Shown piece after piece: positions 1-37,639 of a DNA stretch of 37,639 nt. The stretch covers positions 1 through 37,639 of the forward strand of contig JAIBEY010000099.1 of assembly GCA_019459525.1 (NCBI GenBank), read 5' to 3'. The notes beneath the pieces were generated by a model. The model was given only the letters and a program-made list of their open reading frames with translations. It was not told the DNA's origin and made no database searches. Numbering within the stretch: the first letter of the stretch is position 1; each line of letters opens with the position of its first letter. The position numbers were made by a program, and so were the translations under genes. The stretch comes from Prolixibacteraceae bacterium. Its GTDB lineage: Bacteria; Bacteroidota; Bacteroidia; Bacteroidales; Prolixibacteraceae.

Positions 1-1
1 T

Positions 2-1192
2 TTAATACCCAAAATGTTTCAAATAGGTTTCCATGTCTTTGTCGCCCCTTCCGGAGAGGTTTACAATGGTAACATCTTCAGGTTTCATCTGGATTTTCTT
101 CAGCACTGCCAAGGCATGAGCCGATTCCAGGGCAGGAATAATTCCTTCCAGTTGAGTTAATTCCAGAGCCGCATCCAGCACTTCGGCATCGGTTGCCCAC
201 AGGTATTTGGCGCGTTTGGTGGCAAATAAATTGGCGTGCATCGGCCCAATTCCAGGGTAATCCAGTCCGGCCGAAATCGAATAGGGTTCGGTAATCTGGC
301 CATCATTGGTTTGCATTAAAATTGACCGTGAACTGTGCAGTACTCCGGGTGTTCCCAGAGTGATGGTCGCAGCAGTTTCAGGAGTGTCAACACCTTTACC
401 GGCAGCTTCAACGCCAATCAGTTCCACATTTTCCTGATCCAAAAAATGATAGAAAGCACCGGCAGCATTGCTTCCCCCGCCTACGCATGCAATCACGCGA
501 GTCGGATTTTCGCGCCCGGTTTGTTCGTCCAACTGCCAGCGGATTTCTTCTGAAATGACTGACTGAAAACGCGCCACCATGTCGGGATACGGATGTGGCC
601 CAACCACAGAACCAATAATGTAATGCGTATCAACCGGATTGTTGATCCAATCGCGCATGGCTTCGTTGGTCGCATCTTTTAAGGTTTGATTACCACTTAA
701 AGCCGGGATAACTTCGGCGCCCAGCATGCGCATTTTCTTCACATTCGGTGCCTGACGCTCCACATCAACCGCGCCCATATACACAATACATTTCAGGCCC
801 ATTAGCGCGCAAACAGTTGCTGTTGCCAGTCCGTGCTGACCAGCGCCGGTCTCGGCAATAATGCGCTGTTTGCCCAACTTTTTGGCAACCAGAATCTGGC
901 CAATGGTGTTGTTTATTTTGTGCGAACCCGTATGATTCAAGTCTTCGCGCTTCAGGAAAATGTTACTTTGGTATTTTTCTGAAAGCCGCCTGGCCAGATA
1001 CAACGGGGATGGCCGCCCCACGTAGTTTTTCAGCAAGCCAATAAATTCCTGCCTGAAATCGTACGATTGGATGATTTCGAGATAGGTTCTTCGAAGTTCT
1101 TCGATATTCGGCACCATCATTTCGGGAATATACGCCCCACCAAATTCGCCGTAATAACCTTTTTCGTTTACCTGATAATTCATTTTATCCAT
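2..1192 (-). CDS. trpB: Tryptophan synthase beta subunit
   Basis: TrpB condenses indole with L-serine to make L-tryptophan using pyridoxal phosphate in the cytosol, normally in an alpha2beta2 complex with TrpA. The 396-residue product has full family length. The PLP lysine lies in the motif HTGSHKINN (Lys92), and the phosphate-binding loop reads GGGSNAAG near residue 240. The N-terminal motif GYYGEFGGAYIPE is typical of the standard TrpB1 type. It is the last trp gene in the window, 17 bases after trpF on the same strand; its stop codon is at bases 2-4, so trpA, the expected next gene, would lie outside. An alternative start is Met4 (1183). The assignment is secure. Confidence 0.97.
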   Translation of the reverse strand: MDKMNYQVNEKGYYGEFGGAYIPEMMVPNIEELRRTYLEIIQSYDFRQEFIGLLKNYVGRPSPLYLARRLSEKYQSNIFLKREDLNHTGSHKINNTIGQILVAKKLGKQRIIAETGAGQHGLATATVCALMGLKCIVYMGAVDVERQAPNVKKMRMLGAEVIPALSGNQTLKDATNEAMRDWINNPVDTHYIIGSVVGPHPYPDMVARFQSVISEEIRWQLDEQTGRENPTRVIACVGGGSNAAGAFYHFLDQENVELIGVEAAGKGVDTPETAATITLGTPGVLHSSRSILMQTNDGQITEPYSISAGLDYPGIGPMHANLFATKRAKYLWATDAEVLDAALELTQLEGIIPALESAHALAVLKKIQMKPEDVTIVNLSGRGDKDMETYLKHFGY

Positions 1193-1209
1193 TTATAATT
1201 GATGAATGA

Positions 1210-1854
1210 TTATTTATGATTTGAATTTCGAATTGCTGAAATAAAGCTTTTCACCTTTTTAATGTCTTTTAGTGCCGGCTCAATTTCAAAACCGCTGTTG
1301 ATGTCTAATCCGCGCCATCGGGGATGTTCAAAATTCCGGATGGCTTCCAGGTCATCAGGCCCAATTCCACCACTCAGAAAAAAGGGAACCAAACCTTTAT
1401 AGTTTTTCAATAGTTGCCAGTTAAATTTCTGCCCGGTTCCGCCTGGCAATTGGCCTTTGGTGTCGAACAAAAAATAATTGCAACCCTCGGAATAAGCTTC
1501 CAATGTAGCAAAGTCAAATGATTCATCTATCGAAAAAGCTTTGAAAACAGTGATTCCTGAATGTTGAATTTTCGTGCAATATTCCGGAGTTTCGTGTCCG
1601 TGCAACTGAATCCCATCCAAATTCCAGTTTCGGTAAATTTCCAGCACTTTTTCCGGAGTTTCATCCACAAAAACGCCAACCTTTTTCACTGAATCGGGAA
1701 TAACAGCCAGTGTTTCCAACAAAGGTTCGAACCCGACAAACCGTTTGCTTTTCGGGTAAAAAATGAATCCCAAATAGTCGGGCCACGCAGCGACCACTCC
1801 TGAAACGTTTTCAGGATCGCGCATTCCGCAGACTTTTATTTTCAGTTCGTTCAT
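1210..1854 (-). CDS. trpF: Phosphoribosylanthranilate isomerase
   Basis: TrpF converts N-(5-phosphoribosyl)anthranilate to the carboxyphenylamino-deoxyribulose phosphate, the third step of tryptophan synthesis. The 214-residue protein has the family's start, with IKVCGMRDPENV (catalytic Cys in the KVCGM motif), the middle GIQLHGHETPEYC, and the phosphate-binding end FLSGGIGPDDLEAI followed by GLDINSGFE, which carries the catalytic Asp. It is a free-standing single-domain enzyme, not fused to TrpC as in E. coli. It lies between trpC and trpB in the operon. Confidence 0.96.
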   Translation of the reverse strand: MNELKIKVCGMRDPENVSGVVAAWPDYLGFIFYPKSKRFVGFEPLLETLAVIPDSVKKVGVFVDETPEKVLEIYRNWNLDGIQLHGHETPEYCTKIQHSGITVFKAFSIDESFDFATLEAYSEGCNYFLFDTKGQLPGGTGQKFNWQLLKNYKGLVPFFLSGGIGPDDLEAIRNFEHPRWRGLDINSGFEIEPALKDIKKVKSFISAIRNSNHK

Positions 1855-1865
1855 ATTTAATTTTT

Positions 1866-1944
1866 AACCACAGAGACCGCAGAGTTAAAAAAGAGAAAAT
1901 AATCTCTGTGAAACTCTGGCATTCACTCTTTTCTCTCTGTGGTT
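1866..1944. repeat. CACAGAG-word inverted repeat, trpC-trpF junction
   Basis: The 95-base gap between trpC and trpF holds AACCACAGAGACCGCAGAG on the left and CTCTCTGTGGTT on the right, forming an imperfect inverted repeat with further CTCTGTG words between. It belongs to a loose class of CACAGAG/CACATAG/CACAAAG word repeats also found near 6141-6311 and 22335-22425. No coding sense was seen. Confidence 0.6.
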
Positions 1945-1949
1945 TAATT

Positions 1950-2738
1950 TTATTTTTTCAATTGGTCAATAAACGTTTTGCATGCTTTACCCGGATCATC
2001 GGTTTTCATAAAGGTTTCGCCAATCAGGAAACCTTTAAAACCAGCAGCACGAAGTTTGCTGATGCTTTCCGGATCAGAAATTCCGCTTTCCGAAATTTTC
2101 ACAAATTGTTCCGGGATCAATTCGCTCAGGCGAACCGAAGTCTGAATATCCACTTCAAAAGTTTTCAGGTTACGGTTGTTCACGCCCACCAAATCAACCT
2201 TTGGATTCAGCTTCTCCAGTTCTTCGGCGCTATGCACTTCCACCAACACTTCCAAGCCAATTTCTTTGGCCGTTTCGGTAAGTTCGAGCAACAATTGTTT
2301 GCTCAAACTTTCGGCAATCAGCAAGATTACATCGGCTCCGTGTGCACGGGCTTCGTATATCTGATACGGATCGAGCATAAAATCCTTTCGCAAAATCGGG
2401 GAATTTTTATTGGCCCAGCGCGCCGACGCCAGATTTTCGAACGAGCCACCAAAAAAGCGCTCATCGGTCAAAACCGACAATCCACTTGCGCCAGCCGCAA
2501 CGTATGCTGCGGTGACTTCCGAAGCTTCAGCCTCAGCGTTTATTACGCCTTTCGATGGCGATTGCGTTTTGAATTCGGCAATCACCCCGCTCGCACCTTC
2601 GGCCAGCAAAGCGGCTTTCAGAGAGTTTGTCTTCCGTTTAAAATACGGCGATTCCTTCAATTGTTCCAACGAAACTTTACTTTTTGCCTCAGCAATTTCG
2701 GTTCGTTTATGGTTGTTTATTTGATCGAGTATATTCAT
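1950..2738 (-). CDS. trpC: Indole-3-glycerol phosphate synthase
   Basis: TrpC closes the indole ring, turning carboxyphenylamino-deoxyribulose phosphate into indole-3-glycerol phosphate. The 262-residue protein has the usual single-domain TIM-barrel length. Visible motifs are VIAEFKTQSPSKG (substrate-binding Lys and the SPSKG loop), LTDERFFGGS, ILRKDFMLDPYQIYEARAHGAD with the catalytic Lys, GVNNRNLKTF, and SESGISDPE near the C terminus. The long ORF on the opposite strand over this gene is a shadow. Both flanking gaps contain palindromic repeats. Confidence 0.97.
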   Translation of the reverse strand: MNILDQINNHKRTEIAEAKSKVSLEQLKESPYFKRKTNSLKAALLAEGASGVIAEFKTQSPSKGVINAEAEASEVTAAYVAAGASGLSVLTDERFFGGSFENLASARWANKNSPILRKDFMLDPYQIYEARAHGADVILLIAESLSKQLLLELTETAKEIGLEVLVEVHSAEELEKLNPKVDLVGVNNRNLKTFEVDIQTSVRLSELIPEQFVKISESGISDPESISKLRAAGFKGFLIGETFMKTDDPGKACKTFIDQLKK

Positions 2739-2767
2739 TAATAAAGTATTAATCCCTTTCTATTCGT

Positions 2768-2959
2768 AATCCCTTTAAGGGATTAATATTAATCACCCCC
2801 AATGAAATTGGGGGACAAAAGCTGGTGCCAAAAGGAACCCGGAAGGGGTTCAATAATATCACCAAATTATTGAACCCGCTTCGGGGTTCATATTTTCCTC
2901 TTCTTTTTCATCCCCCAGATACTCTGGGGGGTCAATAACATTTTACCACTTCGTGGTAA
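2768..2959. repeat. Cluster of six short hairpins, trpD-trpC junction
   Basis: Within 192 bases there are six perfect or near-perfect palindromes: AATCCCTT/AAGGGATT (2768-2784), CCCCCAAT/ATTGGGGG (2796-2814), GAACCC/GGGTTC (2835-2851), TGAACCC/GGGTTCA (2871-2890), CCCCCAG/CTGGGGG (2912-2930) and TTACCAC/GTGGTAA (2943-2959). The third and fourth can also pair with each other through GGGTTCAATAAT/ATTATTGAACCC. Arms differ while the short loops are mostly GAA/TTC or TTTA-like. It could affect read-through or RNA stability between trpD and trpC; function unknown. Confidence 0.7.
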
Positions 2960-2970
2960 CCAAGACTTTT

Positions 2971-3969
2971 CTATTTTCTGTTCAATTCCATTAGTTTTTT
3001 AAATGCAGCAAGAGCCTTTCCTGATTTTAAAGATTCGGAGGCTTCGGCAACACAATCGGCCAACGACTTTTCAGGATAAACACATCGAATTCCCAACGCG
3101 GTATTGGCAATTACTACGTTTTTCTGTGCGTCGGTTGCTGTCATTTCCAAAACGCTTTTAAATATTTTTGCGGCATCGGCAACAGTTTCTCCGCCATAAA
3201 GCTCTTCCTGTTTGACCGGCAAAAACCCAAAATCGGCAGGAGAAAGGTTGTCCTCGGTCTGGTTCGACACAAAACGCGCATCGCCAGTCAGCGAAATCTC
3301 GTCGTAACCATCCAGACTGTGAACAATCAGGTAGTTTTGACCGCTTTCCCTGAAAACTTCGTGATATAAATCCATGACATCCAAATCGTAAACACCCACC
3401 ATCTGATTTTTAGGGAACGACGGATTAATGATCGGTCCCATCATATTAAACAGGGTTTTCACTTTAAGCGCTTTTCGCACCGAACCAACACTTTTCATGG
3501 CCGGATGAAACAGCGGGGCATGGAAAAAGCAAATTCCGGCTTCCTCAATCTCGCGGCTCAATTTCCCTTGATCGTTGCTGAATTGGTACCCAAAATACTC
3601 AAACATGTTCGACGATCCGCTCACGGATGATAGCCCGTAATTGCCATGTTTGGTTACTTTGATGCCTGCCCCGGCCAGCACAAAAGCGCTAAGCGTTGAA
3701 ATGTTGAAGGTGTCTTTTCCATCGCCGCCAGTACCCACCACATCGATGGTATTGTATTCCGAAAGGTCGATGGCCACGCACAATTCAAGCAATGCCTGAC
3801 GGAAACCGGCCAACTCTGCGGCGGTAATCCTGCGCATCCGGAAAACTGTCAGGAACGAAGCAATTTCAGAATCCGAATATTGTCCTTCGGCAATCCGCAC
3901 CAGCATTTGGTGAGCCTCTTCTTTCATCAGGTTATGCCCTGCAAACAGGTAGTTTAATGTATCTTTCAT
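2971..3969 (-). CDS. trpD: Anthranilate phosphoribosyltransferase
   Basis: TrpD transfers phosphoribose from PRPP to anthranilate, the second step of the pathway. The 332-residue length is normal. The PRPP-binding motif VVGTGGDGKDTFNISTLSAF and the following KHGNYGLSSVSGSSN are present. The usual KHGNR and GSAD words read KHGNY and GSSN here; from memory this variant is common in Bacteroidetes, so no loss of activity is inferred. It is a stand-alone enzyme, not fused to TrpG. The gene lies between trpG and trpC, and the gaps on both sides carry repeats. Confidence 0.96.
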   Translation of the reverse strand: MKDTLNYLFAGHNLMKEEAHQMLVRIAEGQYSDSEIASFLTVFRMRRITAAELAGFRQALLELCVAIDLSEYNTIDVVGTGGDGKDTFNISTLSAFVLAGAGIKVTKHGNYGLSSVSGSSNMFEYFGYQFSNDQGKLSREIEEAGICFFHAPLFHPAMKSVGSVRKALKVKTLFNMMGPIINPSFPKNQMVGVYDLDVMDLYHEVFRESGQNYLIVHSLDGYDEISLTGDARFVSNQTEDNLSPADFGFLPVKQEELYGGETVADAAKIFKSVLEMTATDAQKNVVIANTALGIRCVYPEKSLADCVAEASESLKSGKALAAFKKLMELNRK

Positions 3970-3977
3970 TTCTCAAA

Positions 3978-4007
3978 AGTTCCAAGTTTCAAATTTCAAG
4001 TTCCAGG
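3978..4007. repeat. TTCAAGTTTCAAATTTC word repeat, trpG-trpD junction
   Basis: The 69-base gap between trpG and trpD contains a tract built of AAGTTCCAAGTTTC, AAATTTCAAGTTCC words. A related tract, AAATTTCAAGTTTCAAATTC, occurs in the next junction at 4617-4638. The shared wording suggests dispersed intergenic repeats rather than chance. Confidence 0.5.
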
Positions 4008-4038
4008 TCTGAAAACTGCGACTGATTACTGCTACTCA

Positions 4039-4608
4039 TTATTTTTTCAGCCAGTTTGTAATCATCTGCTCGCCCAGTGGTGTTAAAACAGATTCGGGGT
4101 GAAACTGAACACCTTCCACATCATATTCGGTGTGTTTCATCGACATGATCAGTCCTTTGTCGTCGTAACTAGTCACCGTTAAACACTCCGGAAGATCGGG
4201 TTCATTCACAATCCACGAATGGTAACGACCAACCGCAAAGGTTTCCGGTAATCCTTCGAAAAGCACCGTTTCAACTTTGGTTTTATTTACCGGAGTTGCA
4301 ATTCCATGCAAAACGCGGTTCATGTTGGTGAGCGTTCCGCCAAAAGCTTCGCCAATGGCCTGATGCCCGAGACACACGCCCAGCATACTTTTAGTCGGTG
4401 CAAATCTACGGATAATATCGAGCAACAATCCGGCTTCTTCAGGTATTCCGGGGCCCGGCGACAACACAATTTTATCGTATTGCTCCAGATCGTCCAAAGC
4501 AATTTCATCGTTCCGGAACACATCAACCGGCAAACCCGATATTTTTTTGATGGCATGCACCAGGTTGTACGTGAACGAATCGTAATTATCTATGACTACT
4601 ATTTTCAT
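4039..4608 (-). CDS. trpG: Anthranilate synthase glutamine amidotransferase subunit
   Basis: TrpG hydrolyses glutamine and channels ammonia to TrpE for anthranilate formation. The class I amidotransferase triad is visible: nucleophile Cys in LGVCLGHQAIGEAFGG, and His-Glu in VQFHPESVLTPLG. The chosen start gives MKIVVIDNYDSFTYNLV, the standard N terminus, and 189 residues; a start at 4632 would add eight unconserved residues that fall in repeat sequence. It is separate from TrpD and sits directly downstream of trpE. Confidence 0.95.
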   Translation of the reverse strand: MKIVVIDNYDSFTYNLVHAIKKISGLPVDVFRNDEIALDDLEQYDKIVLSPGPGIPEEAGLLLDIIRRFAPTKSMLGVCLGHQAIGEAFGGTLTNMNRVLHGIATPVNKTKVETVLFEGLPETFAVGRYHSWIVNEPDLPECLTVTSYDDKGLIMSMKHTEYDVEGVQFHPESVLTPLGEQMITNWLKK

Positions 4609-4616
4609 GATGTTGT

Positions 4617-4660
4617 AAATTTCAAGTTTCAAATTCAGGCTTCGACAAGCTCAGCCACCG
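4617..4660. repeat. Word repeat and GGCT/AGCC palindrome, trpE-trpG junction
   Basis: The trpE-trpG gap holds AAATTTCAAGTTTCAAATTC followed by GGCTTCGACAAGCTCAGCC, which can fold on itself (GGCT/AGCC, or GCTT/AAGC as a small inner stem). The CTTCGACAAGCTCAG wording is, from memory, a frequent dispersed intergenic repeat in Bacteroidetes. No coding content. Confidence 0.5.
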
Positions 4661-4698
4661 TCGCACTTATTTTTTTACTGAATACTGAGATTGAACAC

Positions 4699-6108
4699 TC
4701 AGTTAATCTCTTTCGCAATTTCTAACGCTTTTTTCAAAGCTGCCAGTTTGTTGTTCACTTCCTGAAGTTCGCTTTCTTCCTGCGAATCGGCAACCACTCC
4801 GGCACCCGCCTGATAGTACAGCGTATTTCCCTTACTCAGAAACGACCGGATCATGATGGCATGATTCAACGAATTATCGAATCCGAGATAACCAATACAT
4901 CCGCCATAATAGCTGCGTCGCTGGTTTTCGTAGGTATCAATCAGTTGCATGGCGCGGTGCTTCGGCGCTCCGGATAATGTTCCAGCCGGAAACGAATCGC
5001 CCAAAACCGTGATCATGTTGGTATTTTCGGGCAATTTACCTGAAACTTCGGACACCAAATGAATAACATGCGAAAAGTATTGAACCTGTCGGTAGCTGTC
5101 AACCCGAACATCGCTGGCATTGCGACTCAAATCGTTGCGGGCCAGATCGACCAGCATCACATGTTCGGCATTTTCTTTGGGATCGGCACACAAACGTTCA
5201 GCCGAACGGCGGTCTTCGTCGTCGTTTCCTGAGCGTTTAAAAGTTCCGGCAATCGGGTTGATGATGGCGCGATCTTTCTTGATACGCAATTCAGCTTCCG
5301 GACTTGATCCAAAGATGCGGTACGTTCCGTAGTCGAAAAAGAACAAATAGGGAGAAGGATTTACCGAGCGCAGCGCCCTGTAAACATTGAATTCGTCGCC
5401 CTTAAACGGTTGTGAGAACTGACGTGAAAGTACAATCTGAAAAACATCTCCGCGGAAACAATGTTCTTTGCCTTTGCTCACCATGTACTTGTACTCTTCG
5501 TTGGTGATGTTCGAAACTTCTTCCCCAACAGTATCAAAATGGGTGGGCGAAAAAGTCAGGTTCCGGAGCAGCGATTCAATTTGTCCGATTTCTTTGGTTT
5601 CGCCGTCCATCAGGTTTTCGATCAGGTAAATCATGTCCTTATGATGGTCGATAGCCACTATGTACTTGTAAAAACAGTACTTTACTTCCGGAACCGAATA
5701 GGCTTCTTTCTTCGCGGCAGTAATCTCAATTTTCTCGAAATATTTCACCGCATCGTAGCTGATGTAGCCGAAAAGTCCGTTGGCCGGGAGGTTTTCGGTT
5801 TCTCCGGATAATTTGAACGACTTAAAAAACGCATCCAACTGCTGATCGACCCGACATTCCGGAGAAACGATTTTGCTCAACTTTTCGCGGCCATTGTATT
5901 CTATCGTGATTTCGCCGCCATCCGCTGTAAAGCAGGCCATTGGCTTGATGCAAATGAACGAATAGGCATTTTCGTGTCCGTGATAATCGGAACTTTCGAG
6001 CAAAATGGAATTCGGGAATAAATCCCTGAATTTCAGGTAAACACTCACCGGGGTCAAGGTGTCGGCAAGTATCTTTTTTACGCTGACTTGTACATTAATT
6101 TCTTTCAT
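4699..6108 (-). CDS. trpE: Anthranilate synthase component I
   Basis: TrpE makes anthranilate from chorismate and ammonia, the committed and feedback-controlled step. The 469-residue protein shows the tryptophan-binding N-terminal segment ILLESSDYHGHENAYSFI and the chorismate-enzyme core: NPSPYLFFFDYG, IFGSSPEAEL, NPIAGTFKRSG, MLVDLARNDLSR and TLSGAPKHRAMQLI near the C terminus. The start at 6108 (MKEINVQVSV) is preferred to 6135, whose extra residues look like untranslated leader. It is the first structural gene of the operon and is preceded by about 500 bases of leader with two attenuator-like units, so its expression probably depends on charged tRNA-Trp. Confidence 0.96.
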   Translation of the reverse strand: MKEINVQVSVKKILADTLTPVSVYLKFRDLFPNSILLESSDYHGHENAYSFICIKPMACFTADGGEITIEYNGREKLSKIVSPECRVDQQLDAFFKSFKLSGETENLPANGLFGYISYDAVKYFEKIEITAAKKEAYSVPEVKYCFYKYIVAIDHHKDMIYLIENLMDGETKEIGQIESLLRNLTFSPTHFDTVGEEVSNITNEEYKYMVSKGKEHCFRGDVFQIVLSRQFSQPFKGDEFNVYRALRSVNPSPYLFFFDYGTYRIFGSSPEAELRIKKDRAIINPIAGTFKRSGNDDEDRRSAERLCADPKENAEHVMLVDLARNDLSRNASDVRVDSYRQVQYFSHVIHLVSEVSGKLPENTNMITVLGDSFPAGTLSGAPKHRAMQLIDTYENQRRSYYGGCIGYLGFDNSLNHAIMIRSFLSKGNTLYYQAGAGVVADSQEESELQEVNNKLAALKKALEIAKEIN

Positions 6109-6140
6109 GAGATATGCTTTTGTTTGTTTTTTCAATTTTC

Positions 6141-6311
6141 AACCACATAGGCACATAGGTCACATAGTTTTTGTTTTTAAACCTTTTTTTCTATGTGTTC
6201 TATGTGTCTATGTGGTTCATTTTATTTCTATTATTTACGGCTTCATGCACGTCGGCCACATAAATTATCTTCTCTATGTTTTCTATGTGTCTATGTGGTT
6301 CATTTTATTTC
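6141..6311. repeat. CACATAG / CTATGTG repeat block in trp leader
   Basis: A 38-base unit (6191-6228, beginning CTATGTGTTCTATGTG) recurs at 6274-6311 with one mismatch, in the same orientation. A related inverted copy built of AACCACATAGGCACATAG and TCACATAG lies at 6141-6167. The block separates the second attenuator hairpin from trpE. Folding of the inverted copies is possible. It looks like an inserted intergenic repeat that lengthened the leader. Confidence 0.75.
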
Positions 6312-6327
6312 CTTCAGGGCAACAAAT

Positions 6328-6367
6328 AAAAAAAGCGGCTTACCGTGTTCCGATAAGCCGCTTTTTT
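6328..6367 (-). terminator. trp attenuator 2 terminator hairpin
   Basis: On the minus strand an 11-bp perfect stem AAAGCGGCTTA/TAAGCCGCTTT is followed by a run of seven T. It lies 24 bases after the stop of the second leader ORF. A competing pairing exists: TACCGTG inside the end of leader ORF 2 (6402-6408) is perfectly complementary to CACGGTA in this hairpin (6341-6347), as expected of an anti-terminator. The plus strand could also use it as a terminator. Confidence 0.8.
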
Positions 6368-6390
6368 GTTCATTTTTTTGACAATGATAG

Positions 6391-6459
6391 CTACTTCCTT
6401 CCACGGTATTGCGAAAAGTTACTGTGCCACCACCAAATAGTATTCATTGTTATCATCAT
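6391..6459 (-). CDS. trpL: trp leader peptide 2 (three consecutive Trp codons)
   Basis: A 22-codon ORF starting with two ATG codons and ending in TAG. Residues 9-11 are three consecutive TGG codons within NTIWWWH, and the product ends in GRK. Such a Trp-codon run upstream of trpE, followed by an intrinsic terminator, is the classic design of ribosome-mediated attenuation: a ribosome stalling on TGG codons when charged tRNA-Trp is scarce changes RNA folding and allows transcription into trpE. ACAATGA near the ORF start can pair with TCATTGT just after the stop, giving a hairpin around the Trp codons. No strong Shine-Dalgarno site is seen, as is usual in this phylum. Confidence 0.85.
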   Translation of the reverse strand: MMITMNTIWWWHSNFSQYRGRK

Positions 6460-6473
6460 CTTTTGCTTAAAAT

Positions 6474-6505
6474 AAAAAACCTGCTTTCAATCTTTTGGAA
6501 GCAGG
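6474..6505 (-). terminator. trp attenuator 1 terminator hairpin
   Basis: On the minus strand CCTGCTT (6499-6505) pairs with AAGCAGG (6480-6486), followed by six T (6474-6479). It lies 32 bases after the stop of leader ORF 1 and 14 bases before the start of leader ORF 2. Placement and shape match an intrinsic terminator that would act as the first attenuator. Confidence 0.7.
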
Positions 6506-6537
6506 CCTTGTATGGTTAAAAAATACCAATATGGCTA

Positions 6538-6603
6538 TTACTTCCTGTTATTTGCAGAAAGACCCCACCACGGAAGCCATATTGTATTTGTATTTTGAAT
6601 CAT
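6538..6603 (-). CDS. trpL: trp leader peptide 1 (three Trp codons)
   Basis: A 21-codon ORF, ATG at 6603-6601 and TAA at 6540-6538. TGG codons are at positions 9, 12 and 13 (IWLPWWG). It shares the NTIW word at the same position and the terminal RK with leader peptide 2, which argues that the two are duplicates. A long hairpin joins the ORF (AGCCATATT-GTATT, 6575-6588 on plus) to the sequence just after its stop (AATACCAATATGGCT, 6522-6536), including the first Trp codon in the stem and the other two in the loop; six T follow the 3' arm. Confidence 0.82.
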   Translation of the reverse strand: MIQNTNTIWLPWWGLSANNRK

Positions 6604-6680
6604 GTCTTTAAAATCTGCTGTAAAAAAATGAAATTAATTCCTAAATAACAAGCCTTACACTAAGATTGTTTTCTTTTTAT

Positions 6681-7046
6681 TTATTCGAAGTGACTAAAAA
6701 TTAAACTGTCATCCTTGTGCAAATGGGTTTCACCATGCCAATTGGTATAGGTAAAATGCTCATTACTATAACGAATTCCGGAAGCAGTTCTTTCCTGCTG
6801 CAATTCGATACGTTCGCCATTCAATTCTAAAATGCAGGTTCCCGTTGAATTATTGAACGTCTGTTTCAGCGTAATCCCCTCTTTATTGGTTATTGCAGAG
6901 CTTACTATTTCGTTATTCATAACAGCAGAACTGTCGGCCTTTGTTTCTTCTCCGGAAACAATTGCCCCTGCACTGCGACTGGAATTCTGGTTTTGACAAG
7001 CCCAAAACAATAAAAAAGCAACTACTACCGGAATTAAAATTTTCAT
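6681..7046 (-). CDS. MliC-like lipoprotein (C-type lysozyme inhibitor family)
   Basis: A 121-residue protein with a lipoprotein signal: hydrophobic stretch VVVAFLLFWAC with the lipobox Cys at residue 17. The C-terminal half (about residues 57-121) resembles the MliC domain: a short beta-rich region ending in TASGIRYSN, then a Trp and His-rich strand. In MliC proteins this SGxRY segment contacts lysozyme. The expected role is binding host or competitor lysozyme at the cell envelope, but the identification is by motif memory only. The gene stands alone between sprA and the trp leader. Confidence 0.6.
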   Translation of the reverse strand: MKILIPVVVAFLLFWACQNQNSSRSAGAIVSGEETKADSSAVMNNEIVSSAITNKEGITLKQTFNNSTGTCILELNGERIELQQERTASGIRYSNEHFTYTNWHGETHLHKDDSLIFSHFE

Positions 7047-7120
7047 GTGCTTATTTTTCCAATATTGATCGTATAATTTTCGTATTAACTATTGTTTTTC
7101 AATTATGTCGTCAACGCATG

Positions 7121-7177
7121 GAATAGCCATAAATAACCATTTTAGGTTGGCATGAGCTTTAGCTCTTATGGCTATTT
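7121..7177. repeat. Palindromic repeat downstream of sprA
   Basis: ATAGCCATAA (7123-7132) and TTATGGCTAT (7166-7175) form a 10-bp perfect outer stem, with GAGCTTTAGCTC (7154-7165) as an inner palindrome. It lies just after the sprA stop and could help end transcription, although no U-tract follows. The left-end word GAATAGCC and the TTTA loop are shared with the element at 35865-36065. Confidence 0.65.
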
Positions 7178-7197
7178 CATGATACGATTAACCTTTA

Positions 7198-10100
7198 CTA
7201 CTGCGCCAGAGTAAACCTGAAGCTCACCCCGAAATTGGTATTTGATGTTTTAAACGAACCTTTGTACGGGTTATTCAGGATTTTATCGTAATACAAACGT
7301 AACTGGAACCGGTCGCTCAGCATATAATCGGCCGTGGTTTTCAGAGTAACGGCTCCCTGACCGGCTGTTAACTGCTCGTCCTCTTCCACAATCTTCCGGA
7401 GGATGGTTTTGTTTTTCCTGAACGAAAGGTCGGCCCGTACATTTAAATCGTTGGAATAAGCCTTCTGCGATTTTTTTGTTTTGACGATCAAATCCATCCT
7501 CGTGAACCGATAGCCCAAGCCAAATACCATTTCGTTGCTCAATATTTCAGTAATTTGGTTATTCGAGAAACTCAGAGCCAGATTTCGTGAAGTTTTAAGT
7601 TCGGCACGGGTTTCAAAATCGTTAATCCAGGTGATATCCACGTTAATTAACGGACTGAACTGCTCCGAAATACTGACCGAGTTAATATCATTTGGACCCA
7701 CAAAATCGCCCAGCGTATTTCGGATATAGCTAAACCCATCGTTGTACAATTTTTCGTTGTAATCGAGGTTCGAAATGAATGATCCTACATTATAACTCGA
7801 CCGGTAAGCATGGTTAAAACTTAATGTTTTCATGTATTTCTTCAGAAAATCGGATTGAGACACTACCCCTTCGTACGAAATACGCCAGTTTGGACGCATG
7901 TATTTAAGCGACGGGAAAGGACTTAAAGCCACTTTATCAGGCGATTGTCCGGTATAAGCTGCAATGAAAGCCGGAACCAAAACCTGGGAAGATGTTGGCC
8001 CGTAACCTACCGGGAACTTTGTTGACTCGTCCAGTGCCGCCGGATCGTATCCTTCCGCAGCATTCATCACTCGTGTGGCTGCAAGCCGCTGGGCAATTAT
8101 AATCCGGTAATCTTTCAGGTTCTGGAAAGCCTTTGAAGCGGGTACACCTTCATCGGTTCCCATTTTGCTGAAGGCCGTTTTCATGGAATTGATTGACATG
8201 GTAAAGTTACCCCGAACCGACCGGTTTACCGCGTCGAATTGTCCGCTGGTATTGTTGTAGTTATAGAATTCGGTGGTTCGCTCGGAATAAGTCCGGTTGG
8301 CATTCATGTCGATGCGTAAATCGGGGAAAGGTTCGATATTTGCCCTGAAGTTCCAATTCTCGCTGTGCGACATTACATACGGCGAATTGAGCGTTGAGTC
8401 ACGGGTGATCCATCCGTTTTTGGCAGCTTTCATGGCAAAATCATCATCTTGCCACCCCAGCAGGAATGGTAACCCGGGGGCATAGCTCTGACTGGAAATA
8501 TTGCCAAACATGTTCTGGTCAGGAGTGTATTTCCCGTTTCCAAAAAACTTAGGTTCGGCCATAAAACCGGGCAATACAGTACCATCGGTACCCGAGTAGC
8601 TTAACGTGATACTTCGGACACTCATCAGCGCCCGGGCTGTATATTGAATAATCTTCTCTCCTAAATCGCGGTTAACCTCAACTTTACCCTTGACAATAAA
8701 TTTAACCCCTGATACACTCTTCTCCGGAGTAAAACTTATCCGGTTTTCGTTGACCACAGCAACCTGCCCTTCCACTTTTTTCCCATCTTTAGTGATGGCT
8801 ATAAGTTCAACGTTCTGCGTATTCAGTTTATGGAAAATGGATTTCGGAGTTTTGGCCTTCAGCTTAACATTATCGGTTGTATATTGAACTTCCTTGATAC
8901 GGGGAGCCGATTTTTCCTTCTCGTCAGGAGCTGTTTTCCCCTTTTCAGTAAGAGCCGACTTCTTTGCCGCGGTTTGGCCTTGCCGTGGTCGTTGCATCCG
9001 CTGCGCCTGCCGCGAACTGGTTCCATATTTCTGGTTTATTTCCTTTAAAAAACCGACTTTGTTGTATAAGGTAACCATATTCAACTGCCCGTTCAACTGC
9101 ACCTGGCGCGAATTCTCGATTACGTTACCTAACTCGATTGATTCGTCGGTTAATGGGCCTGCCTGCCAGTCGTACATTCCCTGGTAACGCGCTGAAAGCG
9201 AAGTCCAGTCGAGTAATGGGAATTTATTGATTGGCACCATGTAGGTTGCATTGACTAAGTGGTGATACAAAGTTGGCCTGCCCAGGTTAAACAAATTGGT
9301 CAGGATCGAATCCTTTTTCATCGCGTAATCGTCGTCATGCCGATTGATCCGTCCTTCAGGTTCATCAATACGGGCGGTGCTTTCCGACGAGAAATCAAGT
9401 TCGAGGCTGCGGGTTAAATTGTAGCGCAAATCGAAATAGCGGTTCCACACGAAATCTTTATTAAACGTTCTCGGAATAATCATGTTAGGGTTGGAGATAC
9501 TCCGAAGCTGTATTTCGTTGTAATGCCGCCAGATATCGGTCCGGAACGAAAACTGGGAAGGCATTGGTGTGAAATTAAAATCTTTAATGAGCTTGAAAAT
9601 GCTTTTATTCAATACTTTCGAATTCTTAAACGGTTCAACTATTTCTGGTCGTCCGTTAAAATTATAACTGAACAATCCCCGGTAGTTCTTTTCAAGATTC
9701 TGCTCAACGTTAACGCTCCGCTTCATCGTCTCGTTAAAAGAATAAGTGAGCGAGAAGTTGGTCGGATCGTAAATTTTAGGTTTCCCGTCTTTACTGCTTT
9801 TATCCACTTTTACGTTGGTAAAGTTGATACTTTTTCGGGTAACCAAATCTTGCGCCAACTGCTTGATGGAATCCCGCTCGGCTTTGCTTCCTGCCATGCT
9901 TAGCGCATCTTTCATGGTAATATCCGGATCGAGTGGATTGTATTTCGGATTACTCTTGCTTTGCGAATAGCCTAAATAAACCGGAATTCGGACCTGTGCC
10001 TTTTCAGGGAAAAATTTACCCAATTCAAGATTGGCCGATACATCCACTTCTGCCAGATCGTCCATTGCACGTTCGTTCACCTTTTGGTCGATGCTCCCAA

Positions 10101-13100
10101 AACCGGCGCTACGGGTTCTCCCGGCAAAAATTACGGATCCCAGATCGGCTAATCGGGCCGAAACCCTACCTGTTGCAGCCCAACCGCCACCTTCTTCAAA
10201 ATCGGATAAGCGAAGTTCGTTTAACCACACTTCAATGGCCCGTGGACCATAATTATTAACATCAATGTCGTTGTAACGGATTCCAACCATCATCACCTCC
10301 ACATTGCCCAGATTAGGGTTCCCTTTAATACTAATCGTCCGGGTTCCGTCGGCGCCAAAATAAGGTTTTACAAGGCTCACTGTTGTCCCGGTCTGCCTAA
10401 GCTCGTCGTTTCGTTTTAATTTTAAATCGGTGAATGCGTCCAAACTTAAATCGAGCCTGTTGGCATCGGGCCAAACGGCATAACGATCGGCTTCATTGTC
10501 GCTGTTGTACGAATCATTCGGATCGGTCAACGAGAGCGGAATTTCGTATTCGTAATAGTTGTTGTAATAATCGGAGCCAATCCGAACAAACAACGACAGA
10601 TCATTATCATTTAACGGATATCCGGCAATAGCTTCGGCATGAACTTCCATTAAGAGCCGCTTGTAATTTCTAAAGTCCATGCTCAGATTCTTATACGCTG
10701 CACGCGCATCACCTTCTTCAAGATCGACCGTACGCAATACCAGAGATTGTTCATTTAACTGGCGAAGCTGCGGATTAGCCGGATCGATCACCCGTTCGAT
10801 TCCGGGTGGCAAAACGTAATGGATAGGTTTGCGGCTGGCATTTTCTTCAATGTTTACAGCCGAAATATCAAATTGGGTGTTCAATGCATTAGATCCCGCC
10901 CCTCCGTCAACATCCTTGGTGTATTTACGCCAATCGGCACGTACCAAATCGAGAGTTGCAAAGCGCAGGATTGTTGAATCAGAGAATCCTTTCATGAACA
11001 TACGCATAAAGCGGATCGACTTAAAATCGGAGATCGAACCAAATGCTTCATCCGGACTTTTTACCGGAATTTTAAACTGGTACCACTTTGCCCGGTTCTT
11101 CTCACCATTTTTTAAATCACCGGTAGCCTCTTTAACATCGGTAATGTAATTTTTGCCGACTACCATGTCTTCGCGGCGAAGGCTAACCTTATACTGGTAA
11201 TAGCGCTCGTATTCGTTCAACGTATTGTCTCCGTTGATGTCTTCCATGTCGGGTTGGGTAGATGCTGAAGTGGTGTAAGATTCAGGTGACATTTCTGCTG
11301 TTGGCGAGTTCCCGTCAGGACCATTAAAGTCTTTATAGCGCTCAAGTATGCCCAGCTTCTGGTCGTCGTAATCAGAACCCCTGAAATAATGATAGTTATC
11401 ACCAGCCGGGTCGTTTTCAAATTTCTCCAGTATATTCTGGTTTAAAATGGATTTTACCGATTCGAGATAAGTCTTATGAAATACGCTTTCGTCATTATTG
11501 TTTAAACCATCGAAACCCAAATCCTGATATTGACGGCTTGCTGAGTTATTATCGAATTCACGTACGAGCGACTGCAAAGTAGAAACCCTCCCCCAAATGG
11601 TGGTATCGGTATTGGCAACTACCGAGGTTGTTGGCAATCCGTTCTCGAACGATTTACGCGAGTCTTTTAATACGTCTTCCGAAATGTCACCAAGGTTAAA
11701 ATACAAATCACCGCCTTTATGCTGTAAAAGGGAGTCGTTCACGAAAGGGTCCATTACCCAGAATTCGATAAACTCGATATTGGCAGCTTCAAAATCGCTG
11801 GTCTCAATTTTACGCATAATTCCCCCCCAGCGCGATTCGGGATCGCGCAAAGTACCATCAGGATTAATCCCGCGCGAATATGAACTTGGATTACTATCAA
11901 AATTATACGGACCACGTTCCTTTGGATAAAATGCCAGATCGAGCACCGAAATGTTCGTTGGTAAACCCACAGGCGTTTCGCGATCAGGAAAAATCTCTTT
12001 TTCATATACCTCGCGAACAAAGTGATTGGATTGGAGATCCTCGTCCGCTTTTATATAGTCAGGCGTATTGGCATTACTTCTTAAAAAAAGCGGATCAATA
12101 ACGTACCAGGCGAGTTTGGCCCGGTTGTATCCGTATGCCAGATCATCGTTGGTCGAAGATTCAGGAAACATACTTTGCTTCTGCGGAGTACTTGCCAAAA
12201 CCCATGACGTGCGGGTTTTAAGGTCGATAGATGTTTTGGTTGACTCAAAATCATCAATATAGGCAGTTCCGCTCTTGTTAATCACTTTAGAGTGGCCCGG
12301 AATTAACTTCGCAAATTCTCCGTCAAACGAAATAGACGATTTTTCTTTAGTCGAATAAAACGGCAGTTTGTCCACCAACTTGGTCAGTAACATCGACTCA
12401 TTCGTGTAATTGAGGTCAAGCCCGAGCATGGTGTTCGAAATCGGATCATCCCCATAATTTACTTTCTGTGTCAATGGCCTTTCCTGCATATGCAGAACGG
12501 TAGCTCCCAAATTAAACCGGTCGCTGAAAGCATAATTGGCATGTGCCCCTATCATGGTTTTCCGCTGCATACTGAACATGTCCTGACTTTCAGTGGAGAT
12601 CTGAATTGGGCTACCCGATTCGAGCAATCCTGAATTAATAATTTTTACAATACCTGAAGTATAATCAACGGTATAGTCAATATTTTCGACGAGTGTCCGC
12701 CCACCGGTTGTTACCTTAACCGAACCTTGTGCCAGATTTTGCGAGTTGACCATAAATTCGGAACTCGAAGAACCTTTATACGACCCTTTCAGTTTGAATT
12801 TATTGTGTTCGGCATCCTGCTCGGCTACCGTCTTGGTAGAATCGTAAAGCGTTGGATAGGTATATCTGTTAATCAGGGCCGGGTCTCCAATCGAATCGGC
12901 CAGGTTTTTACCGAAAGGTTCCAACACCGGGAATATAATTTTACCTGACGATGAATTTACGGTGACTCCTTCCACATAGTCGAATACTCCATCGCGCATT
13001 AAATCGAGCTGCGAATTCAGGTTATCCAGATTCAGCACATTCAGCAGGATATGGCCATCCAGACGGCCTTCAGGCAAATAATTAATGTAAGTGCCAGTCT

Positions 13101-14769
13101 GGTCGTTCTGGTACATGATGTCGAGTACAAATTCATCATTGGTCAACTGATAGGCATTCAGGTCGTAAACGTTCTTCATCATCAGTTTCCAGGTCGGAAT
13201 CCGTGGCGAAAGGTTTGTTCCCTTCAACAATTTCAGGAGCAAGGTATTTGGGGCATCAATACCATCGGTTGAAAACTCCCCAACCTGATAGGTTTTTCCG
13301 TTGGCAGTATAGTTGAAAGCAACGGCCAGAATCTCGTCGGAATTTAACGCCGAACGCAAAGAAATGTACCCGAGGTTCAGGTTTATGGAATATTCGGATT
13401 CGCTCAATAAACGAGCCTGCTCTATTTTTTCAAAATCCTGACCGCCCACAAAGTTGGAAGCGGCAAGGGGCGACATCGTTTTGTTAATGTTATCTGATTG
13501 CCTTACTGCCGAATAGTTGGTCCTGACCTGTTCGTACAGCCCATTGGCATCGTTGAACGGGTAAACACTCTCCGGATACTGTAGTCCTGAATTTTCCTGG
13601 AAAGCACCAATTTTATTGTATATATTGGGGTCGTGTTCACCCATATCCATAAAAGCCAAGATGTTTCTGGCTTCTTTAAAATTGCTCGATTTATTGGTGA
13701 CCCAAACTTCTATTTTGTTGATGGTGATTGATGAACTGACAATCGGCAGGTTTTTAAGCGCGTCGTCGTATTGGTCGCGGAAATATTGTGCCAGGAAGAA
13801 GTGGCGGTTGGCATCGTAATCAGAGGCTGCTATTTCAAATGTTTTCTTCTGGGCACCGCCTTCCGATTCAACTACCTGTGTTTCACCTTTGTGTTGCGAG
13901 AAAATAGTTGTCAGGTTCAGCTTCCCAAATTGCATTTCTGCTTTTACCCCAAACAAATTCGAACCTCCGGTAATTAATGATCCATTCAAAGGAAGCGAAA
14001 CATTACCTGCCTCAATTTTTTTAATGATCTGATCCTCGTCGCCCGTATAACCCAGGTTCATTTTATTTTCGTAGTCGAACGTGGCTTCGGTATTGTAATT
14101 CACACGCATTTCCATGCGGTCACCAATTTTGCCCGTCACGTTCATTTGTATTTTCTGGTCGAAATCGAATGTTGGGACTTTGCGCAAACGCTCTGGAAGC
14201 GCAGTATTTTCGCTCGCATTCATCTGGTAACCAAAACTCACCTCCACATATCCTTGCGGACGAATATCGATGGTATTACTTCCGAATATTTTATTGAAGG
14301 TTTCACCTCCGACAGTAAGGCGTGGAATTAAGCCACCTTTGTCTTCAAGGCTTTTAATATACGTTTGACTGCGCCAGTAATTTTCAATCGATCGTTCGAA
14401 ATCGTATTTCTGAAATTCCTTTTTAGTCATCGATTTGGGTAATCTGTAATTCATGTCACCCACTTTTTCAACAAAGTTGTATTCACCGGTAACCGGATCA
14501 TATTCAATTTCAGTACGAATATTCGAAGGCCGTTTCAGGAAAAGGCTGGCGCTATCCTTTTTGTCGGGGTAAGCAAATGCGGGTTCGTCCTTAAACTGAT
14601 AAGGCAAAACTCCGGTAGTATCAATCCGAACCGTATCATCAGGATGGGTCAGGATGGTTAATGCATTATAATCCCTGAGAGTAGTCCTTGATTCTGAAGG
14701 ATTTCCGCCAAGAGCATAAACAATAGATACAAAAAGAATTAGAAGTATGTTTCTGCTGTACTTTTTCAA
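7198..14769 (-). CDS. sprA: Type 9 secretion system translocon protein SprA
   Basis: SprA is the very large outer-membrane beta-barrel that forms the translocation channel of the Bacteroidetes type 9 secretion system and is needed for gliding and export of CTD proteins. The product is 2523 residues, in the usual range for SprA. It begins with a signal peptide (ILLILFVSIVYALGG) and is rich in alternating aromatic/polar beta strands, ending in FGVSFRFTLAQ, a typical barrel C terminus. A basic, Gln/Lys-rich stretch around residues 1913-1960 interrupts the barrel pattern. It lies 19 bases downstream of ruvA, an arrangement also seen in Flavobacterium. Identification rests on size, context and composition. 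Confidence 0.93.
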   Translation of the reverse strand: MKKYSRNILLILFVSIVYALGGNPSESRTTLRDYNALTILTHPDDTVRIDTTGVLPYQFKDEPAFAYPDKKDSASLFLKRPSNIRTEIEYDPVTGEYNFVEKVGDMNYRLPKSMTKKEFQKYDFERSIENYWRSQTYIKSLEDKGGLIPRLTVGGETFNKIFGSNTIDIRPQGYVEVSFGYQMNASENTALPERLRKVPTFDFDQKIQMNVTGKIGDRMEMRVNYNTEATFDYENKMNLGYTGDEDQIIKKIEAGNVSLPLNGSLITGGSNLFGVKAEMQFGKLNLTTIFSQHKGETQVVESEGGAQKKTFEIAASDYDANRHFFLAQYFRDQYDDALKNLPIVSSSITINKIEVWVTNKSSNFKEARNILAFMDMGEHDPNIYNKIGAFQENSGLQYPESVYPFNDANGLYEQVRTNYSAVRQSDNINKTMSPLAASNFVGGQDFEKIEQARLLSESEYSINLNLGYISLRSALNSDEILAVAFNYTANGKTYQVGEFSTDGIDAPNTLLLKLLKGTNLSPRIPTWKLMMKNVYDLNAYQLTNDEFVLDIMYQNDQTGTYINYLPEGRLDGHILLNVLNLDNLNSQLDLMRDGVFDYVEGVTVNSSSGKIIFPVLEPFGKNLADSIGDPALINRYTYPTLYDSTKTVAEQDAEHNKFKLKGSYKGSSSSEFMVNSQNLAQGSVKVTTGGRTLVENIDYTVDYTSGIVKIINSGLLESGSPIQISTESQDMFSMQRKTMIGAHANYAFSDRFNLGATVLHMQERPLTQKVNYGDDPISNTMLGLDLNYTNESMLLTKLVDKLPFYSTKEKSSISFDGEFAKLIPGHSKVINKSGTAYIDDFESTKTSIDLKTRTSWVLASTPQKQSMFPESSTNDDLAYGYNRAKLAWYVIDPLFLRSNANTPDYIKADEDLQSNHFVREVYEKEIFPDRETPVGLPTNISVLDLAFYPKERGPYNFDSNPSSYSRGINPDGTLRDPESRWGGIMRKIETSDFEAANIEFIEFWVMDPFVNDSLLQHKGGDLYFNLGDISEDVLKDSRKSFENGLPTTSVVANTDTTIWGRVSTLQSLVREFDNNSASRQYQDLGFDGLNNNDESVFHKTYLESVKSILNQNILEKFENDPAGDNYHYFRGSDYDDQKLGILERYKDFNGPDGNSPTAEMSPESYTTSASTQPDMEDINGDNTLNEYERYYQYKVSLRREDMVVGKNYITDVKEATGDLKNGEKNRAKWYQFKIPVKSPDEAFGSISDFKSIRFMRMFMKGFSDSTILRFATLDLVRADWRKYTKDVDGGAGSNALNTQFDISAVNIEENASRKPIHYVLPPGIERVIDPANPQLRQLNEQSLVLRTVDLEEGDARAAYKNLSMDFRNYKRLLMEVHAEAIAGYPLNDNDLSLFVRIGSDYYNNYYEYEIPLSLTDPNDSYNSDNEADRYAVWPDANRLDLSLDAFTDLKLKRNDELRQTGTTVSLVKPYFGADGTRTISIKGNPNLGNVEVMMVGIRYNDIDVNNYGPRAIEVWLNELRLSDFEEGGGWAATGRVSARLADLGSVIFAGRTRSAGFGSIDQKVNERAMDDLAEVDVSANLELGKFFPEKAQVRIPVYLGYSQSKSNPKYNPLDPDITMKDALSMAGSKAERDSIKQLAQDLVTRKSINFTNVKVDKSSKDGKPKIYDPTNFSLTYSFNETMKRSVNVEQNLEKNYRGLFSYNFNGRPEIVEPFKNSKVLNKSIFKLIKDFNFTPMPSQFSFRTDIWRHYNEIQLRSISNPNMIIPRTFNKDFVWNRYFDLRYNLTRSLELDFSSESTARIDEPEGRINRHDDDYAMKKDSILTNLFNLGRPTLYHHLVNATYMVPINKFPLLDWTSLSARYQGMYDWQAGPLTDESIELGNVIENSRQVQLNGQLNMVTLYNKVGFLKEINQKYGTSSRQAQRMQRPRQGQTAAKKSALTEKGKTAPDEKEKSAPRIKEVQYTTDNVKLKAKTPKSIFHKLNTQNVELIAITKDGKKVEGQVAVVNENRISFTPEKSVSGVKFIVKGKVEVNRDLGEKIIQYTARALMSVRSITLSYSGTDGTVLPGFMAEPKFFGNGKYTPDQNMFGNISSQSYAPGLPFLLGWQDDDFAMKAAKNGWITRDSTLNSPYVMSHSENWNFRANIEPFPDLRIDMNANRTYSERTTEFYNYNNTSGQFDAVNRSVRGNFTMSINSMKTAFSKMGTDEGVPASKAFQNLKDYRIIIAQRLAATRVMNAAEGYDPAALDESTKFPVGYGPTSSQVLVPAFIAAYTGQSPDKVALSPFPSLKYMRPNWRISYEGVVSQSDFLKKYMKTLSFNHAYRSSYNVGSFISNLDYNEKLYNDGFSYIRNTLGDFVGPNDINSVSISEQFSPLINVDITWINDFETRAELKTSRNLALSFSNNQITEILSNEMVFGLGYRFTRMDLIVKTKKSQKAYSNDLNVRADLSFRKNKTILRKIVEEDEQLTAGQGAVTLKTTADYMLSDRFQLRLYYDKILNNPYKGSFKTSNTNFGVSFRFTLAQ

Positions 14770-14788
14770 TTCCGAAATCTTTTTCTGA

Positions 14789-15370
14789 TTAAAGGCTTTT
14801 CAGCGCAAGTTTTATTACCGTTTCGACCGAAAGATTTGGTTGGGCAGCCAGAATTTTATCCAATTCTTTTTCGGCAGGCTTTTTCGCAAATCCTAACATG
14901 ACTAATGCAGATAACGCTTCATTTCTTAATGTATTGTCTGCTGATGCCACAATTTGTTCACTTGCCGGCGACTTTCCTACTTTATCTTTTAAGTCGATAA
15001 TAACCCGTTGTGCTGTTTTAATGCCGATACCTTTAATGCTCTTCAGCAGGTTGATGTTTTCATTCAAAATCGCAGTCCGGATTTCGTCGGGAGACAGGGA
15101 CGAAAACATCATAATTGCCGTGTTTGATCCGATACCACTCACCGAAATCAGCATCCGGAACAATTCCCGTTCGGCCTCCGTAGCAAAACCATAAAGCGGG
15201 TGCGCATCTTCGCGAATAACCTGGTGAATAAACAGTTTGACCGTTTCTTGTCCGTTTAACTGGGTATAAGTATTCAGCGAAATGGTTATGAAGTAGCCAA
15301 CCGAATTGGCTTCCAGTACAATATGTGAAGGTTTCAGTGTGGCAACTTCACCTTTGATGTATTCAAACAT
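14789..15370 (-). CDS. ruvA: Holliday junction branch migration protein RuvA
   Basis: RuvA binds four-way DNA junctions as a tetramer and recruits the RuvB motor for branch migration in recombination repair. The 193-residue protein shows the three-domain layout: an N-terminal OB fold (MFEYIKGEVATLKPSHIVLE), two helix-hairpin-helix motifs (SVSGIGSNTAIMMFSSL and SIKGIGIKTAQRVIIDL, about residues 73-130), and a C-terminal RuvB-contact domain (NEALSALVMLGFAKKPAEKEL). It is 14 bases after pdxA and 19 before sprA, so the three are probably cotranscribed. Confidence 0.96.
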   Translation of the reverse strand: MFEYIKGEVATLKPSHIVLEANSVGYFITISLNTYTQLNGQETVKLFIHQVIREDAHPLYGFATEAERELFRMLISVSGIGSNTAIMMFSSLSPDEIRTAILNENINLLKSIKGIGIKTAQRVIIDLKDKVGKSPASEQIVASADNTLRNEALSALVMLGFAKKPAEKELDKILAAQPNLSVETVIKLALKSL

Positions 15371-15384
15371 ATCCTGAAAAAATA

Positions 15385-16482
15385 TTAATTTCCTTCTTCC
15401 AGAGCCTCAAAGTCGATCGACTCATCGACCTGTCCCTGATTGATTTCGTATTTCTTTAGCGGATTTTTAGTAATTTCCTTGTAGAGTGCCCGGTTTTTAT
15501 GGATATCGATAGCCAAATACAGCGCTTCGCGAAACGAGTCGGGCGAAGCTTTGTCTTCTCCGGCAATATCAAAAGCAGTTCCGTGCGCCGGGGATGTCCG
15601 GATGATGGGCAGTCCGGCGGTATAATTTACACCACGGTCGAACGATGCCATTTTGAAAGGAATCAGTCCCTGGTCGTGGTACATCGCCAGGATGGCATCG
15701 AATTTAGAGAAATCGCCAGAGCCAAAGAAGCCATCGGCCGGGTATGGCCCAACAGCAATAATGCCTTCATCTTTTGCGCGTTGAATGGCAGGAATGATGA
15801 TGTCATTTTCTTCGTTGCCTAATAAGCCATTGTCACCTGCATGTGGGTTTAAACCAAGCACTGCGATACGCGGCCTTTTAACAAAAAAGTCTTTTTCGAG
15901 ACATTGATTGATGATGCGTAACTTATTCAGGATAGCACCTTTGGTTATTTTTGATGATACTTCTGAAATTGGAACGTGCCCAACAACAACACCCACTTTC
16001 ATCGATTCGCTGACCATCAGCATCACAAAATCGCGGGTTTTAAACTCTTCGGCCAAATATTCCGTGTGTCCGGGGAAGTTAAATTTTTCCGACTGAATGT
16101 TATCCTTATTGATTGGCGCTGTAATTAAAGCGTCAATTTCTCCGCTTTTCAAATCTTCAACAGCTTTTTCCAAAGCCATGTACGAAGCTTCGCCGGCCAT
16201 TTCGCTCGATTTGCCCAATTCAACGCGAATATTATCATCAATGCAGTTAATAATGTTGGCTTTGCGCGGATCGGCTTCGCTGGCAATACGAATATGGTTA
16301 AAGTTGAATGTTTCAATATTCAGCGCTTTTTTATGGTAGGCCGCTACTTTAGGCGAACCATAAACAATCGGTGTACACATTTCCAGGATTCGCGGTTCCA
16401 TCAAGGTTTTCATGATTACTTCGTAACCAATACCATTAATGTCGCCCTGTGAAATGCCGATCACTATTTTATCTCGTTTCAT
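15385..16482 (-). CDS. pdxA: 4-hydroxythreonine-4-phosphate dehydrogenase
   Basis: PdxA oxidises 4-phosphohydroxy-L-threonine in the DXP-dependent route to pyridoxal phosphate. The 365-residue protein has the family motifs: GISQGDINGIGYEV at the N terminus, SEKFNFPGHTEYLAE in the middle, LGLNPHAGDNGLLGNEE, and MYHDQGLIPFKM with metal-binding His/Asp, then RTSPAHGTAFDIAG. An unusually good ribosome site, AAGGAG seven bases before the ATG, supports the start. A promoter is visible about 65 bases upstream. PLP made by this route also serves TrpB, but no functional link is implied. Confidence 0.96.
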   Translation of the reverse strand: MKRDKIVIGISQGDINGIGYEVIMKTLMEPRILEMCTPIVYGSPKVAAYHKKALNIETFNFNHIRIASEADPRKANIINCIDDNIRVELGKSSEMAGEASYMALEKAVEDLKSGEIDALITAPINKDNIQSEKFNFPGHTEYLAEEFKTRDFVMLMVSESMKVGVVVGHVPISEVSSKITKGAILNKLRIINQCLEKDFFVKRPRIAVLGLNPHAGDNGLLGNEENDIIIPAIQRAKDEGIIAVGPYPADGFFGSGDFSKFDAILAMYHDQGLIPFKMASFDRGVNYTAGLPIIRTSPAHGTAFDIAGEDKASPDSFREALYLAIDIHKNRALYKEITKNPLKKYEINQGQVDESIDFEALEEGN

Positions 16483-16546
16483 CTTTTTTCTCCTTGTTGA
16501 AGTGTTTGATTGAAAATGTATTTACCAAGTCAGATTTTTGGTTGCG

Positions 16547-16579
16547 CAAATTTAATTTATTATTTAAACTATTTTCAAA
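16547..16579 (-). promoter_or_regulatory. Bacteroidetes-type promoter for pdxA-ruvA-sprA
   Basis: On the minus strand TTTG (16576-16579) is followed after 21 bases by TAAATTTG (16547-16554), matching the TTTG-N19-21-TAnnTTTG consensus. Transcription would start near 16540 with a leader of about 58 bases. A second -7-like word, TATGTTTG (16586-16593), lies just upstream. Confidence 0.6.
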
Positions 16580-16646
16580 GTTGCACAAACATACTGACTT
16601 AAAGCATCCATGTTTTTCCTGAGGGGGTTAATAAAACGGAGGCTTG

Positions 16647-17147
16647 TTAAAGGATAACGATCAGGAGCAGAACTAAAATCATAAGCATAAACAGCACAAA
16701 CTGATTACGGACAAAAAGGCCAAGCAACAGCAAGATCTCTATTTCCTCGGTACAACCGGTGCAAACATCAATCGTTCCTTTATCCTTGGTTAAAAATTCG
16801 TTGCTCTGATAGGTGATTAGTTCGTCGCCGTTAAATTTCCATGACCAACGCGACTGCCAGAAGTTTTTCACTTCCAGTTCAAAGCGTTTTCCGTTGATAA
16901 TAATGTCGCTTTTCGGGTTGAAAAGGTTGATCATGATAGTCCCCAAAAGCGCCTGGTTATTGGCATCATATATCTCAAGCTTGGAAAGAAAAAACTCGCG
17001 GCTAAGAATAAAACGACGACCTTTAATCATACCATGTGCTTTGGAACCCACAAAACTTTCCCACACAATCGACCCGATTCTTTCGGACCCGTGCATGATT
17101 TCAAGTTGGTTCTTTAATATCCCTTTCGTCCAAAAATATCGTTCCAT
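16647..17147 (-). CDS. Unknown protein with C-terminal membrane anchor
   Basis: No family was recognised. The 166-residue product has no signal peptide; residues 1-130 look like a beta-rich soluble domain with repeated aromatic strands (IGSIVWESFVGSKAHGMI, FWQSRWSWKFNG), reminiscent of the Tubby/LURP-like fold, but this is only an impression. A Cys-x-x-Cys pair (CTGC) precedes a very hydrophobic tail from about residue 134 to the end (LLLLGLF then FVLFMLMILVLLLIVIL), which should anchor it in the membrane. It lies 58 bases after the DUF1080 gene on the same strand and may be cotranscribed with it. Confidence 0.6.
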   Translation of the reverse strand: MERYFWTKGILKNQLEIMHGSERIGSIVWESFVGSKAHGMIKGRRFILSREFFLSKLEIYDANNQALLGTIMINLFNPKSDIIINGKRFELEVKNFWQSRWSWKFNGDELITYQSNEFLTKDKGTIDVCTGCTEEIEILLLLGLFVRNQFVLFMLMILVLLLIVIL

Positions 17148-17205
17148 AGTTACCCCGGATTACAAACCCTGAAAGTTACAAAAAAATGAGCAGAAACGAA
17201 TTTTC

Positions 17206-18006
17206 TTATTCGCAGTCGTCACCCATATTCAGCAATTCCACCTTACGGAAGTCAACCGGATGGCTTTCGGCCTGAAGTGAAATGGTACCTTTTTTCAGCA
17301 ATATATTTTTATCAGCCGGCAATAGTTTCTGAAAAGATGGGTCGCGGTCGTCCAGTTGTGGTTTTGAATATTCGATAACAGTATGCCCATCAATAATGTG
17401 CTTGATAATCGAATCGCCGCAAACTTCAACCTCAACGGTCACCCATTGGTCGCCATGATACGTTTTGGAACTTGAATTGGTGCAATGCTGAGTCCACAAC
17501 GAATCCTTATAAACCACATTGGTTCCGGGAGTACATAAATTTAAAGTCGAACGCTCATCGGTTCCGTTTCCTCCCAATAACTGCACTTCAATGGAAACCG
17601 GAAAATCCTGGTTCAATTCCATGCTTTCGGCACTCTGCCCGTGAATCATGATCCCGCTGTTGCGAAACGCCCAGCCCGCGCCTTCGGGGCACTGATCGCC
17701 AACAAAACGATATTCGACGCGAATTTTATAATGCGAATACGGATGTTTGTAAAAAATATGCCCGAAATGCCCATCAAATTTTTCATACTGATCATACCTC
17801 ACTTTCAGCAAACTATCTTCAACCCTGAACGTGTTTCCGAAATTCTCGTTCAAAGGGAATCCGGTAATTTTTATGTTCCAATCGGTCAAATCTTTACCAT
17901 TAAAAAGTTGTATCCAGCCTTCGTTTTTTGGTTTGGTTGATGTACACGACAAGATTGTTGCCAGCATCAGTAGCACAATAACTGGTTTTACTGAAAATCG
18001 TTTCAT
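17206..18006 (-). CDS. DUF1080 (3-keto-disaccharide hydrolase-like) lipoprotein
   Basis: A 266-residue lipoprotein; signal VIVLLMLATILSC places the lipidated Cys at residue 21. The mature part has the DUF1080 concanavalin-like fold signature: GWIQLFNGKDLTDWNIKI near the start, FRVEDSLLKV, HYKIRVEYRF, RNSGIMIHGQS, and IEVQLLGG in the middle, with GTISLQAESHPVDFRKVELL at the end. Members of this family are found with glycan-degrading systems and have been proposed to hydrolyse 3-keto-glycosides; the substrate here is unknown. No SusC/SusD pair or sugar oxidoreductase lies nearby, so it is not part of an obvious polysaccharide locus. Confidence 0.85.
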   Translation of the reverse strand: MKRFSVKPVIVLLMLATILSCTSTKPKNEGWIQLFNGKDLTDWNIKITGFPLNENFGNTFRVEDSLLKVRYDQYEKFDGHFGHIFYKHPYSHYKIRVEYRFVGDQCPEGAGWAFRNSGIMIHGQSAESMELNQDFPVSIEVQLLGGNGTDERSTLNLCTPGTNVVYKDSLWTQHCTNSSSKTYHGDQWVTVEVEVCGDSIIKHIIDGHTVIEYSKPQLDDRDPSFQKLLPADKNILLKKGTISLQAESHPVDFRKVELLNMGDDCE

Positions 18007-18100
18007 GATAGTATATTTAGTTAATTTGGTTAATAAATTCAGACGTTGAAAGATAAATATTTATTGCTGAAATCAGAGTTCTTTGCTTTTAATACCTATA

Positions 18101-18138
18101 AAAAAAACTAGGAGCTGTACATTGTTCAGCTCCTAGTT
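18101..18138 (-). terminator. Terminator hairpin after the Lys-rich microprotein gene
   Basis: A 12-bp perfect stem, AACTAGGAGCTG (18106-18117) with CAGCTCCTAGTT (18127-18138), has a nine-base loop and on the minus strand is followed by a T run. It lies 44 bases past the stop of the small ORF at 18182-18283 and upstream of the DUF1080 gene, so it should separate those two units. Confidence 0.85.
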
Positions 18139-18181
18139 CAGCAAATTCAGAAAAATCCAAAACATTTCAGATTCCCAAAAG

Positions 18182-18283
18182 CTATTTTTTATCTTTTTTT
18201 GCTTTTTTCTCTAGCCTTTTTTCCTTTAACGTTTTGGTTGGCTCTTTCTTTGCTTCCTTTTTTGAATCTAATCCTTTTGACAT
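18182..18283 (-). CDS. Small Lys-rich protein (33 residues)
   Basis: An ORF of 33 codons beginning MSKGLDSKKEAKKEP and continuing with Lys/Glu-rich sequence to a TAG stop. About 16 of 33 residues are Lys or Arg. Similar tiny MSKG-type basic proteins are, from memory, widespread in Bacteroidetes, often annotated as hypothetical. A strong terminator follows 44 bases downstream, which supports a real transcription unit. The role is unknown; the composition would fit nucleic-acid or ribosome binding, but that is only inference. Confidence 0.6.
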   Translation of the reverse strand: MSKGLDSKKEAKKEPTKTLKEKRLEKKAKKDKK

Positions 18284-18442
18284 AGCTTTTGATTTTTATG
18301 ATTACTCTGTTGATTCTGAATACATCTGATGAATCCAGGTGTTCTTTTCGGGCTGTTTAATTGCCTGAGTCCAAAAATATCATTTTTTGAAAAATAAATC
18401 TGTCGATTGATCAGAATTCATTCCTTTTAACCATTAAATTTT

Positions 18443-18470
18443 CAAAATTTAACCACATGGTTAAATTTTG
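18443..18470. promoter_or_regulatory. Palindromic operator 1 upstream of tetR
   Basis: CAAAATTTAACC and GGTTAAATTTTG form a perfect 12-bp-arm palindrome around ACAT. It contains TTTAACCA..TGGTTAAA, the same pattern as operator 2. Position just upstream of the promoter suggests binding of the TetR protein encoded next door. Confidence 0.7.
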
Positions 18471-18481
18471 TAGTTAAAACA

Positions 18482-18513
18482 TTTGGTAAATTCAACTGCA
18501 CATTTTATTTTTG
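18482..18513 (+). promoter_or_regulatory. Promoter of the TetR-led export operon
   Basis: TTTG (18482-18485), 20-base spacer, TATTTTTG (18506-18513): an exact match to the Bacteroidetes consensus. It is bracketed by operators at 18443-18470 and 18522-18539, so a bound repressor would block both ends. Confidence 0.7.
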
Positions 18514-18521
18514 CCACACGA

Positions 18522-18539
18522 TTTAACCAATTAGTTAAA
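18522..18539. promoter_or_regulatory. Palindromic operator 2 at the tetR start site
   Basis: TTTAACCAATTAGTTAAA: six-base perfect arms, same half-site as operator 1. It lies 8 bases after the -7 box, over the expected transcription start, which fits autorepression. Confidence 0.65.
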
Positions 18540-18554
18540 CCAACAAATAAAAAA

Positions 18555-19169
18555 ATGGAAACAAAAAGAGATAACACCGAAGAAAAAATTCTGGAAGCAG
18601 CAAAGAATGTGTTTGTTACCAAAGGGATGGATGGAGCCAGGATGCAGGAAATTGCCGATGAGGCCGGTATAAATAAAGCCTTACTACACTATTATTTCCG
18701 ATCAAAAGAGCGCTTGTTCGAAGCCATTTTTGGCGAAATAATCAAATTTGCTTTCCCGAAAATTACAGGCATCATTTCGTCTGACGAACCGGTTACGACC
18801 AAAATCGAGCAGATTATCGATGCCTACACGTCGCTGCTCATCAATCATCCATTTATTCCGGCATTTATACTGAAAGAACTTAACCGCGATCCTTCAGGAA
18901 TATTTAAACTCATTACCAAATACGGATTTAAGCCTGAATCTGTTTGGGGAAAGCTGGAGGAGGCAATGGACAAAGGTGAAATTGTACGCATGGATCCCCG
19001 CCACCTGATTATCAACATTGTATCCATGTGTGTGTTCCCTTTTGCAGCACGACCGATACTTAACTATGTCATTTTTAAAGAAAACAAGGAAGCACTCGCT
19101 GCATTTTATGCCGAACGGGCCGATGTGGTAAAACAATTTGTTATCAATGCCTTAGTGGTCAGAAAATAG
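18555..19169 (+). CDS. TetR/AcrR family transcriptional regulator
   Basis: A 204-residue TetR-type repressor: N-terminal helix-turn-helix with TEEKILEAAKNVFVTKGMDGARMQEIADEAGINKALLHYYFRSKERLFEAIF (about residues 8-58), then an all-helical ligand-binding domain. The HYYFRSKE recognition-helix segment is diagnostic. The start at 18555 is chosen because the longer reading from 18483 would translate the promoter and operator 2. It heads an operon encoding TolC, HlyD and ABC exporter parts, and probably represses it until an effector such as a drug or lipid binds. Confidence 0.93.
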   Translation: METKRDNTEEKILEAAKNVFVTKGMDGARMQEIADEAGINKALLHYYFRSKERLFEAIFGEIIKFAFPKITGIISSDEPVTTKIEQIIDAYTSLLINHPFIPAFILKELNRDPSGIFKLITKYGFKPESVWGKLEEAMDKGEIVRMDPRHLIINIVSMCVFPFAARPILNYVIFKENKEALAAFYAERADVVKQFVINALVVRK

Positions 19170-19194
19170 AAACGCTCCATAAAATAGCCTTGAA

Positions 19195-20460
19195 ATGAAA
19201 ACAATTAAACTCCTGTTCATCTTTTTGGCGCTCCAGGCACAACTGCTCGGGGCACAAGAAACGGTGACACTTGAACAATGCCAGCAATGGGCCCGGGAAA
19301 ACCATCCGGCACTAAAACAATTGGAAATCTACCAACAGATTCTGGACCTGAAAAACCAGAACAATTCAACCAGCTATTTGCCGCAGGTAACTTTAAACGG
19401 GCAGGCCACTTACCTGTCGGACGTAACTAAAATCGGGATTTCTATTCCGAACATGAACATCCCGACGGTTGACAAAGACCAGTATAAACTGTACCTCGAT
19501 TTGAAACAGGCCATTTGGGACGGCGGAATTACCAAAGCCAAAGAAAAACTTAATCAGGCTGAAACAGAAGGAAGCCAGAAACAAACCGAAGTGGAATTGT
19601 ACCAGGTAAAAGAACGGGTCAACCAATTTTTCTTTACTTCATTCCTGATACAGGAAAACCTGAAAATTCAGGAAAGGAAAACGGAAACGCTCGCGGAACG
19701 TCGCAAGATAGTAGAGTCTGCAGTACAAAACGGAATGCTTCTTTCTTCTGAACTTGATCAGTTACTGGCAGAGTTAATTAAAACCAGGCAGCAAATGCTT
19801 GAGCTTGACACCAACCTCGAAACAGTCCGCTACGGTTTATCCATACTCACCGGCAAAACAACCAATCTTTTTCAAAAGCTGGTTATGAACGAGGTTGGGC
19901 CCGCCCCCGACAAACCATTGATGCGTCCCGAACTGGATCTTTTTGCCAAACAAAATGATCTGTTAAATGCGAATTCTGAAATTCTGAAGCGAATGCGTCA
20001 TCCAAAACTTTTCGGATTTGGGCAGGCTGGCTACGGCAAACCCGGACTGAATATGCTGAACAATGAATTCGACACCTATTACCTGGTTGGTTTGGGTTTC
20101 AACTGGAATGTGCTCGACTGGAAAACAACCAACCGCCAGCAACAGGTTTTGAAACTTCAGCAGGAAGTAATTCAAACCAAACAAAAGTCGTTTGAGCAAG
20201 GCATCGACATTGCTACCAATCAGCAACAGAAACAAATTAACCAGTTGACAGAACTCCTGAAGACCGATCAGGAATTAATAGAAGTACGCGAACGTATCAC
20301 CAAAACTTCAGCCTCAAAGCTTGAAAACGGAATCCTGACTACTGCCGACTACATTCAGGATTTAAACGCAGAAATTACCGCACGCATTACGCTGGAAACA
20401 CATAAAATACAATTGAATGAGGCTCGCGTAAAACTGGCCAACATCCGGGGAATCCAATAA
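19195..20460 (+). CDS. TolC-family outer membrane efflux protein
   Basis: A 421-residue outer-membrane channel subunit for a tripartite exporter. Signal peptide LLFIFLALQAQLLGAQ; the motif VTLEQCQQWARENHPALKQLE is the classic TolC repeat start. Long Gln/Glu/Lys-rich helices (about residues 100-180 and 310-400) match the periplasmic coiled-coil barrel. It follows tetR by 25 bases and precedes the adaptor gene by 44, supporting a single operon. Confidence 0.92.
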   Translation: MKTIKLLFIFLALQAQLLGAQETVTLEQCQQWARENHPALKQLEIYQQILDLKNQNNSTSYLPQVTLNGQATYLSDVTKIGISIPNMNIPTVDKDQYKLYLDLKQAIWDGGITKAKEKLNQAETEGSQKQTEVELYQVKERVNQFFFTSFLIQENLKIQERKTETLAERRKIVESAVQNGMLLSSELDQLLAELIKTRQQMLELDTNLETVRYGLSILTGKTTNLFQKLVMNEVGPAPDKPLMRPELDLFAKQNDLLNANSEILKRMRHPKLFGFGQAGYGKPGLNMLNNEFDTYYLVGLGFNWNVLDWKTTNRQQQVLKLQQEVIQTKQKSFEQGIDIATNQQQKQINQLTELLKTDQELIEVRERITKTSASKLENGILTTADYIQDLNAEITARITLETHKIQLNEARVKLANIRGIQ

Positions 20461-20504
20461 ATGATGAATTTTGAATTAAAAAACAAATCAAAACAAGATA
20501 AACA

Positions 20505-21383
20505 ATGAAAAAATTGCAAATCATCACACTCGTTTTGCTGGCTTTGGGGGCCTGTAAAAACGGAGAACAAAAGTCGGACGCCTACGGGAATTTCGAGGCG
20601 ATCGAAACGATTGTTTCTTCGGAAACTGCCGGCAAATTGCTTTCGATGGAAGTGAAGCAAGGCGATCAACTGGAGGCAGGCAAATTAATTGCTCAGATTG
20701 ACACTACCGAAATTATCCTGAAGAAACTGCAAACCGAAGCTCAATTGGTGGCCAGCGAAACAAAAAAACAAAATGTAACTGCTCAAATCAATGTGCTGAA
20801 AGAACAAAAGAAAAATGGCCAAATTACCCAGCAACGTATGGCCAAAATGTTTGCCGACAAAGCTGCAACCCAGCAGCAAATGGACGATATAAACGGACAA
20901 CTGAATGTTCTGGATAAACAGGTTTCGGCCACCAATACACAGTTTCAGCTAATTGCCAGCGAAATGGAAGTCGTAAAACGGCAACTCGATCTATTGAACG
21001 AACAGCTGACCAAATGCCAGATAAAAAGCCCGCACAAAGGAACCGTTCTGGAAACTTATCTGGAAACCGGGGAACTGGCAACTCCAGGCAAACCGGTACT
21101 AAAAATGGCAGACTTGTCGAATCTGGAACTGAAAGTTTACGTTTCAGGCGCACAGTTATCGAATGTAAAATTAGGAAATGAGGTAAAAGTTATGATTGAT
21201 TCCGGCGCCAAAGAAATGCAGTCCCTTTCCGGAAAAATCAGTTGGATTTCGTCGGAATCAGAATTCACGCCTAAGATCATCCAGACCAAGGAGGAACGCG
21301 TAAAACTGATGTATGCCGTAAAAGTAGTCGTCCCTAATGATGGAAGTTTGAAAATCGGGATGCCGGGGGAAGTGGTGTTTTAA
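20505..21383 (+). CDS. HlyD-family periplasmic adaptor lipoprotein
   Basis: The membrane-fusion partner that joins the ABC permeases to the TolC channel. Lipoprotein signal ITLVLLALGAC, lipid Cys17. A lipoyl/biotinyl-like half (AGKLLSMEVKQGDQLEAGKLIAQID, about residues 43-67) is followed by a long helical hairpin (about 68-165) and the second lipoyl half plus beta-barrel (KSPHKGTVLETYLETGELATPG; NLELKVYVSGAQL). At 292 residues it is compact, like YbhG of E. coli. Confidence 0.92.
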   Translation: MKKLQIITLVLLALGACKNGEQKSDAYGNFEAIETIVSSETAGKLLSMEVKQGDQLEAGKLIAQIDTTEIILKKLQTEAQLVASETKKQNVTAQINVLKEQKKNGQITQQRMAKMFADKAATQQQMDDINGQLNVLDKQVSATNTQFQLIASEMEVVKRQLDLLNEQLTKCQIKSPHKGTVLETYLETGELATPGKPVLKMADLSNLELKVYVSGAQLSNVKLGNEVKVMIDSGAKEMQSLSGKISWISSESEFTPKIIQTKEERVKLMYAVKVVVPNDGSLKIGMPGEVVF

Positions 21384-21421
21384 AAATAATGTTTCGGGAT
21401 ACGGGTTACAAATATGCAGCC

Positions 21422-22330
21422 ATGATAACAATACAACACATCAGCAAAGCCTACAAGAACGTTCAAGCCATAACCGACATTTCGCTTGAAGTGCAGAAAG
21501 GTGAACTGTTTGGCCTGATTGGCCCGGATGGAGCAGGCAAAACTACTTTGATGCGCATTCTGATGACCTTGCTTATTCAGGACAAAGGCACGGCCACCAT
21601 GAACGGATTCGATGTCATCAAAGACTACAAGAAAATCCGAAATATGGTCGGGTACATGCCTGGGCGATTTTCGCTATATCAGGATTTGACCGTGGAAGAA
21701 AACCTGAACTTTTTTGCGACCGTTTTTAAAACCACGGTTGCCGAAAATTACGAACTGATCCGGGATATTTACATTCAGATTGAGCCGTTTAAAAACCGAT
21801 TGGCCGGAAAACTTTCAGGAGGGATGAAGCAAAAACTGGCGTTGTCGTGCGCGTTGATTCACAAACCCGAAATCCTGATTTTGGATGAACCAACCACCGG
21901 GGTAGATGCTGTTTCGCGCAAAGAATTCTGGGAAATGCTGAAAAATCTACAGCAGAAAGGAATTACTATTCTGGTTTCGACGCCATACATGGACGAGGCA
22001 ACTCTTTGCAACCGGGTAGCCCTGATGCAAAAAGGGAAAGTGCTGGATATCGACACTCCGCGAAATTTAGTTGAGGGTTACACGCGGAAACTGTATGCGA
22101 TCAGGTCGAACGACATGCACCGCCTGATTCTGGATTTGCGCTCGTACGAAAAAACAGATTCAGCGTATGCTTTCGGACAATATCTCCACGTAACCGGAAA
22201 AGATGACGAAGTGGAGGCCACCGAGTTTGAAAATTATCTCCTGAAAAAGGACCATCACGAATTACAGGTTTTCGACATTGCTCCGACTATCGAGGATGTG
22301 TTTATGGAGCTTCTTCGGGAAGTTGAATAA
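21422..22330 (+). CDS. ABC transporter ATP-binding protein (first of two)
   Basis: ATPase of an ABC-2 type exporter. Walker A GPDGAGKTT, Q-loop region VGYMPGRFSLYQDLTVEEN, signature LSGGMKQKLALSCAL, Walker B ILILDEPTTGVD, and a His-loop-position threonine/proline (STPYMDEA) where His is usual. The C-terminal extension (about residues 215-302) follows the family pattern. The start at 21422 gives MITIQHISKAYKNV; a start at 21389 is possible and would add 11 residues. In E. coli the equivalent YbhF carries both ATPase halves in one chain; here they are separate genes. Confidence 0.92.
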   Translation: MITIQHISKAYKNVQAITDISLEVQKGELFGLIGPDGAGKTTLMRILMTLLIQDKGTATMNGFDVIKDYKKIRNMVGYMPGRFSLYQDLTVEENLNFFATVFKTTVAENYELIRDIYIQIEPFKNRLAGKLSGGMKQKLALSCALIHKPEILILDEPTTGVDAVSRKEFWEMLKNLQQKGITILVSTPYMDEATLCNRVALMQKGKVLDIDTPRNLVEGYTRKLYAIRSNDMHRLILDLRSYEKTDSAYAFGQYLHVTGKDDEVEATEFENYLLKKDHHELQVFDIAPTIEDVFMELLREVE

Positions 22331-22334
22331 GATT

Positions 22335-22425
22335 AACCACTAAGTCACAAAGAACTACACAAAGAAACACTAAGGTTATTGGGAAGTTACCAATCTGTGG
22401 CTATCTGTGTAATCTGTGGTAAAAC
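22335..22425. repeat. CACAAAG / ATCTGTG word repeat between ATPase genes
   Basis: The gap between the two ATPase genes contains AACCACTAAGTCACAAAG with further ACACAAAG and ACACTAAG words, then three ATCTGTG words on the other side. It is the same loose repeat class as at 1866-1944 and 6141-6311. No stable single hairpin was worked out. Confidence 0.55.
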
Positions 22426-22432
22426 CAAAAAA

Positions 22433-23161
22433 ATGGAAACAGTAATTGAAGTACGCAACCTGGTGAAGAAATTCGGTTCGTTCGTAGCAAACGATCATCT
22501 GAATTTCGACGTTTATCAGGGCGAAATATTTGGATTTCTGGGAGCCAACGGTGCCGGAAAAACTACCGCTATGAAGATCTTGTGCGGGCTATCCTCTCCT
22601 ACTTCGGGAGAAGCAAAAGTGGCTGGCTTTGATATTTATAAAGAGACAGAAAAAGTAAAACGAAACATTGGCTACATGAGCCAGAAGTTCTCGCTTTACG
22701 AAGATTTGACTGTTGCCGAAAATATCCGGTTTTTCTCCGGAGTTTATGGAATTTCTCCAGCCGACCGAAAAGAGAAACAAGACAAATTGCTGAAAGATCT
22801 GGGACTTGAATCGGCAAAAGATTCGCTGATTGGTTCGCTGCCATTGGGTTGGAAACAGAAACTGGCCTTTTCGGTGGCTATTTTTCACGACCCGAAAATT
22901 GTTTTTCTTGACGAACCAACCGGCGGCGTTGACCCGATTACCCGACGCAAATTCTGGGACCTGATTTACGAAGCATCCGACCGGGGAATCACTGTTTTTG
23001 TAACTACACATTACATGGACGAAGCCGAATATTGCAACCGCGTTTCGATCATGAACGCCGGACGAATTGAAGCCCTCGACACACCTGAAAATCTGAAAAA
23101 ACAATATTCAGCAAAGAATATGGACGAGGTTTTCCTGAAGATTGCAAGGAATACAGAATAA
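22433..23161 (+). CDS. ABC transporter ATP-binding protein (second of two)
   Basis: Second ATPase, 242 residues. Walker A GANGAGKTT, Q-loop YMSQKFSLYEDLT, Walker B IVFLDEPTGGVD, His-loop TTHYMDEAEYCNR are intact. The signature motif reads LPLGWKQK instead of LSGGQ-type; from memory the second ATPase half of YbhF-like proteins shows LPLG too, so the pair probably works with one canonical and one degenerate ATP site. The start at 22433 (METVIEVRNLVKKFG) is preferred because the longer frame from 22379 runs through repeat sequence. Confidence 0.92.
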   Translation: METVIEVRNLVKKFGSFVANDHLNFDVYQGEIFGFLGANGAGKTTAMKILCGLSSPTSGEAKVAGFDIYKETEKVKRNIGYMSQKFSLYEDLTVAENIRFFSGVYGISPADRKEKQDKLLKDLGLESAKDSLIGSLPLGWKQKLAFSVAIFHDPKIVFLDEPTGGVDPITRRKFWDLIYEASDRGITVFVTTHYMDEAEYCNRVSIMNAGRIEALDTPENLKKQYSAKNMDEVFLKIARNTE

Positions 23162-23171
23162 ACATCTGGTT

Positions 23172-23199
23172 GTAGAGACGCAATTAATTGCGTCTCTAC
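23172..23199. repeat. Perfect 28-bp palindrome between ATPase and permease genes
   Basis: The arm GTAGAGACGCAATT is followed directly by its exact reverse complement. It lies in the 59-base gap before the first permease gene. Very similar GTAGAGACGC palindromes are, from memory, frequent dispersed repeats in Bacteroidetes and cyanobacterial genomes. No T-run follows, so it is not an obvious terminator. Confidence 0.8.
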
Positions 23200-23220
23200 C
23201 CTGAAAACATTGAACACGAT

Positions 23221-24330
23221 ATGAAACAATTTATAGGATTTCTCAAAAAAGAATTTTTACACATTTTTCGTGATCCGCGAACAATGATGATCATTTTTCT
23301 TTTACCCATTGTGCAGTTACTGCTGTTCGGGAAAGTGATCAATACTGATATTCAGAATTCGAGAATCGCGATTCTCGATCAGTCGCACGATAATACCACC
23401 CGCGAAATTACTTCGAAATTGGTGTCGTCGGGCTATTTTGTGCTGGGCGACGAACTGATGCCTGGCGACGATGTGGAAGATGTTTTCCGGAAAGGAAAGG
23501 TAAAAATGGTGGTCACCTTCGGGCCTGAATTTGAAAAAAGTCTGGAACGCGATGGCAAAGCCGATGTACAGCTTTTGGCCGATGCTTCAGATCCCAACAC
23601 TGCCCGAATACTGACCAACTACGCTTCAGGAATTATAAACGACTACGTGAAAAAAGAAAAGCTTCAGAATCTGCAATTACCCAATCAGATTAACACTGAA
23701 GTCAGGATGCTTTACAACGAAGGATTGAAAAGCGTTTACATGTTTGTGCCCGGCATTATGGCCATGATTCTGATGTTGATTTCGGCCATGATGACTTCCA
23801 TTTCCATCAGTAAAGAAAAAGAACTGGGAACCATGGAAGTGCTGCTGGCCTCACCGCTGAAACCGATTCAGATTGTGCTGGGAAAAGTGACTCCGTACTT
23901 GCTATTGTCGTTCATCAACGCACTGACCATCATACTCATTGGCGTTTTTATATTTGGCGTGCCAATCAAAGGAAGTTTCGTCTTCCTGATGGCCGAAAGC
24001 TTCCTGTTTATTATGATGGCTCTGAGTTTGGGAATCCTGATTTCGACCATTGCGCCGAACCAAATGGTGGCCATGTTTATCTCTGTACTGGCGTTGATGT
24101 TGCCCACCATATTGCTTTCAGGATTTATGTTTCCGATTGAAAACATGCCACTTCCGTTGCGAATTCTCAGCCATGCCATGCCGCCACGTTGGTTCATTGT
24201 CATCATTAAAAACATCATGCTCAAAGGCACCGGAATCCTGTTTGTCTGGAAAGAAACTTTGATTTTAATGTTTATGACCTTTGTGTTTATTGCTTTGAGC
24301 ATTAAGAATTTTAAGATACGGCTGGAATAA
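23221..24330 (+). CDS. ABC-2 type permease (first of two)
   Basis: A 369-residue ABC-2 membrane subunit. N-terminal membrane helix after FLKKEFLHIFRDPRTMMIIFLLPIVQLLLFG, a long periplasmic domain (about residues 45-175), then five further helices from VYMFVPGIMAMILMLISAMM to the C terminus. The motif KEKELGTMEVLLASPLKP between helices 2 and 3 is the coupling segment typical of the YbhS/YbhR group. The start at 23221 (MKQFIGFL) avoids translating the palindrome-adjacent leader. It pairs with the permease at 24849. Confidence 0.92.
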   Translation: MKQFIGFLKKEFLHIFRDPRTMMIIFLLPIVQLLLFGKVINTDIQNSRIAILDQSHDNTTREITSKLVSSGYFVLGDELMPGDDVEDVFRKGKVKMVVTFGPEFEKSLERDGKADVQLLADASDPNTARILTNYASGIINDYVKKEKLQNLQLPNQINTEVRMLYNEGLKSVYMFVPGIMAMILMLISAMMTSISISKEKELGTMEVLLASPLKPIQIVLGKVTPYLLLSFINALTIILIGVFIFGVPIKGSFVFLMAESFLFIMMALSLGILISTIAPNQMVAMFISVLALMLPTILLSGFMFPIENMPLPLRILSHAMPPRWFIVIIKNIMLKGTGILFVWKETLILMFMTFVFIALSIKNFKIRLE

Positions 24331-24366
24331 GTTCGGAGTGAGCTAGAGTTTGGAGTGCCTAGAGTT
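24331..24366 (+). repeat. GGAGTG..CTAGAG direct repeat, left copy
   Basis: Starts immediately after the permease stop codon. Its wording (CGGAGTGAGCTAGAG, GGAGTGCCTAGAG) recurs at 24757-24793 on the other side of the four-helix-bundle gene at roughly 30 of 36 positions, so the small gene is bracketed by direct repeats. Confidence 0.7.
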
Positions 24367-24395
24367 GAAAACAACAACCAATTAATCCACATACA

Positions 24396-24752
24396 ATGGA
24401 AAATAAAGAGTTTGCAAAACAGTTAGAAAAAAGGACAAAGATCTTTTCAATTACAATCATTAAACTTTCATGCTCGTTACCAAATACTCCCGAAAGTAGG
24501 GTAATCCGAAATCAAATTACAAAATCAGGAACAAGTATTGGTGCAAATTATCGCGAAGCAAATCGGGCCAGAAGCAAGGCTGATTTTTCAAATAAAATTT
24601 GTATTGCTGAAAGTGAAGCCAGTGAAACTGTTTATTGGCTTGAAATTATTGAAGAATTGGAATGGGCAGAAAATCAGACACTTCAAAATACAATAAAAGA
24701 AGCGAATGAATTACTCGCCATTTTTACATCAATTGGGAAAAATATGAAATAA
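24396..24752 (+). CDS. Four-helix-bundle protein (S23 / IVP type)
   Basis: A 118-residue all-helical protein matching the four-helix-bundle family first seen as ORFs in 23S rRNA intervening sequences and related to Avd of diversity-generating retroelements. Diagnostic are the RNQITKSGTSIGANYREANRARSKADFSNKICIAESEASETVYWLEI segments (about residues 45-90). Its function is not known; free-standing copies are very common in Bacteroidetes. It sits between two permease genes of one exporter, is visibly more AT-rich than they are, and is flanked by repeats at 24331-24366 and 24757-24844, all suggesting later insertion into the operon without breaking it. Confidence 0.88.
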   Translation: MENKEFAKQLEKRTKIFSITIIKLSCSLPNTPESRVIRNQITKSGTSIGANYREANRARSKADFSNKICIAESEASETVYWLEIIEELEWAENQTLQNTIKEANELLAIFTSIGKNMK

Positions 24753-24756
24753 AAGA

Positions 24757-24844
24757 AGTGCAGAGTGAACTAGAGTGCGGAGTGCCTAAAGTTATTCGGG
24801 CATTCAACTCTAGGCACTCCGAACTTTAGACACTTTAGGCACTT
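24757..24844. repeat. GGAGTG..CTAGAG repeat, right copies (direct plus inverted)
   Basis: A direct copy of the left repeat (24757-24793) is followed by an inverted copy (24806-24844). CGGAGTGCCTA (24778-24788) and TAGGCACTCCG (24811-24821) form a perfect 11-bp stem. The block ends four bases before the second permease start. Confidence 0.75.
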
Positions 24845-24848
24845 ATTT

Positions 24849-25967
24849 ATGAAAACAATATTTTACGTCATACAAAAAGAGTTTATTCAGGTAAAGCGCA
24901 ACAAAGTTATGCTCCGGATGATCGTGATGATTCCGCTGCTGCAAATGCTGGTGCTGGTTTTCGCTGCCACTTACGATCTGAAAAACGTTGATATTTTTCT
25001 GGTTGATAAAGATCTATCGTCCACCTCGCGCGAACTGGCCGGCAAACTCGAAGCTTCGCCGTTCTTCACCATCAACAATACCTCGTTCAATCCTGAAGAT
25101 GGCGAAAATGAACTTTTGCGCAATGCCGACGACATGATTTTGGTCATTCCGCAAGGATTTGAGCGCGATTTGATCCGCGACGACAAAGCCAGTTTGCAAT
25201 TACTCGTGAATGCCATCGACGGGCAGGCTGCACAACTCGGCTATTCCTATGCTGCATCGGTCATCCGCGACTTCAATAAAAATATCATTGCCGAATGGAA
25301 AGGGCTACCTGAATTTAATCCGCCTTATCAAATCAATACCGTTTCGCGGTTTTGGTATAACTCCGAACTCGAATATAAATGGTACATGGCTCCCGGAGTT
25401 TTAGCCATATTGGTTACACTTATCGGGCTGTTTCTCTCCGGAATGAGCCTGGTAAAAGAAAAAGAACAGGGAACCATCGAACAGCTCAATGTGACTCCGA
25501 TCAAAAAAATCCAATTCTTAACCGGTAAACTGATTCCTTTTGTTGTCATCGCATTGTTTGATTTATCGTTCGGCTTGATTATCGCCAAAGTGGTTTTTAA
25601 TCTGCCAATTGTTGGCAGTCTGGGTTTGGTTTTCGGATTCGGGATTCTTTACCTGCTAGGAATTCTGGGCCTGGGCTTACTTATTTCAACAGTTGCCGAC
25701 ACCCAGCAGCAGGTTATGTTTGTAACCTATTTTTTCATGATGATTTTTATTCTGATGGGCGGCATTTTTACTCCGGTTGACAGTATGCCACATTGGGCTC
25801 AACTCGTTAACGAAGCCAATCCGGTTTTCCACTTTATGAAAGTGATGCGAATGGTCGTACTCAAGGGATCAAACTTCGGTGATTTGATTCACGAGTTTGT
25901 AGCGCTTTGTATTTTGGGAATTACTTTCCTAAGTTTGGCGGTGCTGAGATACCGAAAAACGGCGTAA
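24849..25967 (+). CDS. ABC-2 type permease (second of two)
   Basis: A 372-residue partner of the permease at 23221, with the same layout: VIQKEFIQVKRNKVMLRMIVMIPLLQMLVLVFA as first helix, a periplasmic domain (about residues 40-175) and five C-terminal helices starting at YMAPGVLAILVTLIGLFLSGM. The coupling motif reads KEKEQGTIEQLNVTPIKK. With TolC, HlyD and two ATPases it completes a YbhFSRG-like exporter, whose E. coli relative has been linked to drug and cation efflux; the substrate here is unknown. Confidence 0.92.
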   Translation: MKTIFYVIQKEFIQVKRNKVMLRMIVMIPLLQMLVLVFAATYDLKNVDIFLVDKDLSSTSRELAGKLEASPFFTINNTSFNPEDGENELLRNADDMILVIPQGFERDLIRDDKASLQLLVNAIDGQAAQLGYSYAASVIRDFNKNIIAEWKGLPEFNPPYQINTVSRFWYNSELEYKWYMAPGVLAILVTLIGLFLSGMSLVKEKEQGTIEQLNVTPIKKIQFLTGKLIPFVVIALFDLSFGLIIAKVVFNLPIVGSLGLVFGFGILYLLGILGLGLLISTVADTQQQVMFVTYFFMMIFILMGGIFTPVDSMPHWAQLVNEANPVFHFMKVMRMVVLKGSNFGDLIHEFVALCILGITFLSLAVLRYRKTA

Positions 25968-25994
25968 AAAGAGTGGTCAGTCGCAGTAGCCGGT

Positions 25995-26522
25995 TTACAA
26001 CTGTCCCGAATTCAGCATCGCATACAAAATCGCCAGTTTAAAGCGGTAGAGCGAATAACTGGCTCCGCTAACGGCATCAATTTCATTAAAATTCTGCTTG
26101 CCCAGCATTCCCGATTCGTATTTCGGATAGGCAATAGCCGGAGTTGTTCCACTCTGAAGCATGTTTTTTCCATATTCTTCGTCGTGTTGTTTCGCATGGC
26201 CATCTCGGTGAACTTCGTCATAATCAATCGAAATCATCTTCCCGTTTTTCATTTCAAACACGACTTCGTGTTTATAATCGTAATCGTCAAAAGGTGTTGC
26301 TCCCTTGTAAATTCCGTCTTTCAGGCCCGAAACCAGCGAAGGAAACTGATGATCGTTGCAGATTTTCTGAAATTCCGATCTGACTTTATCCATGTTCGAT
26401 CGTTCGATGATCCAATGTAACCTTTCAAGAACAGTCGATTCCGAAGTTTCAGATTTCGCTGTTTGGGCGATCGTTCCGGAGTAAAAACAGAGCACAAAAA
26501 TAAGGGCAAGGTAATTTTTCAT
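25995..26522 (-). CDS. Secreted FMN-binding-domain-like protein
   Basis: A 175-residue protein with an N-terminal signal peptide (LALIFVLCFYSGTIAQ). Residues 69-170 look like the NqrC/RnfG-type FMN-binding domain: DGIYKG at the start, HEVVFEMKNGKMISIDYDEVHRDGHAK in the middle and DAVSGASYS near the end. In that domain the acceptor residue for covalent FMN, attached by ApbE, is the Thr of SGAT; here the position is Ser155. Serine acceptors have been reported for some flavinylated proteins, so binding is possible but unproved. It ends 27 bases from the exporter operon, convergent with it. Confidence 0.7.
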   Translation of the reverse strand: MKNYLALIFVLCFYSGTIAQTAKSETSESTVLERLHWIIERSNMDKVRSEFQKICNDHQFPSLVSGLKDGIYKGATPFDDYDYKHEVVFEMKNGKMISIDYDEVHRDGHAKQHDEEYGKNMLQSGTTPAIAYPKYESGMLGKQNFNEIDAVSGASYSLYRFKLAILYAMLNSGQL

Positions 26523-26548
26523 GTCGTGGGTTCGTTTTCGTTAGTATG

Positions 26549-26579
26549 TTGGGGATCATTTTTTGTTTTTATACTTTTG
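26549..26579 (+). promoter_or_regulatory. Promoter of the phosphatase-like gene
   Basis: TTG (26549-26551), 20-base spacer, TACTTTTG (26572-26579), matching the Bacteroidetes consensus. The predicted start codon at 26601 is 21 bases past the -7 box, which supports that start over the longer reading beginning in the neighbouring gene. Confidence 0.6.
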
Positions 26580-26600
26580 CCACTCAAATTTAAGCCAACC

Positions 26601-28244
26601 ATGATAAAACTAAATATTCTGAGCGTTTTCGCTTTACTGACATTTTTCTGTGCCAATCCCCTTATTGCACAAACCAATAAAAATACCGAAGCCATTGTTC
26701 CGAAGCTGGTAGTGGTGATCTCGGTCGATCAGATGCGTACCGATTACCTCTCGCGCTACTGGAATAAGTTTCAGTCGGGCGGGTTTAAACGATTGGTGAA
26801 CGAAGGCGCTGTTTGCAGCAATGCCCAGCTCGATTTGCATGTTCAGAAAATTTCGACCGGCACAGCTACCCTTTTCACCGGGGTTTATCCGGCAGCCCAC
26901 GGAATTGTGAACGATACCTGGTACGACCGGCTGAAAAAGAAAGAAATTAATTGCATTGCCGACGATTATTTCATTACCGTTGGAAGCGACTCGAAAGAGG
27001 GCGAACGCTCGGCTGCCAAATTGTTGTCGCCAACCATCGGCGACCTTATCAAAATCAATACCCGCAACCAATCGAAAGTTTACAGTGTGGCCATGAACGA
27101 TGTTAGTGCAGTACTATCGGCCGGACACGCTGCCAACGGGGCCTATTGGTTCGATTCCCAAAATGGCAACATGATTTCGAGTTCGTATTATGTGGATGTA
27201 TTTCCGGAGTGGGTGCGCCAATTTAATGAAAAGCAATTTGCAAAAACTTATACCCAACGGAGCTGGACCACACTTTTACCCATAAACAGTTACGAAGAAA
27301 GCATGGCTGACGACTATATTCTTGAAAAAGGTTATTTCGACCAGTGGAATACTTTCCCATACAACCTGAAAAAGATAAAAGACAAGACCGGAAACTATAA
27401 ATTCCTGAAAACCACTCCATATGGAAATTCGTTGATCAAAGATTTTGCCGTAAACCTAATGATTGCCGAGAAACTGGGTAGCGATGAATATCCTGATTTT
27501 CTGGCCATTACCTTCACGTCAATGGATTATGAAAACAGTTCTTTCGGGCCTTCCTCTGTTGAAATGGAAGACACTTACCTACGTCTCGATCAGGATATTG
27601 CATTACTGCTCGACCACCTCGACAAATCGGTTGGCAAAGGCAACTCGCTGGTTGTGCTTACCTCAACCTGTTCGTCGGTTTACCCGGTTAATTACCTGAA
27701 AGAAGAATTTAATATGCCGGCAGGTACGTTTTCGCCCGAAAGCGCGATTGCCCTATTAAAATCGTTCCTGAACATTACCTTCGGACAAGGCGACTGGATT
27801 GAAGTAATTGGAGATCAGCAAATTTATTTTAACCGCGAGCTACTCGAAAAGAAAAACATTTCGCTTGAAGAGATCCAAACAAAAACTGCCAATTTTATCA
27901 ATCAGTTTGAAGGAATAAAAATTGCCCTACCGTCAACCTCGTTCGAGCAGGGCGATTACACCAAAGGACAACTGGCTGTCATCGCGAACTCGTACAATTT
28001 CAAACGCTCTGGCGATGTGCTTTACCAACTTGAAGATGGCTGGCAACCGGTTTATAAATATCAGAAAACGATTTACAACGACAATTCCAATATTCCTTTT
28101 ATTTTGCATGGCAATAGTGTAAAACGCTCACAAATAAGGAGTAAAATCTACGGCGAAGATTTGGTCCCCACCATTCTGGAAATATTGCACATGCCCATTC
28201 CCGATCATTGCGCCGGAAACATACTGGAAAATATGCTGTGGTAA
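26601..28244 (+). CDS. Alkaline-phosphatase-fold secreted protein, probable pseudoenzyme
   Basis: A 547-residue exported protein (signal NILSVFALLTFFCANPLIAQ) of the PafA/nucleotide-pyrophosphatase type: VVVISVDQMRTDYLSRYWNKFQSGGFKRLVNEGA is very close to the canonical N terminus. Comparing by eye with the family, Asp43 and Asp309 are kept, but the catalytic Thr position is Ile84 (KISTGTATLFTG instead of T-G-P-G-H-A), the His four after Asp309 is Ser313, the DH pair of LTADHG is Thr356-Cys357, and the last His before VP is Asn. Most metal ligands and the nucleophile are thus missing while the frame is intact. It is likely a binding or structural protein rather than a phosphatase. Confidence 0.8.
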   Translation: MIKLNILSVFALLTFFCANPLIAQTNKNTEAIVPKLVVVISVDQMRTDYLSRYWNKFQSGGFKRLVNEGAVCSNAQLDLHVQKISTGTATLFTGVYPAAHGIVNDTWYDRLKKKEINCIADDYFITVGSDSKEGERSAAKLLSPTIGDLIKINTRNQSKVYSVAMNDVSAVLSAGHAANGAYWFDSQNGNMISSSYYVDVFPEWVRQFNEKQFAKTYTQRSWTTLLPINSYEESMADDYILEKGYFDQWNTFPYNLKKIKDKTGNYKFLKTTPYGNSLIKDFAVNLMIAEKLGSDEYPDFLAITFTSMDYENSSFGPSSVEMEDTYLRLDQDIALLLDHLDKSVGKGNSLVVLTSTCSSVYPVNYLKEEFNMPAGTFSPESAIALLKSFLNITFGQGDWIEVIGDQQIYFNRELLEKKNISLEEIQTKTANFINQFEGIKIALPSTSFEQGDYTKGQLAVIANSYNFKRSGDVLYQLEDGWQPVYKYQKTIYNDNSNIPFILHGNSVKRSQIRSKIYGEDLVPTILEILHMPIPDHCAGNILENMLW

Positions 28245-28371
28245 CCGAATCTGTTCCGGTTTTAAGTATTCAAATTCAGGCCAGCCGCGGAATGCTCGTT
28301 TACAACCCTGATATTTTTACAAAACGGTTCAATTTAGATTCGTTATAAAAATAATCGGTTTTAAAATCTAC

Positions 28372-28379
28372 TATCTTTG
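28372..28379 (+). promoter_or_regulatory. -7 box upstream of the SUI1-like gene
   Basis: TATCTTTG fits TAnnTTTG and lies 19 bases before the ATG at 28399. No good -33 TTTG at the right spacing was found, so the call is weak. Confidence 0.4.
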
Positions 28380-28398
28380 ATGGCAAATTTCAGGAAAG

Positions 28399-28743
28399 AT
28401 GGCTAACGACTGGAAAGATAGACTGGGAACAGTATATTCAACAAATCCCGATTTTCGATACGAAACAGATGCTGACGGAGATGCAGAAACACTGGCTCCG
28501 AATAAGCAGGATTTGCGTGTTCAGCTCGATAAGAAACAACGAAATGGGAAAAAAGCCACGCTCATTACCGGTTTTATCGGGAAAGAAGAGGATTTAAAAG
28601 CACTTGCAAAAATGTTGAAAACCAAATGTGGTGTGGGCGGTTCGGCTAAAGATGGTGAAATCCTGATTCAAGGTGATTTTTGCAACAAGGTAATTGAAAT
28701 CCTGAAAGCTGAAAACTATAAGGTTAAACGATCTGGCGGATAA
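28399..28743 (+). CDS. SUI1/YciH-family translation factor homologue
   Basis: A 114-residue protein of the eIF1/SUI1 family. The C-terminal part has the family pattern: RVQLDKKQRNGKKATLITGFIGKEEDLKALAKMLKTKCGVGGSAKDGEILIQGDFCNKVIEIL, with the CGVGGSxKDGEIxxQGD core. In eukaryotes eIF1 controls start-codon selection; the bacterial YciH group appears to influence initiation fidelity or act under stress, but its role in Bacteroidetes is not established. The N-terminal 35 residues are variable. It stands alone between the phosphatase-like and racemase-like genes. Confidence 0.93.
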   Translation: MANDWKDRLGTVYSTNPDFRYETDADGDAETLAPNKQDLRVQLDKKQRNGKKATLITGFIGKEEDLKALAKMLKTKCGVGGSAKDGEILIQGDFCNKVIEILKAENYKVKRSGG

Positions 28744-28842
28744 AGTTGTTATTAAAAATACAGACGGGAAGTGGAGAACGGATATTGACACCAATGGACA
28801 AAAACAAACAAGATTGATACTCTAAATTAAACCGTTTCGCGT

Positions 28843-29550
28843 ATGCTCAAACATTACAAAACCATCGGAATGATTGGGGGAATTGCCCCCGCATCAACAG
28901 TTGATTATTACCATCGAATCATTTCCCGTTTTCAGGAACGTACCGGGCAGCGTGAATACCCGTCCATCATCATCAACAGTATCAACATGACGCATATGCT
29001 GAACCTGATCAGCAACGACCAACTCGACGAATTGGTTGATTATTTATCGGAAGAAATCTTTGTGTTGGAAAAAGCAGGAGCCAAAGTCATTTTTCTGGCT
29101 TCGAACACCCCGCACCTGGTTTACGAGCCCTTGGTTAAACGTGTAAAAACAAAGATGGTAAGCATTGTTGATTCGACCATAGCATACGCCCAATCCAAAG
29201 GTTATAACCGCCTGGGTTTGTTTGGCACGATCCCGACCATGGAAGGCGATTTTTTTCAGGATGGGTTTGAAGCTTCAGGCATGGAAATTATCACACCAAT
29301 GCCCGACGAACGAAAATACATTCATAAAATATACATGGAAGAACTGGTCAAAGGGCGATTCCTTCCCGAATCGAAAAGCCGGTTGCTCTCCATTGCCAAC
29401 CGGATGTATAACGAAGGACAGATTGACAGCCTGATCCTGGGCGGGACAGAACTTCCGCTACTATTAAAAACCAGCGACATGGAAGACATTGAATTACTGA
29501 ATACAACTAAAATTCATGTAGAACGGATCTTGGATGCAGCAATCGGTTAA
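28843..29550 (+). CDS. Aspartate/glutamate racemase family protein lacking both cysteines
   Basis: A 235-residue protein with the family start TIGMIGGIAPASTVDYYHRI, and the two half-sites LASNTPH (residues 86-91) and LILGGTELPLLL (197-208). Cofactor-free racemases use one Cys in CNT and one in GCTE; here these are Ser87 and Gly201. The first substitution is known in relatives reading ANTPH, but loss of the second is unusual and suggests it does not racemise by the two-base route. Fold and length are otherwise normal. It converges on the phosphatase gene at 29553 with two bases between stops. Confidence 0.85.
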   Translation: MLKHYKTIGMIGGIAPASTVDYYHRIISRFQERTGQREYPSIIINSINMTHMLNLISNDQLDELVDYLSEEIFVLEKAGAKVIFLASNTPHLVYEPLVKRVKTKMVSIVDSTIAYAQSKGYNRLGLFGTIPTMEGDFFQDGFEASGMEIITPMPDERKYIHKIYMEELVKGRFLPESKSRLLSIANRMYNEGQIDSLILGGTELPLLLKTSDMEDIELLNTTKIHVERILDAAIG

Positions 29551-29552
29551 CA

Positions 29553-30020
29553 TTACGATTGAAGTTTCCTGATCAAACCCGCACAGGTATCCTCCAGTAT
29601 ATCCAGAACCAGTTCAAAACCGGCATCACCACCGTAATACGGATCGGGAACTGAATCGTATCTCAGGCCAGAAGCAAAATCAGTCATCAGGTAGATTTTC
29701 TTTCGGTCGTTTTCGTTTCGGGCCATTCGTTGTAAATCCCGAACATTTTGGGTATCCATCCCGACGATGTAATCGAACCGGTCAAAATCGGTTTCCGGAT
29801 TAACCGGTCGCGAAATGCTTGTTAAATGGTATCCCCGCTTTTTGGCAAACTGCCTCATGCGGTAATCGGCCGGTTCCCCCGCATGATAGGCAGCGGTTCC
29901 TGCCGAATCGCAGCTAATTTCATTGTCCAACCCATTTTTCTCAATCAGGGCATTAAAAACCGCCTCGGCACTGGGGCTGCGGCAAATGTTTCCAAGGCAA
30001 ACAAAAAGTATTTGTTTCAT
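29553..30020 (-). CDS. Low-molecular-weight protein-tyrosine phosphatase
   Basis: A 155-residue cytosolic phosphatase. The P-loop CLGNICRSP contains nucleophile Cys8 and Arg14, and the general acid is Asp126 in DPYYGG; the family's DSAGTAAYHAGEPAD segment is also present. Bacterial relatives dephosphorylate tyrosine kinases of capsule export or arginine phosphate, but no kinase or capsule genes are nearby, so the target is open. Confidence 0.95.
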   Translation of the reverse strand: MKQILFVCLGNICRSPSAEAVFNALIEKNGLDNEISCDSAGTAAYHAGEPADYRMRQFAKKRGYHLTSISRPVNPETDFDRFDYIVGMDTQNVRDLQRMARNENDRKKIYLMTDFASGLRYDSVPDPYYGGDAGFELVLDILEDTCAGLIRKLQS

Positions 30021-30044
30021 GTTTAGTCAATGCTGATAAAGCCG

Positions 30045-30074
30045 CAAAAATAGCGGATAAAACTCTACCTGCAA
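30045..30074 (-). promoter_or_regulatory. Promoter of the tyrosine phosphatase gene
   Basis: On the minus strand TTG (30072-30074), 19-base spacer, TATTTTTG (30045-30052), matching the Bacteroidetes consensus. The leader to the ATG at 30020 would be about 20 bases. No equally good promoter was seen for the divergent MATE gene. Confidence 0.6.
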
Positions 30075-30157
30075 CAAACAATCTTTATCGGCAATACAAC
30101 ACAGCGGATTTTGATTTCAATTTTTTATTCGGCAGTTTTGTTGCCATAACCGATCCA

Positions 30158-31513
30158 ATGAAAGATTTCACCGTAGGTAAAGAGGCGAAACTGATTTTGC
30201 AATTTTCTGTTCCACTGGTACTGGGAAATATTTTCCAGAACTTGTACAATGTGGTGGACAGTATTATTGTTGGCCGCTTCCTGGGGAAAGAAGCATTGGG
30301 TGCAGTGGGCGCATCGTTCCCGATCATTTTTGCGCTTATTTCAATGGTTATTGGAGTAGGCTCGGGCGCGTCAACAGTTGTTTCGCAGTATTTCGGGGCA
30401 AAAAAAATTGAAGAAGTTAAGCGCACCATCGACACCATTTTTGTTTTTTTTCTGGGTTCATCTATCCTGATAACCATACTCGGAATTCTGCTTAGTAAAC
30501 ACATATTCATCCTTTTAGGTTTGCCAGGCGACATTCTTCCACAGGCTGTAAGTTACCTGAGGATTTATTTGCTTGGTATGTTTTTCTTCTTCGGATTTGC
30601 CGGGATTAGCAGTATCCTGCGCGGATTAGGCGATGCCAAAACACCGCTGTACTTCATGCTTATTGCCACCATCAACAACATTCTTTTCGATTTGCTTTTT
30701 GTGATTGTTTTTAAATGGGGAATCGAGGGTGCAGCACTGGCAACCATTATTTCAGAAGGTGGGGCATTTATTACTGCTGCTATTTATCTCAACAAAAGAC
30801 ACCCCATTATCAAACTCTCCATCCGGAAATACATCTTCGACCGCGATATTTTCAGGAGTTGTATCCGTATCGGGCTTCCTACCGGGTTTCAGCAATCGTT
30901 CGTAGCTTTTGGGATGATGGCGATTATGAGTATTGTCAACGGTTTTGGAACCAGTGCGGTGGCCGCATATTCGGCAGCCATGCGTATCGATTCGTTTGTA
31001 AAAATGCCTGCCATTACTTTTTCTTCAGCGTTATCAACTTTTGTAGGCCAAAACCTGGGCGCTTTTCAGGAACAACGGGCCAAAACCGGATTGCGGGCCA
31101 CACTCATTTTTTCTACTATTTACTGTATTTTCGTTTCATTGCTCATTATTGTTTTCGGACAAAACATCATGTCACTCTTCACACAAGATCCCGAGGTCAT
31201 TAAAATTGGTCAGGATTACCTGGTAATTGTATCGTCGTTTTACCTGTTATTTTCCATCATGTTCAGTTTTACAGGTTTCCTGCGCGGGGCTGGGGCAACA
31301 CTTATTCCGATGATTACCACCTTTACGGCGCTGTACCTCATTCGTATTCCGGCAGCAACATTGCTCTCCGGAATAATCGGGGTTAACGGGATATGGTGGG
31401 CCGAGCCCATGGGAACATTTGTGGGAATGCTTATTCTATTAATTTATTACCGCAGCGGCAAATGGAAAGGTAAAGGAGTGGTGAAAAACGCAACGTTTGA
31501 GGTCGGACGATAG
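30158..31513 (+). CDS. MATE family efflux transporter
   Basis: A 451-residue inner-membrane protein with about 12 helices. The N-terminal pattern LQFSVPLVLGNIFQNLYNVVDSIIVGRFLGKEALGAVGASFPI is the standard start of the first MatE repeat, and the second repeat begins near residue 235 with RIGLPTGFQQSFVAFGMMAIMSIVNGFG. MATE proteins export cationic drugs or metabolites using Na+ or H+ gradients. Substrate not predictable. It is convergent with the LuxR gene, 27 bases between stops. Confidence 0.94.
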   Translation: MKDFTVGKEAKLILQFSVPLVLGNIFQNLYNVVDSIIVGRFLGKEALGAVGASFPIIFALISMVIGVGSGASTVVSQYFGAKKIEEVKRTIDTIFVFFLGSSILITILGILLSKHIFILLGLPGDILPQAVSYLRIYLLGMFFFFGFAGISSILRGLGDAKTPLYFMLIATINNILFDLLFVIVFKWGIEGAALATIISEGGAFITAAIYLNKRHPIIKLSIRKYIFDRDIFRSCIRIGLPTGFQQSFVAFGMMAIMSIVNGFGTSAVAAYSAAMRIDSFVKMPAITFSSALSTFVGQNLGAFQEQRAKTGLRATLIFSTIYCIFVSLLIIVFGQNIMSLFTQDPEVIKIGQDYLVIVSSFYLLFSIMFSFTGFLRGAGATLIPMITTFTALYLIRIPAATLLSGIIGVNGIWWAEPMGTFVGMLILLIYYRSGKWKGKGVVKNATFEVGR

Positions 31514-31540
31514 AATTGCTTTGGGGCGATGTAAATGTTC

Positions 31541-32329
31541 TTACAGCCAATTGTTTGTAATACAAAGATGTATAAGCTCGGTGATGTTATGGGTCAGGGT
31601 TTTTTCCATACAATGGCGCTTGTGATTTTTAACGGTGTGAATGCTCAGATTTAACTTTTCGGCGATCATCTTGCTGCTCATCCCCTCGTGACAAAGCCGG
31701 ATGATTTCCATTTCGCGCAGCGTAAGTAGCGAATTGGAAATACCGCCATACTCCCTGCTGAAGATTTTCTGATACCCCAGTTCGGGCGAATACCTGAAAA
31801 TGGTGAGAACCATCGTCTCGTTCGTTCTGATGTCGGCTATCTCAAAAAACACCTTCAGGTTTAAAACAGGAAACAAGCGGTCCTCCATGAAACTTATTGA
31901 TCCTTCGTGCATGAACTGTGAAATACTTCCGTCTTTGCGGATGTACCGATGATTGAATATAAACCGGTAGTCAGGAAATTGGAGAACTGGCTCCGATTCG
32001 AGGAACTTCAGGATATCAGGAAAAGCTTCCTCGCACCAGATTATCCGGTCCTCCGGATGAAAGTGAAGTTTATGGAAATCAATATTTTCGTGTAAAAGCC
32101 CACTTTTAAAACACCTGCTTTTCTCCTGACAATGAAGATCATGTACGCAAGCAAATTGCCTGCCCGTATGATCAATCAAACAATAATCGAAAAGGGGTTG
32201 GTAATTGTTTCCAGAAAAGCTGGTTACAGCATTCTGACCGTCAAAACTGACTTTCCCGTTAATGCCATTTCTCCTGTTTGCATCCTGGTATTTTCCGGTA
32301 AAAGGAATCAAATCGTTTTCATTCTTCAT
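31541..32329 (-). CDS. LuxR-type transcriptional regulator with PAS-like N-terminal domain
   Basis: A 262-residue regulator. The C-terminal 60 residues form a LuxR/GerE helix-turn-helix: LTLREMEIIRLCHEGMSSKMIAEKLNLSIHTVKNHKRHCMEK. The N-terminal half (HPEDRIIWCEEAFPDILKFL, YRFIFNHRYIRKDGSISQFMHEGSI) resembles the PAS-like sensor of many Bacteroidetes LuxR regulators; the ligand is unknown. The start at 32329 (MKNENDLIPF) is preferred over 32383. It is divergent from the cassette that begins at 32805, and an ATGACACG-containing word lies upstream of it and again near the cassette. Confidence 0.88.
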   Translation of the reverse strand: MKNENDLIPFTGKYQDANRRNGINGKVSFDGQNAVTSFSGNNYQPLFDYCLIDHTGRQFACVHDLHCQEKSRCFKSGLLHENIDFHKLHFHPEDRIIWCEEAFPDILKFLESEPVLQFPDYRFIFNHRYIRKDGSISQFMHEGSISFMEDRLFPVLNLKVFFEIADIRTNETMVLTIFRYSPELGYQKIFSREYGGISNSLLTLREMEIIRLCHEGMSSKMIAEKLNLSIHTVKNHKRHCMEKTLTHNITELIHLCITNNWL

Positions 32330-32804
32330 ATGGAATGCATGAATTGAGGATATGACACGAATAAACAACTGAGATATAACCACTTAATAATTGTTAATAC
32401 TAAAACACAGCATTAGGTAACCCTTGTTTTCTGAAAAATTTAATGCGCTGCAAAAAATCAATCGACACAACATAAGCACATTAAATATGACACGTTTGTG
32501 CCATTGCCTTTATACACGACATTGTTGTAACTTTATTCTTCACTTTTTGGTAGCAAAATTCCACTCCGAATGTTTATATATTGGTCTCAAATAACTCAAT
32601 GAAGAATGATGTTGCGGCGAATTTTTGGTGACAAATTTTTGCCGCAACTATTCGAACAGGGGCTTCTTCACCAGACCGAATTCGAAAACAAGAGGCAACT
32701 TCTGAATATATTTTAGTACACGGCATGGGATAGTGAAGAAAACAAAAGAATAACTCTTGCTGCCAAAAGTTCTAAAGCAACAAGTAGGTTCAAACAAATT
32801 CGCT
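32330..32804. other. Divergent control region, LuxR gene to peptidase cassette
   Basis: A 475-base gap without a gene. It contains a half-site ATGACACGA (32352-32360), the palindromic word at 32487-32506, and an inverted repeat GTTGCGGC/GCCGCAAC (32611-32618 with 32641-32648) around AT-rich sequence. No exact TAnnTTTG promoter was found for either side. Confidence 0.6.
32487..32506. promoter_or_regulatory. Palindromic ATGACAC word, copy 1
   Basis: ATGACACGTTTGTGCCATTG. It agrees at 18 of 20 positions with the word at 37247-37266. Arms ATGACAC and GTGCCAT have one mismatch. Possible operator of the adjacent LuxR-type regulator; unproved. Confidence 0.5.
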
Positions 32805-33947
32805 ATGATTAATTCAGGAATTCTGGATATTATTATTGGCCTGGTTTTCATTTACCTGCTCTATAGTTTACTGGCAACTATCATCCAGGAGATTATTGCT
32901 ACCCACTTTGGATTTAGGGCAAAAATGCTGGAACGTGCTATTTTCAGGATGCTCGAAGACGAAAACAGGTTTAAATCCCGCTTTAAAAGCGTTTTCTATT
33001 TATTTAAAAAATCGGGTAACGGCGGAAAAAGGAATTCCACTTCCGGAGAATTTTACAACCACCCGCTCATTAACTTTCTTGGTGAAGATAACAGCCGGAA
33101 CAAACCGGCATACCTCAACCGACAATGTTTTTCGAAGGTGATGGTTGATTTATTGCGTGGTGATAATGTAAATCCTGACGACGACGTAAAATCCCTGATA
33201 CAAAAATCGTTAGACAAGCAGAAACTGAACTGGGGAAACGTTAAAATAAGCGACGAAACACATCGTTTCCTTAAATCGATTTGGGCTGATGCTAAAGGTG
33301 ATGTACCTCAATTTAAAGCAAACCTGGAAAATTGGTTCGACGAAACCATGGACCGGGCTTCGGGCTGGTATAAAAAACATACACAAATTGTTCTGTTTTT
33401 TGTCGGTCTGAGCATCTCCATCGTATTTAATGTTGATACGCTGAAAATAGTTGACAAACTGGAAAAAGATCCCAAGCTGAGGGAACAAATTGTGCAACAG
33501 GCCGATGCGTTTATACAGGAACATCCGAATCTGGATACCGATCTCATTCAGCAGGAAATTGAATACAAAAAAGCGGTGGCCCAGCGCATGAAAATTGACT
33601 CTTCACTAAAGAACAACAACCTGGACGCGGTTCTCGAAGATTCGTTGAAACTGGTGAAATACCAACTGCTAAAGGCTAGAAGAGATACGCTACTGAACCG
33701 GTCAGAAAAACTACTTAAAAACGACATCAAAAACATCAATCATTCTCTCGGGCTGGAATGGGAAAGTTACGATTGCAATTCAAACCTTCTGAAATGCATT
33801 TTGCTCTCCATACTGGGGTGGACGGTTACCGCACTGGCTCTTTCGCTGGGCGCCCCGTTTTGGTTCGATCTCCTGAATAAACTGATGAAGTTGCGTGGTT
33901 CGGTAGCAACGCCCACGTCTGACGACAAAGAGAAAAAACAAGGCTAA
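32805..33947 (+). CDS. Unknown three-helix membrane protein, first gene of cassette
   Basis: No named family recognised. The 380-residue protein has an N-terminal membrane helix (about residues 8-26, IIIGLVFIYLLYSLLATII) followed by a conserved-looking QEIIATHFGFRAKMLERAIFRMLED amphipathic segment, a middle helix (about 194-212) and a C-terminal helix (about 331-352) with ALSLGAPFWFDLLNKLMKLRGS. The loop 213-330 is long, charged and probably coiled coil. The start at 32805 is preferred to 32757, which adds 16 residues of weak coding character. Similar proteins ending in SLGAPFWFDLL occur, from memory, in scattered bacteria without assigned function. Confidence 0.75.
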   Translation: MINSGILDIIIGLVFIYLLYSLLATIIQEIIATHFGFRAKMLERAIFRMLEDENRFKSRFKSVFYLFKKSGNGGKRNSTSGEFYNHPLINFLGEDNSRNKPAYLNRQCFSKVMVDLLRGDNVNPDDDVKSLIQKSLDKQKLNWGNVKISDETHRFLKSIWADAKGDVPQFKANLENWFDETMDRASGWYKKHTQIVLFFVGLSISIVFNVDTLKIVDKLEKDPKLREQIVQQADAFIQEHPNLDTDLIQQEIEYKKAVAQRMKIDSSLKNNNLDAVLEDSLKLVKYQLLKARRDTLLNRSEKLLKNDIKNINHSLGLEWESYDCNSNLLKCILLSILGWTVTALALSLGAPFWFDLLNKLMKLRGSVATPTSDDKEKKQG

Positions 33948-33968
33948 TCAGCAAGAAATAAACAGGAA

Positions 33969-34061
33969 ATGAACGACTTAAACGGGCAACAAAACAGACT
34001 AAACTTCAGTATAAAAGCTACTGATCGTCACATCCAAACACAACTTTATAAAAGGAGGTAA
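33969..34061 (+). CDS. Possible 30-codon ORF translationally coupled to the peptidase
   Basis: ATG at 33969 opens 30 codons ending YKRR and TAA at 34059-34061. AGGAA lies just before the ATG. The last codons (AAA AGG AGG TAA) form the strong Shine-Dalgarno site of the next gene, whose ATG is at 34064, two bases past the stop. This layout would allow coupled translation. No recognisable product; chance occurrence cannot be excluded. Confidence 0.35.
   Translation: MNDLNGQQNRLNFSIKATDRHIQTQLYKRR
34052..34059 (+). promoter_or_regulatory. Unusually strong Shine-Dalgarno site
   Basis: AAGGAGGT, four bases before the ATG at 34064, is a near-perfect anti-16S match. Such sites are rare in Bacteroidetes, where most genes here have none. 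It decides the peptidase start at 34064 over the internal Met11 and suggests high or special translation, or foreign origin. Confidence 0.7.
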
Positions 34062-34063
34062 TT

Positions 34064-34984
34064 ATGGGAATATTTATTCGCAGAAGACTGGCAATGGGAT
34101 GGTTACCCGATTATCCCGATTTCAGAGATCTCACCGTTGAACAGGATCATGTATCGAACCGACTGAAAGGACTTGGGCAAAGTTCCATAAAGGATATGTT
34201 ATCGAAAACCGGCGCACAAACCACAGCAAAAGCAGCGTTACCCAAATCGGTATCACTTGTCAATTGGTTTCCCCCGGTTGAAGACCAGGGAGATTTAGGC
34301 TCATGTACAGCAAATGCCGGTGTCGGACTAGTCGAATATTTTGAACGCCGCGCATTCGGAAAACACATCGAAGCTTCGCGGTTATTCCTCTACAAAGCAA
34401 CCCGAAACCTGATGAAAGAAAAAGGCGACACAGGAGCTTTCCTTCGCACCACCATGGGCGCCCTGGTACTTTTTGGCGTTCCTCCTGAAGAATACTGGCC
34501 TTATAAGATTGCCAATTTTGATAAAGAACCGACAGCATTTTGTTATGCTTTCGCCCAGAACTACCAATCAATGAGCTACTACCGCCTCGATCCACCCGGA
34601 AAAGCAGCAGATGAACTACTCAAGCTGATCAAAAAAAACCTGGCTGCCGGACTCCCATCCATGTTCGGATTCACGGTTTACAGCTCCATTGTTCAGGCTA
34701 ACGTAAACGATGGAAAAATACCTTTCCCAACCAGTGGCGATAGAATTGAAGGCGGACACGCCGTTGTTGCGGTAGGATACGACGACAAAATGAAAATAAA
34801 AAATACCAATGCCGGTAGTACCGAAACAACCGGGGCACTGCTTATCCGCAATTCGTGGAGCTCCGACTGGGGCGAAAATGGCTATGGCTGGCTTCCTTAC
34901 GAATATGTACTTCAGGGATTGGCCGACGATTGGTGGTCGCTCCTGAAAAACGAGTGGGTAGAAACAGGAAACTTTAAGCCATGA
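34064..34984 (+). CDS. Papain-like C1 family cysteine peptidase, cytoplasmic
   Basis: A 306-residue papain-fold peptidase. Catalytic residues are visible: Gln75 and Cys81 in VEDQGDLGSCTANA, His232 in EGGHAVVAVGYDD, and Asn263 in IRNSWSSDWGENGYGWLPYEYV. The N terminus MGWLPDYPDFRDLT is typical of a prokaryotic C1 subgroup. There is no signal peptide and no long inhibitory propeptide, so it should be cytosolic or associated with the neighbouring membrane proteins. It is the only clearly enzymatic member of the cassette. Substrate unknown; it could process a cassette protein or act as an effector. Confidence 0.92.
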   Translation: MGIFIRRRLAMGWLPDYPDFRDLTVEQDHVSNRLKGLGQSSIKDMLSKTGAQTTAKAALPKSVSLVNWFPPVEDQGDLGSCTANAGVGLVEYFERRAFGKHIEASRLFLYKATRNLMKEKGDTGAFLRTTMGALVLFGVPPEEYWPYKIANFDKEPTAFCYAFAQNYQSMSYYRLDPPGKAADELLKLIKKNLAAGLPSMFGFTVYSSIVQANVNDGKIPFPTSGDRIEGGHAVVAVGYDDKMKIKNTNAGSTETTGALLIRNSWSSDWGENGYGWLPYEYVLQGLADDWWSLLKNEWVETGNFKP

Positions 34985-35021
34985 CCAAACAGCACTCAAC
35001 TAACTTTTAAGAACGATACGA

Positions 35022-35501
35022 ATGGAACAACACATCAGCATTCAGGCTCGAAGGTATGTTTGCATTTTTGCCCTACTTCTCAGTGTGCTTGCCATGTCTT
35101 CATGCCGCGTTCAGTTTATTCCTGCTTACGATGCAAAAATTGCCGAGCAAATTGATGCCACAGCCAAAGCTGTTGACAAGTTCTACCTGACCATGCTGGC
35201 CACCTCGACTGCTGAAAATGAAGGGCGGGCTTTCAACAACTATACGGAGCAGTATGTTGCTATTGAAGTAGAACTAAACTCCTTGCTGAACAAGAATAAA
35301 ATTCGTCCCCTGAATGAAAATTCGATCCGAATATGTGAGATTACCATTCAGTTGTGGCAAAAATACAAGCAGGAACACAAAGACGACAATACACTTAGCG
35401 ACGGCTTGATTAAACTGAACAACAAGACTTTCAGCGATATATTTTATGCCATGCAAGTGGCCGAAAAAGGGAAAGAACTGGTCAACAATCCGCCCCAATA
35501 A
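35022..35501 (+). CDS. Unknown helical lipoprotein
   Basis: No family recognised. The 159-residue product has a lipoprotein signal (YVCIFALLLSVLAMSSC, lipid Cys28), followed by a predicted all-helical mature part: AYDAKIAEQIDATAKAVDKFYLTML, then several amphipathic helices with many Glu/Lys. It lies 37 bases after the peptidase gene and 21 before the next gene, so the three probably share a transcript. The fold suggests a periplasm-facing helical bundle anchored in a membrane. Confidence 0.72.
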   Translation: MEQHISIQARRYVCIFALLLSVLAMSSCRVQFIPAYDAKIAEQIDATAKAVDKFYLTMLATSTAENEGRAFNNYTEQYVAIEVELNSLLNKNKIRPLNENSIRICEITIQLWQKYKQEHKDDNTLSDGLIKLNNKTFSDIFYAMQVAEKGKELVNNPPQ

Positions 35502-35522
35502 AAATAAATAATACATGCCATT

Positions 35523-35849
35523 ATGAGTTTCAACATCAATGAAGTATCGGCTGGAATGCTTTCGGCAATTAAAGGAGCTGTTGCCGAAGATTGGCCGGAA
35601 GTAAAAGCAACCGCCGAACGTTTTCTTCAAAACAAAAAAGAAAGACTGGCGCTACTCGCCGAACTGCGCATAAAAGGCGAATTAAGTCAGGCCAAATTTG
35701 AGTCCCGCTTACAGGACGAGAAACTAATTTTAGAAGCCGAGCTGAATGCCCTGGCCGTTTTGTCGAAAGCAATTGCCCAGAATGCAGCCAATGCCGCACT
35801 CGAAATATTAGGAAAAGCAGTAACGGCAGCGATTTCGGCAGCCCTGTAA
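35523..35849 (+). CDS. Unknown small helical protein with hydrophobic C terminus
   Basis: No family recognised. A 108-residue protein predicted to be two long helices: residues 15-75 are charged and probably coiled coil (AEDWPEVKATAERFLQNKKERLALLAEL and onward), while residues 76-108 are rich in Ala, Leu and Ile (IAQNAANAALEILGKAVTAAISAAL), which could insert in a membrane or pack against a partner. No signal peptide. Cassette member. Confidence 0.68.
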   Translation: MSFNINEVSAGMLSAIKGAVAEDWPEVKATAERFLQNKKERLALLAELRIKGELSQAKFESRLQDEKLILEAELNALAVLSKAIAQNAANAALEILGKAVTAAISAAL

Positions 35850-35864
35850 AGATGAGATTCAGTC

Positions 35865-36065
35865 AAATTTAACGGAATTATCGGATATATGGTTGATTTG
35901 AATAGCAATGGCATTTATGCCGTTGAAAGATGAATAATCCGTATTTCGGCTTTAGCCTAAAGATTCAATTATTTCGGCTAAAGCCGGGATTGGTCTGTTT
36001 CTCATTTTCCCCCGACCTAAAGGTCGGGCTATTCATAACCTATAAACCGATAATTCCGAAATTTA
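35865..36065. repeat. MITE-like element with nested hairpins
   Basis: About 200 bases bounded by inverted repeats: CGGAATTATCGG (35873-35884) and its exact complement CCGATAATTCCG (36047-36058), with imperfect similarity extending to about 30 bases. Inside are CAATGGCATTTATGCCGTTG (35906-35925), CGGCTTTAGCC/GGCTAAAGCCG (35947-35986) and CCCGACCTAAAGGTCGGG (36011-36028). No ORF. The right end abuts the next gene's ATG. It looks like a small non-autonomous mobile or structured-RNA element; no target-site duplication was identified. Confidence 0.7.
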
Positions 36066-36668
36066 ATGATAAAAACACGAACTATGCCAGCACTAATTGA
36101 AGGATTCAGCGAAGTATTCGGAATTTTAAAAGAATTGACTTCAGGAGTAAAAACAGCGATCCAGATTCCTGAAAATCAGAAAAAGGAAATGCGGGATGCG
36201 ATTGCCGATACAGCGGAACTGATCGATGAAACCTTGACCATTCTGAAACAGCACCTGACTTCTGTAATTTCTGAACTGCGATTTGGCGACAGGCAACGTG
36301 CCAAACAGATGATTTACGAATTGGGAAGTTTTCAGGGCTGGGAAGCTAAATACCGGCAATTCCAGTTGTGCGATTCGTTGCGGCTGGCCACCGACAACCT
36401 GGAACGAAAAGGTTTATACAAACTTCTGAACAACCTTTCGTTCGATCAACCTGAAACAATTCAGCAGCGTATGTTCGATTACATTGGTGGCGAAGTCAAT
36501 GCAGCCAGATCTGTTGGAACCATGCTTTTGCATCTGGCACAGTTGGCCGATTCGGTGGATTCTGATTTTACTGCCGTAGTTAAAGAACTGGAAGAAGCCC
36601 GCAACGAGGTAGGTAAATGGAGGCAAGCCTTTATCGATCTGGAACTGGAAATCAGGAGTTCAATCTAA
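36066..36668 (+). CDS. Unknown all-helical protein
   Basis: No family recognised. A 200-residue protein without signal peptide or membrane helix, predicted helical throughout, with repeated amphipathic patterns (KKEMRDAIADTAELIDETLTILKQHL; FTAVVKELEEARNEVGKWRQAF). An internal Met at residue 7 (36084) may be the true start, because the ATG at 36066 directly adjoins the right end of the repeat element. The long helices could bind the other helical cassette proteins. Separated from the upstream genes by the 200-base element, so it may have its own promoter. Confidence 0.68.
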   Translation: MIKTRTMPALIEGFSEVFGILKELTSGVKTAIQIPENQKKEMRDAIADTAELIDETLTILKQHLTSVISELRFGDRQRAKQMIYELGSFQGWEAKYRQFQLCDSLRLATDNLERKGLYKLLNNLSFDQPETIQQRMFDYIGGEVNAARSVGTMLLHLAQLADSVDSDFTAVVKELEEARNEVGKWRQAFIDLELEIRSSI

Positions 36669-36751
36669 AAAATAACCATCATACCCGGCGATACTTCTGA
36701 TGCAAACAGCACTTTCAATCCGGTATTTGTAAAAAATAAACGCATCGTATC

Positions 36752-37201
36752 ATGGAACCTGTTGATGAACATCCCCATAAGCCTGAAATAGCCGAGCAAG
36801 ACTATAAACCCGATTTTGAAATAGCTGACAAATACATCAATTTTTCTTCTGAGCTTTTGCGCTTATCGTTACTTGCCATAACAGGAATTGGTACATTAAT
36901 CCTGTTTACATTTAAAGAAGGCTCCATCCTGCATTTGACCTTATTCGACAAATACATGCTTTTTGCAACGTTGCTTGTTTTTGCATTGGCATCGGGAGCC
37001 GCTTTGGCTCACCGCTTTTGGGCCAGCGACAGTTTGAGCTACCACATTGCCTATTTGCGCAAAAAAACGCAGGACGAAAAAGACGGAAGAAAGGCTTGTT
37101 TAAAAAGGGCAGGAAATTTCCTGATTTTAACTGAATACCTTTTCGGATTTGCGCTATTTATCTTCGTAATTACCCTATTTCAGTTTTTAATGAAGTATTG
37201 A
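36752..37201 (+). CDS. Unknown three-helix membrane protein
   Basis: No named family recognised. The 149-residue protein has a hydrophilic N terminus (residues 1-35, many Glu/Asp/Pro) and three predicted membrane helices at about 37-54, 68-86 and 123-146, with a basic cytoplasmic loop (YLRKKTQDEKDGRKACLKRAG) between the second and third. The layout recalls SLATT-type small membrane effectors, but no decisive motif was seen. Cassette member, 83 bases after the helical gene. Confidence 0.7.
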   Translation: MEPVDEHPHKPEIAEQDYKPDFEIADKYINFSSELLRLSLLAITGIGTLILFTFKEGSILHLTLFDKYMLFATLLVFALASGAALAHRFWASDSLSYHIAYLRKKTQDEKDGRKACLKRAGNFLILTEYLFGFALFIFVITLFQFLMKY

Positions 37202-37246
37202 CTGGTGATACTCAACCCGGATAACCTGCATTGATACCATAGAAAA

Positions 37247-37266
37247 ATGACACGTTGGTGTCATTG
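37247..37266. promoter_or_regulatory. Palindromic ATGACAC word, copy 2
   Basis: ATGACACGTTGGTGTCATTG, with perfect seven-base arms ATGACAC/GTGTCAT. It matches copy 1 at 32487-32506 at 18 of 20 positions and lies 110 bases before the gene at 37376. Candidate operator shared by the cassette's two ends. Confidence 0.5.
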
Positions 37267-37375
37267 AACTTAAAAAATCAATGGTTTAATTTTAGATAAG
37301 ATTTTGAAAGTCAAAGAATAATTGAGCTGAAACCTCTCTTTGCCTGACGAATTCAAACAATCTATCTGAAAAAAA

Positions 37376-37606
37376 ATGAAAGCATCAGACATCCCGAATC
37401 ACGAAGGTACCTTTCAGTCCACCGGATTGGATAGCGACAGAAAAAAATTTATTTTAACTGAAGGAACGTTTCCCATAAAAGGCACGGCAGAAACCATCCA
37501 GATCATGGATTGTGCCCTTGAGAGTGGCGAAAAAAACTTATATTTACCTGAAGAGACTGCCAAAAAGAAAATCGGCCTCCACTTTACCATGTGTTTTCTG
37601 AAATGA
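37376..37606 (+). CDS. Unknown 76-residue protein
   Basis: No family recognised. A short soluble protein (MKASDIPNHEGTFQSTGLDS at the start) with a likely beta-strand core (KKFILTEGTFPIKGTAETIQIMDCALE) and no signal peptide. It is preceded by the second ATGACAC palindrome and therefore may be controlled with the peptidase cassette. Last gene in the window; the following 33 bases contain nothing recognisable. Confidence 0.5.
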   Translation: MKASDIPNHEGTFQSTGLDSDRKKFILTEGTFPIKGTAETIQIMDCALESGEKNLYLPEETAKKKIGLHFTMCFLK

Positions 37607-37639
37607 GACATGGCTACCTTAAGCAACACGCATGTTTCA

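Follow-up and report, generated by a model that had tools for sequence, protein, structure and literature searches.

The DNA upstream of trpE in the window (the whole stretch analysed, 37,639 nt of a Prolixibacteraceae genome) carries two Trp-codon leader peptides, each followed by a terminator (Table 1). We consider it likely, from the sequence and its conservation, that these are two ribosome-mediated Trp attenuators arranged in series behind one promoter, that the first (unit 1) is an old paralogue, and that the RNA core within it has a second, RNA-level role. Two serial Trp attenuators had been proposed in a sequence-only reading of this DNA, and the proposal gains from the conservation, reading frames, terminators and covarying antiterminators of both units; the alignment of relatives' leaders that the reading had suggested reveals TGG runs and terminators conserved in the tandem clade and, in each unit, a predicted antiterminator that covaries. 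Its particulars proved exact on re-reading of the window, namely the coordinates and lengths of the two ORFs, three TGG codons in each, NTIW at residues 6–9, the RK ends, and both strands of the TACCGTG/CACGGTA pairing. The hairpin with a T-run that it placed after each ORF was likewise found in both cases, terminator 1 being missed by a consensus scan and listed by dedicated scans.

Table 1. Features of the tandem leader and of trpE, in window coordinates
Feature	Position	Strand	Details
Putative promoter	6652-6621	-	CTTG 6652-6649, 20-nt spacer, TTTTTTTA 6628-6621
Leader ORF 1	6603-6538	-	21 aa, MIQNTNTIWLPWWGLSANNRK, three TGG
Unit-1 RNA core	6596-6517	-	P1, junction, P2, U-tract; from alignment A1 and model R1
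Core P1	6589-6575 with 6536-6521	-	AAATACAATATGGCT/AGCCATATTGGTATTT
Core junction	6574-6563	-	TCCGTGGTGGGG; (TCCG)TGGTGGGG
Core P2 hairpin	6561-6555 with 6547-6541	-	followed by the U-tract
Unit-1 antiterminator, upstream strand	6545-6533	-	GGAAGTAATAGCC; duplex with 6507-6497
Terminator 1	about 6509-6476, T-rich tail to 6469	-	GGCCTGCTTCC...GAAAGCAGG; 5' arm is the antiterminator partner
Leader ORF 2	6459-6391	-	22 aa, MMITMNTIWWWHSNFSQYRGRK, three TGG
ORF2 Trp codons	6435-6427	-	
Unit-2 antiterminator, upstream strand	6408-6402	-	TACCGTG; partner CACGGTA 6347-6341
Terminator 2	6367-6329	-	from consensus terminator scan and alignment A3
trpE	6135-4699	-	first gene of trpE-G-D-C-F-B

Translation of trpE probably begins at the ATG at 6108, which encodes residue 10 of the listed ORF, and the trpE product carries Pfam PF04715 and PF00425; trpA is absent from the window. 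The source genome measures 5.54 Mb, and its TrpE is ∼79–80% identical to the TrpE of Gaoshiqia and Sunxiuqinia, an identity that puts the organism in Prolixibacteraceae or close by. Two genes are found upstream of the leader, a small one that is MliC-like and one encoding an SprA_N domain. Within the leader, the T-rich tail of terminator 1 is separated from the ATG of ORF2 by 9–14 nt. When a leader unit is defined as an ATG-initiated ORF of 10–35 aa with at least three Trp codons and a terminator just downstream, two units occur within 381 nt here, whereas neither the 2000 dinucleotide shuffles nor the 1462 other window stretches examined contain a single one, and a chance origin of the pair is rejected on these counts. 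The predicted fold of 6640-6310 is also more stable than that of every one of 100 shuffles (z = −4.27; 0/100 as stable).

A CTTG-N20-T...TTT[A/G] box stands 36–40 nt before the core AATATGG in 18/18 same-genus core loci (loci cut by a contig end and L018 and L019 left out of the count), at constant spacing between flanks that vary, and it resembles the known Bacteroidota promoter. The case for this putative promoter rests on its conservation, because a plain scan for the box in the window gives equal-score matches inside unit 1. A sigma-70-like site lies at 6293-6264, downstream of both gates, in a consensus scan that returned five sites vs 4.0 by chance; a further promoter may exist there or inside unit 1.

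The downstream element, unit 2, is by its features an ordinary Bacteroidota Trp leader, kin of Rfam Bacteroid-trp (RF01692). That family is presented, in the accessible parts of the respective papers, as a Trp leader of Bacteroidota (Weinberg et al. 2010, PMC2864571) and as a conserved element ahead of the F. psychrophilum trp operon (PMC6414381). Unit 2 shares with it a Trp-codon ORF, a hairpin and a terminator before trpE, and fits its context (Bacteroidota, upstream of a trp gene, a Trp-codon run with a terminator after it), whereas the RF01692 model holds one unit and the present leader has two in series. The score of unit 2 against RF01692 is 30.8 bits, below the cut-off of 49; no Rfam family reaches cut-off in the window, nor at ten other trpE loci, mostly of Bacteroidales, and 7/8 Flavobacteriaceae loci reach the RF01692 cut-off just upstream of trpE (51.6–80 bits), at the position of their Trp leaders. 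A model (R2) trained on alignment A3, which holds 39 leaders from both groups including unit 2 and five of these seven RF01692 loci, also finds the two RF01692 loci outside A3 (L103, 75.4 bits; L108, 77.2 bits), and matches the window at 6328-6447 with 105.1 bits, unit 2 being among its own 39 sequences.

Terminator 2 is paired in 97.7% of cells across A3, with changes on both sides in 8/10 pairs; one of five measures, further pair types, is unexceptional (52/500 shuffles). In unit 2 the strand that follows the Trp codons, CCGTGA, has its pairing partner, TCACGG, in the terminator loop and 3' arm. Over 109 leaders this pairing has a mean energy of −13.07 kcal/mol in own combinations vs −11.36 kcal/mol when permuted (sd 0.20; 0/20000; kinship not corrected). 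An antiterminator formed with the terminator 5' arm was rejected, as the same 109 leaders give no signal for it (−8.43 vs −8.32; 4856/20000). For the loop/3'-arm pairing, the paired cells (74.3%), the doubly changed cells (23 vs 6.9 in shuffles) and the covariation score are each matched by 0/500 shuffles; further pair types are marginal (26/500), and pairs changed on both sides (5 vs 4.0; 156/500) do not beat the shuffles. The antiterminator spans the top five pairs of terminator 2 and leaves the lower six untouched, so that antitermination may be partial, and its partner strand lies beyond the RF01692 model, which ends in the terminator 5' arm.

Unit 1 is built differently. In the E. coli trp attenuator the leader regions pair as 1:2, 2:3 and 3:4, and the antiterminator uses the 5' arm of the terminator. 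Unit 1 has the same 1:2, 2:3, 3:4 layout and likewise employs the 5' arm of its terminator, as its GGAAG...AGCC strand pairs with GGCCTGCTTCC; it is unlike the E. coli element in that its Trp codons lie inside a conserved multi-branched core and that a second attenuator follows. The predicted antiterminator has a mean energy of −13.2 kcal/mol in own combinations vs −10.4 kcal/mol when swapped (0/20000 permutations; 46 rows, kinship not corrected), and the pairing is kept despite changes, as TTAGGAG/CTCCTAA in L187 and L142 and as GAGAGGCTAAGCC/GGCTTACCTTCTC in L149 and L150. Rfam assigns unit 1 to no family: RF00513 (Trp_leader) scores 24.8 bits over 6471-6576 (cut-off 41), and RF01692 gives no match up to E 10. 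Unit 1 of one relative (L177, 958-1068; g213) scores 38 bits against the trpB motif RF04312 (below its cut-off of 59), the matched part being hairpin plus terminator; the motif is described, in the accessible part of its report, from Firmicutes and Fusobacteria as a riboswitch candidate, perhaps a classic attenuator (PMC11109978).

Both units have an in-frame start, a run of Trp codons, a stop near region 2 and an antiterminator predicted to be mutually exclusive with the terminator. Transcription from the putative promoter at ∼6650-6620 would run through both gates on a single transcript. With Trp-tRNA plentiful, a ribosome at the ORF1 stop would cover GGAAG...AGCC, terminator 1 would form and the RNA would end near 6470; a ribosome stalled on the Trp codons would cover the 5' side of P1, leaving GGAAG...AGCC to pair with the 5' arm of terminator 1 and permitting read-through. 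In unit 2, the distances suggest that a ribosome at the ORF2 stop would cover CCGTG so that terminator 2 forms, whereas stalling on TGGTGGTGG would expose CCGTG, which could then pair with CACGG of the terminator loop and 3' arm and open the top five pairs of terminator 2. As trpE would be reached only with both gates open, basal leak and induction would multiply.

Around its Trp codons unit 1 holds a separately conserved RNA core of ∼80 nt, which the earlier reading had missed while recognizing the attenuator. The core model R1 matches 102/140 genomes of the family, in 15/23 genera (E up to 0.05; some matches weak), one match (G468, L183) having no trpE nearby. At 71/72 core loci trpE follows 203–516 nt downstream on the same strand, and at the exception (L124; core at contig bases 112-192, minus strand) the contig ends before trpE. 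The core as a general genome element was rejected, as it occurs at one place in its own genome (up to three mismatches). It was also rejected as an order-wide element: five of 393 genomes of the order match R1, among them the window, a strong family match and a weak match at a real family core locus, and the remaining two (L116 and L117) look like chance by eye.

In the table of core rows (assembled with a regular expression that required P1, GGTGGG and a Trp run within ∼500 nt; rows are distinct, some near-identical, L155 is counted once, and the diverged or displaced loci L157, L043/L175 and L188–L191 are left out), terminator 1 and an in-frame ATG are both present in 56 rows, terminator 1 alone in none, the ATG alone in one (L121/L008, with ORF1 kept and terminator 1 weakened) and neither in 15. 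The association gives a Fisher p of 1.4e-14, a value that ignores shared descent; few independent events lie behind it, the start-less state amounting to two changes on the TrpE tree. In all 56 rows with terminator 1 the in-frame ATG is accompanied by the Trp codons, and the stop comes no more than 14 codons after the first Trp. The 15 start-less loci keep the core but lack both terminator 1 and an ATG for ORF1, L155 offering an in-frame TTG that is maybe accidental. Four of them make up one group on the tree, g16, and the other eleven, L148 included, a separate clade of Sunxiuqinia/Gaoshiqia type; the trp operon of these relatives would run with one gate. The reverse is seen at the g14 loci L188–L191, where a Trp ORF and a GCCTGCTTC-type terminator remain and the core is gone; unit 2 is also present in L188, unit 1 is partly visible by eye in L190, which matches R2 twice, and in L189 the position of unit 2 falls inside a run of N. 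In L191 (G090) a unit-1-type Trp leader, MNQLITVWFWWLSCFPGKK, with a GCCTGCTTC-type terminator lies directly before trpE; no unit 2 was seen there by eye, and R2 gives one weak match.

The core and the attenuator can therefore be separated in both directions, and the core most likely acts at the RNA level, with a second role that would have outlived the attenuator in two lineages. All 15 start-less sequences share CAATATGGC, TGGTGGG and AGCCATATT, with loops that vary, and a hairpin in the P2 region is predicted in 14/14 distinct start-less sequences, the P2 pairing itself in 12; in L018 and L148 this hairpin is built of other letters, and in L153 and L155 the lowest-energy hairpin differs from the P2 pairing. 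A mere DNA site is disfavoured because P2 varies in length and letters yet mostly stays paired. How the core would act is a matter of guesses: binding of tRNA, protein or a metabolite, or an effect on polymerase at the U-tract. A more ambitious reading, which we put forward tentatively and hold to be somewhat improbable, would make it a cis-acting RNA of a new class, belonging to the trp operon of Prolixibacteraceae and either recognized in trans (by tRNA-Trp, a protein or tryptophan) or acting on polymerase; a Trp leader peptide and terminator would have been added to it or lost from it, such that one segment serves as aptamer-like element, coding sequence and half of an antiterminator.

Three alternatives bear on unit 1 only and are compatible with serial attenuation for the leader as a whole. 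The persistence of the core in two lineages that lack ORF and terminator, its invariant TGGTGGG and P1 blocks beside variable loops, and the recurrent P2-region hairpin would all suit a unit 1 that is primarily a structured RNA, riboswitch-like or binding protein or tRNA, with ORF1 incidental and terminator 1 as its expression platform. We regard this as unlikely, however, as terminator 1 never occurs without the in-frame ATG, Trp codons and near stop (56/56 rows), and at the g14 loci it is the core that is lost, with Trp ORF and terminator retained. Slightly less probable still is that the start-less lineages translate unit 1 from a non-AUG codon, so that the peptide and ribosome stalling alone would explain the core. 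Candidate starts do exist, with AUA 12 nt before the first TGG in 10/10 Sunxiuqinia-type start-less loci (L148 lacks it), AUU at −9 in 3/4 g16 loci, the TTG of L155, and indels in L148 and L156 that bring TGGTGG into frame with an ATG inside P1; but the same indels disrupt the former Trp frame, the 15 loci have no frame, start or stop in common, 9/15 frames from the core ATG have no Trp run and four more use that of leader 2, third codon positions are fixed as much as the others, and in the absence of terminator 1 stalling has no known outlet. Also rejected was a shared reading frame running from the core ATG on into leader 2, which 5/15 start-less loci have, as expected by chance. That the start-less cores are relics being lost is very improbable: loss of ORF and terminator would be the expected first step of decay, but in ten of the eleven members of the larger clade (L148 left out) the core blocks are invariant at 28/28 and 16/18 positions against 10/45 in the 5' flank and 3/13 in the spacer, with leader 2 from its Trp codons invariant at 31/45 and terminator 2 at 30/34, and L148 keeps the core despite a branch of 0.78 changes/site.

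With serial attenuation as the preferred reading, the relation between the two units may be considered. They had been said to look like duplicates, and this stands in the sense of an old, diverged pair, not of a recent duplication, since likeness within a genome is about that between genomes and the antiterminator geometries differ. In the source genome (G000) the local score of unit 1 against unit 2 is 33 vs 19.4 in shuffles, with 2/500 as high; the mean z of unit likeness is ∼3.1 within 14 genomes (two at or below 0), 2.5 over 182 between-genome comparisons and 0.1 for other stretches of the window. The shared NTIW, previously taken as a mark of duplication, does not serve as one, as it is near-fixed in unit 1 and not in unit 2, where relatives have KNIWWW, LTNWWW or NNNWWW. 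R2, the unit-2 model, finds unit 1 of six g213 loci (37–46 bits) and of L190 (35.8 bits), its best wrong-strand match scoring 33.8 bits; unit 1 of L188 (28.7), L152 (28.3), L041 (22.1) and G000 (18.2 bits) is matched weakly. On these comparisons unit 1 probably descends from the Bacteroidota Trp leader by an old duplication and has diverged since, although the likeness may stem from constraints common to such leaders. A local duplication of recent date in this genome, for which the common NTIW and RK and the local score (2/500) might speak, is scarcely credible given the within- and between-genome z values, the clade-wide tandem and the differing antiterminators.

The distribution of leader units was drawn from DNA upstream of trpE at 23 whole-genome loci (including the window), 80 named loci, 40 loci around core matches and 25 further family loci; the last came from 35 genomes (G010, G090 and G286 together with most of the 38 in the family that lack a core match), of which 25 gave trpE, with L192, L200 and L212 holding no upstream DNA. 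Among the 101 distinct trpE loci of the first set (three duplicates dropped), 54 have one leader unit, 29 have two and 18 have none, three of the last (L009, L016 and L080) offering only 348, 277 and 202 nt of upstream DNA. The tandem clade accounts for 27/29 of the two-unit loci. Outside it stand L020, whose tandem is independent, and L112, one ORF of which looks spurious. On a TrpE tree of 69 rows, several of them partial, every one of the 48 core or tandem rows falls into a single clade (ultrafast bootstrap 99, SH-aLRT 94), with L020 grouped as 'single' though tandem and L157 as 'core' though its core has decayed. On this tree the paired leader is an old trait of one Prolixibacteraceae clade. 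Elsewhere in the family one unit-2-type leader was seen by eye at eight loci (L193, L194, L195, L196, L198, L199, L202 and L211), and R2 confirmed 5/5 of those on which it was run; at eight g208 loci no leader was seen by eye, trpE there mostly following the apparent end of trpB. In a phylum sample R2 matches 125/395 genomes (E up to 0.01; many weak), and among the places listed for these 395 genomes no second same-strand match within 1 kb lies outside the tandem clade.

Single Trp leaders of Bacteroidota are already on record (RF01692; PMC2864571, in the part accessible); the earlier reading had known of no serial double attenuator in a Bacteroidetes trp operon. We found no serial Trp leader-peptide attenuator in the literature, as judged mostly from listings with few subscription journals, and older work may exist. 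Signs of leader-peptide attenuation in Flavobacterium and Bacteroides appear in the accessible parts of PMC9723704 and PMC7366714, and the main text of PMC2965389, as far as available, does not contain the words Bacteroidetes or Bacteroides. Two short ORFs also share one leader and act on transcription in Salmonella mgtCBR, where, according to the accessible text, the signals are ATP and proline and, unlike in the metE leader, there are no two terminator sites (PMC3641672); here the same amino acid is read twice, with a terminator for each. In ermB two leader peptides serve one gene (PMC8274638), as drug-driven translational control in the portion of that source available, unlike the present leader. 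Tandem T-boxes on trp operons, which have been argued to act like a digital system (PMC12452182, accessible part), resemble this leader in that trp genes are preceded by elements in series that respond to one kind of signal. T-boxes bind tRNA directly, whereas the present leader would have two leader peptides read by ribosomes. Identity with a T-box (RF00230) was rejected, as none is among the 34 Rfam matches at E up to 10.

Textbook Trp attenuation has one gate, whereas this clade has kept two for the same amino acid with different antiterminator geometries, and the benefit of serial gates (lower leak, steeper response) becomes testable by deleting either of them. The relatives offer natural controls with one gate and the core, two gates with the core, and two gates without it, and a core that outlives its own attenuator suggests that a well-studied pathway contains an RNA signal so far undescribed.

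Several further observations were made at these loci. The independent tandem L020 (G024, another family) has two unit-2-type leaders, MNTNRLNNYWWWQFTYSFYREEGKLS and MNNSNLHIWWWHNSGIKP, each with a terminator and matched by R2 at 78 and 68 bits. In Tangfeifania diversioriginum a nucleotidyltransferase/HepT-like pair (L043:2104-2728; PF01909/PF18765 and PF01934), in composition a toxin-antitoxin module, lies between unit 1, with its core at 1965-2045, and unit 2, so that its transcription would pass gate 1 and not gate 2; the corresponding gap in Mariniphaga L047 holds, by eye, an apparent remnant of such a pair. L083 (MAG-52) has a single Trp leader with two terminator-like hairpins behind it and then a run of N. 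At the same-genus loci L007 and L013 terminator 2 ends ∼6 nt before the trpE reference point. In the window, the interval from terminator 2 to trpE (6141-6300) contains three copies, in both orientations, of the repeat AACCACATAGRCACATAGA, which occurs at 27 places in the genome with at most one mismatch, against 0 for a reversed-pattern control.
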